Assembly: GCF_014218725.1 (NCBI RefSeq)
Contig: NZ_JABBJE010000005.1
Span: 1 to 64,000 of the forward strand
DNA length: 64,000 bases
DNA from: Brevundimonas huaxiensis
Lineage (GTDB): Bacteria > Pseudomonadota > Alphaproteobacteria > Caulobacterales > Caulobacteraceae
Direction of reading: 5' to 3'
Part shown: one piece after another, positions 1 through 64,000 of the stretch
How positions within the stretch are numbered: the first letter of the stretch is position 1
How the letters are laid out: each line of letters opens with the position of its first letter
Program-made: the position numbers and the translations under genes
The notes under the pieces: model-generated
Databases searched by the model: none
What the model saw: only the letters and a program-made list of their open reading frames with translations
What the model was told of the DNA's origin: nothing

Positions 1-94
1 CTGCGCGGCCCGGCCTGTTGCTCACCCCACGCTGCGAGGCGTAACTAACCCAAGGACTCTGGTCGCCGCTGGATGAAAACTCAGGGGCACGTCA
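1..94 (+). mobile_element. Right end of an IS3-like insertion sequence (partial)
   Basis: Reading from base 2 there is an open frame of 24 codons ending ...RTLVAAG and stopping at TGA 74-76, which looks like the C-terminal tail of an IS3-family transposase. It is followed by a short terminal segment ending in ...GGGGCACGTCA at 94. The reading frame of the restriction gene on the opposite strand breaks exactly at this point, so 94/95 is proposed as the insertion junction. The rest of the element lies left of the window. Family assignment is from memory of IS3-type ends and is tentative. Confidence 0.5.
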
Positions 95-214
95 GGCGGT
101 GAACACCGTGCTGGCGGCCAACATCCGGGTGCAATAGGCACGGTGCGGCGTTCCTTCAGGGAAGATTGCCTGAAGACGCGCATGAACCTCATCGCGGCTG
201 GGCAAAGACCTCAT
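92..214 (-). pseudogene. Truncated type II restriction endonuclease (BsuBI/PstI-like N-terminus)
   Basis: An ATG at 214-212 overlaps the methyltransferase stop in an ATGA, the usual arrangement of a translationally coupled M-R pair. The frame encodes only 40 residues, starting MRSLPSRDEVHARLQAIF and ending ...STVFTA before a TGA at 94-92. The start resembles the N-terminus of BsuBI/PstI-family endonucleases (recalled, not searched), in which the chain continues for roughly 300 residues. Here the frame ends at the border with IS-like sequence. I infer that an insertion removed or separated the rest of the nuclease gene, leaving a non-functional stub. The remainder could lie beyond the left edge if the IS is intact. 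Confidence 0.5.
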
Positions 215-2013
215 GCCGCCGCCTCAACATAGAGCGCACGCAAGGCTGCTTCGAAGGCCGTAAGGTCGGCGTCTTTCTTCAATAGGGGTTCAAGCGCTGT
301 CATATCAGCAGCGGTCGGGAGGGGCACAGCTTCGAGTTCGAAGGCGGAGACCGCCACGCTGCCGCTGATGCATCGAAACACCTCGTCGACGACCTTGCTG
401 TTCAGCACAGCCGCCAGCAAAGCCGGCGATACCTTGGGTCGGCCGACAGGACGGATCATGTTGAGATGATTTTCGACAACGACCGCCTTGTGCGTCCGTA
501 TGAAGGCTGCAGGCAGTTCAGCCGCGATCAATCGGCGCTCCTGCTCCTTGGACGTCGTACGTTGGACCAAGACGCAAGGCTCCCGCGTCAGCAGCCATTG
601 GTCGCCGGTACGAATTTCGAACCAGGGGGCATGATTGCGCTTCTCAGCACGGAAGCCGAAGCGACCATCGGCGCTGACCGCCTCAGCCCATATCAACGGA
701 TGGCGACCGCGTCCGGCGCGTTCACAGAGTTGATCCTTGAACCGGTTCCAGACGAGAGGGCCTGTCGAAACCCTGTAGCCCCAACCCGACAGACGCGTCG
801 TCATCCGCGAGGCCGCTGCCGCAAGGATCGACTGATCGGGCGACCGTGGAGCCAGCCAAGGCGCATCCAGAGATTTGGGAAGACTGATTGCTCCATTGCG
901 GACGAGAACGGCTTCGCGTTCATTCTCGAGAGTCACATAATGCACTTGGGCCGCGCCTGACTTGGCGCCCTTGCGAAACACCGTGAGCATTGTTTCCTGC
1001 AAGGCGTCTTCGAACACCCCTTTTCGGCTATGCACGAAATCGATCGCCTCAGGAGGCGCATCTTCGGCCAGCAAGCGGCGCAGCGCCGAAAAATACTGCC
1101 CACCCAAAACGCTGGTCGGGGTCAGATAAGCGATGACGCCTTTTGGTCGTGTCCAACGAAGAGCGATATCCGTGAAAACGCCGTAGAGATTGGCGTGACC
1201 GTAGAGACTGCGCGCAAATCGTTGCCTTTGCTCGGGCGTGAGACGGACCCGGCCATAAGGCGGATTGCCGATAACGAGATCATAGTCGGCCTTCGGAGCG
1301 CGCTCCAAGGTATCAACGACTTCAATGACTCGGGGCGCGTTCCGGCGAGCAGCGCGTGATAAGGGAGCTAACGCGAGATCAAGAGCTGTCTGAGCAAAAC
1401 CCGCTGCATATGGGTCTAACTCCAATCCTTTAAATCGACGCTCGATCTGGCTGAGAATGACACGTGGTTCTGCCCCATCCAAGGCCGCGACCATTCGAGT
1501 AACGACTGGAAGAAGAAGGGCGCCGCCGCCCACGGCAGGGTCAAGAACACGCGCCTTCGCCCAGTCCACGCCAGCTTCTTCGGCCAGCGCAATCAAACGA
1601 CTGACGAGCGCGGGCGGTGTGTAGAACGCCCCTAGCGTGCCGCGATCATGAGAACTCAGCATCACCGTATAGAGCGACGACAAGCTATAGGCCGCCTCCT
1701 CCAGTGGAAGCGCGGCTGCTGCGTCACCTAGAGCATCTGCCATTCCGCGCGCCGTCGCATCCAGCAAACCGAATGGCGTTGCCGGTGGTGTGTTCAACTT
1801 CAGATCAGGTTCGACAAGAAGCGCTAAACGGTCAAAAGCACGACGCACAAACACGGCCGACATCTCGCGACGCTGCGGCTCTGGCGTAGCGGCGATCCAA
1901 ACGCGCGCTAACGTCCGAATTCGCGCAAGTTCATATCGAGCGACCTCAGGTTCGACCTCCATGGCCAAAGGTCGAACGATCAGCTTCAGATTAGCGCTCA
2001 TCAGCTTTGCCAC
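211..2013 (-). CDS. N6-adenine DNA methyltransferase of a type II restriction-modification system
   Basis: A 600-residue class I SAM-dependent DNA methyltransferase. Visible motifs are YTPP at 131-134 (motif X region), LDPAVGGGALLLPV at 157-170 (SAM-binding motif I), LELDP at 197-201 and the catalytic NPPYG at 250-254, typical of N6-adenine methylases. The C-terminal 250 residues would carry the target recognition domain. The ORF opens with GTG at 2013; ATG at codon 5 (2001) is an alternative start. Its stop overlaps the start of a truncated endonuclease, so the enzyme is probably an orphan left from a type II system. Base composition is lower in GC than neighbouring genes, consistent with transfer. 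Target sequence cannot be read from the protein; CTGCAG would be a guess from the nuclease family. Confidence 0.85.
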   Translation of the reverse strand: MAKLMSANLKLIVRPLAMEVEPEVARYELARIRTLARVWIAATPEPQRREMSAVFVRRAFDRLALLVEPDLKLNTPPATPFGLLDATARGMADALGDAAAALPLEEAAYSLSSLYTVMLSSHDRGTLGAFYTPPALVSRLIALAEEAGVDWAKARVLDPAVGGGALLLPVVTRMVAALDGAEPRVILSQIERRFKGLELDPYAAGFAQTALDLALAPLSRAARRNAPRVIEVVDTLERAPKADYDLVIGNPPYGRVRLTPEQRQRFARSLYGHANLYGVFTDIALRWTRPKGVIAYLTPTSVLGGQYFSALRRLLAEDAPPEAIDFVHSRKGVFEDALQETMLTVFRKGAKSGAAQVHYVTLENEREAVLVRNGAISLPKSLDAPWLAPRSPDQSILAAAASRMTTRLSGWGYRVSTGPLVWNRFKDQLCERAGRGRHPLIWAEAVSADGRFGFRAEKRNHAPWFEIRTGDQWLLTREPCVLVQRTTSKEQERRLIAAELPAAFIRTHKAVVVENHLNMIRPVGRPKVSPALLAAVLNSKVVDEVFRCISGSVAVSAFELEAVPLPTAADMTALEPLLKKDADLTAFEAALRALYVEAAA

Positions 2014-2015
2014 CA

Positions 2016-2035
2016 GATTCGTTCTTGAATCGTTC
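2016..2035. promoter_or_regulatory. Tandem repeat with two GANTC (CcrM) sites upstream of the methyltransferase
   Basis: GATTCGTTC (2016-2024) and GAATCGTTC (2027-2035) form a near-perfect direct repeat separated by TT, immediately upstream of the GTG start. Each unit begins with a GANTC site, the target of the cell-cycle methyltransferase CcrM in Caulobacterales. A role in expression of the methyltransferase is inference. Confidence 0.35.
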
Positions 2036-2116
2036 CAGTGTTAGAACGGAACTTGAGTTTCAACAAATTGCTGGTCAACCTGAAGCTTGGATGGACCTCC
2101 TACCGCAGCTGGCCCC

Positions 2117-3925
<1,809 letters not shown>

Positions 3926-4118
3926 CCGCGCGCCCCTATCACGCGTAAGGGTTCGCGACCAGACGCCCGGCCGAACTGGTCCCAAACCGCGTCACATTAA
4001 GCCTTCGCAATAAACCCCTTCGGCGTTTGAGAACGGCTCGCGGACGCGGTATGCAACAGGCCCTCTTCCCCACCGGCGCCAGCCGGCGATCCGCTTCGCC
4101 TGCAACCGAGGAAATCCC

Positions 4119-5252
4119 GTGTCCAAGACGACCCGAACCGTTTTCAACTTCGGCGCCGTCGCCCTGTCGGCCTTGCTGCTGGCCAGCTGCGGCGGACATG
4201 GCGAGGAAAAGAAGGACGAAAAGGCCGCAGGCGGCTCGCGCCAGACCGTCAGCGCCGCGACCGTGACCCAGACCAGCCTGGACCGCACAGTCACCGCCTC
4301 GGGCACAGTCTCGGCCTGGGAAGAGGTGCCGGTCGCGGCCGAGACCGGCGGCCTGACCGCCGTCGCCGTCTATGTGGACGAAGGCTCCTACGTGCGTCAG
4401 GGCCAGCCGCTGGTGCAGATGAACGACGTCCTTCTGCGCGCCCAGCTGCGCCAGCAGCAGGCCCAGGTGCAGCTGGCCGAGGCCAATGTGGCCCGCGACA
4501 ACGCCGCGCTCGATCGCGCGCAGCAGCTGAAGGAGCGCGGCTTCCTCAGCCAGGCGTCGCTGGATACGGCCCTGGCGAACCAGCGCAGCTCGAACGCCAA
4601 TCTGGCCGCCGCCCGCGCGGCCCTCAGCCAGACCCAGACCCAGTTGTCGCAGGCGACCATCCGCGCGCCTGTCAGCGGCCTGATCGTCAGCCGCAGCGTC
4701 ACCAAGGGCCAGATCATCGCCGCCGGGACCGAACTGTTCCGCATGGTGCGCGACGGCCGTCTGGAGCTGGACGCCCAGGTGCCGGAGACCGAACTGGCCC
4801 TGGTCCGCACCGGTCAGTCGGCGACCATCACCTCCAGCGAGGCGGGCCAGACCACCGGCTCGGTCCGCATCGTCACGCCCGAGGTCAACGCCACCACCCG
4901 CCTGGGCCTGGCCCGCATCTCCCTGGCGCCCGGCGCCCAGCTGCGGCCCGGCATGTTCGCCCGCGCCGACATCGCCGTCGGCGATCAGCCGGCGACGACC
5001 GTGCCGACCGGCGCGGTCCTGTATCGCGACAACAAGCCCGGCGTCTTCGTTGTCCGCGGCGACAGCACCGTCCACTTCCAGCCCGTGACCATCCTGTCGC
5101 GCACCGAGGCCCAGACGGCGGTCAGCGGCGTCGATGTCGGCGTCCGCGTCGCGGTGGACGGCGCCGGCTTCCTGAACGAAGGCGACCGCGTCAACGTGGC
5201 CCAGGCGGTGGGCAATGCGCCCGCTCCGGCCGCTCAGCCTGCGACCAAGTAG
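4119..5252 (+). CDS. RND efflux periplasmic adaptor lipoprotein (membrane fusion protein)
   Basis: A 377-residue HlyD/AcrA-type adaptor. The N-terminus has a lipoprotein signal with lipobox LLASC (Cys24), predicting attachment to the inner membrane facing the periplasm. It continues with a biotinyl-lipoyl-like half (about 60-95), a coiled-coil hairpin rich in Gln/Ala (about 105-165), the second lipoyl half (ATIRAPVSGLIVSRSV) and a beta-barrel/membrane-proximal C-terminus. Translation starts at GTG 4119 after an AGGA ribosome binding site. The RND permease starts 11 bp downstream, so the two form an operon. No outer-membrane TolC-like factor lies nearby; a genomic one is presumably shared. Substrate cannot be inferred. 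Confidence 0.92.
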   Translation: MSKTTRTVFNFGAVALSALLLASCGGHGEEKKDEKAAGGSRQTVSAATVTQTSLDRTVTASGTVSAWEEVPVAAETGGLTAVAVYVDEGSYVRQGQPLVQMNDVLLRAQLRQQQAQVQLAEANVARDNAALDRAQQLKERGFLSQASLDTALANQRSSNANLAAARAALSQTQTQLSQATIRAPVSGLIVSRSVTKGQIIAAGTELFRMVRDGRLELDAQVPETELALVRTGQSATITSSEAGQTTGSVRIVTPEVNATTRLGLARISLAPGAQLRPGMFARADIAVGDQPATTVPTGAVLYRDNKPGVFVVRGDSTVHFQPVTILSRTEAQTAVSGVDVGVRVAVDGAGFLNEGDRVNVAQAVGNAPAPAAQPATK

Positions 5253-5263
5253 GACCGACGACC

Positions 5264-8200
5264 ATGAACCAGATGTCGTCCTGGGCGATCAAGAACCCGA
5301 TCCCGATCATCCTGCTGTTCCTGCTGCTGACGCTCGGCGGCGTGGTCGGCTTCATGGGGATGCGGATCAATCAGAACCCCGACATCGACTTTCCGCTGGT
5401 CGCCGTCACGGCCGCCCGCCCCGGCTCGGCCCCGGCGGAAATGGAGGTCCAGGTCACGCGCCTGATCGAGGATTCGCTGGCCGGCCTCTCGGGCGTGCGC
5501 CACATCACCTCCAACATCACCGACGGCGTCTCGACCACGACGATCGAGTTCGAGCTGGGCACCGACACCGACCGCGCCACCAACGATGTGCGCAACGCCA
5601 TGACCGGCCTGCGCGCGTCCCTGCCCCAGGACATGCAGGAGCCGGCGGTCCAGCGCATCGACATCACCGGCGACGCCCTGATCACCTATGTGGTCCGCTC
5701 GCCGACCATGACGCCGGAAGAGATCAGCTGGTTCATCGACAACGAGGTCAGCCGCAGCTTGCTGGCTCTGGGCGGCGTGGGAGAGGTCAACCGCTCGGGC
5801 GGGGTGGACCGCGAGATCCGCGTCGAGCTGGATCCGCAACGCCTGGCCGCATACGGCGTCACCGCCGCCGAGGTCAGCCAGGCGCTGAACAACGTCAACA
5901 ACAATCTGCCGGGCGGCCGCGTCACCATCGCAGGCTCCGAGAGGGCCGTGCGCACCCTCGGCGCCGCGACCTCGGTGGCGCAACTTCGCGAGACCCTGGT
6001 CCCCTTGAGCGACGGCAAGACCATCCGCCTCGATAACCTGGGCAGCGTCGAGGACAAGTGGAGCGAGCCGCGCCGCCTGGCGCGCTACAACGGCCAGGAA
6101 GCCGTCACCTTCAACTTCCTGCGGTCGCGCACCGCGTCCGAGGTCAAGGTCGCCGAACGGGTCCGCGAGGAGGTCAAGAAACTCGACGACGCCCATCCCG
6201 AACTGACGATCCAGCAGGTCACCGCCAGCGTCGAACAGATCGAGGAATCCTATCTGGCCTCGCTGGAGGCTCTGCTGTTGGGCGCCGTGCTGGCGGTCAT
6301 CATCGTCTTCATCTTCCTGCGCGACTGGCGGGCGACCTTCATCGCGGCCATTGCCATGCCGATGTCGCTGATCCCGACCTTCGCCATCCTGGGCCCGCTG
6401 GACCAGTCGCTGAACGTGGTGACCCTTCTGGCCCTGTCGCTGACGATCGGCATCCTGGTCGACGATGCGATCGTGGAGATCGAGAACATCGTGCGTCACA
6501 TGCGCGACGGAAAACCGCCCTACAACGCCTCGCTGGAGGCGGCCGACGAGATCGGTCTGGCGGTCGTGGCCACCACCGCCACCATCATCGCCGTCTTCGC
6601 GCCCGTCGGCTTCATGCCCGGCATCATCGGGCAGTTCTTCAAGGCCTTCGCGCTGGCCGCCTGCGTTTCCGTGGCCTTCTCGCTGCTGGTGGCGCGCACC
6701 CTGACGCCGCTGATGGCGGCCTACATCCTCAAGCACGCCAACCATGAGGATCGCGATCCGTTCTGGATGGGCGGCTATCTGAAGGCGCTGCGCTGGTCGC
6801 TGGGCAACCGGTGGAAAGTCTTGATCCTCGGCGTGCTGTTTCTGTTCGGCTCCATCGCCACGGCCGTCATCGCCAAGATGTCGTTCGAATTCATGTCGCC
6901 CGGCGATACCGCCCGCGCCGCCTTTCAGGTCGAACTGCCGCCTGGCGCGACGCTGGCCCAGACCGACGCCGTGGTTCGGCAGGTCACAAAGCGGCTGGAA
7001 GCCCGCCCCGAGGTGATCTCGGTCTATGCCGCCATCGGCGGTCAGGACGTGACACAGGCCAATGTCTATGCCGACATGGTCCCCAAGGGCGACCGCGAAC
7101 TGAGCCAGCAGGCCTTCGCCCGCGCCATGGTGGACGAGCTGAAACAGATCCCCGGCGCCCGCATCCGTGCGGGCATCGCCCAGCAGGGCGGCGGTCCCGG
7201 CGACGGCACCAGCTACACCTTCTCGATCCTCAGCGATAATCCCGACGCCCTGAACGCAGCGGCGAGAAAGGTCGAGGAAGAGATGCGCGGCGTCCCCGGC
7301 CTGGCCAACGTCGTCAACTCGGCCGCCATCGCCCGACCCGAAATTCTGGTCACGCCACGTCCCGACGAGGCGGCCCTGGCCGGCGTTTCGGCGGGCGCCA
7401 TCTCCCAGGCCGTGCGGGTCGCCACCATCGGCGACGTGGATCAGAACCTGCCCAAGTACAATCTCGGCGACCGCCAGATCCCGATCCGTCTGCAACTGAC
7501 CGCAGATGCGCGCGAGGATCTGACCGTGCTGGAGAACCTGCGCGTGCCGGCGACGGGCGGAACCTCTGTTCCGCTCAGCGCCGTCGCCGATATCCAGTTC
7601 GGCGCCGGTCCCGCCACCGTCACCCGCCAGGATCGGTCGCGTATCGCCTCGATCAGCGCCGAGTTGGACGGCATCACCACCGGTGCGGCGGGCGCGGCGG
7701 TCAACCGCCTGCCCTCGGTCAAGAACCTGCCCGCCGGCGTGCGCCAGGTGCCGGCGGGCGACGCCGAGTTCATTCAGGAGATGCTGACCGGCTTCGCCAT
7801 CGCCTTCGCCTCGGGCATTCTGCTGATGTATGCGGTTCTGACGCTGCTGTTCAAAAGCTTCGCCTATCCGATCACCATCATGGCGGCCCTGCCGCTGGCC
7901 ATCGGCGGCGCCTTCATCGCCCTGGCTATCGGCGGCGCCAACTTCTCCATGTCGGCCCTGATCGGGGTGCTGATGCTGATGGGGATCGCGGCCAAGAACT
8001 CCATCCTGCTGGTGGATTATGTCATCATGGCCGAGCGAGAGGGCATGCCGCGCCACGAGGCCATCATGGACGCGGCGCACAAGCGCGCCCGGCCGATCCT
8101 GATGACCACCTTCGCCATGGGCGCCGGCATGGTGCCCATCGCCCTTGGGGTCGGCGCTGACGTCCAGTTCCGCTCGCCCATGGCCATCGCCGTACTGGGT

Positions 8201-8356
8201 GGACTGATCTCGTCGACCTTCCTGTCCCTGCTCTACATCCCCGCCATCTTCACCATCGTCGACGACATCGCCGGCTGGGGCCGCCGCATCCTGAGCCGAA
8301 AGACGGCCGGGCAGCGGGAGCTGGCGAAACCAAGACAGGGGCCGTTGGTGGAGTAG
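5264..8356 (+). CDS. RND-family efflux permease (AcrB/MexB-like, HAE1 type)
   Basis: A 1,030-residue inner-membrane resistance-nodulation-division transporter driven by proton motive force. It begins MNQMSSWAIKNPIPII with TM1. After the first large periplasmic loop comes the TM2-6 block, with the paired aspartates in GILVDDAIVEIEN near residues 400-401 that carry the proton relay. The second half repeats the topology, including GIAAKNSILLVDY in the TM10 region. Length and motifs match full-size multidrug pumps. It is co-transcribed with the adaptor at 4119-5252. It closely follows the short-loop NPIPII/FPLV type seen in alphaproteobacterial drug pumps rather than metal pumps, but the substrate is unknown. 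The minus-strand frame across the gene is a shadow. Confidence 0.95.
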   Translation: MNQMSSWAIKNPIPIILLFLLLTLGGVVGFMGMRINQNPDIDFPLVAVTAARPGSAPAEMEVQVTRLIEDSLAGLSGVRHITSNITDGVSTTTIEFELGTDTDRATNDVRNAMTGLRASLPQDMQEPAVQRIDITGDALITYVVRSPTMTPEEISWFIDNEVSRSLLALGGVGEVNRSGGVDREIRVELDPQRLAAYGVTAAEVSQALNNVNNNLPGGRVTIAGSERAVRTLGAATSVAQLRETLVPLSDGKTIRLDNLGSVEDKWSEPRRLARYNGQEAVTFNFLRSRTASEVKVAERVREEVKKLDDAHPELTIQQVTASVEQIEESYLASLEALLLGAVLAVIIVFIFLRDWRATFIAAIAMPMSLIPTFAILGPLDQSLNVVTLLALSLTIGILVDDAIVEIENIVRHMRDGKPPYNASLEAADEIGLAVVATTATIIAVFAPVGFMPGIIGQFFKAFALAACVSVAFSLLVARTLTPLMAAYILKHANHEDRDPFWMGGYLKALRWSLGNRWKVLILGVLFLFGSIATAVIAKMSFEFMSPGDTARAAFQVELPPGATLAQTDAVVRQVTKRLEARPEVISVYAAIGGQDVTQANVYADMVPKGDRELSQQAFARAMVDELKQIPGARIRAGIAQQGGGPGDGTSYTFSILSDNPDALNAAARKVEEEMRGVPGLANVVNSAAIARPEILVTPRPDEAALAGVSAGAISQAVRVATIGDVDQNLPKYNLGDRQIPIRLQLTADAREDLTVLENLRVPATGGTSVPLSAVADIQFGAGPATVTRQDRSRIASISAELDGITTGAAGAAVNRLPSVKNLPAGVRQVPAGDAEFIQEMLTGFAIAFASGILLMYAVLTLLFKSFAYPITIMAALPLAIGGAFIALAIGGANFSMSALIGVLMLMGIAAKNSILLVDYVIMAEREGMPRHEAIMDAAHKRARPILMTTFAMGAGMVPIALGVGADVQFRSPMAIAVLGGLISSTFLSLLYIPAIFTIVDDIAGWGRRILSRKTAGQRELAKPRQGPLVE

Positions 8357-8589
8357 CGCGCGGCGCTGTTCACACCGCACCTTCGTCACCGTCTCCGTCA
8401 CCCTCGGCAAAGCGCCCGGGGGTGACGGTTCTAAAAGGCGGCAGGTTTCCCGCGTCGATCCGAACCGGAACAGGCTAAGCGCAACGCGCAGCCGATCTGC
8501 CAATTCCTGGAAACTGAAGGCGTGGAAAGCCTATGCCTTCGCGGAGCCTTCTCGACCGAGACCTTTTTCGCGGGGCGGTATCTGCCGCT

Positions 8590-9573
8590 CTAGTGCGCGA
8601 CGGGCGCGCTGGGCCAGGACAGGCGCGCGATCGCGCCGGGTGATGAGGGCTGCAGAGACCATTCTCCGCCCAGCCGGCGGGCCAGGGCGGTGATGATCCG
8701 CAGGCCCAGGCTGGTCGGTTCGGCGCCCGTTTCCTCGGCGACGCCCACGCCGTCGTCGGCGACGGTCAGGGTGCGCACCGCGCCGTCGTCACACAGGTCG
8801 ATCGTGATCCGGCCGGGCCGATCGGGAAAGCCATGCTCCAGCGCGTTGTTGACGCATTCCAGCATGACGAGGACCACGGGCGTGGCCTCCTCGGCCGACA
8901 GGACCACATCGCCGCCGGAGATGGAGACGATCACGTCGTCTCGCGCGGCCGCCGTCAGCGCATCGTCGACGATCGATCGCGCCACATCGTGAAAGGCCGT
9001 CTTCTTCTGATCGGCGTCGGCCAGACTGCGCTGGATGCGGGCGACCAGACCGGTGCGGGCCGAGGCGTCGGTCAGGGCCTTTTTCGCGCCCGGATCGACG
9101 GTGGTGCGCGCCTCCAGCTTAAGCAAGGCGCTGACCATCTGGATGTTGTTAGACACCCGGTGCTGCACTTCCCGGAGCAGGATGTCGCGGCTTTCCGCCA
9201 GGGCGGTGCTGCGCTCGACCTCGCGCGCCAGCTTGGCCGACGCCTTGTCCATGCCGACGATGAAGAAGATGTCGACGGCGACGACGAAGGCGTAAAAGCC
9301 GATGGCGACGAAGGTCGCGACGCCCACGTCGAAGCCGGGCGGGCCGATCCAGAACCACCAGGCCGACAGGCCCGACAAGGTCGCTGTCAGGATGGCAGGC
9401 CGCAGACCGGCATAGAAGGCGACCAGGACAACGGCCGGAAAGAAGGTCAGATAGGGAAAGCCCGGCGGAAACCAGTGCGCCAGGCCATAGCGCAGGCCAA
9501 ACGCGACCAGAAAGGCGACGACGGCCAAGGCGTATCCGCGCCAGGCTGGATTTCGAAACTTCTGGTGACGCAT
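8590..9573 (-). CDS. Membrane sensor histidine kinase, HisKA_2 (HWE-like) type
   Basis: A 327-residue kinase. The N-terminal 110 residues hold about four transmembrane segments of the DUF4118 kind (YLTFFPAVVLVAFYAG) with no large periplasmic sensor. The dimerisation/phosphoacceptor helix REVQHRVSNNIQMVSALLKL places the phosphorylated His at 138, the HisKA_2 signature. The HATPase domain has an N-box ECVNNALEHGF (about 239-249) and a G1-like DDGVGV (273-278). Such kinases in alphaproteobacteria often feed the general stress response (PhyR/NepR/EcfG) or blue-light-type responses. No partner response regulator is adjacent, so the pathway is unassigned. Start ATG 9573 is preceded by AGGAAG. Confidence 0.88.
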   Translation of the reverse strand: MRHQKFRNPAWRGYALAVVAFLVAFGLRYGLAHWFPPGFPYLTFFPAVVLVAFYAGLRPAILTATLSGLSAWWFWIGPPGFDVGVATFVAIGFYAFVVAVDIFFIVGMDKASAKLAREVERSTALAESRDILLREVQHRVSNNIQMVSALLKLEARTTVDPGAKKALTDASARTGLVARIQRSLADADQKKTAFHDVARSIVDDALTAAARDDVIVSISGGDVVLSAEEATPVVLVMLECVNNALEHGFPDRPGRITIDLCDDGAVRTLTVADDGVGVAEETGAEPTSLGLRIITALARRLGGEWSLQPSSPGAIARLSWPSAPVAH

Positions 9574-9734
9574 TCGCTTCCTCAGTGGACGCAGAGCGTC
9601 GGTAAAATCGTGTATCGGGCAGTCTAACGTCCGCGTCTAGAACAGTTCGGGGCCCGGAACCCGTTGATCGACCAAAACTTAGGCCCACTCCCCGTCTCGA
9701 CAGCGCCGGGTCGCGCCCGCTGTCAGGCCTGATT

Positions 9735-9773
9735 GCAAAAGAAAAAGGGCCGGCCGGTCGCCCGGTCGGCCCT
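9735..9773 (-). terminator. Rho-independent terminator after the TonB receptor
   Basis: On the minus strand a GC-rich stem (AGGGCCGACCGG pairing with CCGGCCGGCCCT) spans 9773-9746 and is followed by TTTTTCTTTT at 9745-9736. It lies 28 bp beyond the stop of the receptor at 9801. Confidence 0.85.
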
Positions 9774-9800
9774 TCGTCGGTCAGCCTTGAGGCTAAGCGA

Positions 9801-12440
9801 TCAGTATTTGACCTTCAGCGTCACGCCGTAGGTGCGCGGGGCGCCGAGGTAGGCGTTGTAGGTCGCCGTGTCGGTCGCCTGATTATAGTAGGTGCCGTTG
9901 GCTTGCGGCGTCGTGGTATTGGTGAAGGCCGTACCCTGCAGCGGCGCGACGAAGCCGACCTGGGTGTATTCTTCTTCCAGCAAGTTCTGGCCCCAGACCT
10001 CCAGCGTCCAGCGCTCATCCGCCGAACCGATCGAGACGCGGCCGTTGACGACGGTGAAGGCGTCCTGGTTCTTGTAAGGCAGCAGGTCCGAGCCGGTGTT
10101 GTATTCGGTCGAATACTTGGCCGACAGGTTGAAGCCGCCGCGCAGGCCGCCGCCCAGTTCGCGATCGAAGGCCAGGGCGCCGGTCAGCGACCATTCCGGA
10201 GCAAACGACGCCCGCGCGCCCGGCAGCAGCGACAGCTGCGGGAAGCGGCCGGGGCTGGACAGGTCGCCGGCGCCGAACTGGCCGTACTTGGCGTCGGTGT
10301 AGGTCACGCCGCCCTGGAAGCTCAGGCCCTCGACCGGGGTGAACCAGACCATGTCGGCGTCAACGCCGCGCGAGGTCAGTTCCGGGATCGATTCCACCAC
10401 GAAGGCGGTGCCCAGGAAGGTGTTCAGCTGGAAGTTCTCGAACTTCTGGTCGAAGTAGGTGACGTTCAGCAGCATGGTGCGGTCGAACAGGGTCGTTTTG
10501 ACGCCCGCTTCATAGCTGTCGACGGTCTCGGCCTTGAAGAACAGCGAGGCGTCCGGCGTCACGCCCGTCTGCACCCGGTCCATATTGTAGCCCGCGCCCT
10601 TGTAGCCGCGCGCATACGAGCCATAGACCATGATCGACGGGTTGAAGCGGTAGGAGGCCTTGATCGTACCCGACAGGTCGGTGTCGCTGAACTTCTCCTG
10701 GATCCGACGACCGTCATACAGCGGGTTGGACCAGGGCAGGCACAGCAGGCCGAGCGCAGCGGCCGGCGTCGCGACGTTGGCGGTGCCGGGGATCGGCGAG
10801 ACCGTGCGATTGGCCGGGTTCTGGTTGGCCAGGGCGCCGCCGCAGGCCGCGCCGTTGGTGCCCAGATTGTCCTGGATCCCGAACAGACGCTTGCTGTCGT
10901 AGGTGTAGCGCAGACCCAGGTTGATATCGAAGGCCTCGGTCACCCGGTAGGTGTTGTTGGTGAAGACGGCGACCGATTCCGACTTCTGGGAATAGTGGTC
11001 TTCATAGGCCTTGCCGACGCCGAAGGTCGGGGCGGCGGCGCTGGGCGGCACGGCGCCGATGACGCACAGCGGCTGACCCGCAGCGGCGCCGGCGGTGCCG
11101 ACCAGGAAGCCGTTCGGATTGGTGAAGCAGCCCAGGCGCGACGGGCTGGGGCCGCCTACAGCCGCCGGCAGGGAGGCCGTCAGCAGCAGGGAGGCGAAGG
11201 CGTTGTAGTCCGAGCCATAGACATAGCTGTCGTCGCGATAGACGCCTTCCTTGGTGGCGAACAGACCGACCAGCCAGTCCAGCTTGTCCGAGGCACCGGC
11301 CAGGCGGAACTCCTGCGTCAGGTTGTCGACGCCGTAGCCGTTGGAGCCGTCGTTGGCGCGGTACAGGATGTCGGCGCCGGTGTAGTCCAGGTCCATCCCC
11401 TGCTGGAACGACCAGTCGCGCCACGAGGTCTGGGACGTCAGGGTGGCGTTGATGCTGGGGAAGTCGATGGTCGCTTCCGCCGACAGGCCCATGTCCTCGA
11501 TCTCTTGCGGCGTCTCGCGGTTGGAATAGGCCAGACGCGAGAAGGGCACCGTGCCGAAGCCGGCGACCGGCGGACGCTGGCCCGGGCCGTTCGGCGCGGT
11601 CAGGGCGGCGATGAAGGCCTGGGTCGGGCCGACGCGCGTCTGCACGGCGACGCAGCAGTATTCCTCGCGCTTGGTGTAGTCGGCGATCAGGCGCACCGAG
11701 ACGTCGTCGCTGGGCAGAATCAGCAACTGGCCGCGCGTGGTCCAGTAGTCCTGGGTCTGGTCGTCCTTGCGGGTGTTGGGACCGTCGCCGTTGTTGACGT
11801 CATAGAAGCCGTCACGCTCGCGGTGGGCGACGAACAGGCGACCGGCCACCTGGTCGGTCAGACCGCCGGTGACGGAGACCGAACCGCCGATGGCGCCGAA
11901 GTTGCCGCCAGTCAGTTCGCCCGAGATCGACGGGTCGAACGAGGGGCGTTCGGTGATGATGTTGATGACGCCGGCCGAGGTGTTCTTGCCGAACAGGGTG
12001 CCTTGCGGGCCCTTCAGCACCTCGATGCGGCTCAGTTCACCTAGGTCGCCGAAGCCGACCGAGTTGCGCGAGCGATAGACGCCGTCGATCACGACGCCGA
12101 CCGAGCTTTCCAGGCCGGGGTTGTCGCCGACGGTGCCGGCGCCGCGGATGCGCACGGTGGTGGAGGCTTCCGACTGGGTCGAGGTGACGGTCATGCCCGG
12201 CGTCAGGATCTGCAGATCCTTGATGTCCTGCACGCCCGCGCCGTCCAGGACTTCCTGCGACAGGGTCGTGACCACGATCGGCACGTCCTGCAGGCTCTGC
12301 TCACGCTTCTGGGCGGTGACGATGATGTCGTCGACGGTCGCCGGGGCTTCCTGCGCGGCGGCGACGCCGGCGAATCCCATGACGGCGGCGCCCATGACGG
12401 CGGCGGACACAGTGGTCCTGAGGTGAAGATTGCGGCGCAT
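9801..12440 (-). CDS. TonB-dependent outer-membrane receptor
   Basis: An 879-residue receptor using ATG 12440, which has GGGAGGA upstream and gives a clean signal peptide ending VAAAQ; the frame can be extended to 12524 but without a signal. A TonB-box-like DDIIVTAQKREQ lies at 37-48, followed by the plug domain (LQDVPIVVTTLS..., KGPQGTLFGKNTSAGVINI) and a 22-strand beta barrel ending in an aromatic ...LKVKY. The composition is typical of the Caulobacter/Sphingomonas receptor expansions for plant-derived or aromatic compounds and vitamins. No substrate-specific neighbour is present; nhaA lies upstream on the same strand, 204 bp away. It carries its own terminator and is likely monocistronic. 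Confidence 0.93.
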   Translation of the reverse strand: MRRNLHLRTTVSAAVMGAAVMGFAGVAAAQEAPATVDDIIVTAQKREQSLQDVPIVVTTLSQEVLDGAGVQDIKDLQILTPGMTVTSTQSEASTTVRIRGAGTVGDNPGLESSVGVVIDGVYRSRNSVGFGDLGELSRIEVLKGPQGTLFGKNTSAGVINIITERPSFDPSISGELTGGNFGAIGGSVSVTGGLTDQVAGRLFVAHRERDGFYDVNNGDGPNTRKDDQTQDYWTTRGQLLILPSDDVSVRLIADYTKREEYCCVAVQTRVGPTQAFIAALTAPNGPGQRPPVAGFGTVPFSRLAYSNRETPQEIEDMGLSAEATIDFPSINATLTSQTSWRDWSFQQGMDLDYTGADILYRANDGSNGYGVDNLTQEFRLAGASDKLDWLVGLFATKEGVYRDDSYVYGSDYNAFASLLLTASLPAAVGGPSPSRLGCFTNPNGFLVGTAGAAAGQPLCVIGAVPPSAAAPTFGVGKAYEDHYSQKSESVAVFTNNTYRVTEAFDINLGLRYTYDSKRLFGIQDNLGTNGAACGGALANQNPANRTVSPIPGTANVATPAAALGLLCLPWSNPLYDGRRIQEKFSDTDLSGTIKASYRFNPSIMVYGSYARGYKGAGYNMDRVQTGVTPDASLFFKAETVDSYEAGVKTTLFDRTMLLNVTYFDQKFENFQLNTFLGTAFVVESIPELTSRGVDADMVWFTPVEGLSFQGGVTYTDAKYGQFGAGDLSSPGRFPQLSLLPGARASFAPEWSLTGALAFDRELGGGLRGGFNLSAKYSTEYNTGSDLLPYKNQDAFTVVNGRVSIGSADERWTLEVWGQNLLEEEYTQVGFVAPLQGTAFTNTTTPQANGTYYNQATDTATYNAYLGAPRTYGVTLKVKY

Positions 12441-12643
12441 AGGCGTCCTCCCGGCTGAAGCCGCGACGCCAGGGGCGATCGCAGCGTTTCCTGTTCCCTC
12501 GACGTCCCCTACGTGGGGGATCATTCGTTATGGACAGGCTAAGCGCGCTTCGGGCCGACCGACAAGCGAGCGTTGTTACCCGCGACGATTTTTCGCCGCG
12601 GATTCGCCTTTGTGTGTCGAGGAAGCGACAGAAAACCCTGACG

Positions 12644-13888
12644 CTAGGTCAGTTTTTGCCCGTCTTTCGGCCCCAGAGGCTCGACCTCAGGATGCAGGGC
12701 GGCGGGATCCACCTGGCGGCCCCGACCGGCGAAACCCAGCACCAGGGCCGCCGCGATCGCCGACAGGATCGAGCCGCCGATCACGCCCAGTTTGACTTCG
12801 ACCTGCTCGGGCGAATCGACCGCGCCGGGGAAGGCCAGGACGCCGATGAACAGGCTCATGGTGAAGCCGACCCCGCATAGCAGCGAGACCCCGTAAACCT
12901 GCAGCCAGCTGGCGCCCGTCGGCCGCGCGCCGATCCTCAGCGCCGAGGCCAGCCAGGCGGCGCCCAGGACGCCGATCTGCTTGCCGAAGAACAGGCCCAG
13001 CGCAATGGCGATGACCAGGGGGGCGAACGCCTGCTCCATCGACAGGCCGGCGAAGGAGACGCCCGCCTTGGCGAAGGCGAACAGCGGCAGGACCAAAAAA
13101 GCGTTCCACGGATGCAGATCGTGCATCGCCTCCTTCAGCGGGCTTTGACCGTCTTCGGCCCGGCTCTTGATCGGCACGATCATGGCGAAGGCCACGGCGG
13201 TCAGGGAGGTGCTGAGCCCCGACAGCACGGTCAGATACCAGACCAAAGCAAAGCCCAGCACCCAGAAGGGCGCAGGAATGCGGATGCGATGCGCCGCGAC
13301 CGCGCCGAGCGCCAAGGCGCCCAGCGCCCAGAACAGCGGCGTCCAGTTCGCGCCTTCACTGAACAGCACGGCGATCAGGGCGATGGCCCCCAGGTCATCG
13401 ACGATGGCCAGCGTCAGCAGGAAGACCCGCAACGACGACGGCAAGCCCTTGCCCACGAAGCCGAAGATGGCCAGGGCGAAGGCTATGTCGGTCGCCAGCG
13501 GGATGGGCCAGCCGGCGTGCGGCGCCCCGATGGCGCCGGACAGCAGCAGATAGACCGCCGCCGGCCCCGCCATGCCGCCCAGCGCCGCCAGCACCGGCGT
13601 CGCCAGCTTCCTGGGATCGCTGAGTTCGCCGCGCACGATCTCGTATTTGATCTCCAGCCCCACCACGAGGAAGAAGATCGCCATCAACCCTTCCTTGATC
13701 CAGTCGGAGATCGTCTCCTCCAGCCGGATCGGGCCGATCTGCAGGACGTGGTAGCTCTTCAGCCAGGCGAAATAGTCAGCCGACCAGGGCGAGTTGGCGA
13801 TCGCCACGGCGGCGATGGCGGCCAGCGCCAGCGCCGAGCCGGATGCGGCCTCGGTCTTGAGGAAATCGAGTGTCAGTTTGCGTGCCAC
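12644..13888 (-). CDS. nhaA: Na+/H+ antiporter NhaA
   Basis: A 414-residue NhaA that exchanges cytoplasmic Na+ or Li+ for external protons, protecting against alkaline and saline stress. The transport-site aspartates are seen in PLATDIAFALAIFGF (Asp134) and LAIVDDLGAIALIA (Asp164, Asp165), the hallmark of the family. About 12 transmembrane segments can be traced. The start is GTG 13888 (VARKLTLDF...). The C-terminal tail (EPLGPKDGQKLT) is hydrophilic. No NhaR-type regulator is next to it. Confidence 0.96.
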   Translation of the reverse strand: MARKLTLDFLKTEAASGSALALAAIAAVAIANSPWSADYFAWLKSYHVLQIGPIRLEETISDWIKEGLMAIFFLVVGLEIKYEIVRGELSDPRKLATPVLAALGGMAGPAAVYLLLSGAIGAPHAGWPIPLATDIAFALAIFGFVGKGLPSSLRVFLLTLAIVDDLGAIALIAVLFSEGANWTPLFWALGALALGAVAAHRIRIPAPFWVLGFALVWYLTVLSGLSTSLTAVAFAMIVPIKSRAEDGQSPLKEAMHDLHPWNAFLVLPLFAFAKAGVSFAGLSMEQAFAPLVIAIALGLFFGKQIGVLGAAWLASALRIGARPTGASWLQVYGVSLLCGVGFTMSLFIGVLAFPGAVDSPEQVEVKLGVIGGSILSAIAAALVLGFAGRGRQVDPAALHPEVEPLGPKDGQKLT

Positions 13889-14052
13889 GGCGGCCTACTA
13901 GCGAACGGAAGTTTCGTCGTGACGCCAGGTTATCGACGGGCGTCGGACCGGATTCGCAAACCAAACTCGGCGCGCCGGCCTGGCCGCACGGGGCGACCTG
14001 ATGGCTGGGGCCAGAATAGAGGATCAGGCAGGCCAAGCCAAGCCGAAGCAGG

Positions 14053-14376
14053 CTAGCCGCGCGGGCCGAATAGGATGAGCCCGGCGCCGACCAGACAAAC
14101 GAGGCCGCCCAGGATGTCCCAGCGATCCGGCGGGGTCTTTTCGACCAGCGCCATCCAGATCAGGGAGGCGCAGATATAGACGCCGCCGTAGGCCGCAAAG
14201 GCGCGGCCCGCCGCGTCGCTGGGAACCAGGGTCAGGAGCCAGGCGAAGGCGATCAGGCAGGCGACGCCGGGCGCCAGCCACAGGGGTGAACGATCCAACT
14301 TCAGCCAGGCCCAGAAGGCGAAACAGCCGCCGATCTCCGCCAGGGCCGCCAGCGGATAGATCAGCAGGGTTTTCAC
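14053..14376 (-). CDS. ynfA: YnfA family (UPF0060) small multi-pass membrane protein
   Basis: A 107-residue inner-membrane protein with four hydrophobic helices and conserved YnfA stretches: [15 protein letters not shown] near 10-25, [31 protein letters not shown] near 61-91. YnfA proteins are SMR-like four-helix membrane proteins, for which drug-efflux roles have been proposed. Its ATG overlaps the stop of the upstream rRNA/tRNA methyltransferase gene by 4 bases (ATGA), so the two are translationally coupled. Confidence 0.93.
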
Positions 14377-15164
14377 TCCGGCTTAGCAGCGTCGGCCTTG
14401 GCCGCGCGTTCGGCCGCCATCTTGGCCAGGACTCGGCCGCGGCCGCGCGACAGGGCGTGGATGGCGCCGCGCATGGTGGCGACCTCTTGCTCCGAGAAGG
14501 CGGCGCGGCCCAGCATGACGCGCAGGTTCTGGCTCATCGAGCGCTTCTTCTCAGGCGGATAGAAGAAGCCGCCGTTTTCCAGCTCTTCCTCAAGGTGCTC
14601 GTACATGCCGATCAGAAGCTCCTTCGACGCCGGCGGTTCGCTGTCGCGGAACCGCGGCGGCGGGGCGTCCAGGATCAGGGTGCGCCACTCATAGGCGTTG
14701 ATCGCCACGGCCTGGGCCAGGTTCAGCGAGTGGTGCTTCGGGTCGATCGGGATGGTGACGATGCCGGCGCACAGGGCGATGTCGGTCGTCTCCAGCCCGG
14801 CGCGCTCGCCGCCGAACAAGAGGCCCGTCTTCAGGCCCGAGGCGGTGTCGTCATACAGGACGCGGCTGGCCTCGCGCGGGGTGCGCACGGGCTGGCGCGT
14901 CTCGCGCGGGCGGGCGGTGGTGGCGAAGACGGTGTTCAGGTCGGCGATGGCCTCGGCGACGCTGTCGAACACCCGCACCCCGTCCAGCACCCAGTCCGCG
15001 CCCGAGGCCGTGGCCCAGGCGCGCTCCTGGGGCCAGCCGTCGCGGGGGCTGACCAGACGCAGGTCCGACAGGCCGAAGTTGGCCATCACCCGCGCCACGG
15101 CGCCGATGTTCTCGGCCATCTGCGACTTGTCGAGGATGACGGCGGGAGGTGTCAGCTCGGACAA
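14373..15164 (-). CDS. trmJ: SPOUT (TrmH-family) RNA 2'-O-methyltransferase, TrmJ-like
   Basis: A 263-residue SpoU-class methyltransferase. The N-terminus has [18 protein letters not shown] (15-32); the SAM-knot motifs are [10 protein letters not shown] (115-124) and [15 protein letters not shown] (146-160). The extra C-terminal helical extension (about 165-263) matches TrmJ, which methylates the ribose at position 32 of several tRNAs; another tRNA/rRNA TrmH-like target cannot be excluded. It starts at TTG 15164, with GAGGA about 11 bases upstream inside the end of the preceding nuclease gene. Downstream it overlaps ynfA. The nuclease, trmJ and ynfA probably form one transcription unit. Confidence 0.87.
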
Positions 15165-15169
15165 CGCAA

Positions 15170-16189
15170 TCAGTCCTCGCCCACCATGGCGATCCAGGGA
15201 TCGGCGGTTCCGGCCTCGACCTCGGCGACCTTGACGGCGGGCCAGCCGATGGAGGCGCTACCCGAGGCGGTCCAGGCGGAGACGATGAAGTCGCGCAGTT
15301 CGCCGGCGCCCGCCGCCAGACGTTCGTTGACGAAGGCCGCGCCGCGCGGGTCTGCGTCACGGAAGCCGCCGGCCTTTTCAAGGCGATAGAAGGGGATCAC
15401 GGTGCCGAGCGTCGTGGTCAGATAGGAGACGGTGCGCGCCTTGACGTCGAACCCGTCCAGTTTGGCGGCCGGCATGGCGGCCTCGACGGCGTCCAGACGG
15501 GCGACGCGGTTGGTGAACTCACCCTCGAACACGGCGTGGGTTTGGCGCGAGTTGGTGAAGCCTTCCGGGTTCGGGAAGTCGCCCCATCCGTTGTAGTGGA
15601 TGCTGGTGTGATGCGGTTGCGAGCCGTCGCCGACGTAGTGGCCCATGACGCCGATGTCGCGCAGGATCAGGGCCTCGCGGCGGAGGCGGTCGGCGCGGTA
15701 CCAAGCCTGACGCTCCATATTGGTCTCACGCTTTTCGGCGGCGTTCAGCACGCGCCAATAGGCGAAGTCGCGGCCCAGCTGCTGCCAGGCGTCCATCATG
15801 GCGTAGGGCAGATAGCCGGCGTCATCGACGTCCAGACCGGCCTTGGTCAGGGCGGCGTCATATTCGGACTTCAGGCGCGGCAGGTCGTTGAGGCTCATGC
15901 CGCGCTGGTCGTAGACGCGACCCTGGTCGTCAAGGTCGACGAAGTGGGCGGTGTCGCGCTCGCGATCGTGCGGCTGGCCGGCGCCCTTCCAGCGGTCGGG
16001 CTCGCGCGCCAGTTCGCCCACATCGGCGATGGCGGCCGGGGTGCGCAGGAAGGCCGGCAGTTCGTCCGGCAGGGCCCGCATCGCGGCCACGCCGATCAGG
16101 CGGTGGCCGGTGTTGCCCCAGGCGGTGACGGTGACAGCCGGCGCGGCGACCGCGACGAGGGCCAAGGCGGCGATGGCGAGACGTTTCAT
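15170..16189 (-). CDS. Secreted zinc-dependent S1/P1-type nuclease
   Basis: A 339-residue exported protein. The signal peptide is cleaved after ...VTVTA so that Trp24 becomes the mature N-terminus, as in S1/P1 nucleases, whose N-terminal Trp ligates zinc. Candidate zinc ligands follow the family order: His29 (WGNTGHR), Asp56 (IADVGEL), His82 (HFVDLD), and the GHYVGDGSQPHH segment with His184, Asp188 and His193/194. Members cleave single-stranded DNA or RNA, often with 3'-nucleotidase activity, in the periplasm or medium; phosphate or nucleotide scavenging is a reasonable inference. It is the first gene of the unit continuing into trmJ, with only 5 bp between. Confidence 0.82.
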   Translation of the reverse strand: MKRLAIAALALVAVAAPAVTVTAWGNTGHRLIGVAAMRALPDELPAFLRTPAAIADVGELAREPDRWKGAGQPHDRERDTAHFVDLDDQGRVYDQRGMSLNDLPRLKSEYDAALTKAGLDVDDAGYLPYAMMDAWQQLGRDFAYWRVLNAAEKRETNMERQAWYRADRLRREALILRDIGVMGHYVGDGSQPHHTSIHYNGWGDFPNPEGFTNSRQTHAVFEGEFTNRVARLDAVEAAMPAAKLDGFDVKARTVSYLTTTLGTVIPFYRLEKAGGFRDADPRGAAFVNERLAAGAGELRDFIVSAWTASGSASIGWPAVKVAEVEAGTADPWIAMVGED

Positions 16190-16251
16190 GAGGCGACCTC
16201 GGAAAGACGGGAAGGCCTCGCTCTAGCGCATCGTCGCCGCCGCCTCCACCG

Positions 16252-18105
16252 CTAGGTGTCGGCGGTTTCGCGCGGCGACGGCGGGCCCGCCTCGTCCTCG
16301 TTCAGGAGGCGGCCTTCGCGACGGGGCTTGATGTAGGGAGCGGGCTGGGGCGTCGGCATATTGTCGCGCATCAGCTGGCGGCCGGCCTTGAGCCCGCCGG
16401 TCAGCTGCAGGTCCAGGCGGGCCTCGTCGCGACGGCGCACGTCGCCGATGGTCTCGGCCGCCTCATGCTCGTCCAGGCCCAGTTCGACCAGGGCGCGCTC
16501 GCCGAACTTGAGCGCCGACTCGAAGGTCTCGCGGATCTGGTAGTCCACGCCGGCCTGGATCAGGCGCATCGAATGCCCTCGGTCGAAGGCGCGGGCCATG
16601 ATCCGGGTGGTCGGGAACTCCGACTTGACCAGTTCGACAATGCGATCGGCGGCCTCGGGCTTGTCCACGCAGACCAGAACCATCTCGGCCTCCTCCGCGC
16701 CCGACGCGCGCAGGGTGTGCAGCTGGGTGCCGTCGCCGTAGTAGACCTTGAACCCGAACTGGGAGGCGGCCTGGATCATCTCCACGTCGTTCTCGATGAT
16801 CGACACGTCCACGTCGCGGGCCAGCAGGGGTTGGGACACGACCTGGGCGAAACGGCCGAAGCCGATGATCAGCACCTGGCCGCGCAGGTCCTTGGCGAAA
16901 TCGACGCCCTCGGCGCTTTCGGCGTCCTGGACCGGCTTGGGCGACAGCCGCGCGATCAGCAGCGAGGTCAGGGGCGTCAGGGCCATCGACAGGATGACCA
17001 CCGCCGACATCATCGCGCCGATGCGGGCGTCGAACAGGCCGGCGGCGACGGCGGCGCCGTACAGGACGAAGGCGAACTCGCCGCCTTGTGCGAAGAGGCC
17101 CGCACGCTCCACCGCCTCATGGTGCGACGCCTTGAACAGGCGCGCGACGGCGTAGATGCCGACACCCTTGACCAGCATGAAGGCCACGACCCCGCCCAGC
17201 ACCAGACGCCAGTCGGCGACCACGACCGACACGTCCAGCGACATGCCGACGCTCAGGAAGAACAGGCCCAGCAGGATGGCGCGGAACGGCTCGACGTCGG
17301 CCTCCAGCTGATGACGGAAGGTGGATTCCGACAATAGGACCCCGGCCAGGAAGGCGCCCATGGCCATGGACAGGCCGCCCAGGGACATGGCCCAGGCGGC
17401 GCCGACCACGACCAGCAGGGCCGCCGCCGTCATCACCTCGCGGCCGCCGTACTGGGCCAGCAGGCGGAAGACCGGATTGACCAGATATTTGCCGGCCAGC
17501 AGCACACCGCCGACCGCCGCGACCGCGAAGCCGACGGTCTGCCACAGGGGCGGCGCCTGTTCGTTCGCCACGCCCAGCACCGAGGCCAGGACGGCGACGA
17601 TGGCCAGGAGCGGCACGATGGCCAGGTCTTCGAGCAACAGGATGGAGACCGCCCGCTGGCCGGGCCCGCCCGCGATCTCGCCGCGCTCCTCCAGCATCTG
17701 CATGATGACGGCGGTGGACGACAGGACAAAGCCGATGGCGCCGACGAAGGCGACAGGCGCGGAGAAGCCGGCCAGCATCGCCGTCAGGGTCAAGATCAGG
17801 CCGCAGAACAGCACCTGGGCCGCGCCGAGGCCGAAGATTTCCTTCCTCAGTCCCCACAGACGTTTGGGCCGCATCTCCAGCCCGATGATGAACAGGAAGA
17901 TGACCACGCCGAACTCGGCGACGTGCAAGATGGTCTCGGGCTCGCGAAACAGCTTCAGGCCGAAGGGACCGATGGCCAGGCCCGCCGCCAGATAGCCCAG
18001 CACCGACCCCAGGCCGATGCGCTTGAACACCGGCACGGCGAGCACGCCCGCGGCCAGCAGAGCGGCCGCCGCGCCCAGATCCAGTCCCGTCGTCGCCTCA
18101 GCCAT
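16252..18105 (-). CDS. Kef-type monovalent cation:proton antiporter (CPA2) with RCK/TrkA-N domain
   Basis: About 617 residues. The first 390 hold some 12-13 membrane helices of the Na_H_Exchanger type (GLGSVLGYLAAGLAIGPFG, VIFLFIIGLEMRPKRLW). A cytoplasmic NAD-binding RCK domain follows from about 405 (QVLIIGFGRFAQVVSQPLL, then YYGDGTQLHTLRASGAEEAE). This is the KefB/KefC architecture of K+ efflux systems that acidify the cytoplasm during electrophile stress; whether glutathione gates this one is not visible, and no KefF/KefG ancillary protein is adjacent. I prefer ATG 18105, which has GGGGG just upstream, over TTG 18117. The tail (about 560-617) is hydrophilic and proline-rich. Confidence 0.92.
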   Translation of the reverse strand: MAEATTGLDLGAAAALLAAGVLAVPVFKRIGLGSVLGYLAAGLAIGPFGLKLFREPETILHVAEFGVVIFLFIIGLEMRPKRLWGLRKEIFGLGAAQVLFCGLILTLTAMLAGFSAPVAFVGAIGFVLSSTAVIMQMLEERGEIAGGPGQRAVSILLLEDLAIVPLLAIVAVLASVLGVANEQAPPLWQTVGFAVAAVGGVLLAGKYLVNPVFRLLAQYGGREVMTAAALLVVVGAAWAMSLGGLSMAMGAFLAGVLLSESTFRHQLEADVEPFRAILLGLFFLSVGMSLDVSVVVADWRLVLGGVVAFMLVKGVGIYAVARLFKASHHEAVERAGLFAQGGEFAFVLYGAAVAAGLFDARIGAMMSAVVILSMALTPLTSLLIARLSPKPVQDAESAEGVDFAKDLRGQVLIIGFGRFAQVVSQPLLARDVDVSIIENDVEMIQAASQFGFKVYYGDGTQLHTLRASGAEEAEMVLVCVDKPEAADRIVELVKSEFPTTRIMARAFDRGHSMRLIQAGVDYQIRETFESALKFGERALVELGLDEHEAAETIGDVRRRDEARLDLQLTGGLKAGRQLMRDNMPTPQPAPYIKPRREGRLLNEDEAGPPSPRETADT

Positions 18106-18269
18106 CGCATCCCCCAAGCTTGGCTTCTATTGTGGAGGTCTTGGTCTGCGATTGCGAGAGGACACGAAAGACACGCTGAAAGATCATCGTGCGTCGAGGG
18201 GGTTCTATCGCCACAGTTTCGCCCCAGGACGACCCGTGACTGGCGACAAGACAACAACCGGAGGAAGCC

Positions 18270-20183
18270 ATGTCACGTGTCATCAGGATCGCGGCCATTT
18301 CGCTGCTGAGCGTTTCTTTTGCAGCGCCTCCAGTGGCGCTGCCGTCCGTCGCACTTGCCAAGCCGCTGGATGGCGAACCGACGCCTGCGGCCTGTGGTCC
18401 GCTGGGTTTCGACCTGGGCCAGCCCGCTCCGGTCGCTGCGCCTCCGGTGCGGCGTGTGGCGCCGCCTCCCGTGAACATCACGCCAAGCCGTAAGGAAGAT
18501 CGCGTCGAATATACCGGCCCGCCCGTCAATATACCGGGCCCGCCACCCCCGCCCGCGCCACCCGCGCCCGCGCCGCCTCCGCCGCCTCCGCCTCCTCCGC
18601 CTCCTCCGCCTCCTCCGCCTCCTCCGCCTCCTCCGCCTCCGCCTGTGCCGTCATCGATGGCGCCGCAAGATATTGTCGTCACAGGCTCCCGGATCACGCG
18701 ATCACCGGGCGCCCCGACGTCGCCCGGCATGATGACGCCGCCTCCCGCCGAGACCGAACGCTATCCGGATGCAACGCCCAATCCGGTGAAGCGGACCAGC
18801 GATCAGCCGGTCTCGACCTTCTCGATCGACGTCGACACGGCGTCCTATTCGAACGTGAAGCGCTTCATCGACGAGGGTCGTGCGCCGCCCAAGGATGCGG
18901 TGCGGGTCGAGGAACTGATCAACGCCTTCGACTATGACTACGCCCGGCCGACCAGCCAGAGCCGGCCCTTCGCCATCACGACGGCGGTCGCGGCCTCGCC
19001 CTGGGCTGACGGGCGTCAGATCGTGCACATCGGCCTGCAAGGTTACGAACTGCCGGCGGGCGAGCAGCGGCCGCTGAACCTGACCTTCCTGGTCGATGTC
19101 TCCGGCTCGATGCGATCGCCGGACAAGCTGGACCTGGCCAAGAAGGCGATGAACCTGGCCATTGACCGGCTGCGACCGCAGGACACTCTGGCCGTCACCT
19201 ATTACGCGGAAGGCGCCGGCACGACCCTGCAGCCGACCAAGGGCGACGAAAAGCTGAAGATGCGATGCGCGGTCGCCAGCCTGAAGGCCTCGGGCGGCAC
19301 GGCCGGGGCGACCGGCATGACCAACGCCTATGACCAGGCCCTGGCGAACTTCGCCCGCGACAAGGTCAACCGCATCCTGATGTTCACCGACGGCGACTTC
19401 AACGTCGGGGTGACCGACAACAAGCGGCTGGAGGACTATGTCGCCGAAAAGCGCGGGACCGGGATATACCTGTCGGTCTACGGCTTCGGGCGCGGCAACT
19501 ATCAGGACGAACGGATGCAGACCATCGCCCAGGCGGGCAATGGGGTCGCGGCCTATGTCGGGGACCTGAGGGATGCGCGCCGCCTGTTCGGTCCGGCGTT
19601 CGACAAGGGCGCCTTCCCCATCGCCGACGACGTCAAGATCCAGGTCGAGTTCAATCCCGCCCGCGTCGCCGAATGGCGGCTGATCGGCTATGAGACCCGG
19701 CTGCTGAACGAGGAAGACTTCAACAACGATCAGGTCGATGCGGGCGAGGTCGGATCCGGCGCCAGCGTCACGGCCCTGTATGAAATCACCCCCGTCGGCG
19801 GCCCGACGCAGATCCCCGATCGGCGCTATCCCGACAACCGTATCGGGGTCGGCGGCGGCGATCCGAACGGCGAGATCGGCTTCATCCAGGTGCGCTACAA
19901 ACAGCCGGGCCAGAGCCGATCGGACCTGATCCAGCAGCCGCTGACCAACCGCGCGGGCGGGCCGGTCAGCGCCCAGCCGCCCGAAGCCACGCGCTGGGCC
20001 ATCGCCGTCGCCGGTTTCGGTCAGAAGCTGCGGGGCGATCCGTGGATGACGGCCGACTATGGCTGGGACCGGATCATCGATCAGGCGCAAGGGGCCAGGG
20101 GCGACGACCCCTATGGCGACCGGGCCGAGTTCGTTCAGCTGGTGCGGGCGGCCCAGGGCCTTCCCCCGATGCGGACACCCTGA
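18270..20183 (+). CDS. YfbK-like VWA-domain protein with polyproline linker, exported
   Basis: A 637-residue protein with a signal peptide (ending near VALA, residue 33), a low-complexity Pro-rich linker (about 85-128), a TonB-box-like stretch QDIVVTGSRITR (about 132-143), and then the YfbK-type N-terminal VWA extension (VSTFSIDVDTASYSNVKRF). The VWA domain starts at about 268, with the complete MIDAS motif DVSGSM at 276-281, and the C-terminal DUF3520-like region follows. VWA/MIDAS domains bind protein ligands through a divalent metal. The protein is predicted periplasmic or surface-exposed. GGAGGA precedes ATG 18270. It is divergent from the Kef antiporter and followed 61 bp later by a CBS protein. 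Ligand is unknown. Confidence 0.88.
   Translation: MSRVIRIAAISLLSVSFAAPPVALPSVALAKPLDGEPTPAACGPLGFDLGQPAPVAAPPVRRVAPPPVNITPSRKEDRVEYTGPPVNIPGPPPPPAPPAPAPPPPPPPPPPPPPPPPPPPPPPPPVPSSMAPQDIVVTGSRITRSPGAPTSPGMMTPPPAETERYPDATPNPVKRTSDQPVSTFSIDVDTASYSNVKRFIDEGRAPPKDAVRVEELINAFDYDYARPTSQSRPFAITTAVAASPWADGRQIVHIGLQGYELPAGEQRPLNLTFLVDVSGSMRSPDKLDLAKKAMNLAIDRLRPQDTLAVTYYAEGAGTTLQPTKGDEKLKMRCAVASLKASGGTAGATGMTNAYDQALANFARDKVNRILMFTDGDFNVGVTDNKRLEDYVAEKRGTGIYLSVYGFGRGNYQDERMQTIAQAGNGVAAYVGDLRDARRLFGPAFDKGAFPIADDVKIQVEFNPARVAEWRLIGYETRLLNEEDFNNDQVDAGEVGSGASVTALYEITPVGGPTQIPDRRYPDNRIGVGGGDPNGEIGFIQVRYKQPGQSRSDLIQQPLTNRAGGPVSAQPPEATRWAIAVAGFGQKLRGDPWMTADYGWDRIIDQAQGARGDDPYGDRAEFVQLVRAAQGLPPMRTP
18571..18644 (+). 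repeat. CCTCCTCCG-type microsatellite encoding polyproline
   Basis: Inside the VWA gene the sequence is built of CCTCCG and CCTCCTCCG units, with the 9-base unit repeated about five times in a row. Because the unit is a multiple of three, slippage would change the length of the proline run without breaking the frame. It forms the spacer between the signal peptide and the VWA region. Confidence 0.85.
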
Positions 20184-20244
20184 CCGGAACCGCCACGCTC
20201 GCGGCGGGTTTTCCAGCGCAACGTTTCAACCAAGGAAACCCGCC

Positions 20245-20652
20245 ATGAAGATCCGCGACGTGATGACCAGGGACGTGCACCTGGCCCGCCCCGCCGACAC
20301 CATCCAGGACGTGGCCAGCCGTATGGCCAAGGGCGGCTTCGGCTTCGTGCCCGTGGCGGACGGCGATCAGCTGATCGGCACGATCACGGACCGCGACATC
20401 GTGGTGCGCGCCCTGGCGACGGGCGCCGCCTCGAGCGCCTCTGTGGTGGAGTTCATCACCCGCGATCCGCAGACGGTGCTGGACACCGACGACCTGAAGG
20501 TCGTGCTGGACCTGATGGGCGCCAAGCAGATCCGCCGCGCCCCGGTCGTGGACAAGCATGGCCGCGTGGTCGGCGTCGTGTCGCTGGGCGACCTGTCGAC
20601 GCGCGTGAAAGAGAAATACGCCGGCGAGACGCTGGAAAGCATCTCGCGTTAA
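20245..20652 (+). CDS. Small stand-alone CBS-pair protein
   Basis: A 135-residue cytosolic protein consisting of two CBS motifs: MKIRDVMTRDVHLARPAD through GTITDRDIVVRALA, and VVEFITRDPQTVLDTDD through GVVSLGDLSTRV. Bateman modules of this kind bind adenine nucleotides and act as energy-state sensors for partner proteins. ATG 20245 follows AAGGAAA at a good distance; a longer upstream frame overlaps the VWA gene and is not needed. It lies in the same direction as the VWA gene (61 bp gap). The regulated partner is not evident. Confidence 0.9.
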   Translation: MKIRDVMTRDVHLARPADTIQDVASRMAKGGFGFVPVADGDQLIGTITDRDIVVRALATGAASSASVVEFITRDPQTVLDTDDLKVVLDLMGAKQIRRAPVVDKHGRVVGVVSLGDLSTRVKEKYAGETLESISR

Positions 20653-20729
20653 GACCTGCGTAACCGCGCCCCGACACCGGGCGTCAAGGATCGTCGTTCA
20701 TGCTGTTCCTTCGAATATCGGAGGATGGC

Positions 20730-21299
20730 ATGGCGCGCGCACAGTTCCAGAAGGGTCAGAAGGTCTGGGTCGAGTGCGTCGGCGCCTGGGCCTTTATCGA
20801 ACAGGTCCAGCCCGTCTGGGCCAAGGGGTTCGAAGAGCCCGTACGCGTCACCTATGACGTCGGTCTGGGGCGCGAGTTCACCGCCAACGAACTGTTGCTG
20901 GCGACCGACGATCCGGCCTCGGATCAGGGCTTGGGCGAGTGGCGGCTGCTGCGCGCGCGCAACAAGTGGCAACTGCCCGAGGATTGCCTGCATCACCCCC
21001 ACCCCGGCACCTATCCGGTCGTCGTGACCGATCGGGCGGACTGGGGCGGTTGGCGTGTGCCGGGCGCCGAATACGACCGTGACCCCCAGCACATCGAGTT
21101 TCAGGCTCGGCTGATCGCCGCCGCGCCCCAACTGATGCGCCTGGCCCAGGATCTGGTGGATCTGGTCGCCGAGACGCCCGACGATGCGCCGCCGGCCGTC
21201 CTGACGCTGGCCCGACAGGCGCGCGATACGCTGCACGGGGTGACGCGTGTGCTGGAGCCGGCACCCGACCGCCTGTTGTCGCCGGTCGCCGCCGCTTAA
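20730..21299 (+). CDS. Conserved hypothetical protein, 189 aa
   Basis: I do not recognise a named family. ATG 20730 is preceded by GGAGGAT at ideal spacing, giving MARAQFQKGQKVWVEC; the ATG at 20700 has no such site. The protein is cytosolic, rich in Trp (KVWVECVGAWAFIEQVQPVW; DRADWGGWRVP) and ends in an amphipathic helical region (about 110-189) rich in Leu and Ala. The start resembles a small beta-barrel fold such as SH3/KOW, which would be consistent with binding to protein or nucleic acid, but that is only an impression. The stop codon lies inside the CtrA box of the next gene. Confidence 0.75.
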   Translation: MARAQFQKGQKVWVECVGAWAFIEQVQPVWAKGFEEPVRVTYDVGLGREFTANELLLATDDPASDQGLGEWRLLRARNKWQLPEDCLHHPHPGTYPVVVTDRADWGGWRVPGAEYDRDPQHIEFQARLIAAAPQLMRLAQDLVDLVAETPDDAPPAVLTLARQARDTLHGVTRVLEPAPDRLLSPVAAA

Positions 21300-21310
21300 A
21301 AAGCCGTTAA
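21296..21310. promoter_or_regulatory. CtrA box (TTAA-N7-TTAA)
   Basis: TTAAAAAGCCGTTAA at 21296-21310 is an exact TTAA-N7-TTAA, the full binding motif of the alphaproteobacterial cell-cycle regulator CtrA. It overlaps the TAA stop of the upstream gene and lies about 80 bp before the start of the PleC-like kinase. Confidence 0.65.
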
Positions 21311-21333
21311 AAGCGCGCGCCGAGCCTCGACAC

Positions 21334-21357
21334 GAATCCGCGACGCAGCCTAGATTC
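21334..21357. promoter_or_regulatory. Two GANTC (CcrM methylation) sites in the kinase promoter
   Basis: GAATC at 21334-21338 and GATTC at 21353-21357 lie between the CtrA box and the kinase start. GANTC is the target of CcrM, and hemimethylation of such sites regulates several Caulobacter cell-cycle promoters. Effect on this promoter is inferred. Confidence 0.5.
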
Positions 21358-21389
21358 CGGCAACGAAGTGTTTGTCGGAGGGTCGGGGC

Positions 21390-23774
21390 TTGCGGGACGA
21401 GGAGCGGCGGGAACATCGGTCGGGGCGTCGCGCCTCCGACCGCGCCGCCGGCGCGCCCGCCTGGTTGCGGATCGCCGTCCTTGTTCTGGCGCTGATCGCG
21501 GCCGCCTATGCCCTGATGGCGTCGCGGGAGTTCAGCCGGCCGACCCGCGAAATCAGCCGCCTGGAAGCCGAAAACCTGAAGCTGAACGCCGAGCTGGTCG
21601 CCAGCCAGACCGCCGTGCTGATTCAGTCGGCCGAAGCGGGCCTGACCGCGGGTCGCACCGCCATCGCCGCCAAACGCGCCCCCATAGAGGTCATCGAAGC
21701 CGCGCAGGCGGCTGCGCCCCAGGTCGCCTTCACCCTGGTCGGTCCCGGCGAGACGGTGCAGGCCGCCAAGGGCGAAGGATCGGTCGTCGCCGGCCAGACC
21801 AATGCCGACGGTCTGAGGCTGGAGGCGCGGATCGCCCCTGTCCTGCCGGAAGGCGCCGAGACGCGGATCGTGTCGGCGGGCGGCGTGGTGCTGGCCTCCG
21901 CGCGCGCCGCCGAGATCGGCCAACCCATCCGCACCCTGATCGGCGTCGATCCTTCCGCCCTGGTCGACCAGGCCGAACCGCGCGCCGTGACGCTGGGGGG
22001 CCAGCCTGGCCTCGCGGCGGCCGCTCAGGCCCGCACGGGCGGCCCCTATGTGGTCGCGATCTCGCAAGGGACGACCGCCTCTTTCTTCGACGACGCCTGG
22101 GTGGTGCTCGCGCCGCTGCTGCTGGGGGTCGGGGTCGTGGTCCTGTTCGTCCTCTATGGCCTGCGCCAGACGCGCCAGCACCGCGAACGGGTGGCGACCG
22201 AAAAGCGGTTCCGCATCGCCGTCGAAGCCGCGCGGTGCGGGGTGTGGGAATGGGATCTGGCCAAGGGCGAGGTGTCGCTGTCGGACTATATGGCTGCCCT
22301 GCTGGGCTTTTCGCGCGGCGGGGTCACCGACGCCGAGGATGTGATCGGCCGCGTCCATCCGCGCTTTCAGGAAGATTTCCGCCACGCCCTGCGCCAGGCG
22401 GCGGCCTACGGCGCCTTTGAGATCACCTTCCCGGTGGCGGGACTGGACGGGCGGGCGCGGTGGATCGACGCGCGGGGCCAGGCGCGCGGGGAGCGCGGGG
22501 ACACGGGCTTTTCCGCCATCCTGGGCGTGGCGTTGGACATCACCGAGGCGCGCCGCGCCCGCGCCGCCGCCCAAGCCGCCGAAAGCCGGCTGCGCGACGG
22601 GGTGGAGAGCATCTCCGAGGCCTTCGTCCTGTTTGATCGTCAGGGCCGGCTGATCCTGTGGAACCAGGCGTTCGAGGACGCCTTCAACTTCGATCACGGC
22701 GTGGTGCGGCGCGGCGCCATGAAGGACGAGCTGAACCGGATCGCCGGTCTGGCCATCAAGGCCGAGCATCGCCCGGCCAGCGGTCGTGCGGGTCTGCGCG
22801 AGGTCGAGCTGAACGACGGGCGCTGGCTGCAACTTTCAGAGCGGTTCACCTCCGAAGGCGGCTCGGTCGTCACCGCCGCCGACATCACCGCCATCAAACG
22901 CCAGGAGGCCGAGCGCCGCCGCGCCGCCGACGATCTGCGGGCCACCGTCGATCAGCTGGAATCCAGCCAGGAGAAGCTGTCGCTTCTGGCGCGCAAATAC
23001 GAGGTGGCCATGACCCGGGCCGAGGCCGCCAACCAGGCCAAGTCCGAGTTCCTGGCCAATATGAGCCACGAGCTGCGCACGCCGTTGAACGCCATCAACG
23101 GCTTCTCGGAGATCATGGCCAGCGAGTTGTTCGGGCCGCTGAACGAGAAATACAAGGGCTACGCCGGCGACATCCTGAAGTCGGGCCAGCATCTGCTGAG
23201 CCTGATCAACGACGTCTTGGACATGGCCAAGATCGAGGCCGGCAAGATGACCCTGCACTATGAGCCCGTGTCCTTGCGCGAGGTGTGCGAGGACGCCGTG
23301 CGGCTGATGCGCGGCAAGGTGCAGGAGGCGGGCCTGAAGATCGCGGTCGAGGCCGGCGACCTGCCCGACATCGAGGCCGATCAACGCGGCGTCAAACAGG
23401 TGATGCTGAACCTGATCTCCAACGCCGTGAAGTTCACGCCCGAGGGCGGCTCCATCATCGTGTCGCTGAAACCCTTCGTGGGCGCGCAGGGCGAGGACCG
23501 CGTCCGCGTCGCCTGCGCCGACACCGGCATCGGCATTGCGCCCGAAGACCTGGTGCGCCTAGCCCGCCCGTTCGAACAGGTCGAGGGCCAGCATTCCAAA
23601 ACGACGCAAGGCACGGGCCTGGGCCTGGCCCTGACCAAATCCCTGATCGAAATGCACGGCGGCCAACTGAGCATGGAAAGCCAGCCGGGCGTCGGAACGG
23701 TCGTCAGCTTCGACCTGCCGGTCAAACGCCCCGACCAGACGGTGCAGCCTATCCGGGCGGCGTTCGCGGCTTAG
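21390..23774 (+). CDS. pleC: PleC-like membrane histidine kinase (PdhS family cell-cycle regulator)
   Basis: About 794 residues from TTG 21390, which has GGAGGG 7 bases upstream; TTG 21372 is an alternative. TM1 is at about 25-44, an extracytoplasmic domain at about 50-235, and TM2 at about 238-260. Two PAS-like domains follow ([36 protein letters not shown]), then a coiled coil and HisKA with [19 protein letters not shown] (phospho-His about 560). HATPase_c has [14 protein letters not shown] and a G2 region [15 protein letters not shown]. The catalytic core reads like Caulobacter PleC, the DivK/PleD kinase-phosphatase that localises to one pole; assignment as the true ortholog rather than another PdhS kinase is from memory. 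A CtrA box and two GANTC sites precede the gene. Confidence 0.78.
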
Positions 23775-23932
23775 AGTCTTGCGATAACTTCGGCTGCCGA
23801 TGACGATGTCGCATTTCGACGTAGGGCGCTATTCCAACGCGGTGTTTTGCAGCCCCTCCACAATGATCTAGCGTTGTGCAAGAATGACCTGGGGCAGTCC
23901 TTCGACCGCCCTATGAATGCACGAGGACAAAG

Positions 23933-24295
23933 ATGATCGTTGCTGCCTTTTTGATGGCGAGCCTTCTCGGGCAGAATGCTGCTCCCCCGATCATCACTCC
24001 CTCGGACCCTGACGCCGCTGAAGCCGTCGCAGCATTTATGGGGTTAGGAAGATACTCTGGGACGTGTGTCGCCCATCTTCCCGCTGGCGCCAAGGCGCGC
24101 GTGGACACTCTCACTTCAGATCAGGCGCCGTCGGGCGTCCAGGCGTGGCTAATCTCCAGCTTCAAGCAAGGGTATGCGGAAGGTCTTGCGGACCCTAACC
24201 GCTCCAACCGGACGGCTTCTGAATGTCGAGACATGGAACGGGCGGCAAACTCCAGGATGCAAGCCGTCGCAGAACGGCTAAACGGCCGCCGTTAA
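23933..24295 (+). CDS. Small exported hypothetical protein, 120 aa
   Basis: The protein starts MIVAAFLMASLLGQNAAPP, a short hydrophobic signal-like segment, followed by about 100 polar residues with two cysteines (GTCVAHL, SECRDM) that could form a disulphide outside the cytoplasm. GAGGACAA precedes ATG 23933. I recognise no family. Its base composition is noticeably less GC-rich than the flanking genes. It lies between the PleC-like kinase and the convergent thiolase gene with about 158 bp of non-coding sequence upstream. Confidence 0.65.
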   Translation: MIVAAFLMASLLGQNAAPPIITPSDPDAAEAVAAFMGLGRYSGTCVAHLPAGAKARVDTLTSDQAPSGVQAWLISSFKQGYAEGLADPNRSNRTASECRDMERAANSRMQAVAERLNGRR

Positions 24296-24364
24296 GGATG
24301 CGTTACAGTCTCGGTGCACACCTTAGGAAGACGCTACCGTCATAGGCCGAAACTGCGGCCCGCC

Positions 24365-25561
24365 CTAAATCAACTCCACGCCCATCGCAGTGGCTTCGCC
24401 GCCGCCGATGCACAGGGCGGCCATGCCGCGGGTTTTGCCGTGGGCTTTCAGGGCGGACAGGAGGGTGGTCAGGACGCGGGCGCCGGAAGCCCCAAGCGGG
24501 TGGCCCAGGGCGCAGGCGCCGCCGTTGACGTTGATCTTGTCGTGGGGGATGCCGAGTTCCTGCATGGCGATCATCGGCACGATGGCGAAGGCCTCGTTGA
24601 CCTCCCACAGATCGACGTCGTCGGCGCTCCAGCCGGCCTTCTTCAGCGCCTTTTGCAGGGCGAAGACCGGGGCGGTGGTGAACAGGTGCGGTTCGTGGGC
24701 GTGGGCGGCCTGGCTGACCACGCGGGCGACCGGCGTCAGGCCCAAGGCCTGGGCCGTCGATTGGCGCATCATGACCAGAGCGGCGGCGCCGTCCGAAATC
24801 GAGGCGGCGGAGGCCGCGGTGATCGTGCCGTCCTTGCCGAAGGCGGGCTTCAGATTGGGGATCTTGGACGGGTCGGACCGGGTCGGCTGTTCGTCGCGGT
24901 CGACGGTGACGGGGCCTTTGCGGGTCTTGACCTCGACCGAGGCGATCTCGGCGTCGAAGGCGCCTGTCTCCTGGGCGCGCTTGGCCCGGCCCGCGCTCTC
25001 GATGGCGTAGGCGTCCTGCTGCTCGCGGGTGAACTGATAGGCCTTGGCCGTGTCCTCGGCGAACTGCCCCATCAGCTTGCCGGGGGTGTAGGCGTCCTCC
25101 AGCCCGTCCAGATACATGCTGTCGGAAATGACGTCGTGACCGATGCGTGCGCCGCCCCGGTGCTTTTGCATCAGATACGGGGCGTTGGTCATGGACTCCA
25201 TGCCGCCCGCCACGATCACATCGACCGAACCGGCGGCCAGGGCATCGTGCGCCATCATGGCCGCCTGCATGCCCGAACCGCACATCTTGTTGATGGTGGT
25301 CGCCTCGGTGGAGGTGGGCAGGCCCGCGCCCATGCCCGCCTGACGCGCCGGCGCCTGGCCCAGGCCCGCAGGCAGGACGCAGCCCATGATGATCTGCTCG
25401 ACCTTTTGCGGATCGAGACCCGCGCGGTCCAGGGCCGCCTTCACCGCGACGGCGCCCAGGTCGGTGGACTTGGCGTCGGACAGCGCGCCCTGGAAACCGC
25501 CCATCGGGGTGCGGGCGTAGGAGACGATGACGACGGGATCGGCGGATGGGGTCGCGGACAT
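24365..25561 (-). CDS. Acetyl-CoA C-acetyltransferase (thiolase)
   Basis: A 398-residue thiolase that condenses two acetyl-CoA molecules or cleaves beta-ketoacyl-CoA. The nucleophilic Cys94 is in INKMCGSGMQ, His354 in GHPLGASGA and the second catalytic cysteine, Cys384, in LCIGGGEATA. ATG 25561 has AGAGGAA upstream; the frame runs further 5' but without family similarity. No beta-ketothiolase partners such as phaB or fadB are adjacent, so the choice between PHB synthesis, amino-acid catabolism and fatty-acid degradation is open. The flavin-reductase fusion lies 47 bp upstream on the same strand. Confidence 0.94.
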   Translation of the reverse strand: MSATPSADPVVIVSYARTPMGGFQGALSDAKSTDLGAVAVKAALDRAGLDPQKVEQIIMGCVLPAGLGQAPARQAGMGAGLPTSTEATTINKMCGSGMQAAMMAHDALAAGSVDVIVAGGMESMTNAPYLMQKHRGGARIGHDVISDSMYLDGLEDAYTPGKLMGQFAEDTAKAYQFTREQQDAYAIESAGRAKRAQETGAFDAEIASVEVKTRKGPVTVDRDEQPTRSDPSKIPNLKPAFGKDGTITAASAASISDGAAALVMMRQSTAQALGLTPVARVVSQAAHAHEPHLFTTAPVFALQKALKKAGWSADDVDLWEVNEAFAIVPMIAMQELGIPHDKINVNGGACALGHPLGASGARVLTTLLSALKAHGKTRGMAALCIGGGEATAMGVELI

Positions 25562-25608
25562 GGGGACGGCTTCCTCTATTTCGGGCGAGAGATAGCGATC
25601 CCGGCCGG

Positions 25609-26580
25609 TCAGGAAAAGTGCAGCCGCCGATACTTGCCCCGGAAATAGAGCAGCGGATCGCGGCGCGGCTCGAACCGGGCGCGCCTGACACGACCGATGA
25701 TGACCAGATGATCGCCGGCCTCGACGATCTGTTCGGTTCCGCATTCGAAACTGGCCAGGGCGCCCGACAGGATGGGCGCGCCGGTGTCCCACGTCTCCCA
25801 CGCCACGTCCTGGAACCGGTCGGCGTGAGACCGGGCGAAGACGCCGGAGGTCGGCTGCTGGCCGATATGCAGGACGTTGATGGCGAAATGTTCGGCCTGG
25901 CGAAAACGGTCGACGTTGGTGGACGAACGGGCCAGGCAGAACAGGATCAGCGGCGGATCCAGCGACACCGAGGAGAAGGAGTTGGCGGTCAGGCCGACGG
26001 GCTGCCCGGCCTCGTCAAGGGTCGTGACCACCGTGACCCCGGTGGCGAAACAGCCCAGGGCGTCGCGCAGGGTGCGGGGGTCAGAGCCGGCCTGATAATA
26101 CAGGGCGGCGCGCGGGGCGTGGCGTTCAAGGAAGCCCAGAAGAGCGGCGTTCTCGGCCTCGACCGCGTCCGGCGCTTCGGCGCGCGCGATCGTCTGGATC
26201 GGGACGCCGGCCAGCTGCGCCTCAGGCTCGGGCGAGACGGCCCCCTGCCCTTCGGCGACGACCACCAGACAGCTAGCCAGGGCCGGGCCGGTGACGGAAA
26301 GCGCAGGGATGACGGCCGGCAGCGTCGTTTCGGAACAGACGATGGCCGGGCGAGAGGCAAGCTCGGTCAGCAGTTTGCGCAAGGCGGCCGAGCCGTCGTC
26401 CGCCGCGTCGAAGTCGGCGCTCAGAATGACGTGGCGGCCGGCCTCGACAAGCGCGCGCACCGACCGGCGCCAGTCTCCGGACAGACGCTCGGGCGCGCCG
26501 ATCAGCAGGACGACGGGATCCTCGGGGTCGCCCCAGTTTTCGACGTCCAGGCCTCCATTCGGGGGCGGCGATGCGGTCAT
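25609..26580 (-). CDS. Flavin reductase-domain protein with an N-terminal alpha/beta-hydrolase-like extension
   Basis: 323 residues. The C-terminal half, from about 165 (RDALGCFATGVTVVTTLD, GLTANSFSSVSLDPPLILFCL, FAINVLHIGQQ), is an FMN-binding flavin reductase domain of the type that supplies reduced flavin to two-component monooxygenases. The N-terminal half (VVLLIGAPERLSGDWRRSVRALVEAGRHVI...) resembles the first part of an alpha/beta hydrolase, but has no visible GxSxG nucleophile, so it is probably non-catalytic. Standard stand-alone reductases are about 170 residues. No monooxygenase component is adjacent; the thiolase follows 47 bp downstream. Confidence 0.8.
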   Translation of the reverse strand: MTASPPPNGGLDVENWGDPEDPVVLLIGAPERLSGDWRRSVRALVEAGRHVILSADFDAADDGSAALRKLLTELASRPAIVCSETTLPAVIPALSVTGPALASCLVVVAEGQGAVSPEPEAQLAGVPIQTIARAEAPDAVEAENAALLGFLERHAPRAALYYQAGSDPRTLRDALGCFATGVTVVTTLDEAGQPVGLTANSFSSVSLDPPLILFCLARSSTNVDRFRQAEHFAINVLHIGQQPTSGVFARSHADRFQDVAWETWDTGAPILSGALASFECGTEQIVEAGDHLVIIGRVRRARFEPRRDPLLYFRGKYRRLHFS

Positions 26581-26660
26581 GAGGCGGGGCGGTCCGGTCT
26601 GTCGTGAAGCGTGAGGCGATCCCTATTAGGGGAAGACCGGCGCCCGGCGCCAGAACTGTA

Positions 26661-27287
26661 TCAGCCGCCGTAGCCCCGGCCGCCGCCGCCGAAGCCGCCG
26701 CGCGAGACGACGGTGGTTCGGCTCTGCACCCGCGTCGGGGCCTGACGGGCGACGTCGCCGTGCTCGCGCGCATTGGTCAGGGTCTTGCCGGTGCGATAGT
26801 CGCGGTAGGCGTAGCCGCCGCCGTAGCCGTTCGACAGCCGTCCCTCGCGGTCGCGATACAGCGGTCCGCCGCCACGATAGCCGCCGCCGTTCAGCAGCTG
26901 GCCGACGATGAAGCCGGTCAGCAGCGGGCTGAAGAAGGAGCCGCCGTTGTTGTTCGGCTGGCACTGCGACGGTCCCCACTGGCCCTCGCACTCCTCGCGG
27001 GTGGCGTAGCGCGGCGCGGTCTTGGCGGCCTCTTGCTGAGCCTTGGCCAGGGCCGCGTCGCACTCGTTGTCGGGAATGTCGTTGGCGGCCTTGCACTCGT
27101 CCAGCGACTGATAGGCCAGGGTCGGTTCGGGCTCGGGCGCCGGGACGCGCTGGGGCGAGCCGCAGGCGGCCAGCGAGAAGCTGGCGGTCGCCATCAGGCT
27201 GCTGACGTGCAGGACGCGCGAGCGCTTCAGCCGGCGCATGGTGTCTGTCTTGGCCAGGTTCTGGGGCAGGTCTTTGGGGTCGGTCAT
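26661..27287 (-). CDS. DUF1190 (YgiB/YjfM-like) lipoprotein
   Basis: 208 residues. From Met17 the chain has a lipoprotein signal with lipobox SLAAC (Cys42). The conserved DUF1190 block follows: SLDECKAANDIPDNECDAALAKAQQEAAKTAP, then YATREECEGQWGPSQCQ with paired cysteines. Gly-rich stretches and a C-terminal RTTVVSRGGFGGGGRGYGG match the YgiB ending. In E. coli the homologues ygiB and yjfM sit beside the ATP-grasp genes ygiC and yjfC. Here it is the last gene of the minus-strand arm DUF2491-DUF350-DUF1190, starting 4 bp after the DUF350 stop. Molecular function is unknown. Met17 may be the true start. Confidence 0.85.
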   Translation of the reverse strand: MTDPKDLPQNLAKTDTMRRLKRSRVLHVSSLMATASFSLAACGSPQRVPAPEPEPTLAYQSLDECKAANDIPDNECDAALAKAQQEAAKTAPRYATREECEGQWGPSQCQPNNNGGSFFSPLLTGFIVGQLLNGGGYRGGGPLYRDREGRLSNGYGGGYAYRDYRTGKTLTNAREHGDVARQAPTRVQSRTTVVSRGGFGGGGRGYGG

Positions 27288-27291
27288 GGGT

Positions 27292-27705
27292 TCACGACGT
27301 CATGCAGGCGGCGTTGAGCAGGCCGACGCAGATGGAGATGGAGGCCAGATAGACGGCCGCGGCGATCTCGCCCGCCTCGATGCGGACGACCAGGTTACGG
27401 AAGGCCGTGCGGCTGATGGTGACGAAGACGACGATCTGGATCACGCCGGCCAGCAGCGCCCAGGCCGCGAACTCCATCAGACTGACGGTGTGCGACAGGG
27501 CCGAAGCCAGAGGCAGGACATAGCCGATCAGGGCGCCCCCGAGCGCGATGGCGGCGGCCGTGTTGCCTTCCCGGATCAGCGTATGTTCGTGATACGGGGT
27601 GACCCATTGATAGATCAGCTTGAAGGCCAGGGTGAAGGCGCCCGCCATGGCGAAGGCGATCAGGAAGGCGATCGCCCCCTGCTGAAAAATGAACCAGTCG
27701 AACAT
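27292..27705 (-). CDS. DUF350 (YjfL-like) inner-membrane protein
   Basis: 137 residues with four membrane helices. The DUF350 features are visible: AFTLAFKLIYQWVTPYHEHTLIREGNTAAAIALGGALIGYVLPL, then a helix pair ending in ISICVGLLNAACMTS. DUF350 proteins are typically encoded with glutathionylspermidine-synthase-like ATP-grasp and PspA genes and are thought to form a small membrane component of that system. It lies 24 bp after the DUF2491 gene and 4 bp before DUF1190, so it is surely cotranscribed with them. Confidence 0.9.
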   Translation of the reverse strand: MFDWFIFQQGAIAFLIAFAMAGAFTLAFKLIYQWVTPYHEHTLIREGNTAAAIALGGALIGYVLPLASALSHTVSLMEFAAWALLAGVIQIVVFVTISRTAFRNLVVRIEAGEIAAAVYLASISICVGLLNAACMTS

Positions 27706-27729
27706 CGGTCTTGCCCCCTCGGATTGCGC

Positions 27730-28377
27730 TCAGGCGCGGAACTCGGCCATTTCCAGTGGAATGCCGATCATGATTTCGTGCGTCGTGTCGCCGCCCTCGG
27801 GCTGCTGCTCAAGCGCCAGCATCAGCTCGCGCCCGCCACCCAACTCGCGCGCATACAACATGCAGGTCTGGAAGATTTTCGCATAGGGCGTGGTCGCGGC
27901 GCGGTCGTCCCAGATCGTCTCCCACAGGGTGACGGGCGGCTGGATGGCGTCGCTCTCGGCGAACCAGAAGCGGGGATAGTCGGGCAGTTCTTCGGCCGCG
28001 CCGTGAAAGACCGGCGCCGACAGGCGGTCGCGCCAGATGCGGCGTTCGCGCTCGCCCGGCGGATAGGCCGAGGTCCAGGGCACAAACAGGCTGAAGTCGT
28101 AGGATTCCAGGCCCGCCTCATCATCGCTCATGGCCTGAAGCATCACGTGGTCGTCGGTGTAGAAGCGATGGACGAACTGGCCGCTGTCCAGGCTGACCAA
28201 CCCCTGCGCCGATATGTCCAGCACGTCGCGATCCAGGGTGAACTGCGTCTCGTCGCCCAGCCGGCGCCAGGCCAGCGGGTCCAGCGACACGGTGCGGCCC
28301 ACGGTGATGTTGCGCACCGTCGCCAACCGATTGGCAGGCGCGGCCTTCTCCGACGATCCGAAAAGCTTCTTGAACAT
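27730..28377 (-). CDS. DUF2491 (YjfK-like) cytosolic protein
   Basis: 215 residues, starting MFKKLFGSSEKAAP and matching the YjfK pattern: RNITVGRTVSLDPLAWRRLG, then a central Asp/Trp-rich region (SYDFSLFVPWTSAYPPGERERRIW) and a C-terminal EIMIGIPLEMAEF. It is soluble with no catalytic motif I can identify. It heads the minus-strand arm of the yjf-like locus and is transcribed divergently from the DUF2170 gene across 138 bp. No clear Shine-Dalgarno precedes its ATG. Confidence 0.82.
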   Translation of the reverse strand: MFKKLFGSSEKAAPANRLATVRNITVGRTVSLDPLAWRRLGDETQFTLDRDVLDISAQGLVSLDSGQFVHRFYTDDHVMLQAMSDDEAGLESYDFSLFVPWTSAYPPGERERRIWRDRLSAPVFHGAAEELPDYPRFWFAESDAIQPPVTLWETIWDDRAATTPYAKIFQTCMLYARELGGGRELMLALEQQPEGGDTTHEIMIGIPLEMAEFRA

Positions 28378-28485
28378 GGGCGACTATCTAGGCCCGATGC
28401 GCGCCGACGGCGAGCGAACAGAAGCGATGCGACCGAATGAGGCGGTTCATGGCGCGACATTCCGTCCGATCTTGCGTCAAGTCAA

Positions 28486-28512
28486 GCGTTCATGTTACGC
28501 GTTTCATGTAAC
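28486..28512. promoter_or_regulatory. Imperfect tandem repeat in the divergent yjf-like promoter
   Basis: GCGTTCATGTTAC (28486-28498) is followed directly by GCGTTTCATGTAAC (28499-28512). The pair ends 3 bp before ATG 28516 of the DUF2170 gene, which has no Shine-Dalgarno. It may be a two-site operator or part of the promoter of a leaderless transcript. Function is inferred. Confidence 0.4.
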
Positions 28513-28515
28513 GAT

Positions 28516-29196
28516 ATGCCGAACGACGCATCGCCCTCTTCCACCGCTAACGACCGCATCCGTGCGTGGCGACAGGCGCGTCGTGAGGCCGGTCTGGTCA
28601 AGCTGGAGCTTTGGGTGCCGGCCGCAGCCCGCGACGACGTCAAGGCGGCCGTTCGCGCCATCGTCACCGATTCAACACGCGGGCCGCAGCTTGCCCCACG
28701 CCCGCGCCGCCCCACTTCCGATTCCATCACCCCTGGAGACGACCATCAAATGGACGCCGTGATCGAGACCCCCTGGACCGTGCCCGCCATCAAGGCGGCG
28801 CTGGACGAATCCACTTTGCTGCGTGACGGCGAAATGACCCTGCGCGTGGTCGAGGGCGCCGAGCCGGTGCTGCTGGCGACCATGCACGAATACGGCGACC
28901 TGCCGGTCTATCTGAGCGTCGGCGGGGCGCAGATCGTCTGTTCGGTCCTGCTGTGGCCCGTCGCCGAGCAAAAGGATCGCCACGCCTTCAACGAGTTCCT
29001 GCTGAAGGCCCAGCGCGTGGTGCCCCTGTCCAACTTCGCCATCACCAATGTCGGTGGCGAAGACGTGTATGAGTTGATGGGCGAACTCTCTTGCAAGACG
29101 ACGCTGCAGACCATCCTGATCGAACTGCGCACCCTGGCCGAGAATGCGATCGACGCCACCGAACTGCGTGAAACCTTCGGCGCCGACGCCGCCTGA
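28516..29196 (+). CDS. DUF2170 (YjfI-like) protein
   Basis: About 226 residues from ATG 28516; an ATG at 28492 lies inside the tandem repeat and is less likely. The N-terminal 55 residues (NDRIRAWRQARREAGLVKLELWVPAAARDDVKAAVRAIV) look like a ribbon-helix-helix-type or CopG-like segment. The DUF2170 domain follows (about 75-226: TLRDGEMTLRVVEGAEPVLLATMHEYGDLPVYLSVGGAQIVCSVLLWPV). E. coli YjfI has the same DUF2170. The N-terminal extension could make it the locus regulator, which is inference. It is the first gene of the plus-strand arm; pspA follows after 16 bp. Confidence 0.82.
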   Translation: MPNDASPSSTANDRIRAWRQARREAGLVKLELWVPAAARDDVKAAVRAIVTDSTRGPQLAPRPRRPTSDSITPGDDHQMDAVIETPWTVPAIKAALDESTLLRDGEMTLRVVEGAEPVLLATMHEYGDLPVYLSVGGAQIVCSVLLWPVAEQKDRHAFNEFLLKAQRVVPLSNFAITNVGGEDVYELMGELSCKTTLQTILIELRTLAENAIDATELRETFGADAA

Positions 29197-29212
29197 TCCC
29201 GGAAGACCGACC

Positions 29213-29953
29213 ATGTCCATGCTCAGAAAACTGTCCGCCCTGTTCCGCGGCACGGCCCACGATGCGGCCCAGGGCGTCGTCGACGCCAATGCGCTGAAGA
29301 TCCTCGACCAGGAAATCCGCGACGCCGACAACGCCCAAGGCAAGGCCCGCGATGACCTGGCCGGCCTGGTGGCGCGCCGCCGCATGGCCGAAAACGAACT
29401 TGCATCGTTCAGGGACCAGATCGCCAAATACGAAAGCTCGGCCCGCACCGCCCTGGGTCAGGGCAAGACCGATCTGGCGCGCGAGGTCGCCGGCCGCATC
29501 GCCGAGCTGGAGGTCGAGATCACCAGCCGCGGCCCGCTGATCGAGGACATGAAGACGGCCGAGACGCGCCTGCGCGCGGCCATCGCCTCGACCGATCAGA
29601 AGATCGAGACGCTTCGTCGCGAGATCGACATCGTCAAGGTCAACGATTCCGTCCAGAAGGCCCAGACGTCGGTCGCCCTGAACTCGGCCGGCGCCCAGTC
29701 GCGCATCGGCTCGGCGGCGGACAGCCTGCAACGCATCAAGCAGCGCCAGGCGATCCAGGAAGAGAAGCTGAACGCCAGCCAGGCGCTGGAGGACCGCCGC
29801 ACCGGCGCGGACCTGGACGCCAAGCTGCGCGAGGCCGGCATCCTGCCCGGTCACTCCTCGGCCGACGACGTCCTGGCCCGCCTGAGCCAGCCGGAGGTGA
29901 CGGTGGTCACGCCGCGCATCGGGCAGTCCACGCCTGACAAGGACCCGGCCTGA
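29213..29953 (+). CDS. PspA/IM30 family protein (YjfJ-like), ESCRT-III-like membrane remodeller
   Basis: 246 residues from ATG 29213, nearly all long alpha-helical coiled coil (MLRKLSALFRG..., LVARRRMAENELASFRDQIAKYESSARTALGQGK, AQSRIGSAADSLQRIKQRQAI). This is the PspA/Vipp1 pattern of ESCRT-III-like proteins that polymerise on the inner membrane and protect it under envelope stress. No pspBC or pspF homologue is adjacent; the protein is embedded instead in the yjf-type locus, as YjfJ in E. coli. A longer upstream frame overlapping DUF2170 is not a credible start. It is followed 3 bp later by the ATP-grasp gene. Confidence 0.92.
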   Translation: MSMLRKLSALFRGTAHDAAQGVVDANALKILDQEIRDADNAQGKARDDLAGLVARRRMAENELASFRDQIAKYESSARTALGQGKTDLAREVAGRIAELEVEITSRGPLIEDMKTAETRLRAAIASTDQKIETLRREIDIVKVNDSVQKAQTSVALNSAGAQSRIGSAADSLQRIKQRQAIQEEKLNASQALEDRRTGADLDAKLREAGILPGHSSADDVLARLSQPEVTVVTPRIGQSTPDKDPA

Positions 29954-29956
29954 TCC

Positions 29957-31123
29957 ATGGAGCGTCTGCGCCTCGATCCCCGCACCGACTGGGACGCCAA
30001 GGCCGAGGAACTTGGCTTCACCTGGCGCCACACCGACGGCAAACCCTATTGGGACGAGACGGCGGCCTATGCCTTTTCGCTGGCCGAGATCGAGGACGGG
30101 ATCGAGGCGCCGACCGAGGAACTGCACGGCCTGTGCCTGGAGCTTGTGAACGAGGCCGTTCAGTCCGAGCGGCTGATGGAACAGCTCGATATTCCCGAGA
30201 CCATGCGGGACTATGTGGCCGACAGCTGGAAGCGGGGCGATCCGTCGCTGTATGGCCGGTTCGACTTCGCCTATGACGGGACGGGGCCGGCGAAACTGTA
30301 CGAATACAACGCCGACACCCCGACCAGCATTTATGAGACGGCGGTGTTCCAGTGGCTGTGGCTGGAGGACCAGATCAAGGCCGGCGCCCTGCCCGCCGAT
30401 GCGGATCAGTTCAACAGCCTGCATGAGAAGCTGGTCGATCGGTTCCGCGCCATCTTTCCGAACGGCGGCTTCGTGCATTTCACCTCGGACGCCGATTTCG
30501 TCGAGGACCGCCAGACGGTGCGCTTCCTGGAAGACCTGGCCCAGCAGGCCGGACTGGAGCCTCAGTTCGTCGCTATCGACCAGATCGGGCTGAACGCCGA
30601 CGGCCGGTTCGTCGATCACGAGAACTGGATCATCCAGGCGATGTTCAAGCTCTACCCGTGGGAGCAGATGCTGCGCGACGACTACGCCGCGCCGCTGCCG
30701 ACGGCGGACGTGACCGTGCTGGAACCGGCGTGGAAGAGCATCCTGTCCAACAAGGCCATCCTGCCGCTGTTGTGGGAGCGGCATGCGGGCCACCCCAATC
30801 TGCTGGAAAGCTATTTCGAGGGCGATCCGGCCGAGGCGGCGCTGGGCTCATCCTATGTGCGCAAGCCGTTGTTCTCGCGCGAAGGCGACAATGTCGAACT
30901 GATCGACCAGGGCGTAAGCGCCGCAGAGGTGGTGGACGGCGGCTATGGCGCAGGGCGTCACGTCCGGCAGGCGCTGTGCGATCCGCCCCTGTTCGACGGC
31001 AACCATGTGATCGTCGGGTCTTGGGTGGTGGGAACGGAACCAGCGGGCATCAGCCTGCGGGAGGATACGGGCCGCATCACCCGGAACACCTCGCGCTTCG
31101 TGCCGCACTTCATCCGCGACTGA
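29957..31123 (+). CDS. Glutathionylspermidine synthase-like ATP-grasp amidoligase (YjfC/YgiC family)
   Basis: 388 residues of the C-terminal amidoligase domain of glutathionylspermidine synthase, without the amidase half. Conserved segments are KLYEYNADTPTSIYETAVFQWLW (substrate/ATP region, about 112-134) and SSYVRKPLFSREGDNVELID (ATP-grasp phosphate-binding, about 295-314), and the chain ends NTSRFVPHFI. Family members form an amide bond between a peptide carboxylate and an amine using ATP; E. coli YgiC and YjfC lack proven GSP synthase activity, so the true substrate may be a peptide, protein tail or amine other than spermidine. Last gene of the tight DUF2170-pspA-ATP-grasp arm. Confidence 0.9.
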   Translation: MERLRLDPRTDWDAKAEELGFTWRHTDGKPYWDETAAYAFSLAEIEDGIEAPTEELHGLCLELVNEAVQSERLMEQLDIPETMRDYVADSWKRGDPSLYGRFDFAYDGTGPAKLYEYNADTPTSIYETAVFQWLWLEDQIKAGALPADADQFNSLHEKLVDRFRAIFPNGGFVHFTSDADFVEDRQTVRFLEDLAQQAGLEPQFVAIDQIGLNADGRFVDHENWIIQAMFKLYPWEQMLRDDYAAPLPTADVTVLEPAWKSILSNKAILPLLWERHAGHPNLLESYFEGDPAEAALGSSYVRKPLFSREGDNVELIDQGVSAAEVVDGGYGAGRHVRQALCDPPLFDGNHVIVGSWVVGTEPAGISLREDTGRITRNTSRFVPHFIRD

Positions 31124-31194
31124 GGCCCAGGCAGGCAACCAAGCCGGACGACCGCCGTTTTGTCGGCTGACATCAACCGACAAGAAGCCTTCCC

Positions 31195-32073
31195 ATGCGC
31201 AACGCCCGCCTCGCCCTGATCGCCACCACCGCCCTGACCCTCGCGGGCGGCGCGGCCGTCGCCCAGACGCAATATCCTTCGACGACCCAGGATCGGCTGG
31301 GTGCGGTCGTGGGCGCCCTGTTCGGCGACCGGCTAGGGCTGTCGGCCATGGATCAGGCCTGGCTGCGCGGCGGCCGTCCGCTGCGTGACGGCCAGAGCCA
31401 GTTCTCGACCCGCGTGGACGCCAGCGTGCGCGCCGGAAGCGTCTCCGCCTCGGCCGCGACGCGCCTGCGCGCCGACTATTCGGCCCTGGTCGATCTGGAG
31501 AACCAATACGCCGTCGGCGGCATCTCGGCCCAGGAACGCGCCGATCTGAACGCTCGCTACACCGCCCTGACCCAGACGCTGGAAGCCGGCGCCTCGGGCT
31601 ATGCCGACATGGACACCGTGGCCCAGGGCCGTGCGGACTTCGAGACCCGCGTCAACGCCGCCGTGACGGCGCGCCGCATCACCCGCACCGAGGCGACACG
31701 CCTGAAAACGGACTATCAGGCCCTGATCCAGCTGGAGAGCCGATACAGCGCCGACGGATCCATCAGCGCCAGCGAGCGCGCGGATCTGGACGCGCGTCTG
31801 GACGCCCTGGACCTGCGGGTCGGCGACGGCCCGGCCGGACAGACGCCGTCGGCCAACCTGCCCGCCCGCACGCGTCTGGCGAACCTGGAAACCGCCCTGA
31901 TCGCCGCCGAGCGCTCGGGCGCCGTCAGCCGCACCGAGGCCGCCGACATTCGCGTCGAGGCCGGCGATCTCGCCCGCCTGGATGCCGCCTACAGCCGCAC
32001 CAGCCCCTCGTCCGACGACACGGCCTATCTGAGCCGCCGCATCAGCGAACTGGAACTGCGCGTCCGTCGCTAG
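31195..32073 (+). CDS. Exported helical-repeat protein
   Basis: 292 residues with a signal peptide cleaved after AAVAQ. The body contains three related units of about 75 residues, each with the pattern F-x-T/N-R-V-x-A-x-V-x-x-G/R-x-I/V-T/S-x-x-E/A-A-x-x-L/I-R/K-x-D-Y-x-A-L-x-x-L-E. They start near residues 69, 149 and 223, and each ends in a second helix (SAQERADLNARYTAL; SASERADLDARLDAL; DDTAYLSRRISEL). I know no name for it; such repeats suggest a periplasmic helical scaffold. It lies 71 bp after the ATP-grasp gene and may or may not belong to that transcript. The A/T-poor hairpin at 32085-32112 follows its stop. Confidence 0.75.
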   Translation: MRNARLALIATTALTLAGGAAVAQTQYPSTTQDRLGAVVGALFGDRLGLSAMDQAWLRGGRPLRDGQSQFSTRVDASVRAGSVSASAATRLRADYSALVDLENQYAVGGISAQERADLNARYTALTQTLEAGASGYADMDTVAQGRADFETRVNAAVTARRITRTEATRLKTDYQALIQLESRYSADGSISASERADLDARLDALDLRVGDGPAGQTPSANLPARTRLANLETALIAAERSGAVSRTEAADIRVEAGDLARLDAAYSRTSPSSDDTAYLSRRISELELRVRR

Positions 32074-32084
32074 ACCTGATCAGA

Positions 32085-32112
32085 GCGTCCCGTGCGATCC
32101 GGCGCGGGACGC
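32085..32112 (+). terminator. Hairpin after the helical-repeat gene
   Basis: GCGTCCCG (32085-32092) can pair with CGGGACGC (32105-32112) across a 12-base loop, 11 bp after the stop codon. No T-tract follows, so this is a weak or factor-dependent terminator at best, or a 3'-end stabilising stem. Confidence 0.35.
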
Positions 32113-32218
32113 CTATTCGGCTATACCCTTGCATTGGGAGCTCTGATTTCACGCCGGAGCGGAAATCGCGTATGGGCAGCCGCAGTCGCCTTTATATCGC
32201 CGGTCAAGCCGCAACCCC

Positions 32219-33250
32219 ATGTCCCTGAACGCCTCCCGCACGTTGTCCATCGCCCCGATGATGGACTGGACCGATCGGCATTGTCGGGCGTTTCACAGGG
32301 CGCTGACGAATAAGGCGCTGCTTTATACCGAGATGGTGACGGCGCCGGCGGTGTTGCATGGGGATCGCGAGCGGCTGCTGGGGTTCGATGCGCTGGAGCA
32401 TCCGGTGGCCTTGCAACTGGGCGGGTCGGATCCGGGGCAGTTGGCCGAGGCCGCCAAGGTCGGCGAGGCGTTCGGCTATGACGAGATCAATCTGAACGTC
32501 GGCTGCCCGTCGGACCGGGTGCAGTCGGGTCGGTTCGGCGCCTGTCTGATGCGCGAGCCCGAGTTGGTGGCCGACTGTATGGCGGCGATCAAGGGGGCCG
32601 TGAGCGTGCCGGCGACCGTCAAATGCCGCATCGGCGTGGACGATCAGGATCCGGTCGTCAGCCTGTTCGCCACGGTGGACGCCTGCGCCGCCGTCGGGAT
32701 CGAGGTCTTCGTCGTCCATGCGCGCAAGGCCTGGCTGAAAGGTCTGTCGCCCAAGGAGAACCGCGACGTGCCGCCGCTGGACTATGATCTGGTGCGCCGG
32801 CTGAAGCGCGAGCGGCCGCATCTGAACATCTCGATCAATGGCGGCATCGCCTCGATGGACGCGGCCGAGGCGCATCTGGCCGAGGTCGACGGCGTGAAGC
32901 TGGACGGGGTCATGCTGGGCCGCGCCGCCTATCATGAGCCGGCCATTCTGGGTCAGGCGGATCGTCGCCTGTATGGCGAGCCGGTCGAGGATACCGACGC
33001 CTTCGCCGCGCTGGCGCGCTATCGGCCCTATATGGCCGCGCGGCTGGAGGAAGGCGTCGCCCTGCCTGCCATGGCGCGGCATATGCTGGGCTTGATGCAC
33101 GGCCGGCCGGGCGCGAGGGCGTTCCGTCGCATTCTGACGGTCGAGGCCATCAAGCCCGGCGCAGGCCTGGAAGTGCTGGACCGCGCGGTGGAGGCTGTGC
33201 GCGAGGCTGAAGCCCGGCGCGACACGGCGCATGGAGACTGGGCGGCGTAA
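32219..33250 (+). CDS. dusA: tRNA-dihydrouridine synthase A
   Basis: 343 residues. DusA reduces uridine 20/20a in the D-loop of tRNA with FMN and NADPH. The TIM-barrel start SIAPMMDWTDRHCRAFHR, the substrate-side NLNVGCPSDRVQSGRFGACLM with catalytic Cys96, and the FMN-phosphate region (INGGIASMDAAEAHL, DGVMLGRAAYHEP) are all present. MMDWTDRHCR and the length identify the A subfamily. The 145-bp upstream region contains no clear Shine-Dalgarno immediately before ATG 32219, so start or leader use is unusual. Confidence 0.96.
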   Translation: MSLNASRTLSIAPMMDWTDRHCRAFHRALTNKALLYTEMVTAPAVLHGDRERLLGFDALEHPVALQLGGSDPGQLAEAAKVGEAFGYDEINLNVGCPSDRVQSGRFGACLMREPELVADCMAAIKGAVSVPATVKCRIGVDDQDPVVSLFATVDACAAVGIEVFVVHARKAWLKGLSPKENRDVPPLDYDLVRRLKRERPHLNISINGGIASMDAAEAHLAEVDGVKLDGVMLGRAAYHEPAILGQADRRLYGEPVEDTDAFAALARYRPYMAARLEEGVALPAMARHMLGLMHGRPGARAFRRILTVEAIKPGAGLEVLDRAVEAVREAEARRDTAHGDWAA

Positions 33251-33311
33251 CCCAATCTTCAGAGCCGGCCGGCAAGGTTAAGAGAACCCTGCCGTTTCGG
33301 ACCTGCACGCC

Positions 33312-33980
33312 ATGAAGACCCTGCTGATCGCCGCCGTCCTCGCGACCGCCCTGCCCGCCGCATCGGCCTTGGCGCAGGCCGACGGCCGATTCGCCCTCGG
33401 CGCCCAGGTCGGCACGCCGGGCGCCGGTCTTCAGGCCCAGTTCGCACTCAGCCCGGTCGTGGTGCTGCGCGGCGGCTATGACGTGCTGAAATGGGATCGG
33501 GACCAGACCTACAAGGGCATCGATTACGACGCCAAGATCGACTTCAAGTCGCCGGGCGCCTTTGTCGATCTGCACCCGTTCCGCAACGGCTTTCTGATCT
33601 CGGGCGGGGCCTATTTCGGTGATCGCAAGGTCGATCTGGACGCCACGCCCACCGACAACGTCAATGTCGGCGGCGCGACCTTCACCCCGGCCCAGGTCGG
33701 GACGTTGACCGGCCGCATCGACCTGGAAAGCACCGCGCCCTTCGTCGGCCTGGGCTATGACAACACCTTCACGCGGGGCGGACGGCTGGGCTTCCGCCTT
33801 CTGGCCGGCGCGGCCTTTGGCGATGCGCCGCAAGTGAATCTGGACGCCCGCGGCGGGACGTTGTCGAACGATCCCACCTTCCGTTCGCGTCTGGATCAGG
33901 AAGAGCGTGAAATTCAGGCCGAGGCCGATGATTACAAGGTCCTGCCGGTGCTTCAGGCGGGCCTGAACTTCAAATTCTGA
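33312..33980 (+). CDS. Outer-membrane beta-barrel protein, porin-like (unassigned)
   Basis: 222 residues with a signal peptide ending ...ASALAQA (about 22) and alternating-hydrophobicity strands (FALGAQVGTPGAGLQAQFAL, VVLRGGYDVLKW, GFLISGGAYFGDRKVDL, PFVGLGYDNTF, LGFRLLAGAAFG), ending with the terminal phenylalanine LNFKF characteristic of barrel insertion. Eight to ten strands are plausible. Similar proteins in Caulobacterales are annotated only as hypothetical or OmpW-like. The gene follows dusA by 61 bp but is probably separately expressed. Confidence 0.75.
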   Translation: MKTLLIAAVLATALPAASALAQADGRFALGAQVGTPGAGLQAQFALSPVVVLRGGYDVLKWDRDQTYKGIDYDAKIDFKSPGAFVDLHPFRNGFLISGGAYFGDRKVDLDATPTDNVNVGGATFTPAQVGTLTGRIDLESTAPFVGLGYDNTFTRGGRLGFRLLAGAAFGDAPQVNLDARGGTLSNDPTFRSRLDQEEREIQAEADDYKVLPVLQAGLNFKF

Positions 33981-34166
33981 CGCCCAAAGGCGTCGTCCCT
34001 GAGTGCGAAGACTGGGGATAAATAGATTATGAAAAACAAGGCATTAACCTAGAAACAAATCGTAACAGACGGCGTCCGGGCGGGTTTTGCCACTTTTCCG
34101 CCACAGGTTAACGCGACAAGGCCAGCGCCGGCGGCGTTGGGAGCCGGTGTCTCCTGAGCGACATTC

Positions 34167-34724
34167 ATGATCGGCGCCTCCGCTGCTATCGCCATGCTTT
34201 GGGCTGCCGTGTCGTCTGTGACGAGCGGGCCTGTCCCCTACAATGACGTCGTAGCGGCGGATCAAGTCAGGACTGAAACCCCTGCCGCCATCGTCGGTTC
34301 CGATGAAGTCGAGACCGCCCTGAACGCCGAACAGGCCGAGCTGATGGCCTCCGATCCCGACTGGCGCGCGTCGGCGCGCCTCTATCACGCAGGCGGCGGC
34401 GGCGCGACGGGCAACGATTCGCTGGGTTGCCGTCCGATCGCCATGCGCACCGTCGCGGTCGATCCCCGCGTGATCCCGCGCCGCACCAAGCTGTTCATCC
34501 GCGAAACTGTCGGCATGCGCCTGGCCGACGGTTCGATTCACGACGGTTACTGGTACGCCTCCGACACCGGCGGCGCGATCAAGGGCCAAAAGATCGACCT
34601 CTATACCGGCACCGGTCGCGGCTCGATGAACCAGGCGCAACGCCTGAACATGCGCACCCTGACCATCGTGGACGCCGGCGATTTCGACGGCTGCCCCCCG
34701 GCCTGGACCACTGCTTCCAACTGA
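34167..34724 (+). CDS. 3D-domain (MltA C-terminal-like) exported protein
   Basis: 185 residues. A hydrophobic N-terminal segment (MIGASAAIAMLWAAVSSV) looks like a signal or anchor. The C-terminal half carries the 3D (Asp-Asp-Asp) double-psi beta-barrel domain: MRTVAVDPRVIPRRTKLFI, GYWYASDTGGAIKGQKIDLYTG and a terminal DAGDFDGC. This domain occurs in MltA-type lytic transglycosylases and in cell-wall-associated YabE/YuiC-type hydrolases, so a peptidoglycan role in the periplasm is likely. The 186-bp upstream region is AT-richer and holds one TTAACC half of a CtrA-like site. A bidirectional terminator follows. Confidence 0.82.
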   Translation: MIGASAAIAMLWAAVSSVTSGPVPYNDVVAADQVRTETPAAIVGSDEVETALNAEQAELMASDPDWRASARLYHAGGGGATGNDSLGCRPIAMRTVAVDPRVIPRRTKLFIRETVGMRLADGSIHDGYWYASDTGGAIKGQKIDLYTGTGRGSMNQAQRLNMRTLTIVDAGDFDGCPPAWTTASN

Positions 34725-34740
34725 TCCGGCCGATCATGAA

Positions 34741-34775
34741 AAACGCCGGCTGACCGCGAAGGTCAGCCGGCGTTT
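34741..34775. terminator. Bidirectional Rho-independent terminator
   Basis: A perfect 15-bp inverted repeat (AAACGCCGGCTGACC at 34741-34755 and its complement at 34761-34775) closes a GCGAA loop. It has A residues on the left side (34739-34743) and TTTT on the right. It lies between the convergent 3D-domain gene and the tandem-domain gene and can serve both. Confidence 0.92.
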
Positions 34776-34798
34776 TCGTGTCTGAAGCCTTACGCCGA

Positions 34799-35689
34799 TC
34801 AGTCCAGTTCGGACACTTCCAGCGTCGACTGCACCATCGAGCCGTTATAGGTGCCGACCCAGATGTCGTAGCGGCCGCTCTGGGGGTTCGTGATCGTGAC
34901 CTTAGGATCCAGACCACCGGCGCTGTCATCGTCGCAGTAGAAGCGGCCGTTTGGCGTATTGATCAGCAGGGTCGTGTCTTCCGATGCGCGCACGCGGAAG
35001 GTCAGATCGGCGTCGCCCGGCTCGAAGAAGATCTGGATGTCGGGGGCCGAACTGACCGAGCCTTCGCAGCCCGCCTTGGCGGCCGAGGCGGGCGAGGAGC
35101 CGCCGGCCAGGATCGACTTGGTCCAGGGGTCGGGCGTGAAGCCGCCGCGCAGATTGGCCGTGCCGTAGTTGGGCTCAAGGTCCATGTTGGGCGCAGCGCC
35201 CGCCGTCGTGTCGGTGCCGCCCAGTTCGCTGATCTGCAGCGTCGACTGGACCATGTTGTCGTTATAGGTGCCCAGCCAGATGTCGTAGCGACCGCTCTCG
35301 GGATTGGAGATGGTCACCATCGGGTCCAGGTCGCCGCCGCTGTCATCGTCGCAGTACCAGCGGCCGCCGGGGCTGTTGACCAGCAGCGTCGTGTCCTCGC
35401 TGGCGACCGCCTTGATGGTCAGGTCCAGATCGCCGGCTTCGAAATTCAGTTGCAGGTCGGGCGCGGCGCTGACCTTGCCCTCGCAGCCCGACTGCGCGGC
35501 CGAGGCGGCGATCGAACCGCCCGCGAGGATGGACTTGGTCCAGGGATCGGGCGTGAAGCCGGTCTCAAGCCGCACCGAGCCGTAGTTGGGGTTCAGGGTG
35601 AAGTCGGGCTTGGCCGCGCTCTTCTGCGCCAGGCTGACGCCAGGGGCGAGCAGCACGGACGCTGCGGCGATGGCGGCGATGGATTTCAT
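34799..35689 (-). CDS. Exported protein with two tandem ~115-residue domains
   Basis: 296 residues from ATG 35689 (GGAGGGA upstream), with a signal peptide ending VSLAQ. Two units of about 115 residues are highly similar: each has NYG, then GFTPDPWTKSILAGGS, then GCEG.VS.APD.Q, a DLT.....ASEDTTLL.N.P.GR.YCDDDS segment and ending SGRYDIW.GTYN..MVQSTL..SEL. Cysteines are paired within each unit (GCEG and WYCDDD/FYCDDD), consistent with one disulphide each. The fold is reminiscent of bacterial pre-peptidase C-terminal (PPC) beta domains. This is a recent internal duplication. Secreted or periplasmic; function unknown. Confidence 0.8.
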   Translation of the reverse strand: MKSIAAIAAASVLLAPGVSLAQKSAAKPDFTLNPNYGSVRLETGFTPDPWTKSILAGGSIAASAAQSGCEGKVSAAPDLQLNFEAGDLDLTIKAVASEDTTLLVNSPGGRWYCDDDSGGDLDPMVTISNPESGRYDIWLGTYNDNMVQSTLQISELGGTDTTAGAAPNMDLEPNYGTANLRGGFTPDPWTKSILAGGSSPASAAKAGCEGSVSSAPDIQIFFEPGDADLTFRVRASEDTTLLINTPNGRFYCDDDSAGGLDPKVTITNPQSGRYDIWVGTYNGSMVQSTLEVSELD

Positions 35690-35772
35690 GATGCTCCCTC
35701 CAGCAGCAGCGGCGCCATGCCGCAGGCGGAGGTTAATCCGTTTCGCCGAACCGTGCAGCTTGAAATACGGCC

Positions 35773-36096
35773 TCAGAACCGGCGCTTGCCCGTCACCGTC
35801 TCGAAGAACAGGCGAAAGTCGCCCATCAGGCTCCACAGCGGATATTTGAACGTCGCGGGCCGGTTCTTTTCGAAGAAGAAATGCCCGACCCAGGCGAAGC
35901 CGTAGCCCACGAGCGGCATGGCCAGCAGCCACCAGGCGTTCCGCGTCGCCACGAAGGCGACGAAGGCCAAGATCACCAGAAAGGTGCCGACGACGTGGAT
36001 GCGCCGGCACGTCCGGTTGGAATGCTCGTGGATGTAATAGGGATAAAAGGCCTCGAACGAGGCGTAACGGCCCTCGGGTGCGGACGGCGTGCTCAT
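35773..36096 (-). CDS. Mpo1-like (DUF962) membrane protein
   Basis: 107 residues: SFEAFYPYYIHEHSNRTCRRIHVVGTFLVILAF, then two further membrane helices, then VGHFFFEKNRPATFKYPLWSLMGDFRLF. The conserved His residues (HEHSNRTCRRIHVVG and VGHFFFEKN) are the DUF962 pattern shared with yeast Mpo1, an Fe2+-dependent 2-hydroxy fatty acid dioxygenase. Bacterial members may act on 2-hydroxylated fatty acids, which are found in Caulobacterales lipids; that link is inference. Start ATG 36096. Confidence 0.9.
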   Translation of the reverse strand: MSTPSAPEGRYASFEAFYPYYIHEHSNRTCRRIHVVGTFLVILAFVAFVATRNAWWLLAMPLVGYGFAWVGHFFFEKNRPATFKYPLWSLMGDFRLFFETVTGKRRF

Positions 36097-36140
36097 GGGC
36101 GGAGGGTGCGCCGGGATCTTGTAGGTGGCAAGAGCGCCGA

Positions 36141-36310
36141 TCCTCCCCCGCCTGCGGGGGAGGGGGACCGCGAAGCGGTGGAGGGGGCGACCGCCGAGCT
36201 GTCATTTGAAGATCGGACGACAGATGAGCTTTGCGGCGGAGTTGGAGACGTATTCGCCCCCTCCACCCCGCTACGCGCGGTCCCCCTCCCCCGTGAAGAA
36301 CGGGGGAGGA
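36141..36310. repeat. MITE/REP-like inverted-repeat element, ~170 bp
   Basis: The two ends (36141-about 36191 and 36254-36310) are inverted copies of about 50 bp: TCCTCCCCCG, then GGGGGAGGGGGACCGCG, AGCGG and TGGAGGGGGCGA recur in order in the reverse complement, with small loop differences (CCTG against TTCTTCA). Each arm also folds on itself (CCCCCG with CGGGGG). The centre (about 62 bp) has no coding frame. It lies between the Mpo1-like gene and the DEAD-box stop and has the form of a non-autonomous repeat dispersed in Caulobacterales genomes. Confidence 0.8.
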
Positions 36311-36315
36311 TTTGA

Positions 36316-38214
36316 TCAGCCCTTGGGCTTGCCCTTGAAGCCGTCCTTCTTGAAGCCCGGCTTGGCCTTGAAGGGCTTCTTGGCATAGGGCTTGTCGCCC
36401 GAGGCGTTGGAGCGCGGGTTGGCGCCGCCGTCAGCCTTCGGCGCCCAAGGCTTCTTCTTGAACGGCGGGCGGGCGTCGCCTTCGCCGCCGTCGGCGCGCT
36501 TGTAGGGCGTTTTCTTGAACGGGCGGTCGCCGTCCTCGCGCGGCTTGCCGGCGAAGCGGCTGGCCTTCATCGAGCCGGGCGTCGGGGCTTCCGACGGGGT
36601 GATTTTCACCTCGTCCTTGGAGGCGGCGACGGCTCCGCGGAAGGCCTTCTCGTGGGTCTTGGCGACCTCGAAACGGGTCTCCTCGGGGAAGGTGCGGATG
36701 GCGCCGATCTGGGGCTTGGAAATGCCGCCGATGCGGCAGATCAGCGGGATCAGCCATTTCGGGTCGGCGTTCTTGTTGCGGCCCACGTCCAGACGGAACC
36801 AGACCACTTCGTCGGCGCCCAGACGCTCGCCCGGCCAGGGTTGGGCCGCCGTGCCGTCATCGTTGCGGACCATGCGATCGCGCTTGGCCGGACCGCGATC
36901 CGAACCCGGATCGGACAGTTCTTCCGGCGCAGGCTGTTCCTTGCGCAGCAGACGCACCAGGGCGGCGGCGATCTCGTCGGGGGTGCGTTCGGCGATCATC
37001 CGCTTGGCGACGACCATGTCCTCGTCGGAGACGTCGGCCTCGAAGTGCGACGGCGACAGCAGACGGTCCTCGTCGGCCTTGCGGATTTCGTCGAAGGTCG
37101 GGGCGCCGGTCCAGACGGCGTCGATGCCGGCCTCGTCCATCAGCCGCTCGGCCTTGCGACGACGCGAATGCGGAACCAGCATGACCGAGATGCCCTTCTT
37201 GCCCGCCCGGCCCGTTCGGCCCGAGCGGTGCAGCAGGCCGGCGCGGTTCATCGGCAGTTCGGCGTGGATGACCAGACCCAGGTCCGGCAGGTCCAGACCG
37301 CGCGCGGCCACGTCGGTGGCGACGCAGACGCGGGCGCGGGCGTCTCGCAGCGACTGGAGCGCATCGGTACGCTCGCGCTGACCCATTTCGCCCGACAGGC
37401 TGACGGAAGAGAAGCCGCGCTCCAGCAGCGACGACTGCAGGTGACGCACGCTGTCGCGGGTCGAGCAGAAGACCATGGCGCGCGGCGCCTCGAACCAGCG
37501 CAGGGTGTTGACCACCGCGTGCTCGATCTCGTTGGGCGCGATGCGATAGGCGCGGTATTCGATGTCGGCGTGCTGGCGCGTCTTGTCGGTCGCGTCGATG
37601 CGGACCGCGTCCTTCTGATAGCGTTTGGCCAGGGTGGCGATGTCGCGCGCGATGGTCGCCGAGAACAGCAGGGTGCGGCGTTCGGCCGGCGCCTGATCCA
37701 GGATGTGCTCCAGGTCCTCGCGGAAGCCCATGTCCAGCATCTCGTCGGCCTCATCGAGGACGGCGACCTTCAGCTCGGACAGGTCCAGGTTGCCCCGGTC
37801 GATGTGGTCCTTTAGGCGGCCGGGCGTGCCGACGACGATGTGGACGCCGAAGCCCAGCGCGCGGGCTTCACGGCGCGCATCCATGCCGCCGACGCAGGTG
37901 GCGATTTTGGCCCCGGCATCGGCGTACAGCCATTGCAGCTCGGCCGCGACCTGCATGGCCAGTTCCCGCGTCGGCGCGATGGCCAGGCACAGCGGCGCGC
38001 CGCCGGCGCCGAAGATCGGCTTGTCGCCCAGCAGGGTCGGCGCAGCGGCCAGACCGAAGGCCACGGTCTTGCCCGAGCCCGTCTGGGCCGAGACCAGCAG
38101 GTCGCGATCCGCATGCTCCGCCTCCAGCACGGCGGCCTGAACCGGAGTGGGTTCGGCATAGCCCTTGTTGATCAGGGCGCGGTCGAGCGCGGGATGGACG
38201 GCGGGAAAGGGCAT
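36316..38214 (-). CDS. DEAD-box RNA helicase with DbpA-type RNA-binding domain (DeaD/CsdA-like)
   Basis: 632 residues. RecA domain 1 has VSAQTGSGKT (41-50, Walker A), PTRELA, a DEAD motif in AVLDEADEML (about 148-157) and SAT; domain 2 has the ARGLDLP and HRSGRTGRAG motifs. A DbpA-type RRM lies at about 470-545 (EVVWFRLDVGRNKNADPKWLIPLICRIGGI), followed by an 80-residue Lys/Pro/Gly-rich tail (KPFKAKPGFKK) for nonspecific RNA binding. The architecture is that of CsdA/DeaD, which unwinds structured RNA in ribosome assembly and at low temperature. Two strong stem-loops in its upstream region suggest regulation in the leader. Confidence 0.93.
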   Translation of the reverse strand: MPFPAVHPALDRALINKGYAEPTPVQAAVLEAEHADRDLLVSAQTGSGKTVAFGLAAAPTLLGDKPIFGAGGAPLCLAIAPTRELAMQVAAELQWLYADAGAKIATCVGGMDARREARALGFGVHIVVGTPGRLKDHIDRGNLDLSELKVAVLDEADEMLDMGFREDLEHILDQAPAERRTLLFSATIARDIATLAKRYQKDAVRIDATDKTRQHADIEYRAYRIAPNEIEHAVVNTLRWFEAPRAMVFCSTRDSVRHLQSSLLERGFSSVSLSGEMGQRERTDALQSLRDARARVCVATDVAARGLDLPDLGLVIHAELPMNRAGLLHRSGRTGRAGKKGISVMLVPHSRRRKAERLMDEAGIDAVWTGAPTFDEIRKADEDRLLSPSHFEADVSDEDMVVAKRMIAERTPDEIAAALVRLLRKEQPAPEELSDPGSDRGPAKRDRMVRNDDGTAAQPWPGERLGADEVVWFRLDVGRNKNADPKWLIPLICRIGGISKPQIGAIRTFPEETRFEVAKTHEKAFRGAVAASKDEVKITPSEAPTPGSMKASRFAGKPREDGDRPFKKTPYKRADGGEGDARPPFKKKPWAPKADGGANPRSNASGDKPYAKKPFKAKPGFKKDGFKGKPKG

Positions 38215-38239
38215 AGGAAACCTGGGACAACGGACAAGG

Positions 38240-38290
38240 GCGGTCGCCGAAACGACCGCGCCCGGCCGAGGTCAGACCTCAGGCCGGGCG
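38240..38290 (-). promoter_or_regulatory. Structured 5' leader of the DEAD-box helicase gene
   Basis: Upstream of ATG 38214 two adjacent hairpins can form: GCGGTCG with CGACCGC (about 38240-38259), and CGCCCGGCC plus GAGGT with their complements (38259-38290), a stem of about 14 pairs. Cold-shock helicase mRNAs often have long structured leaders. No oligo-U follows either stem in the minus-strand direction. The role is inferred. Confidence 0.45.
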
Positions 38291-38420
38291 AATGATGGCG
38301 CTCTATACATCAATAAGGGCGCAAGCGGGGCGGAAAACGCCGTTCACCCTGTTCCTTCAGGCGACGTTGACGGGAAAGACGCAGTCTGGCGATCGAACCC
38401 ACCGCGTCCGGAGCTTCGCC

Positions 38421-38630
38421 ATGCAAGCGCTATCTATCGCCGCCGCCGGAATGACGACCGCGCAGAACCGGTTCGACAACAGCGCGCGCCGCACCGCCAA
38501 CGCGCCGCTGGACAATCTCGCCGAGGAAACCGTGGAGCGGATCCAGGCTAAGACCGCCTTCAGCGCCAACGCCGCCGTTCTGCGCACCGCCGACGACATG
38601 ACCGGAACCCTGCTGGACATGCTGGCCTGA
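38421..38630 (+). CDS. Miniature flagellar rod-like protein (FlgB/FlgC D0 helices only), 69 aa
   Basis: 69 residues from ATG 38421, GGAG upstream. The first 23 (MQALSIAAAGMTTAQNRFDNSAR) match the N-terminal D0 helix of axial flagellar proteins such as FlgC. The last 30 (NAAVLRTADDMTGTLLDMLA) match their C-terminal D0 helix, with no central domain in between. Full-length rod proteins are about 130-260 residues. No flagellar gene is nearby. It could be a regulator of, or dominant partner in, rod assembly, or a remnant; a longer 5' extension to 38292 has no similarity. Confidence 0.6.
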   Translation: MQALSIAAAGMTTAQNRFDNSARRTANAPLDNLAEETVERIQAKTAFSANAAVLRTADDMTGTLLDMLA

Positions 38631-38634
38631 AACC

Positions 38635-39318
38635 TCAGACCGGCGCCTTCTCCGGCAGGTTGAAGAAGCCGACGAAGCGGTCGAACACGGCACGGTCGCC
38701 GGTCAGGGTCATCAGGCCGTCGGCCTCGAAGGCGGCGGGCGGGACCTTGCCGTAGACGCAGGCGGCGACCAGCGGCGGTTGGGTCGTCAGGACGACGTCG
38801 GCGGCGTCCGTGGGGCCGCGGCGGGTCGTGATCGTCCCCTTTTCGATCTGAACGACGAAAGGTTCTTCGCCGAAGACGAAACCGACGGTCATCGCGGCGT
38901 CTCCGGCCAGGGCCGGATCGAACATCGTCTCGAACGACTGCATGATCGACACCGCGCTGATCGGCAGGGTCGGGTCGTGGCTAGGCGAGCGCGCGGCCCA
39001 GCCGCCCAGCACCATGAAGACCGGCTTGATCTCGTATCCCCAGGGCGTCAGCTCATAAACCTGGACAGAGGCGGGCGGCGGCAGTTTGCGGCGGGTGACG
39101 ATGCCCGAAGCCTCCAGCCCCTCCAGTCGCTGGGTCAGCACGTTCGCGGAAATGCCGTGCAGATCCTTTTTCAGATCACCGAACCGGCGCGGGCCCATCA
39201 TCAGTTCGCGGATCACCAGCAGGGCCCAGCGCTCGCCAATCAGGTCCAGCCCGTGCGCGGCGCCGCAGGCGTCGTGATATCGACGACCAGCCCTATCGGT
39301 TATCTTTTCTAACTTCAT
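38635..39318 (-). CDS. HxlR-family transcriptional regulator with SCP2-like C-terminal domain
   Basis: 227 residues. The N-terminal 100 residues are a winged-helix HxlR domain (CGAAHGLDLIGERWALLVIRELMMGPRRFGDLKKDL, SANVLTQRLEGLEASGIVTRR). The C-terminal 110 (AVSIMQSFETMFDPALAGDAAMTVGFVFGEEPFVVQIEKGTIT) resembles a sterol-carrier/SCP2-like ligand fold. Divergent from the VOC-SRPBCC gene string, it is the obvious candidate regulator of that operon; a palindrome overlaps its start codon. Confidence 0.87.
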   Translation of the reverse strand: MKLEKITDRAGRRYHDACGAAHGLDLIGERWALLVIRELMMGPRRFGDLKKDLHGISANVLTQRLEGLEASGIVTRRKLPPPASVQVYELTPWGYEIKPVFMVLGGWAARSPSHDPTLPISAVSIMQSFETMFDPALAGDAAMTVGFVFGEEPFVVQIEKGTITTRRGPTDAADVVLTTQPPLVAACVYGKVPPAAFEADGLMTLTGDRAVFDRFVGFFNLPEKAPV

Positions 39319-39328
39319 AGTTGACTAT
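39317..39328. promoter_or_regulatory. Palindrome at the HxlR start, candidate operator
   Basis: ATAGTTGACTAT (half-sites ATAGT and ACTAT with a 2-base centre) overlaps the HxlR start codon and lies in the 58-bp divergent promoter shared with the VOC gene. Consistent with autoregulation; not proven. Confidence 0.35.
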
Positions 39329-39376
39329 CGTAATCATCGGAGTCAGGTTTCGCAAATAACAAGGAGAGGAAACGCC

Positions 39377-39820
39377 GTGGCTCAGCTGATTTTCATCAAC
39401 CTGCCGGTCGCCGACCTGCCCCGATCGATCGCCTTCTATGAGGCCGTCGGCGCGACCAGGAACCCCATGTTCAGCGACGACACGGCCGCCTGCATGGTGG
39501 TGTCGGACGTGATCCACGTCATGCTGCTGACCCACGACAAATGGCGCACCTTTACCAATCGGGCGATCCCCGACGCCCACGCCTCGGCCCAGGTTCTGCT
39601 GTGCCTGTCACGCGACAGCCGCGAGGCGGTCGACGCCGTCGTGGCCCAGGCGGGCGCCGCCGGCGGCGAGATCGATCCCAATGCGACCCAGGACTACGGC
39701 TTCATGTACGGGCGCAGCTATGCCGATCCGGATGGCCATATCTGGGAAGTCATGTGGATGGACCCGGCCGCCGTCGCCGCCGGTCCCGAAGCCTTCGCCG
39801 CCAACGCCATGGTGTCGTGA
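39377..39820 (+). CDS. VOC (glyoxalase/extradiol dioxygenase superfamily) protein
   Basis: 147 residues from GTG 39377 with AAGGAGAGG upstream. The repeated beta-alpha-beta-beta-beta VOC topology is seen (FINLPVADLPRSIAFYEAVG; GFMYGRSYADPDGHIWEVMWMD with the metal-site-type His and Glu of DPDGHIWE). This subtype is usually annotated as glyoxalase/bleomycin resistance-like protein; substrate is not predictable. First gene of the HxlR-divergent operon; its stop overlaps the next ATG (TGATG). Confidence 0.87.
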   Translation: MAQLIFINLPVADLPRSIAFYEAVGATRNPMFSDDTAACMVVSDVIHVMLLTHDKWRTFTNRAIPDAHASAQVLLCLSRDSREAVDAVVAQAGAAGGEIDPNATQDYGFMYGRSYADPDGHIWEVMWMDPAAVAAGPEAFAANAMVS

Positions 39821-40281
39821 TGGCCGACATCCGCGAACTGAGCATCAGCCGGCTGATCAAGGCCTCGCCGGAAACGGTGTGGAAGATCTACACTGAGCGC
39901 ACCGGCGAGTGGTTCTGCCCCCGCCCGTGGACCACGCCGGTCGTGGATTGGGACCTGCGCATCGGCGGGCGGGCCAATGTCGAAATGGCTTCGCCCGAGG
40001 GCGAGCGGCATCCCTATTCCGGCGTGTTTCTGGAGGTGGATCCGGGCCGCAAACTGGTCTCGACCGGCGCCTTCACCGAGGGCTGGGTTCCGCAGGCCGG
40101 CGACATGAACTTCGTGCGCATTGACACCTTCGAGCCCGAGGCCGGTGGAACCCGCTACACCGCCACCGCCCGGCATTGGGACGAAAAAGCCGCCGAGGCC
40201 CACAAGGCCATGGGCTTCGAACAGGGCTGGGGCGCGGTCGCCGATCAACTGGCGGCGTTGGCGGAAGGCGATGCGACATGA
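39820..40281 (+). CDS. SRPBCC/AHSA1-like START-fold protein
   Basis: 153 residues from ATG 39820, overlapping the VOC stop. It has the AHSA1-type pattern ISRLIKASPETVWKIYTE, W-rich loop (FCPRPWTTPVVDWDLRIGG) and GVFLEVDPGRKLVSTGAF, ending in GFEQGWGAVADQLAAL. The fold forms a hydrophobic ligand cavity; members bind or modify aromatic or lipid-like molecules. Translationally coupled to both neighbours (4-base overlap with the next gene). Confidence 0.88.
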   Translation: MADIRELSISRLIKASPETVWKIYTERTGEWFCPRPWTTPVVDWDLRIGGRANVEMASPEGERHPYSGVFLEVDPGRKLVSTGAFTEGWVPQAGDMNFVRIDTFEPEAGGTRYTATARHWDEKAAEAHKAMGFEQGWGAVADQLAALAEGDAT

Positions 40282-40760
40282 CCGACAAGATCATTCCCTG
40301 CCTGTGGTTCGACGGCGACGCCGAGGCCGCGACCGCCTTCTACGTCAGCCTGCTGCCCGACAGCCGCATCACGGCCGTCAACCGTTCGCCGGTCGATACG
40401 CCCTCCGGCCCTGAAGGATCGGTGCTGACGGTGCAGTTCGTGCTGGCGGGTCATCAGTATCTGGCGCTGAACGGCGGCCCGAACTTTCGCTTCACCGAGG
40501 CCGTCTCCTTCATGGTGATGACCGAGGATCAGGCCGAGACGGACCGGCTGTGGGACGCCCTGCTCGCCGATGGCGGCAGCGAAAACGCCTGCGGCTGGCT
40601 GAAGGATCGCTGGGGCCTGTCGTGGCAGATCACGCCCCGTCGCCTGATGGAACTGACCACCGATCCGAACCCCGCGCGCGCCAAGGCCGCCATGCAGGCC
40701 ATGATGGGCATGATCAAGATCGACATCGCGGCGCTGAACCGCGCCGTCGCCGACCTTTGA
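40278..40760 (+). CDS. PhnB-like VOC protein (3-demethylubiquinone-9 3-methyltransferase-like)
   Basis: 160 residues starting MTDKIIPCLWFDGDAEAATAFYVSLL, the PhnB/VOC signature. It continues FVLAGHQYLALNGGP, SFMVMTEDQAETDRLWDALL and DRWGLSWQITPRRLMELTTDPN. Family annotations as methyltransferases are historical; most are of unknown function. Its ATG overlaps the SRPBCC stop (ATGA). The DUF1428 gene follows after 22 bp. Confidence 0.9.
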   Translation: MTDKIIPCLWFDGDAEAATAFYVSLLPDSRITAVNRSPVDTPSGPEGSVLTVQFVLAGHQYLALNGGPNFRFTEAVSFMVMTEDQAETDRLWDALLADGGSENACGWLKDRWGLSWQITPRRLMELTTDPNPARAKAAMQAMMGMIKIDIAALNRAVADL

Positions 40761-40782
40761 ATCCAGAAAGATGAGACGACCG

Positions 40783-41136
40783 ATGACCTATGTGACCGGC
40801 TTTTTGACCCCCGTAAAAACCGAGGACAAGGCGCGCTACGTGAAGTCCGCCGAGGCGTCCTGGCCCCTGTTTCAGAAATACGGCGCCCTGTCGCAGGTCG
40901 AGACCTGGGGCGAGGACGTGCCGGACGGCGAACTGACCAGCTTTCCCATGGCGGTGAAGCTGCAGGAAGGCGAGGTCGTCGTCTTCTCCTGGGTCACCTG
41001 GCCCGACCGCGCCACCGCCGACGCCTGTTTTGGCAAGATGCAGGACGACCCCGACTTTGCGAACATGGACATGCCCTTCGACGGCAAACGCATGATGTGG
41101 GGCGGGTTCAGCGTCGCCTTCGAAGGCAAGGCCTGA
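40783..41136 (+). CDS. DUF1428 protein (YbaA-like)
   Basis: 117 residues from ATG 40783, chosen because family members begin MxYVxGF; the ATG at 40771 would add four residues. MTYVTGFLTPVKTEDKARYVKSAEASWPLFQKYGAL and the end FDGKRMMWGGFSV match DUF1428, a small alpha/beta-barrel family of unknown function. Last gene of the VOC-SRPBCC-PhnB-DUF1428 string. Confidence 0.88.
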   Translation: MTYVTGFLTPVKTEDKARYVKSAEASWPLFQKYGALSQVETWGEDVPDGELTSFPMAVKLQEGEVVVFSWVTWPDRATADACFGKMQDDPDFANMDMPFDGKRMMWGGFSVAFEGKA

Positions 41137-41205
41137 TCCCCCGGCGGCGGCCCGGTTCGAACGCAAATCGCCCTGACGCATTGTCAGGGATCGAGGAGAA
41201 CCGAC

Positions 41206-42087
41206 ATGGCCGCCCGCCCCACCTGGCAAGGACATCTGAAGCTGTCGCTGGTCACCTGTCCGGTGGCCATCTACACGGCGACGACCAGCACGAACGACGT
41301 GCGGTTTCACCTGATCAATCCCGACACCAACAATCGCATCCGCATGGTGCCGACCGATCCGGACGCCGGGCCGGTCGAGCGCAGCGATCTGGTGCGCGGC
41401 TATGAGGTGTCCAAGGACGAATACGTCCTGTTCGACGACGCTGACTTCGACAAAGTGAAGCTGGAAAGCACCAAGACCATCTCGATCGACAAGTTCGTCG
41501 ACGAGGCCGACATCGACCGGCTGTATTGGGACGATCCCTTCTTCGTGGTCCCAGAAAAAGGCGCGGGCGTCGAAGCCTTCGCCGTCATTCGCGACGCCAT
41601 GAAGAAACAGGGAAAGGTGGCCTTGGGCCAGTTGGTCCTACGCGGCAAGGAGCGTCAGCTGGCGCTGGAGGTGCGGGGCAAGGGGCTGATCGCCTACACC
41701 CTGCGCGCCCATGACGAGGTGCGCGATTCCGACGACTACTTCGACGACATTCCGACAGTGAAGGCCGATCCCGACATGGTCGAGATCGCCGCGCGCATCA
41801 TCGGTCAGAAGGAGGCGGACTTCGATCCGACCGATTTCAAGGACGGCTACGACGACGCCCTGCGCGCGATGATCAAGGCCAAGTCCAAGGGTGGCAAGGG
41901 CGTGGTCGATGTCGCCGAACCCGACGACACCAATGTCATCGACCTGATGGCCGCATTGCGGAACAGCCTGAAAGGATCGGCGGCGGGGACGAAGACGCCG
42001 GCCGCCAAGAAGGCCCCTGCAAAGAGGGCCCCGGCAAAGAAGGCGGCGCCCAGGAAGTCCGCGGCAAAGAAGAAGACAGCGGCCTAG
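41206..42087 (+). CDS. ku: Ku protein, non-homologous end joining
   Basis: 293 residues. Bacterial Ku forms a homodimeric ring on DNA double-strand ends and recruits LigD. The core starts TWQGHLKLSLVTCPVAIYTATTSTNDVRFHLINP and includes the bridge region (EKGAGVEAFAVIRDAMKKQGKVALGQLVLRGKERQLAL). A Lys/Ala/Pro-rich C-terminal tail of about 30 residues (KKAPAKRAPAKKAAP) resembles the DNA- or LigD-binding tails of other bacteria. AGGAG precedes ATG 41206. The stop shares a CTAG with the convergent ligD stop. Confidence 0.97.
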   Translation: MAARPTWQGHLKLSLVTCPVAIYTATTSTNDVRFHLINPDTNNRIRMVPTDPDAGPVERSDLVRGYEVSKDEYVLFDDADFDKVKLESTKTISIDKFVDEADIDRLYWDDPFFVVPEKGAGVEAFAVIRDAMKKQGKVALGQLVLRGKERQLALEVRGKGLIAYTLRAHDEVRDSDDYFDDIPTVKADPDMVEIAARIIGQKEADFDPTDFKDGYDDALRAMIKAKSKGGKGVVDVAEPDDTNVIDLMAALRNSLKGSAAGTKTPAAKKAPAKRAPAKKAAPRKSAAKKKTAA

Positions 42088-44645
42088 ACGCCCATCTTTT
42101 TCAGAGCCGATTTCAAGCTGACCGCCGAGGCGCGGAAATCAGCCCACGGATCGGGCTTCTTGAGCAAGGTCGGATAGGTCCAGAGGTTGAATGCGGCGGG
42201 GTCCAGCCCGGCCTTCACCTGCCCCCACGACAGCGGGAAGGCGATCCCCGCCCCCGGCCGTGCGCGCGGCGACCAGGGCGCGACCGCCGTCGCCATCCGC
42301 CCGTTGCGCAGATAGTCGATGAAGATCTTTCCTCCCCGCGCCTTCTTGGCCAGGGTCGTGGTGAACCGGTCTGGCGCCTCGGCGCGGATGGCCTCGGCCA
42401 TCGCCTTGGCGAAGGCCTTGTTCTGATCCCAGGTCACGCGCGAGCGGGCGTCAGTCTTGATCGGCACGACGACGTGCAAACCCTTCCCCCCGGTCGTCTT
42501 GACGAAGGCGGCCAGACCCAGCGCCTCGATCTTCGCCTTCACGACCTTGGACGCGGCAATGACGTCGGCGAAGTCCAGCCCCTCGTCCGGATCCAGGTCG
42601 AAGGTGATCTGCTCGGGGATTTCCGGCTGGCCGGGCGCACAGCCCCAGGGGTGCAATTCCAGCCCGCCCGACTGGGCGATGGCGACCAGGCCGCCGACAT
42701 CGACGGCGGCGACATAAGGGGTGCGGGCCTTGACGTCGATCAGCTTCAGTCGCGGGTTTGACCCTGCCATGGCATGACGCTGGAAGAAGGTCTCGCCCCC
42801 GATGCCCTCGGGCGCCCGGATGATCGAGGTCGGCCGGTCCGTCACATGGGGCAGTATCCGCTCGGCCGCCGCCTCGTAGTAGCGCGCCAGATCGGCCTTG
42901 GTGATCGCCGGCCGATCGCCCACGGCGGGCCACAGCACCTTGTCGGGGCTGGAGATGGTCACGCCCGCCACGACCACCTTGCCGGGCTTTCCGGCCGGTC
43001 GCACCGTCATCGTGGTCTTCTTGGCTTCGCCCATGTCCGTGGGCGTTTGCGGCGCCTGGGTGACCTCGGCGGCTGTCTTGTCTTCGCGCAACCCCTTGAA
43101 CGCCGCCTGCCGCAACGATCCGGATTCGGTATAGCCGCCGTGCTCAACCTCGGCGACCAGCACCGGTTTGACCCAATGGATGTCCTTGGCCGCCTTGGGC
43201 GCGCCCGCCCCGGCAAAGGGGGATTTATCCGCCGCCACGCCCTTAAGCGCCGGAACAAGGGTCTTCGTTACCGCCTCGCCATAGCCCGTGCCGACCCGGC
43301 CCAGATAGCGAAGGCTGCCCTTTTCCCTGACCCCGACCAGGAGAGAGCGGAACCGCGTCCCGCCCTCGGACGACCAGCCGCCGATCACCACTTCGTCGCG
43401 CCCCCGGCATTTGGACTTCAGCCAGGTCGACGACCGCCCGGCATGATAGGGGGCGTCCAGTTTCTTGGAGATCACCCCTTCCAGATCCATGCGGCAGGCG
43501 CTCTCCAGCACCGCCTGGCCGGTCGAGGCGAAATGCTCGACGTAGCGCAGTCGCCCGGCGGCCGCCTTTCCGATCCGGTTCACATAGGCCTGCAGCCGCG
43601 CCTTGCGATGCGACAGCGGCAGTTTGCGCAGATCCTCCGCCCCCTCGAACAACAGGTCGAAGGCGAAATAGACCAGGCCTTCCGTCTTCTCGTCCGAAAT
43701 GGCGGCCTGCAACGCCCCGAAGTCCGGCATGTGATCGTCATCCAGCGCGCACAGCTCGCCGTCGATCACCGCGTCGGGCCAGGTCGCCGCATCCGCTGCG
43801 AGGTCGGGAAACTTGTCGCTCCAGTCCAGACCCTTGCGCGTCCGCAAGACCGCCCGACCGCCGCCGACCCCGATCTGGATGCGATAGCCGTCGAACTTGA
43901 TCTCGTGCGCCCAGCCCGTTCCACCTGGCGGATGGTCGGTCACCTTGCACAGCTGGATCGGCACGAAGGCCGGCGGCTTCTTGGTCTTCGCCGCCGCTTT
44001 GGAGGGTTTGGGCTTGGCCGGACCTTTACGCCCGGTCGGCTTGGACGCCGTCCATTCCTTTGTCCCATCCGCGATCTCGGCCAGCGACCGGCCGGTCGTC
44101 ACCGAGGCGTCGATTTCGGCGAGCGCATCGCCCTCTCCAGCCACGGCGAAGTCGTCCTTCTCCTTCAGCAGCAGCCAGTTGTTGCGTTTGGAGGGCTTGC
44201 CCCGATCGCGCTTCAACCGGATCAGAGCCCATTTGCCCTTCAGCCGCTCGCCGTGAAGGATCATCTTGATCTGACCCTTGGCCCAGGCCGCCTCCAGGTC
44301 CGGCTCCTGCGGCTCCCAGGTGCCGACGTCCCACATCTGCACCGTGCCGGCGCCGTAGTTGCCATCGGGAATCGTCCCCTCGAACGACCCGTAATCCAGC
44401 GGATGATCCTCGACCTCGACCGCCAGCCGCTTGACCGCCGTGTCGCGCGACGGCGCTTTGGTCACGGCCCAGGATTTCAGCACCCCGTCCGCCTCGATGC
44501 GGAAATCGTAGTGCAGACGCGTCGCCGCGTGGCGCTGGATCAGATAGCGAAAGCCGCCCTTGGCGCGCCTGGCCTTGGCGCCCTTCGGCTCGGGCGTCTC
44601 GCCGAACCGGCGCTTGGCCTGATAGGTCTTCAGTTCACCGCGCAT
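42084..44645 (-). CDS. ligD: LigD: ATP-dependent DNA ligase with 3'-phosphoesterase and polymerase domains
   Basis: 853 residues in the order phosphoesterase-ligase-polymerase. The PE domain (about 1-195) includes FRYLIQRHAATRLHYDFRIEADG and HPLDYGSFEGTIPDGNYG. The adenylation lysine is in HEIKFDGYR near 250, followed by the DGEL motif and the OB fold (to about 525). The primase-polymerase domain starts near 565 (SSPDKVLWPAVGDR), with catalytic aspartates in FDLDPDEGLDFADV near 685 and GGKGLHVVVP. It trims, fills and seals ends held by Ku. It lies tail-to-tail with ku; upstream on the same strand is the extensin-family gene. Mycobacterial LigD has the polymerase domain first. Confidence 0.96.
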   Translation of the reverse strand: MRGELKTYQAKRRFGETPEPKGAKARRAKGGFRYLIQRHAATRLHYDFRIEADGVLKSWAVTKAPSRDTAVKRLAVEVEDHPLDYGSFEGTIPDGNYGAGTVQMWDVGTWEPQEPDLEAAWAKGQIKMILHGERLKGKWALIRLKRDRGKPSKRNNWLLLKEKDDFAVAGEGDALAEIDASVTTGRSLAEIADGTKEWTASKPTGRKGPAKPKPSKAAAKTKKPPAFVPIQLCKVTDHPPGGTGWAHEIKFDGYRIQIGVGGGRAVLRTRKGLDWSDKFPDLAADAATWPDAVIDGELCALDDDHMPDFGALQAAISDEKTEGLVYFAFDLLFEGAEDLRKLPLSHRKARLQAYVNRIGKAAAGRLRYVEHFASTGQAVLESACRMDLEGVISKKLDAPYHAGRSSTWLKSKCRGRDEVVIGGWSSEGGTRFRSLLVGVREKGSLRYLGRVGTGYGEAVTKTLVPALKGVAADKSPFAGAGAPKAAKDIHWVKPVLVAEVEHGGYTESGSLRQAAFKGLREDKTAAEVTQAPQTPTDMGEAKKTTMTVRPAGKPGKVVVAGVTISSPDKVLWPAVGDRPAITKADLARYYEAAAERILPHVTDRPTSIIRAPEGIGGETFFQRHAMAGSNPRLKLIDVKARTPYVAAVDVGGLVAIAQSGGLELHPWGCAPGQPEIPEQITFDLDPDEGLDFADVIAASKVVKAKIEALGLAAFVKTTGGKGLHVVVPIKTDARSRVTWDQNKAFAKAMAEAIRAEAPDRFTTTLAKKARGGKIFIDYLRNGRMATAVAPWSPRARPGAGIAFPLSWGQVKAGLDPAAFNLWTYPTLLKKPDPWADFRASAVSLKSALKKMGV

Positions 44646-44679
44646 AGGGGCGTAATCCGCCCCGCGCCAAAGCGTTGCC

Positions 44680-45423
44680 TCAGCGACAGAAGCGCGTGTC
44701 GGTCGCCTCGAGGTGCAGGTGGTCGTAGTGGACGGCGTTGTAGTCGGGGCTGAGCGTCGTGCCGAAGATGCGGCAGGCGTCGTCGCGGATACGCTTCAGA
44801 AAGCGCGCTTCGGGCGTGTCGCCGCTCCAGTCCTTGGTCACGGTGATGCGCCGCCCGTCCCTCAGCCGCACCCCGGCGAAGTCCAGCGCCGCCGCCTGGG
44901 AATGGGCGCTGATGCGGTTCGAGCCCACACCGTTGTTCACGTTGCGACAGGCGTAGGCCCCCATGTGATCGATCTGCACGACGTCCGAGCCCAGGATTTC
45001 TCGCGCCGCCGGCTCGAGCGACTGACGACGCCAGATGCTCAGCGCCAGCGCGGTCTGGCAGGTCATCTCCACATCGCCCGGCGCCATGCGCGCCACCGTC
45101 CCCAGGTCGGCGCCCAGCACCCCGCCCTTGCTCAGCCCGCAGGTCGCGGTGTTCTGGCGATCCGGGACGGGGCTGAACCGCACGCGCGCGGCGTTCAACT
45201 CGGCCAGGCACCGGCCCAGATCGCCGCCTTCGCGCACGACCAGCGCCTGGGTCCCGCCGTCGATCATCCGATCCACCAGCCCCCCGACCAGCGGCGCCTC
45301 GGTGCGTGACGGATAGGGCGATGTCGGCCGCAGCGGCTCAGGGGGACGCCGCACGCAGCCGCTGAGGATCAGCAGGACGCCAAGGCCGATGAGAATGTGA
45401 GAGACGCGCGACACGGAGTGCAT
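44680..45423 (-). CDS. Extensin-family lipoprotein, VanY/LAS-type peptidase fold
   Basis: 247 residues from ATG 45423, with a lipoprotein signal and lipobox LILSGC. The C-terminal extensin-like domain (about 85-247) has SNRISAHSQAAALDFAG (His and Asp zinc ligands) and a terminal NAVHYDHLHLEATDTRFC (second His). This fold is related to LAS metallopeptidases acting on peptidoglycan cross-links, so a periplasmic wall-hydrolase role is likely. Four cysteines in the domain (RCLAEL, ATCGLS, YACRNV, ACRIF) could pair. It sits 34 bp upstream of ligD on the same strand; linkage to repair is probably incidental. Confidence 0.85.
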   Translation of the reverse strand: MHSVSRVSHILIGLGVLLILSGCVRRPPEPLRPTSPYPSRTEAPLVGGLVDRMIDGGTQALVVREGGDLGRCLAELNAARVRFSPVPDRQNTATCGLSKGGVLGADLGTVARMAPGDVEMTCQTALALSIWRRQSLEPAAREILGSDVVQIDHMGAYACRNVNNGVGSNRISAHSQAAALDFAGVRLRDGRRITVTKDWSGDTPEARFLKRIRDDACRIFGTTLSPDYNAVHYDHLHLEATDTRFCR

Positions 45424-45479
45424 GGTCGCGACGCTTAGCTGATTCCCGCCGCCGCCGTGGTCACGAGGCGGAGAGCCGT

Positions 45480-45659
45480 CTATCGGCGCTCTTCGGACGC
45501 GCCATTTGCCCGGCAACGATCCGAGCAGAACCGCACCTGATCCCAGTCCCGCGCCCACTTTTTTCGCCAAGCGAAAGACAGGCCGCAGGCGGCGCAGCGC
45601 TTTTGCGGCAGGTCGGACTTGGCCGGCGCCGTACCGAGATTGACGTGTTTTCGGGCCAT
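45480..45659 (-). CDS. DUF2256 small zinc-ribbon protein, 59 aa
   Basis: MARKHVNLGTAPAKSDLPQK, then RCAACGLSFAWRKKWARDWDQVRFCSDRCR: a CxxC...CxxxC zinc-ribbon pattern with the Trp-rich WRKKWxRxWDxV linker that defines DUF2256. Function unknown; often annotated simply as DUF2256 or next to cryptochrome-type genes. Start ATG 45659 (MARK) is preferred over TTG 45671. It lies just inside the rpoD terminator on the same strand. Confidence 0.85.
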   Translation of the reverse strand: MARKHVNLGTAPAKSDLPQKRCAACGLSFAWRKKWARDWDQVRFCSDRCRANGASEERR

Positions 45660-45670
45660 GTCGCCTGCCA

Positions 45671-45702
45671 AGAAAAAGGGCGGCCCGTCAGGGCCGCCCT
45701 TG
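45671..45702 (-). terminator. Rho-independent terminator of rpoD
   Basis: On the minus strand an 11-bp stem (AAGGGCGGCCC with GGGCCGCCCTT) with a TGAC loop spans 45701-45677, followed by TTTTTCTT. It lies 7 bp after the rpoD stop. Confidence 0.9.
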
Positions 45703-45708
45703 ATCGTA

Positions 45709-47655
<1,947 letters not shown>

Positions 47656-47729
47656 AGTCAGTCTGTCTCCAGCCGAGAGGGTGATCAGTCCGCCTCGGCG
47701 AAAAATACAATGCTTGGCGTGCCGTAAGG

Positions 47730-49589
47730 TTACGTGCCCGCGCTGTCTTCCCAAATCGTCCCGGCTTTGATCGCACGGCGAAGCGCATCCCGCTCGGCCT
47801 TCAGCCGGCGGAACGCCTCATCCTGCCCAGGCACATCACGTGCATGGGCCAAGGCGTCCTCCAACGCCGCTACGCGGGTTGAAGCGTCGAACGCCTGCGA
47901 CCATCGGACCCTTGCCTCGGCGAGGGGCGCATTTGCGGCCAGGAATGGCGCGCCGGACTTTGCCGCCGCCTTCTCGACCTCGCGCACTAAGGCATCATGA
48001 CCCGATTGCGCCAGATGGCGTCGCAGGGCGGCGGAGTCAAGGCTATGTCCCGACAGACGCAGGCGAACCAGCTCCTGCGCCAGTCCATCCAGCCCCTTGT
48101 CGCCGAATCCGTGGGCGGCGATCTCCTCCAGATGGTCGTCCATCCGTTCGGGGTCGTCGATGGCGCCGTGGGCCAGGGCGGCCGGCACGGGCTCGATGGC
48201 GCGAAACAGCGACTGCATCGCCTGGGCGCCCTCCGCCGTCTGACCCAGTTTGTGCGGCGGGCCGAAACCGCGCCTGCCCTGCCCCGGCGTCCAGGGCGCG
48301 CGTTGGGGGCTGCGCGGGAACAGGGCGTCGAAACGGTCGAACAGGTCGCGGCGGTATTGCTCGGCCAGATCCTTGTCCTGGATGGCCGAGGCGGTGTTTC
48401 TCAGCCGCGCTTTGAAGCCGGCCTTGCGCTCCGGCGTGTCCAGCGGCTCCAGATCCTGTTCGCGGCGGAACAGCACCTCGGCGAACCCATGGGTTTCGGC
48501 CAGGGCCTGACGCAGCGCGGGCGCGCCCCTGTCGCGCAGAATGTCGTCGGGATCCTGACCGGCGCCCAGCAGGGCGAACCGGAACGAGCGCCCTGGCTTC
48601 AGCAGCGGCAGCGACCGTTCGATGGCGCGATAGGCGGCGCGCAGTCCGGCCGCATCGCCGTCGAAGCACAGGATCGGCTCGTGCGACACACGCCACAGCC
48701 GTTCCATCTGCTCCTCGGTCAGGGCCGTGCCCATCGGCGCCACGGCCGGCAGGCCCGCGCGCTGGCAGGCGATGACGTCCATATAGCCTTCGACCACGAT
48801 GATGGCCTGGTCGTTCTTGGATTCCGCGCCCAGGATCCGCCGCGCCTCGGGCAGGCCGTAGAGGGTCGCGCCCTTGTGGAAGAGCGGGCTTTCCGGGCCG
48901 TTCAGATATTTCGCCCGGTCGTCGGGGTTCATGGCCCGGCCGCCGAAGCTGACGATCCGGCCGCGCGCATCCAGGATCGGGAACATCAGCCGGTCGCGGA
49001 ATCGATCATAGGGCTGGCCGCCGCTTTCGGGCGAGATCAGCAACCCGGCCTCGACCAGTTCGGCTGGCTTGGCGCCGCGCTGGACCAAGGCCTGCTTCAG
49101 CCCCTCGCGATCGTTGGGCGCGTAGCCCAGGCCGAACCGCTCCCACTGATCCTCGGGCAGGCCGCGCTTGTCCAGATACTCCCGCGCCGCCTTGCCCGGC
49201 GTGCGGCGCAGGTTTGCGGCGAACCATTTCTGGGCCAGGTCCATCCAGTCGGACAGACCCGCCCGCTTCTGCTCGCGCTCGGCCTCCTTGGGGTCTTCGG
49301 CCGGGAGCTGCATCCCCGCCTCGCCGGCCAGGCGCTGCACCGCCTCGACGAAACTCAGCCGCTCGGTCTCCTGCAGGAAGGAAATGATGTCGCCATGCTT
49401 GCCGGACGAAAAGTCGTGGAAGAAGCCCTTGTCGTCGTTGACAAAAAAGGACGGCGACTTCTCCTTCGAGAACGGCGACAGACCGACGTATTCGCGGCCC
49501 TGACGTTTCAGCTTCACCGTCCGCCCGATCACGTCGGACGGCCGAAGGCGGGCCTTCAGTTCATCGATGAATCTCTCGTCGAAACGCAC
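47730..49589 (-). CDS. dnaG: DNA primase DnaG, zinc-ligand-free N-terminal domain
   Basis: 619 residues. DnaG makes RNA primers at the replication fork together with the DnaB helicase. The TOPRIM domain has [12 protein letters not shown] (about 262) and CFDGDAAG (about 306). The N-terminal CHC2 zinc domain is recognisable ([17 protein letters not shown]...[13 protein letters not shown]), but the four positions that are C-H-C-C in E. coli are Ser38, Ser41, Asp59 and Ser62. This ligand loss is, to my recollection, common in alphaproteobacterial primases, with the fold retained. The C-terminal helicase-binding region is at about 430-619. Expressed with rpoD 74 bp downstream. Confidence 0.96.
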
Positions 49590-49854
49590 CCGCGATCCTT
49601 AAGCCCTGCGGCTCTTCACGTCGATGATCAGGAAGACGATCAGGCGGCTCGTCCGGGCATCCCCCGATATCCGAACGAACCGCCGCATCGCAGAAGGCGC
49701 CAACCACAGCGTCCCCCAACGCCTTGGCTAACGAAGTCCTAACGCCTCGCGGACCGGCATCTGAAGTCAGGACCGGCGTTCTGTCGAGAGGTAGGCGAGC
49801 TGGCTATAGCGAATAGAGGCGAGACTGTGTCCTTTTCGTCGCGCGTCGTTTGCC

Positions 49855-50685
49855 TTAAGGGCGACCGAAGGGGACGACCTTATTGGCGGCGTCATGCCCG
49901 ATATCGGCGCTTCCCAGAAAGGGTATGCCCGAACGCAGGCACCAGTATCGAACGATTTCCTCCGGAGTCTGACCGAAATCGGGATCGTTTGGCGTGACGT
50001 CCGAGACCCGTCCCAGGCGAATCCCGGCCACGCGACGGATGCTGGCCTGGCTGGTCAAGTGAAACATCATTCTGTCGATCCGGTAGGCGGCCTCGGACAC
50101 CTCCTCCAGCATCAGGACGTGGTCGGACAGATCGGGCTCCAGCGGCGTGCCGGTCAGTTCGTTCAGGATGGTCAGGTTGAAGGCGACGGCCGGGCGCGGA
50201 TCGGTCGCCAGCGACGGCTCGATCCAGTCGGTGCGTCCCGTGGTCAGCCAGGACAGGGCGCCGCGCGCGGTCGCGTCGTCGCGCACCGAATCCGAGGCCA
50301 TCGGTCCATGCGCCAGATGCTGGAACCTGGCCTTGTACATCCCGGCCAACAGGCTGCCGGCGTCGGAATAGCCCATGTAGCGCTTCTTGCGGGCGACGGC
50401 GTCCAGGCGCGGGATCACCGCATCAGCGATGCGGCACGAGCCGTAGCCGCCGCGCGCGAACCAGATGGCGTCGATGCGGGGGTCGTTGGCGAACTCAACG
50501 AAGGCGTCGGCGCGCGCCCGGTCATCGCCGGCGAAATGACCGTGTTTCAAAAAACAGGCGGGGTGAAAAACGACGGCGACATTGCGGTCGGGATGGTTCT
50601 GCGCCATCCAGGCCTCGACCGCCTCGGCGCGCTCTTTGGAGAAGCGCGAACTGGCGCAGACGACGCCGATCTTGAAGCTGCCCAT
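49855..50685 (-). CDS. ldcA: LD-carboxypeptidase LdcA (peptidase family S66)
   Basis: 276 residues from ATG 50685 (MGSFKIGVVCASSR), preferred over the upstream ATG at 50706. The S66 signature is present: DAIWFARGGYGSCR (72-85) and YMGYSDAGSLL with nucleophile Ser107. Further on, HVLMLEEVSEAAYRIDRM and the C-terminal GSADIGHDAANKVVPFG hold the Glu and His of the triad. It removes the terminal D-Ala from muropeptide tetrapeptides in the cytoplasm during wall recycling. Divergent from mpl, whose product uses the tripeptide it makes. Confidence 0.92.
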   Translation of the reverse strand: MGSFKIGVVCASSRFSKERAEAVEAWMAQNHPDRNVAVVFHPACFLKHGHFAGDDRARADAFVEFANDPRIDAIWFARGGYGSCRIADAVIPRLDAVARKKRYMGYSDAGSLLAGMYKARFQHLAHGPMASDSVRDDATARGALSWLTTGRTDWIEPSLATDPRPAVAFNLTILNELTGTPLEPDLSDHVLMLEEVSEAAYRIDRMMFHLTSQASIRRVAGIRLGRVSDVTPNDPDFGQTPEEIVRYWCLRSGIPFLGSADIGHDAANKVVPFGRP

Positions 50686-50775
50686 TTTATCGCTCTTTGG
50701 GGTCACGTCCGTCTTCTTCGTCGTTTTTGCGATCCCCTACTGGCGGACCGGCCCGATCCCCTGTTCTAAGGGGGC

Positions 50776-52173
50776 ATGAACCAAGACGCCTCCTATTTCT
50801 TCTGCGGCATCGGCGGGTCGGGCATGCTGCCCCTGGCCATGATCGTCCAGGCGCGCGGCGCTGTGATCGAAGGATCGGACCGGGCGCTGGACCAGGGCCG
50901 CACGCCCGAGAAGTTCGACTGGCTGCGCGCCCACGGCGTGACCCTGCACCCCCAGGACGGATCGGGCGTGACCCGCGCCGATCAGACCGTCATCGCCACC
51001 GGCGCCATCGAGGAGACGGTGCCCGACATCGGCGCGGCCAGGCGCGCGGGCGCGACGATCAAGACCCGGCCCGAACTGCTCAGTGAACTGTTCAACACCG
51101 CCCCGACCTCGGTCGGGGTCGCGGGCACCAGCGGCAAGTCCACCATCACAGGCATGATCGCCTGGATCCTGAACCAGACGGGCCGCGAGCCGACCGTGAT
51201 GAACGGGGCGGTGATGAAGAACTTCGCCGACGCCGACCATCCGTTCGCCAGCGCCCTGATCGGCGGGCCGGACCTGTTCGTGTCCGAGGTGGACGAAAGC
51301 GACGGCTCCATCGCCCGCTACGACCCGACGGTGGCGGTGGTGTCCAACATCTCGCTGGACCACAAGTCGATGGAAGAGTTGCGCGACCTGTTCGGGGGCT
51401 TCACCGCGCGGGCGACGACGGCCGTGCTGAACCTGGACAATCCCGAGACGGCGGCCCTGGCCCAGACCCTGCCATTCGGCAAGGCGATCACCTTCGGCCT
51501 GGGCGAAGAGAAGGCCGACCTGTCCGCCCATGATCTTCAGCCTCTGCCGACAGGCATGCGGTTCCGGCTGATCGAGGGCTGGAGCGAGCACGACGTGGTC
51601 CTGAACGTGCCCGGCGCCCACAATGTCGCCAACGCCCTGGCCGCGCTGGGTGCGACCCGGGCGCTGGGCGTGCCCACGGCCGAGGCGGTGAAGGCGCTGG
51701 AGACCTTCGCCGGCATCCGTCGCCGGATGGAGGTGGTAGGGACGGCCGGCGACATCACCGTCATCGACGACTTCGCCCATAATCCGGACAAGATCGCCGC
51801 CACGCTAAAGACCCTGCACGCCTTCGACGGGCGGCTGCTGATCCTGTTCCAGCCGCATGGGTTCGGCCCGCTGAAGCTGATGAAGTCGGAGTTCATCGAC
51901 GGTTTCGCCGGCCTGATGCGCGAGGACGACGTGCTACTGATGCCCGAGCCGGTCTATTATGGCGGCACCACCGACCGCAGCGTGGGATCGGAAGACATCG
52001 CCTCCGGCGTCCGCGCCGCCGGCCGTCAGGCTGATGCGCTGGCGACGCGCGCCGCCTGCGGCGACCGGATCGTCGAGATCGCCAAGCCGGGCGACCGGAT
52101 CGTCGTCATGGGCGCGCGCGACGACACCCTGTCGACCTTCGCGGCGGAACTGTTGGGGCGTCTAGGCCGGTAA
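50776..52173 (+). CDS. mpl: Mpl: UDP-MurNAc tripeptide ligase (Mur ligase family)
   Basis: 465 residues. The first domain starts FFCGIGGSGMLPLAMI (UDP-binding). The ATP loop is GVAGTSGKSTITGM (114-127), followed by SEVDESDGSIARYDP, and the C-terminal region has DDFAHNPDKIAATL (331-344). MurC and Mpl are close relatives; I call Mpl because of the DDFAHxP motif and the divergent ldcA neighbour rather than a dcw cluster. Mpl attaches recycled L-Ala-gamma-D-Glu-meso-DAP to UDP-MurNAc, returning it to wall synthesis. AGGGGG precedes ATG 50776. Confidence 0.83.
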   Translation: MNQDASYFFCGIGGSGMLPLAMIVQARGAVIEGSDRALDQGRTPEKFDWLRAHGVTLHPQDGSGVTRADQTVIATGAIEETVPDIGAARRAGATIKTRPELLSELFNTAPTSVGVAGTSGKSTITGMIAWILNQTGREPTVMNGAVMKNFADADHPFASALIGGPDLFVSEVDESDGSIARYDPTVAVVSNISLDHKSMEELRDLFGGFTARATTAVLNLDNPETAALAQTLPFGKAITFGLGEEKADLSAHDLQPLPTGMRFRLIEGWSEHDVVLNVPGAHNVANALAALGATRALGVPTAEAVKALETFAGIRRRMEVVGTAGDITVIDDFAHNPDKIAATLKTLHAFDGRLLILFQPHGFGPLKLMKSEFIDGFAGLMREDDVLLMPEPVYYGGTTDRSVGSEDIASGVRAAGRQADALATRAACGDRIVEIAKPGDRIVVMGARDDTLSTFAAELLGRLGR

Positions 52174-52195
52174 CCGACATCGGCAAGCACGGTGT

Positions 52196-53560
52196 TCAGT
52201 AAACGTCCCGCCGATAGCGCCCGTCTTCCAGAAGGGTCAGCACCACGTCCGCGCCCAGCGCGCTTTCCAGCGCGGCATGCACGCCTTGCGACATGCCTTC
52301 CAGACTGCCGCAGACGTAGATCGCCGCGCCGCGCGCGACCCAGTCGCGCAAGTCATCAACCGCCGCCGCGACAAGATCCTGCACATATCGGCCGTCGCCC
52401 GTATCGCGCGAGAAGCTCCGATCCAGCCGCCGCAGCACGCCCGACGCCAGCCAGGCCTGCAACTCCGCATCGAAGAAGGCGTCATGCGCCTGCGTGCGTT
52501 CTCCGAACAGCAGCCAGGCCCCGCCCGCGTCGGTGCGCGCCTTCAAATGCGCGCGCAGGCCGGCGATGCCCGTGCCGTTGCCGATCAGGATCATCGGCGT
52601 CTCGTCCGCCGGGCCGTGGAAGCTGCGGTTGGTGCGCAGGCGCATTCCGACCTGATCGCCCCGCGCCAGATCCTGCGTCAGCCAGCCCGACGCCAGGCCC
52701 GGGGCGCCGTCGGGATGGCGCATCAGGCGGATCAGAAACTCGACCCGGCCATCCGACGGCAGGGAGGCGATGGAATATTCACGTGAACCCGGCGTGACGC
52801 CGTCACGCTCAGGCAGGCCGACCTCGGCGATGTCGCCGGCCGACCAGTCGGGCGCCGCGCCCACGGCCTCGAACGCCAGATGCCAGGCCTCGCCGCCGGG
52901 ACTGCCCGGATTGACCAGGGTGCGTTCGACCAGCCGCCACGGGTCGTAGGCGGGCGGGGTCCAGTCGGGGGCCGTCACGCTGCCCGTGATCTGGTTCAAC
53001 TGGTGCTGCCAGTGGCGAAGGGCGCCGGCCTCGCCGTTGTCGACCTCGACCATATCGAACAGGGGCTTGGCGCCGGCGCGTCGCAGCCAGCCGTCCACAG
53101 CGTGACCGAAGCCGCAGAACTGATCATAGCTGCGGTCGCCCAGCGCCAGAAGACCGAAACGGAGTTCCGACAGGTCGGTCGTCTCGCCCATGACCTTGCG
53201 CACGAACCGGGCCGCGCTGTCGGGCGGATCGCCCTCGCCCGTCGTCGAGACGATCAGCAATGCACGGTCCGTCGACTTGAGCGTCTGCACATCCAGATCG
53301 GCGAAGGACAGCACTCGCGCGCCCACGCCGCCATCGCCCAGAGACCGCGCCGTCATCCACGCCAGTTCCTCGGCGAAGCCCGTCTGGCTGGCGAAGGCGA
53401 TTAGCAGCGGCCGGCCCTCGCCTGCGCCCGCCAGAGCATCAGACCGCGCACGGGCCGCCGCCTTGGCCCTGCGTTCACGCCAGAAGATGACGGCGATCAG
53501 GGTCAGCCAAAGCGCCAAGGCCCCGACCGCCCACAGCCAGCGCTGCGGATCGGCTGTCAC
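52196..53560 (-). CDS. Membrane-anchored flavodoxin/FAD reductase (CPR-like), iron-siderophore reduction module
   Basis: 454 residues with one N-terminal membrane helix (8-28, LWAVGALALWLTLIAVIFW). A flavodoxin domain at 51-190 follows (IAFASQTGFAEELAWMT, STTGEGDPPDSAARF, LLALGDRSYDQFCGFG), then FAD-binding (REYSIASLPSDG) and NADPH-binding domains (LIGNGTGIAGLRAHL; YVCGSLEGMSQGV). The architecture is that of sulfite-reductase alpha subunit or NADPH-P450 reductase, but shorter. With PepSY, DUF2271, DUF4198 and ApbE partners it fits an electron-transfer chain that reduces ferric siderophore or a periplasmic flavoprotein. GTG start overlaps the apbE stop (GTGA). Confidence 0.87.
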   Translation of the reverse strand: MTADPQRWLWAVGALALWLTLIAVIFWRERRAKAAARARSDALAGAGEGRPLLIAFASQTGFAEELAWMTARSLGDGGVGARVLSFADLDVQTLKSTDRALLIVSTTGEGDPPDSAARFVRKVMGETTDLSELRFGLLALGDRSYDQFCGFGHAVDGWLRRAGAKPLFDMVEVDNGEAGALRHWQHQLNQITGSVTAPDWTPPAYDPWRLVERTLVNPGSPGGEAWHLAFEAVGAAPDWSAGDIAEVGLPERDGVTPGSREYSIASLPSDGRVEFLIRLMRHPDGAPGLASGWLTQDLARGDQVGMRLRTNRSFHGPADETPMILIGNGTGIAGLRAHLKARTDAGGAWLLFGERTQAHDAFFDAELQAWLASGVLRRLDRSFSRDTGDGRYVQDLVAAAVDDLRDWVARGAAIYVCGSLEGMSQGVHAALESALGADVVLTLLEDGRYRRDVY

Positions 53561-54663
53561 CCCGGACGATCTCCGTCGTCGTCCATCAGGGCGGCGAAGG
53601 CCGGCGACATCCGCTCGACCGGCCCGCGCTCGGTACGCTCGACGAAATGGGCCATCAGGCCGACGGCCTCGGCATAGTCCGGTCCGTCGAACGGCCCCAT
53701 GACGGTCAGGGCCGTGGCGTAGGCGTCGGCCATCATGGCGGAGGGGTGCAGGACGGTGACCGAACTCAGATTGTTGCTGACCGGACGACCGGTCGATCCG
53801 TCGATGGTGTGGGGATAAAGGCGCCCCTCATGGTGGAATGCGCGGCGATAGTCGCCGCTGGTCGCTACGGCCAGATCGAACAACGCCGCCACGGTGTGGG
53901 GCGCAGGCGAACCCTCGACCCGCTCGATCTCGACCCACCAGGGCTGGGCGTCCGGCTTGACGCCGCGTCCTTTCAACTCGCCGCCGATCTCGATCAGGTG
54001 CGAGGTCGCGCCCATGGCCATCAGGCGGTCGGACACGCGATCCACCGCATGACCCTTGGCGATGCCGGAGAAGTCCAGCTTCATCCCGCCCATCTGCATG
54101 ACCGCCCGCGCATCGCCGTTCAGCCGCAGCTTCTGCCAACCCGACACGGCCGCAGCCGCCGCAATCTCGTCTTCGGACGGGACGGGCAGCAAGGCCGAAC
54201 GCGGTCCTGGCGGGCCGAAGCCCCACATATCGACCAGGGCGCCCAGGGTCGGATCGACCGCGCCGTTGGTTTCGTCGCCCAGGGTCATCGCCGAATCCAG
54301 CAGATCCCAGAACGGCTGGGACACCGCCCAGACGCCGGCGGGCGCGGTGTTGAAGCGGCTGATCTCGCTGGACGGCTCCCACGGGCTGAACAGACCGACG
54401 ACGGTCGCCAGTTCCTCTTCGATCGCGGACCGGATCTCGACCTCGCCCACGCCGGGCGGGGCGATGACGCGCGCGCTCCAGGTCGTGCCCATGGTCTGGC
54501 CGCCCAGCGCGCGGATCAGGTCGCTGGGCGGACGGGGCGGCGCGCCTTCGATCGTCGGCACGAGGACGCGGTTGTCGGCGCGGTCGCCCAGAGGGGCGGC
54601 GTCGCCGATGTTGACCGTGGGCGGGGCGGCGCGTGAACCGCGCGAGGGGGGAATGTCGGACAT
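53557..54663 (-). CDS. apbE: FAD:protein FMN transferase (ApbE family)
   Basis: 368 residues from ATG 54663 (MSDIPPSRG). ApbE attaches FMN through a phosphoester bond to Thr or Ser of target flavoproteins outside the cytoplasm. GGQTMGTTWSARVIAP, SEISRFNTAPAG, GAVDPTLGALVDMWGFGP, KLDFSGIAKGHAVDRV and HTIDGSTGRPVSNN are the family motifs. The start lacks a clear lipoprotein or Sec signal, so localisation is uncertain. The likely targets are the PepSY or DUF4198-type partners of the same operon, or an Rnf/Nqr-like protein elsewhere. Confidence 0.93.
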   Translation of the reverse strand: MSDIPPSRGSRAAPPTVNIGDAAPLGDRADNRVLVPTIEGAPPRPPSDLIRALGGQTMGTTWSARVIAPPGVGEVEIRSAIEEELATVVGLFSPWEPSSEISRFNTAPAGVWAVSQPFWDLLDSAMTLGDETNGAVDPTLGALVDMWGFGPPGPRSALLPVPSEDEIAAAAAVSGWQKLRLNGDARAVMQMGGMKLDFSGIAKGHAVDRVSDRLMAMGATSHLIEIGGELKGRGVKPDAQPWWVEIERVEGSPAPHTVAALFDLAVATSGDYRRAFHHEGRLYPHTIDGSTGRPVSNNLSSVTVLHPSAMMADAYATALTVMGPFDGPDYAEAVGLMAHFVERTERGPVERMSPAFAALMDDDGDRPG

Positions 54664-54673
54664 GGCCCTTCGC

Positions 54674-55480
54674 TTAGGGCAGGACTTCCATCGCCGCCAC
54701 ATAGCTGGCGTTGGAACCCAGCGTTTCGCCTTGGCCTTCGGTGCGGACCGAGGCGTTCAGCCAGTACATGCCCGCTTCCGGCCAGGTGATGGTGAAGGCG
54801 CCCTCGGCGTTCGTTTTGAGCGTCGATTCTTCGGGGTTGTCGCGGTAACGCAGACCGCCGCGCGCCACGGTGACGGCGATGTCAGCGGCCGGCTGGCCGT
54901 TGTTCAGCAGTTTGAAGGTGGCGGGTTCGCCCACGACCAGGTCGTTCGGGTGGGTGACGGGAACCAGCTCTAGCCCCTCGCCGGTCGTCTTGAAGACGGT
55001 GTCGGTGGGGTTGTTCAGGGTGACGAAGGTCTCAATGCGGCTGGCGGTGCGGGTCGCCTGAACATTGGTCGCGCCCTCGGGCAGGCCCGCCGGATAGTCC
55101 GAGGCCGCGCCGCGCCAGCGCTTCTGTTCGCCGTTCAGGGTGTAGCTGGCCATGACCCCGTTCATGACGTTGGCGATCTTGTAGGTGCCGTTCTGGGTCA
55201 GATGGGCGTCGAAGGTCGAGCGATAGCGGCCCTGCATGGCGTTCTCGGGCTGGACCGCCGAGCCGTCCGGCGCGGTGATGGTCAGGCCGGTCAGGCGCAT
55301 AGCGGCGTGGTCGGGGTTGAACACCTGGTTCGACATGCCGGCGTCGAATCCGACCCAGGCGTCCGTGCCCGACAGGGTCGTGGCGGTGGGCGCCAACCAG
55401 GCGCGGTGGGCCTGGGCGGCCATGGGGGCGGCCAGTGCTGCAGCCAGCGTGAGCAGGCCGATCGTTCTCTTCACGGTCAT
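54674..55480 (-). CDS. DUF4198 periplasmic protein of a PepSY-type iron operon
   Basis: 268 residues from ATG 55480, with GAGGATC upstream and a signal peptide ending AAQA; mature start HRAWLAPTATTLSGTDAWVGFDAG. The His-rich/DUF4198 pattern shows in HRAWL and in the Ig-like C-terminal domain (GEPATFKLLNNGQPAADIAVTVARGGLRYRDNPEEST...AEGAFTITWPEAGMYWLN). DUF4198 members are metal-associated (NikM-like relatives) and occur beside PepSY and TonB genes. It lies 5 bp after DUF2271 and 10 bp before apbE. Confidence 0.88.
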   Translation of the reverse strand: MTVKRTIGLLTLAAALAAPMAAQAHRAWLAPTATTLSGTDAWVGFDAGMSNQVFNPDHAAMRLTGLTITAPDGSAVQPENAMQGRYRSTFDAHLTQNGTYKIANVMNGVMASYTLNGEQKRWRGAASDYPAGLPEGATNVQATRTASRIETFVTLNNPTDTVFKTTGEGLELVPVTHPNDLVVGEPATFKLLNNGQPAADIAVTVARGGLRYRDNPEESTLKTNAEGAFTITWPEAGMYWLNASVRTEGQGETLGSNASYVAAMEVLP

Positions 55481-55485
55481 GATCC

Positions 55486-55995
55486 TCAGCGAGAGACGGC
55501 GACGCGCACGGCGCCCAGTTCGGTGGAGCCGGTTCCGGCGCTTGTATTGGCCGCGCCCCAGCGGAAGGGCACGCGCACGACCTCGCGCCCGCCCAGTTCG
55601 CGGGCCGCCTCGACGACGATGTTGTACTGGCCGGGCTGAAGGTTGCGCAGGCGGGCGGCGGGTACGGTGACGGTCTGGCGGCCCGGCGCGCGCGTGGCGC
55701 CGGATACGCCGTCGGCCGGCAGGCTCATGGCCCGACCGCCCTTGCGCCACCAGGTGCGCAGATCCTTCAGCCAGTCCTTGCCGTCGCCCTCGTTGTTGCG
55801 GGTCTGCTGATACCAGACGGCCAGGGTGCGTTCGGCCGACTGATCCGGCTTTTCGATCCACACCGCGACATAGGGGCGGTGATAGGAGGCGGTGTTCAGG
55901 CGCGGAATCTCGACCGACACCGTCAGGTCGGCGGCCATGGCGGGCGCAGCGGCGGCGAGGCCGGCGGTGGTGATGACGACGGGAAGAAGGCGCAT
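55486..55995 (-). CDS. DUF2271 periplasmic protein
   Basis: 169 residues, signal peptide ending PAMA (about 21). The DUF2271 pattern is clear: DLTVSVEIPRLNTASYHRPYVAVWIEKPDQSAERTLAVWYQQ, TWWRKGG, and a later Arg-rich and Glu/Tyr (PGQYNIVVEAARELGGREVVRVPF) Ig-like section. DUF2271 proteins are almost always encoded with PepSY-TM proteins and are thought to interact with heme- or iron-related redox chains. Coupled to PepSY (11 bp) and DUF4198 (5 bp). Confidence 0.9.
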   Translation of the reverse strand: MRLLPVVITTAGLAAAAPAMAADLTVSVEIPRLNTASYHRPYVAVWIEKPDQSAERTLAVWYQQTRNNEGDGKDWLKDLRTWWRKGGRAMSLPADGVSGATRAPGRQTVTVPAARLRNLQPGQYNIVVEAARELGGREVVRVPFRWGAANTSAGTGSTELGAVRVAVSR

Positions 55996-56006
55996 CGGAA
56001 AACTCG

Positions 56007-56684
56007 TCAGTGAATGAAGATCAGGGCGATGACGACGGGGATCAGAAGGCCCAAGGCCGCCAGCGGCCAGGTCGAGGGCCGACCCTTGGCGTGCAGGAGC
56101 ATCAGACCCAGACCCGTGACGGCGAAGATGACGCAGGCCGCCGCGAAGACGTCGATGAACCAGAACCAGACCACGCCGGCGTTGCGACCCTTGTGCAGGT
56201 CGTTGAGGTAGGCGATCCAGCCGCGCGTCGTCTTCTCGTGCAGGGTCTCGCCGGTCGAACGGTCGATGGTGACCCAGCCGTCGCCGCCAGGCATGGCCAG
56301 GGCGACATAGACCTCTTCCGCCGTCGTCTCGGTCGGCTTGTCGGCGATCTCGACCTTTAGAGCCTCGGACGCCCAGCGTGCGACCGCGTCGGGGACAGGA
56401 TCGGTCGTCTCCTGCGGGAAGCCCGCCAGCCGCTGCAACAGGGGCGCCGGCAAGGTTGCAGTCTGTTCAACCGTCACCGGATCGCCGGGGATCGAGGCCG
56501 CATGGTTGAGGGTGATGCCGGTGACCGCGAACAGGATCATGCCGACCAGGCTGACCGCCGCCGAAATCCAGTGCCAGCTATGCAGCTGTTTCAGCCAGAA
56601 CGACCGCGCGCCATTCAGCGCCGCCTTGGTTTTGGGGCCCTTGGCTGCGATTTCGGCTTGACGCTGTGTGGCGAGTTCGGTCAC
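56007..56684 (-). CDS. PepSY-associated transmembrane protein
   Basis: 225 residues. After a basic N-terminus, TM1 (WHWISAAVSLVGMILFAVTGITLNH) is followed by a periplasmic PepSY-like region (about 75-160: VYVALAMPGGDGWVTIDRSTGETLHEKTTRGWIAYLNDLHKGRNAG) and two further helices (VVWFWFIDVFAAACVIFAVTGLGLML; TWPLAALGLLIPVVIALIF). The His residues in HSWHW, LNHA, NDLHKGR and LLHAKG are placed as in heme-binding PepSY_TM proteins of ferric-siderophore reductases. GTG start at 56684. A Fur-like palindrome lies 20 bp upstream, so this is probably the first gene of the five-gene operon. Confidence 0.9.
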   Translation of the reverse strand: MTELATQRQAEIAAKGPKTKAALNGARSFWLKQLHSWHWISAAVSLVGMILFAVTGITLNHAASIPGDPVTVEQTATLPAPLLQRLAGFPQETTDPVPDAVARWASEALKVEIADKPTETTAEEVYVALAMPGGDGWVTIDRSTGETLHEKTTRGWIAYLNDLHKGRNAGVVWFWFIDVFAAACVIFAVTGLGLMLLHAKGRPSTWPLAALGLLIPVVIALIFIH

Positions 56685-56703
56685 GGGCCCGCTGTGCCAT
56701 TGT

Positions 56704-56720
56704 TGCGAACGGGTTGCAAT
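56704..56720. promoter_or_regulatory. Fur-box-like palindrome before the PepSY operon
   Basis: TTGCGAACGGGTTGCAA at 56704-56720 has the same TTGCGA-N5-half-site form as the two palindromes before the siderophore receptor, with one base different in the right half (TTGCAA). It is 20 bp upstream of GTG 56684. Confidence 0.6.
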
Positions 56721-56751
56721 AGCATTTAGCGGCGTTGCGGCGCCTTGGGCG

Positions 56752-57438
56752 TCAGACCTCGGTCCAGCGCCGCAGCAGATTGTGATAGACGCCGGTCAGT
56801 TCGATCACCGACTGATCCTTGGGCCCCTTTTCGGACGCCACGCGCTGAGTGGCGATGTCCAGGCGGAACAGGGTTTCGCGATCGGCGTCGTCGCGCACCA
56901 GGCTCTGCATCCACATGAAGGACGACACCCGCGCCCCGCGTGTCACCGGCGTGACCCGGTGCAGGCTCTTGGATGGATAGAGGACCAGATCGCCCGCTGG
57001 CAGCTTGATCGCCTGCGACCCGTACATCTCCTCGATGATCAGTTCGCCGCCGTCGTAGTCCTCGGGCTCGGACAGAAACAGGGTCGCCGAGAGGTCGCTG
57101 CGAATGCGGATCGCCCCGCCGTTGCGGGACTGGCGGATGGCGTTGTCGACGTGCATGCCGAACTGGTCTCCGCCTTCGTAGCGGTTGAACAGGGGCGGGA
57201 AGATCGTGTGCGGCAGGGCCGCCGCCACAAACATCGGATTGGCGTTCAGCGCCTGGACGACCAGGGCCGAGACCTCCTTCGCCACGTCCGACTCTTCGGG
57301 CAGTTGCAGGTTCTTCTTCGCCGTCGCCGATTGATGGCCCGAGGTGGCGTTGCCGTCCGCCCACGGGCCGGCGTCCAGCCGCGCGCGCAAAGCCTTGACC
57401 TCGGCCTTGGAGAAGACTTCCGGAATCTGCAGCAGCAC
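56752..57438 (-). CDS. piuC: PiuC-like Fe(II)/2-oxoglutarate hydroxylase (PKHD type)
   Basis: 228 residues of the YbiX/PiuC family. The iron triad is His96-x-Asp98 (QFGMHVDNA) and His160 (KSLHRVTPV), with the 2-oxoglutarate-binding Arg170 (TRGARVSSF). Family members are encoded with TonB siderophore receptors and are induced by iron starvation; the substrate is unknown. GTG start at 57438. It lies downstream of the receptor gene (76 bp with a terminator between), and 67 bp upstream of PepSY. Confidence 0.92.
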
Positions 57439-57454
57439 GGGCGTTCTCGCTGAA

Positions 57455-57490
57455 AGACGAAACGGCCCCGCGGGGGGATCGCGGGGCCGT
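57455..57490 (-). terminator. Terminator between the siderophore receptor and piuC
   Basis: On the minus strand ACGGCCCCGCG (57490-57480) pairs with CGCGGGGCCGT (57472-57462) across a 7-base loop, followed by TTCGTCTTTC (57461-57452), a weak U-rich tract. Some read-through into piuC is plausible. Confidence 0.7.
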
Positions 57491-57514
57491 CAGACTAGGC
57501 CGGGGAAGCGGCCT

Positions 57515-59890
57515 TTAGAAGCGCAGGTTCAGGGCCAGAATGGCCTGGCGACCTGCGGCCACGTCGGCGTGGTGAATGCCGTTGGTGCGCATGATGAACT
57601 CCTCGTCCGTCGCATTCTTGACGTTCAGCTGAAGCGTCGCGCGATCCGTCAGATCATAGGCGGCGAAAGCGTCCACGCGGGTCCACTCGGGCGCATAGAT
57701 GCGGTTGTTCCCGCCGCCCGCGCCGCCCTGGTTCCCGCCCAGAGATTTGGACATGTAGTAGACGCCGCCGCCGACCGTCAGCCGGGGCAGGACGCGATAG
57801 GTGGTGAACAGGCTGGCGCTGTGCTTGGGCGTATTGGCCAGCCGGTCACCTTCAAAGGCGCTGGGCCTGCACACAGGCGGCGTCACCGTGGCATCGACCG
57901 TGCAGGCGCCCTTCACCAGTTCGGAGTCCATGTAGGTATAGCCGCCGAACACGGTCCACTTCGGCGTGATGCTGCCTGACACGCCCAGCTCGAAGCCGTT
58001 GACCTCGACCTCGCCCTCCTGACGGAAGATGTTGGGCTGAACCAGGATCAGGGCGTTCTTGCGTGTGAGATGGAACGCGGCCGCCGACAGGGCGAGACGG
58101 TCGTTCAAGACATTGGCCTTGGCGCCGATCTCGAAGCTTTCGGTGTCTTCCGGATCCAGAACGGTGTTGGCGACGCCATCGACGGTGCCCGTGCCGCCCG
58201 AGGCGTTCTGATCGCCCGCCGAGATGGTCGGCGGCGTCGAAGAGGTGGACCAGGAGGCATAGACGCTGCTGTTCTGCGTCGGCTTGAACACCAGACCGAC
58301 CTGATAGTTGGTGAACTCCCATTTCTGTTCCGGAACGGCCGTATAGCCCGTGACATTCCAGACGCCAGCCGTGGACGAAGGCGAACCCAAAACGGCATTC
58401 ACGCCCTTGACCGAATACTGGTCCCAGCGAACGCCCAGGTTCAGGATCAGTCGCTTGGTCAGGGTGATGCTGTCGTTGGCGTAGACGCCGATGGCTTCCG
58501 TCGTGTTCGAGCTGGTCGGGCCGCGATTGATTACACCGGTCCAGGCGTCGTCGGGGTTGGGGTTGTAGACCGGCGTGCAGTCTCCAGCGCCCAACGCCCC
58601 GGCCGCGGTCGGATACGACCCGCTGACGGTCGTCAGACCCGTCGGACAGGCCGAGCCCGAAGTGGTGTAGGTCGAATAGGAGGCGTTCTTGTTGTGCTCG
58701 CGCGACAGTTCCACGCCGACGTCATAGCTGTGTTTGATCGAACCGGTGGCGAACTGGCCGAAGACATCCGTCACATTGGCCAGGGTGGTGACCGGGTTCC
58801 AGCGGGTCTTGGTGCCCCGCTTCATCCAGTATGTCCCGTCCGCCGCGCGTCCGACATAGCCGCCGTCGCCGGGATTGGTGACGATGTAGTCATTCAGCGT
58901 CTGCGAATAGCGGCTGACGTTGCGGATCGTGGCGAAGTCGTTGAGGCGATGCTCGGCCTTGAAGGTGAAGGCGTCCACCTCATTGGTCAGGTAGTCGCGC
59001 GCCTTCAGCCCATAGAAGCTGTCATAGGGCACATCCAGAACGCCGCTGTCGGTCGTGCGTGACTGAATCTTGGTGAACAACGGAATGCCGTAATCCGGCA
59101 TCTGATCGCTGGTCAGGTGATAGTAGCTGAAGACCATCGAGGACGGCGTGCTTAGACCGGCGCCCAGGCTGATGGCCGCACCCCATCTGTCGTAATCGAC
59201 GGCGTCGCGGCCGCGCACGTCGCCCTGGGCGCCCATCAGATTGATGCGCAGGGCGGCGGTCTCGCCCAGCGGCAGGTTCGCATCGACCGTGCCGCGCAAA
59301 TAGCCGTCGGTGCCCGCGCCCGCGCTGACATTGGTGAAGGCGTTCAGCTTGGGCGATTTGGAGGCCAGGTTGATGCTGCCGCCGCCCGAACCGCGTCCCG
59401 AATAAACGGCGTCCGGCCCCTTGATGACCTCGACCTGTTCCAGGTTGAAGACCTCGCGCTGCTGGCCGCCCGTGTCGCGAATGCCGTCCACGAAGATGTT
59501 GTTGCCCGACGACTGGCCCCGGATGAAGGGACGATCGGCCAGGGGCTGACCGCCCTCGCCTGCTCCGAAGGTGATGCCGGGGGAGTTGGACAGCAGGTCC
59601 TGCAAGGACGAGGCCGAGGTCTGTTCGATGATGGCCTGGGGGATGACCGTCACGGCGCGCGGGATATCCACCAGGGGCGCGACGAACTCGGGATTGACGG
59701 GCGCCGGCTTCTTGAACTGACCGTTGACGTCGATCGTGCCCAGATTGGCGGGCTGGGACTGGTCGGCCGTGACGACCACGCCGTCCTCGGCGATCACATC
59801 AGCGGCTATGGCGGGGGCGGCGACCAGCATGCCGGCGGCGCTGGAGGCGAACAGAAGCGAGCGGAGCGCGGCGGCGCGGGATTCGGACAT
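57515..59890 (-). CDS. TonB-dependent siderophore receptor (FiuA/CatE-type)
   Basis: 791 residues from ATG 59890, signal peptide ending AIAA. The plug has IDVNGQFKKPAPVNPEFVAPLVDIPRAVTVIPQAIIEQTSASSLQDLL and NIFVDGIRDTGGQQREVFNLEQVEVIKGPDAVYSGRGSGGGSINL, characteristic of the catecholate siderophore receptors Fiu/CatE. The barrel ends AILALNLRF with terminal Phe. The PiuC-like hydroxylase, PepSY module and two Fur-type palindromes support ferric-catecholate uptake. The long frame upstream of the ATG is not coding. Confidence 0.94.
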   Translation of the reverse strand: MSESRAAALRSLLFASSAAGMLVAAPAIAADVIAEDGVVVTADQSQPANLGTIDVNGQFKKPAPVNPEFVAPLVDIPRAVTVIPQAIIEQTSASSLQDLLSNSPGITFGAGEGGQPLADRPFIRGQSSGNNIFVDGIRDTGGQQREVFNLEQVEVIKGPDAVYSGRGSGGGSINLASKSPKLNAFTNVSAGAGTDGYLRGTVDANLPLGETAALRINLMGAQGDVRGRDAVDYDRWGAAISLGAGLSTPSSMVFSYYHLTSDQMPDYGIPLFTKIQSRTTDSGVLDVPYDSFYGLKARDYLTNEVDAFTFKAEHRLNDFATIRNVSRYSQTLNDYIVTNPGDGGYVGRAADGTYWMKRGTKTRWNPVTTLANVTDVFGQFATGSIKHSYDVGVELSREHNKNASYSTYTTSGSACPTGLTTVSGSYPTAAGALGAGDCTPVYNPNPDDAWTGVINRGPTSSNTTEAIGVYANDSITLTKRLILNLGVRWDQYSVKGVNAVLGSPSSTAGVWNVTGYTAVPEQKWEFTNYQVGLVFKPTQNSSVYASWSTSSTPPTISAGDQNASGGTGTVDGVANTVLDPEDTESFEIGAKANVLNDRLALSAAAFHLTRKNALILVQPNIFRQEGEVEVNGFELGVSGSITPKWTVFGGYTYMDSELVKGACTVDATVTPPVCRPSAFEGDRLANTPKHSASLFTTYRVLPRLTVGGGVYYMSKSLGGNQGGAGGGNNRIYAPEWTRVDAFAAYDLTDRATLQLNVKNATDEEFIMRTNGIHHADVAAGRQAILALNLRF

Positions 59891-59915
59891 ACTCTTGCGA
59901 CCTTTTGGTCTGATT

Positions 59916-59932
59916 TTGCGATGCGCTCGCAA
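59916..59932. promoter_or_regulatory. Fur-box-like palindrome 1 before the siderophore receptor
   Basis: TTGCGATGCGCTCGCAA, an exact TTGCGA-N5-TCGCAA inverted repeat, 26 bp upstream of ATG 59890. Confidence 0.72.
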
Positions 59933-59961
59933 TAACCAGCTCCACAGGAAGGCACAAGACA

Positions 59962-59980
59962 ATTGCGAACAAATCGCAAT
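59962..59980. promoter_or_regulatory. Fur-box-like palindrome 2 before the siderophore receptor
   Basis: ATTGCGAACAAATCGCAAT, a 19-bp inverted repeat with the same half-sites as palindrome 1 and spaced 46 bp from it. It resembles the TTGCRAAT-type Fur boxes of alphaproteobacteria. Two such sites 72 and 26 bp upstream of the start favour tight iron repression. Confidence 0.75.
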
Positions 59981-59985
59981 CTTAA

Positions 59986-60771
59986 TTAGCCGACGGCGCT
60001 GATGCTCCTCTGAGGCGCCGACGTGTCGATATCCAACCAGGTCGGATCGGGCATGGCGCGGTGGGCGGCGGCCAAGGCTTCGGACCAGCGCCGACCCAGA
60101 TCGCGGAAATAGGGATCGTCCGCCTCGATGCGCCGCGCCGTGCCCGTCAGCTGGTCGCGCGGCATGACGATCAGGTCCAGCGGCGGGCCGACGGCGATGT
60201 TCGAGCGGATGGTCGAATCGAACGAGATCAGCCCAAGCTTCACCGCCTCGGACAGGGAGGTGGAGCTGTGCAGGGCGCGATCCAGAATGGGCTTGCCGTA
60301 TTTCAGCTCGCCGATCTGCAGATAGGGCGTATCGGGCCCGCACTCGATAAAGTTGCCCTGGCCGTAGATCAGATACAGCCCCATCTTGCCGCCGGCGATC
60401 TGACCGCCCAGCAGCATGGAGGCGGTGACGTTCAGCCCATCGGCGGTCGGCGTCGGCGGCGTATTGATGCTGGCGCGCACGCTGGCCATCGCATGACCCA
60501 GAAGCTGGGCGGCGCGGAAAAGGGTCGGGGCGGTCTGGAGGGTTTCAAGCTCGGTGGAGTCCGGCAGTTTGACCCCGGCTGCGACCATGGCCAGCGCCGT
60601 CTGGGTGACCGACAGATTGCCCGCCGTCGCGACCGCCAGGATCCGCTCGCCCGGCGACTGGTAGATGTGGAGTTTGCGATAGGACGAGATGTTGTCCACG
60701 CCCGCATTGGTGCGCGTGTCGGCGATCATCGCCAACCCGTCGTCCACCAGCATGCCTACGCAATAGGTCAC
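59986..60771 (-). CDS. Anbu, proteasome-like peptidase
   Basis: 261 residues of the Ntn-hydrolase fold, the ancestral beta-subunit Anbu. MTYCVGMLVDDGLAMIADTRTNAG opens with the mature Thr2 expected as nucleophile. KLHIYQSPGERILAVATAGNLSVTQTA and LISFDSTIRSNIAVGPPLDLIVM match the family. Anbu forms helical or dodecameric assemblies with little peptidase activity. GTG start at 60771. It is the last of four genes transcribed in the same direction: ATP-grasp, alpha-E, transglutaminase and Anbu, a widespread bacterial cluster whose pathway is still unsettled. Confidence 0.95.
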   Translation of the reverse strand: MTYCVGMLVDDGLAMIADTRTNAGVDNISSYRKLHIYQSPGERILAVATAGNLSVTQTALAMVAAGVKLPDSTELETLQTAPTLFRAAQLLGHAMASVRASINTPPTPTADGLNVTASMLLGGQIAGGKMGLYLIYGQGNFIECGPDTPYLQIGELKYGKPILDRALHSSTSLSEAVKLGLISFDSTIRSNIAVGPPLDLIVMPRDQLTGTARRIEADDPYFRDLGRRWSEALAAAHRAMPDPTWLDIDTSAPQRSISAVG

Positions 60772-60832
60772 TTCGCTCTATTCGCTCCCCGCGTTGCGAA
60801 TCCCTGAACGCTAACAGATTCGCGCGTCATGC

Positions 60833-61675
60833 CTATCGGGGCCATCCACTGGATTGCAGTTGTTGCTGGCTCTGTTGCACCGGCCGCACATTCAGGGCGA
60901 CGGTCAGTTGCTCCTGGCCGCCGCCATAGCTGGTGCCCCGGATCGGGGTGGCGCCGCGCGCGTCCAGGCCGACCGCGACCCGGACATAGTGTTCGGTCGG
61001 ACAGATGCCGTTGGCGGGATCGAACCCGACCCAGCCCAGATCTTCGACCCAGGCCTCGGCCCAGGCATGGGCGGCGTCCTGATCGTGGCGTCCGTCCTGA
61101 CGGCTGAGATGACCCGAGACATAGCGGGCCGGCACGCCCAGCAGGCGCGCGGCCGAGATGAAGATCTGCGAATGGTCCTGACAGACGCCGCGCTTCTGGG
61201 CGAAGGCGTCGGCGGCGGTGTGGGAGGCCGAGGTCGAGCCGACCTCGAACGCCACCGTATCCTTCAGCGCGCTCATCAAGCGGTGCATCCGATGGAGCGT
61301 CGGGCCATCGGGGATCGAGCGGGCGAAGTCGACGATGCCGGCGTCGGCCTTCGTCATCGGGGTTTCGCGCAGATAGACCAAGGGAGACAGCCGCTCGGCC
61401 TGGCCCTTCACGACGCCGCCCGTCTCGACGGTTGAGACCTCGCCGGTGACGCGGATGGTCAGGGCGTCGGTCGGCCGCTCGGTGTAGAGGCTGTGAACGA
61501 TGTTGCCGAAGGCGTCCTCACTGCGCCGCAGCCGGGCGTCCACGTCGGTCTCGATGCGCCAGTCGCGGACCTGCTGGCTTTCGCACGACTTGGGCGTCAG
61601 GCGCAGCATCTGGACGATGAACCGCGCGGGCCTGGCGTAGGCGTAGCGGGTGGAGTGATCGATCCGGATCCGCAT
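60833..61675 (-). CDS. Transglutaminase-like cysteine peptidase of the Anbu cluster
   Basis: 280 residues from ATG 61675 (MRIRIDHSTRYAYARPARF), which begins with the N-terminal beta-sandwich of these proteins. The transglutaminase-core triad is Cys165 (KRGVCQDHSQIF), His203 (DAAHAWAEAWV) and Asp219 (WVGFDPANG). The enzyme may hydrolyse or form amide bonds in peptides. Start is 2 bp after the alpha-E stop. Confidence 0.95.
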   Translation of the reverse strand: MRIRIDHSTRYAYARPARFIVQMLRLTPKSCESQQVRDWRIETDVDARLRRSEDAFGNIVHSLYTERPTDALTIRVTGEVSTVETGGVVKGQAERLSPLVYLRETPMTKADAGIVDFARSIPDGPTLHRMHRLMSALKDTVAFEVGSTSASHTAADAFAQKRGVCQDHSQIFISAARLLGVPARYVSGHLSRQDGRHDQDAAHAWAEAWVEDLGWVGFDPANGICPTEHYVRVAVGLDARGATPIRGTSYGGGQEQLTVALNVRPVQQSQQQLQSSGWPR

Positions 61676-61677
61676 GG

Positions 61678-62616
61678 TCAGACCAGATACTGTTCGTGGA
61701 CGGCCGCGGCCAGGGCGTTGTTCTCGTTCAGGAAGCTCTGGATGTATTCGTGCAGGCCGGACTGGAAAATGTCTTCGATCTTGGCCTCGTTGAACTGGCT
61801 GAGGCGATTGGAGGCCAGCCGTTGCGCCGGGCCGCGCCGGCCGTAATCGGTGGCAAGCTTCTCCAGATAACTGACGATCATGCCCTGACACGAGGCCAGC
61901 GAACGCGGCATCTGGCGGTTCAGCACCAACAGGTCCGCCACCAGCCAGGGCCGCACGCTTTCACGGTAGACCCAGCGATAGGCGGTCAGGGCCGAAACCT
62001 CGCGCAGCAGGGTCGTCCACTGGAAATAGTCCAACTGCCCCCCGACCCGTTCGCCGGGCGGCAGAAGCAGGTGATATTTAACGTCCAGCAGACGCGCGGT
62101 GTTGTCGGCCCGCTCGATCGCCATGCCCAGTCGCAGGAACCAGTAGGCGTCATTGCGCAGCATGGTCCGCGACGAGGCGCCCTCCACAGCCAGGGATGTC
62201 GATTTCACGAAGTCGAGGAAGTTGGTGAAGTCGTCGCGCTTGGTCGGTTCGCCCAGCTCGTTCAGACCGTTCCAGGCGCCGTTGATCGCCTCCCACAGTT
62301 CGATGGTCAGGGCGGTGCGCACCGAACGCGCATTGGTCCGCGCCTTGGTGATGCAGGCCTTGATCGAGGTCGGATTGTCGAAGCCGAAGGCCAGATATTC
62401 CCGCACGGACTTTTCCGACACGGTCCGCCCGGTCGCATCGAAGCCGGCCTTGACCCCCGACGAGGCGATGGCCCCGGCCCAGGCGGTGACGGCGGCCTGA
62501 TCTTTCGCCGGCAGGGCAGCCAGACGGATCGCCGCCTCCAGAATTCGGGCCAGGAAGTCCGCCCGCTCCATGTAGCGGCCGGTCCAGTAGAGGCTGTCTG
62601 CGGTGCGTGAAAGCAT
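61678..62616 (-). CDS. Alpha-E domain protein
   Basis: 312 residues, all-alpha, beginning MLSRTADSLYWTGRYMERADFLARILEAAI, the alpha-E family start. Further conserved segments are SVREYLAFGFDNPTSIKACITKARTNARSVRTALTIELWEAIN and LRLGMAIERADNTARLLDVKYHLLLP. Alpha-E proteins are always found next to, or fused with, the circularly permuted ATP-grasp enzyme and probably assist its peptide ligation. ATG overlaps the ATP-grasp stop (TGATG). Confidence 0.94.
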   Translation of the reverse strand: MLSRTADSLYWTGRYMERADFLARILEAAIRLAALPAKDQAAVTAWAGAIASSGVKAGFDATGRTVSEKSVREYLAFGFDNPTSIKACITKARTNARSVRTALTIELWEAINGAWNGLNELGEPTKRDDFTNFLDFVKSTSLAVEGASSRTMLRNDAYWFLRLGMAIERADNTARLLDVKYHLLLPPGERVGGQLDYFQWTTLLREVSALTAYRWVYRESVRPWLVADLLVLNRQMPRSLASCQGMIVSYLEKLATDYGRRGPAQRLASNRLSQFNEAKIEDIFQSGLHEYIQSFLNENNALAAAVHEQYLV

Positions 62617-64000
62617 CAGTTGTCCAGCACCCAGGTGTCCTTGGTTCCGCCGCCCTGGCTGGAGTTCACCACCAGCGACCCTTCCTTCAGCGCCACTCGC
62701 GTCAGGCCGCCGGGCGCGACGCGCACGCCGGCCGGGCTGGACAGGACGAACGGCCTGAGATCGACGTGGCGGGGCGACAGGGCGCCGCCGTTCAGCGTGG
62801 GGGCCGTCGACAGGCTCAGCGTCGGCTGGGCGATGAAGTCGTCGGGATCGGCGATCAGCTTGGCGCGGAAATCCTCGATCTCGGCCTTGGTCGAGGTCGG
62901 CCCGACCAGCATGCCGTAGCCGCCCGATCCGCCGACTTCCTTGACCACCAGTTCCGGCAGCTTATCCAGCACTTCCTTCAGGGCGTCCGGCTCGCGACAG
63001 CGCCAGGTCGGCACGTTCTGCAGGATGGCGTCCTCGCCCGTGAAGAAGCGGATGATCTCGGGCATGTAGGTATAGACGGCCTTGTCGTCGGCCACGCCCG
63101 TGCCGACCGCATTAGCCAGGGTCACGCGCCCGGCGAAATAGGCCGACATCAGCCCCGGCACCCCGATTGTGGAGTTTGGCATGAAGGTCAGGGGATCGAG
63201 GAAGTCGTCATCGATGCGGCGATAGATGACGTCGACGCGCTTGGGCCCTTCTGTCGTGCGCATGAAGACCGTGTCGTCATTGACGAACAGGTCCGTGCCC
63301 TGAACCAGCTCGACGCCCAGCTTATCGGCCAGGAAGCTATGCTCGTAGTAGGCCGAGTTGAAGGGGCCGGGCGTCAGCACGACGATCGTCGGATCCGCCC
63401 CTGCACCCGCCGGCGCCGAAGCCTGCAGCGAGCGCAGCAGCATGTCGGTGTAGATCTCGACGGGACGCACGGCGTGTTCCGCGAACAGGTCGGGGAACAG
63501 CCGCATCATCATCTCGCGGTTCTCCAGCATATAGGAGACGCCCGACGGCGTGCGGCAGTTGTCTTCGAGAACATAGAAGCCGTCCTCGCCCGTGCGCACC
63601 AGATCAACGCCCGAGATATGGCACCAGACGTCGCCCGGTGGACGACGCCCCTGCATCTCCGGCCGATAATGCGGATTGGTCAGGATCAGATCGGCCGGGA
63701 CGATGCCCGCCTTGATGCAGTCCTGCGGTCCATAGATGTCTTTCAGGAAGGCGTTGATGGCGGTGACCCGCTGCTTCAGCCCCTTTTCCAGACCACCCCA
63801 TTCGTCCGCGCCGATGATGCGCGGCACGACATCGAAAGGGATCAGCCGTTCATTGGATTCCTCGTCGCCGTAGACGGCGAAGGTCACGCCCATGCGGCGG
63901 AAGAACAGCTCCGCCTGGCGCGAGCGCGCTTGCAGCAAATCGGCCGGCGCGTTTTCCAGCCACGCCGCCAGCGTCTTGTAGCTGTCGCGGATCGCACCCG
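62616..64000 (-). CDS. Circularly permuted ATP-grasp enzyme of the Anbu cluster (5' end outside window)
   Basis: At least 461 residues are visible; the frame stays open to the right edge (…GAIRDSYKTLAAWLENAPADLL…), so the TTG at 63938 is not the start and roughly 10-20 N-terminal residues are missing. Motifs: FFRRMGVTFAVYGDEESNERLIPFDVVPRII, KALNP-type stretch QRVTAINAFLKDIYGPQDCIKAGIVPADLIL, VLEDNCRTPSGVSYMLENR, and KEVGGSGGYGMLVGP (ATP loop). Circularly permuted ATP-grasps of this family are predicted to ligate amino acids or peptides. It heads the operon with alpha-E, transglutaminase and Anbu. Confidence 0.93.
   Translation of the reverse strand, partial: GAIRDSYKTLAAWLENAPADLLQARSRQAELFFRRMGVTFAVYGDEESNERLIPFDVVPRIIGADEWGGLEKGLKQRVTAINAFLKDIYGPQDCIKAGIVPADLILTNPHYRPEMQGRRPPGDVWCHISGVDLVRTGEDGFYVLEDNCRTPSGVSYMLENREMMMRLFPDLFAEHAVRPVEIYTDMLLRSLQASAPAGAGADPTIVVLTPGPFNSAYYEHSFLADKLGVELVQGTDLFVNDDTVFMRTTEGPKRVDVIYRRIDDDFLDPLTFMPNSTIGVPGLMSAYFAGRVTLANAVGTGVADDKAVYTYMPEIIRFFTGEDAILQNVPTWRCREPDALKEVLDKLPELVVKEVGGSGGYGMLVGPTSTKAEIEDFRAKLIADPDDFIAQPTLSLSTAPTLNGGALSPRHVDLRPFVLSSPAGVRVAPGGLTRVALKEGSLVVNSSQGGGTKDTWVLDN

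What the first reader, a model, noticed from the sequence alone, without database searches (positions are those of the whole stretch)
26661..31123. Split, divergent ATP-grasp/PspA/DUF350 locus (yjf/ygi-like system)
All six parts of the E. coli yjfIJKLMC set are here (DUF2170, PspA, DUF2491, DUF350, DUF1190 lipoprotein, glutathionylspermidine-synthase-like ATP-grasp), but reorganised as two divergent operons from one 138-bp promoter: membrane/lipoprotein arm on one side, PspA/amidoligase arm on the other. The pathway in any organism is unresolved. It suggests a peptide- or amine-ligating system coupled to inner-membrane repair, and the divergent layout gives a clean system to study.
Basis: partly seen in the sequence, partly recalled or inferred. 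Interest (0 to 1): 0.7.

Follow-up and report, generated by a model that had tools for sequence, protein, structure and literature searches.

The report
Divergent Psp-type membrane stress gene cluster
The six genes form a real, already known kind of bacterial membrane-stress cluster that pairs a membrane-mending protein with an enzyme of a family that joins peptides to polyamines; its split layout is normal for this bacterial family, and repeats at the promoter together with an extra protein segment suggest, without proving it, how the cluster regulates itself.

Summary
In detail: six families, all above Pfam cut-offs, in two head-to-head arms 138 bp apart. The set is known: the third CesT/Tir-PspA group of Ravi et al. 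2024, with the six families of E. coli yjfIJKLMC. The split is this family's normal form: all 60 other sampled Caulobacteraceae loci with DUF2491 have the same genes, order and directions. "Unresolved in any organism" is out of date: E. coli YjfC and YgiC are reported as peptide-spermidine ligases, and this ligase is 48-49% identical to them. New here: (1) a K+-channel-like gene lies between the arms in 8 of the 60, and 17 of 18 distant ligase-bearing sets have one, but none was found in the window's genome; (2) the DUF2170 protein carries an N-terminal, weakly MazE-like segment, shared with Pseudomonas-type BacA but outside its solved structure, whose presence tracks half-site repeats at the promoter (family 32 of 42 against 0 of 20, resting on two tree events; distant set 3 of 5 against 0 of 37). 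I propose an autoregulator that reads PspA. Binding is inferred, not shown.

The parts
26661..27287 (-). DUF1190 putative lipoprotein (YjfM/YgiB family)
   Evidence: Pfam PF06693 125.7 bits; lipobox LAAC at residue 39
27292..27705 (-). DUF350 membrane protein (YjfL family)
   Evidence: Pfam PF03994 124 bits; four hydrophobic segments
27730..28377 (-). DUF2491 protein (YjfK family)
   Evidence: Pfam PF10679 180.4 bits
28378..28515 (.). 138-bp divergent intergenic region; the place where 8 of 60 relatives hold a K+-channel-like gene
28481..28513 (+). Operator-like repeats GTCAAGCG / TTCATGTTACGCG / TTTCATGTAACG, ending 2 bp before the DUF2170 start codon
   Evidence: sequence; the 23-bp core 28491-28513 occurs once in the genome at up to 3 mismatches, reversed-pattern control 0
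28516..28740 (+). N-terminal segment of the DUF2170 protein, weakly MazE-like, putative DNA-binding
   Evidence: PF11455 E 0.0085, 16.5 bits against a cut-off of 22, in the window; 12 of 30 members match at E up to 1, best 1.4e-5; aligns to the N-terminal part of NCBIfam BacA from its position 11
28516..29196 (+). DUF2170 protein (YjfI/BacA relative) with CesT-like C-terminal domain
   Evidence: Pfam PF09938 161.1 bits; model matches BacA 8q8o, E 2.4e-11
29213..29953 (+). PspA (YjfJ/BacB relative), the only PspA found in this genome
   Evidence: Pfam PF04012 160 bits; one match in the genome
29957..31123 (+). ATP-grasp ligase of the YjfC/YgiC type (GSP_synth)
   Evidence: Pfam PF03738 491.8 bits; 7uk6 398.6 bits; motifs shared with E. 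coli Gss

Best explanation
This is a yjf-type PspA stress cluster (the third CesT/Tir-PspA group of Ravi et al.) in the split form usual for Caulobacteraceae. Proposed working: the DUF2170 protein represses its own divergent promoter through its N-terminal segment, which binds the repeats at its start codon. Its CesT-like domain binds PspA. When PspA is drawn to a damaged inner membrane the balance of that pair shifts and both arms are expressed. PspA then mends the membrane. The ligase joins spermidine to a peptide, and the membrane arm (DUF350, the lipoprotein DUF1190, DUF2491, and in some relatives a channel with a ligand-sensing-type domain) acts on or responds to that conjugate. Shown by sequence: parts, layout, kinship, conserved ligase motifs, repeats and their co-occurrence with the segment. 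Reported elsewhere for homologues: ligase activity, and raised partner proteins in a bacA mutant. Inferred: DNA binding, switching by PspA, the conjugate's role.
For: Six families in place. Set and layout kept in 60 of 60 relatives. The ligase is 48% identical to YjfC, 49% to YgiC and 29% to Gss, with R101, D103, E116, N118, K266, K303 and R308 invariant among the four (their roles are recalled from the Gss literature, not tested). A possible spermidine route: a CANSDC-like gene and, beside it, a gene with the C-terminal domain of saccharopine-dehydrogenase-like enzymes, as in CASDH (a recalled label), on C2. The segment tracks the repeats: CATGTWA within 60 bp upstream of the start in 32 of 42 loci with the segment against 0 of 20 without (shuffles of the first group 3.9%); in a mostly separate distant set ACATGTAA occurs in 3 of 5 against 0 of 37. 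The operator core is unique in the genome. Nine of the 37 distant loci without the segment carry a head-to-head gene similar to DUF6471. In P. aeruginosa the bacA mutant has 6.1 to 13.5-fold more of the other five Bac proteins, read by its authors as negative control (PMC10948618). A BacA-BacB contact is predicted at 0.981 (PMC13092808) and mentioned as unpublished data.
Against: The segment's family match is below cut-off, its AlphaFold model has pTM 0.38 and Foldseek found no match. On the tree the segment changes state only twice, so the family counts are not independent, and the motif was read from those same loci. Ten of 42 loci with the segment lack the exact half-site: eight Phenylobacterium-type ones, where I see a variant repeat by eye, and L052 and L059; two of five distant ones, L201 and L228, also lack it. 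The bacA data come from a different kind of cluster: in L199, whose DUF2170 protein passes NCBI's BacA cut-off, only DUF2170 and PspA of the six families were found in the 14-kb stretch. 36 of 61 cluster-bearing genomes have neither a strong CANSDC nor an AdoMetDC match, and the window's CANSDC match (388.5 bits) is itself below the family cut-off of 409. 20 of the 60 relatives and E. coli YjfI lack the segment.
Confidence: 0.5

Rival explanations
1. The repeats belong to another regulator (a response regulator or an extracytoplasmic sigma factor) or are core promoter elements; the N-terminal segment does something else, such as dimerisation or PspA binding.
For: Tandem repeats over a start codon suit other factors too; the segment has no confident DNA-binding fold.
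Against: The half-site is missing from 20 of 20 family loci and, in its strict form, 37 of 37 distant loci that lack the segment (relaxed form 36 of 37); the core occurs once in the genome, unlike a widely shared regulon site.
Confidence: 0.3
2. The DUF2170 protein is only a chaperone for PspA, and the raised Bac proteins in the bacA mutant are indirect or an effect of the transposon on downstream genes.
For: The solved BacA structure is a CesT-like domain alone (8q8o); the mutant is a transposon insertion; E. coli YjfI and 20 of 60 relatives lack the segment.
Against: NCBI's BacA model has 206 positions and L199 matches 1-205 of it, segment included; co-occurrence with repeats.
Confidence: 0.2
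3. The ligase uses another amine, such as homospermidine or putrescine, and the cluster's product is not a peptide-spermidine conjugate.
For: 36 of 61 cluster-bearing genomes lack both strong CANSDC and AdoMetDC matches; homospermidine synthesis was not searched.
Against: The window's own genome has the CANSDC-like and CASDH-like pair, and cluster and CANSDC go together in the genus (12 of 17 against 3 of 23), though kinship is not corrected for.
Confidence: 0.3

Closest known systems
E. coli yjfIJKLMC
   Same: The same six families; ligase 48% identical to YjfC
   Different: One row of genes; YjfI lacks the N-terminal segment
Third CesT/Tir-PspA group of Ravi et al. 2024 (PMC11237479, section 19 read)
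   Same: DUF2170-type/PspA dyad, ATP-grasp ligase, DUF350, DUF1190, DUF2491
   Different: That description includes a K+ channel, not found in this genome; the section read mentions no divergent layout, N-terminal segment or repeats for this group
P. aeruginosa bac cluster (PMC10948618)
   Same: DUF2170-PspA dyad; BacA-type N-terminal segment in L199
   Different: Six-gene operon with a proposed sigma-54 site; no such site here. In the BacA-type locus L199 none of the other four families was found near the dyad
E. coli ygiBC
   Same: DUF1190 plus YgiC ligase
   Different: No PspA, DUF2170, DUF2491 or DUF350 in the annotated stretch
E. coli Gss, glutathionylspermidine synthetase/amidase
   Same: ATP-grasp synthetase motifs
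   Different: 29% identity; no amidase part here; the S-A-S after NAD in Gss reads T-P-T here and in YjfC and YgiC

Membership tests
Third CesT/Tir-PspA group (yjf-type Psp system) | DUF2170 next to PspA | tested here: met
Third CesT/Tir-PspA group (yjf-type Psp system) | ATP-grasp ligase, DUF350, DUF1190 and DUF2491 in the neighbourhood | tested here: met
Third CesT/Tir-PspA group (yjf-type Psp system) | K+ channel with ligand-sensing domain (listed by Ravi et al.) | tested here: not met
   not between the arms, and no match in the genome to the channel of L021 (without a positive control); present in 8 of 60 relatives. I do not treat it as obligatory, since E. coli yjf lacks it too
YjfC/YgiC peptide-spermidine ligases | Full-length similarity and ATP-grasp motifs | tested here: met
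YjfC/YgiC peptide-spermidine ligases | Peptide-spermidine ligation | not testable with these tools
   needs an assay
MazE-like family (PF11455) | Score above the Pfam cut-off | tested here: not met
   16.5 bits against 22 in the window; best of 30 members E 1.4e-5
Pseudomonas BacA (NF050185) | Score above the NCBIfam cut-off | tested here: not met
   151.9 bits against 300: a relative of BacA, not an equivalog
Sigma-54 psp-type promoter | -24/-12 site upstream of the operon | tested here: not met
   no strict site in 61 related loci (the loose GG-N10-GC pattern occurs 0-7 times per locus and says nothing); no match with up to 2 mismatches in the window's intergenic region

The most novel reading that the evidence does not exclude
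DUF2170/BacA proteins with the N-terminal segment are one-component PspA sensors: the segment binds ACATGTAA-type repeats at the cluster's own start codon, and a T3SS-chaperone-like domain reads free PspA, so membrane damage is turned directly into transcription without PspF or sigma-54. In Pseudomonas-type BacA the DNA-binding part lies upstream of an internal start and is outside the solved structure.
Probability: 0.35. Interest if true: 0.65.

Novelty: new variant of a known kind. Interest (0 to 1): 0.45.

Why it matters
How PspA systems other than the classical psp operon are switched is, as far as I know (recalled), mostly unknown. If the DUF2170 protein is both PspA partner and repressor, the switch is one protein, and the divergent layout lets both arms be read from one short piece of DNA. 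This genome has one PspA, one DUF2491 and one ligase of this family, so deletions of these should not be masked by copies; DUF350 has a second copy, and copies of DUF1190 and DUF2170 were not searched for. The optional channel hints that ion balance is part of the response.

Tried and rejected
Sigma-54 regulation as proposed for P. aeruginosa bac: no site. Sigma-70 scan of 26500-31300: nothing. A canonical ribbon-helix-helix: my first guess, not supported; the model shows two helices with an extended stretch between and nothing in the PDB matched by fold, while the best sequence match was a chance-level glutathione transferase. AdoMet-decarboxylase spermidine route: no match in this genome and in only 3 of 199 of the family. 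Two forms of the DUF2170 protein from an internal start: strong Shine-Dalgarno only in L199 and L200, 8 of 46 rows with a match of at least 4 bases, and my script did not pick the conserved internal ATG in every row; left open. Alignment A1 mixed orientations and is unusable. Plasmids: 107 records with a match, none covering 80% of the query in one place. One search classed L106 as lacking the segment; after reading its protein I moved it, and one search uses that. One search's pair score of at least 15 held in 26 of 40 with the segment against 0 of 21. I judged the segment in the other distant loci by eye. L106 is in both the family and the distant test; the distant 37 include E. coli. The shuffles are approximate dinucleotide shuffles with a plain shuffle as fall-back. 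One search measures upstream of the domain start, moved 180 bases for loci with the segment.
Full report
What is there. The window lies in a Caulobacteraceae genome close to Brevundimonas vesicularis: the nearest named DUF2170 loci are Brevundimonas, 98% identical over the protein (best 80 of 162 loci shown, all analysed only as a listing). Six ORFs at the stated places match DUF1190, DUF350, DUF2491, DUF2170, PspA and GSP_synth, all above Pfam's cut-offs. Two arms of three genes point away from each other across 138 bp. E. coli K-12 has the same six families in one row.

How common is the layout. DUF2491 was found in 61 of 199 sampled genomes of the family, in 4 of 22 genera, and all 61 also have a PF03738 ligase. 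I took the neighbourhood of all 60 others. All 60 hold the six genes in the same order and directions. In 8 of them a gene lies between the arms, on the strand of the DUF2491 arm, with an ion-channel domain (46.1 bits, cut-off 22.5) and a TrkA-N domain just below its cut-off (22.3 against 23.8, the copy of L021). Channel-bearing sisters (L019, L021, L023, L026) match the window on both sides of that place, while about 98 bp of the window's intergenic DNA (28381-28478) have no match there, so the stretch is exchanged and not simply lost. Channel presence changes 9 times on the tree. The window's genome gave no match to the channel (the tool warns that an empty answer without a positive control shows little).

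Outside and beside the set. In the class 12 of 385 genomes match DUF2491, two of them Brevundimonas. Of the other ten, L106 has the full divergent set with a channel and L115 shows DUF2491, DUF350 and DUF1190 at a contig end; the eight weak matches (L107-L114) showed no DUF2170, PspA or ligase in the stretches taken. In the family 36 genomes have a ligase without DUF2491; of the 20 I fetched, two have DUF1190 and DUF350 divergent from the ligase, one DUF1190 divergent from it, and the rest the ligase alone or with DUF1190 or DUF350 upstream of it.

Wider survey. In the phylum DUF2170 was found in 50 of 398 genomes, 44 of them outside the family; I took 40 of these neighbourhoods. Eighteen hold the ligase, and 17 of these a channel, L238 being the exception. 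Fourteen of the 18 have the genes in one row. In L228, of the class, they are divergent as in the window, with a channel; in L202, L203 and L220, also of the class, they are divergent with the ligase on the membrane arm.

The ligase and its amine. It is 48-49% identical to YjfC and YgiC and shares motifs with Gss; residue roles are recalled. The genome has a CANSDC-like gene (388.5 bits, below the curated cut-off of 409; none of the 199 genomes passes it) beside a PF16653 gene that I take for CASDH, and no AdoMet decarboxylase match. In the genus 12 of 17 cluster-bearing genomes have a strong CANSDC match against 3 of 23 others; in the family 25 of 61 against 26 of 138 (not corrected for kinship). 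The remaining 36 of 61 have neither route as searched.

The regulator idea. The DUF2170 protein of the window has about 70 residues in front of the DUF2170 domain. They resemble the MazE-like family weakly. Forty of the 60 relatives have them, and so does L106. They also occur in L199, whose protein passes NCBI's BacA cut-off (356.9 bits against 300) and matches the model from position 1, while the solved BacA chain is 146 residues long and aligns from the DUF2170 domain on. Just upstream of the start codon, loci with the segment have repeats. The half-site CATGTWA occurs within 60 bp in 32 of 42 of them (window and L106 included) and in 0 of 20 loci without the segment; approximate shuffles of the first group give 3.9%. 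The motif was read from these same loci, so I tested it on the distant set: ACATGTAA lies upstream in 3 of 5 loci with the segment and 0 of 37 without (p 0.0009; relaxed pattern 3 of 5 against 1 of 37, p 0.003; L106 is in both sets). On the family tree the segment changes state twice, so the family count rests on few events. Nine of the 37 carry a head-to-head gene similar to the DUF6471 fragment of L205; no locus with the segment does.

Reading. The P. aeruginosa bacA mutant contains 6.1 to 13.5-fold more of the other five Bac proteins (PMC10948618), and a BacA-BacB contact is predicted (PMC13092808). I join these to the repeats: the DUF2170 protein represses its promoter and is released through PspA. 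The joining is my inference, and it crosses from one kind of cluster to another, since near the BacA-type gene of L199 only PspA of the other five families was found. PMC10948618 calls BacA a possible regulator; a search of its text for 'ribbon-helix' and 'DNA-binding' gave no occurrence, and the passages of PMC13092808 that I saw mention no DNA-binding part. Three searches of the held library listed no paper on such a segment by title or abstract; most subscription papers are not held.

Verdict. A real, well-conserved cluster of a known kind; the divergent split is the family's normal form. The testable addition is the link between the promoter repeats and the DUF2170 protein.

Noticed in passing
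G000 C4:230102-230482 (L002): A second DUF350 gene, after an ORF that looks like a radical-SAM RlmN and before one that looks like a trypsin-like protease, both by eye.
   Followed up: no
window 24826-24910: ARAGORN calls a tRNA-Pro inside the thiolase gene, on the opposite strand; probably a false positive.
   Followed up: no
L083, L085, L086: Reduced relatives of the cluster: DUF1190-DUF350 (L085, L086) or DUF1190 alone (L083) divergent from the ligase, without PspA, DUF2170 and DUF2491 in the stretch.
   Followed up: partly
L032: The N-terminal segment and the DUF2170 domain fall in two ORFs of the same frame, parted by a single stop codon.
   Followed up: no
L205, L207, L208, L209, L213, L219, L221, L231, L235: A gene similar to DUF6471 head-to-head with a DUF2170 gene that lacks the N-terminal segment, perhaps a stand-in regulator.
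   Followed up: partly
window 31195-32073: Uncharacterised ORF after the ligase, matched in 5 of 55 relatives searched (L020-L023, L026).
   Followed up: no
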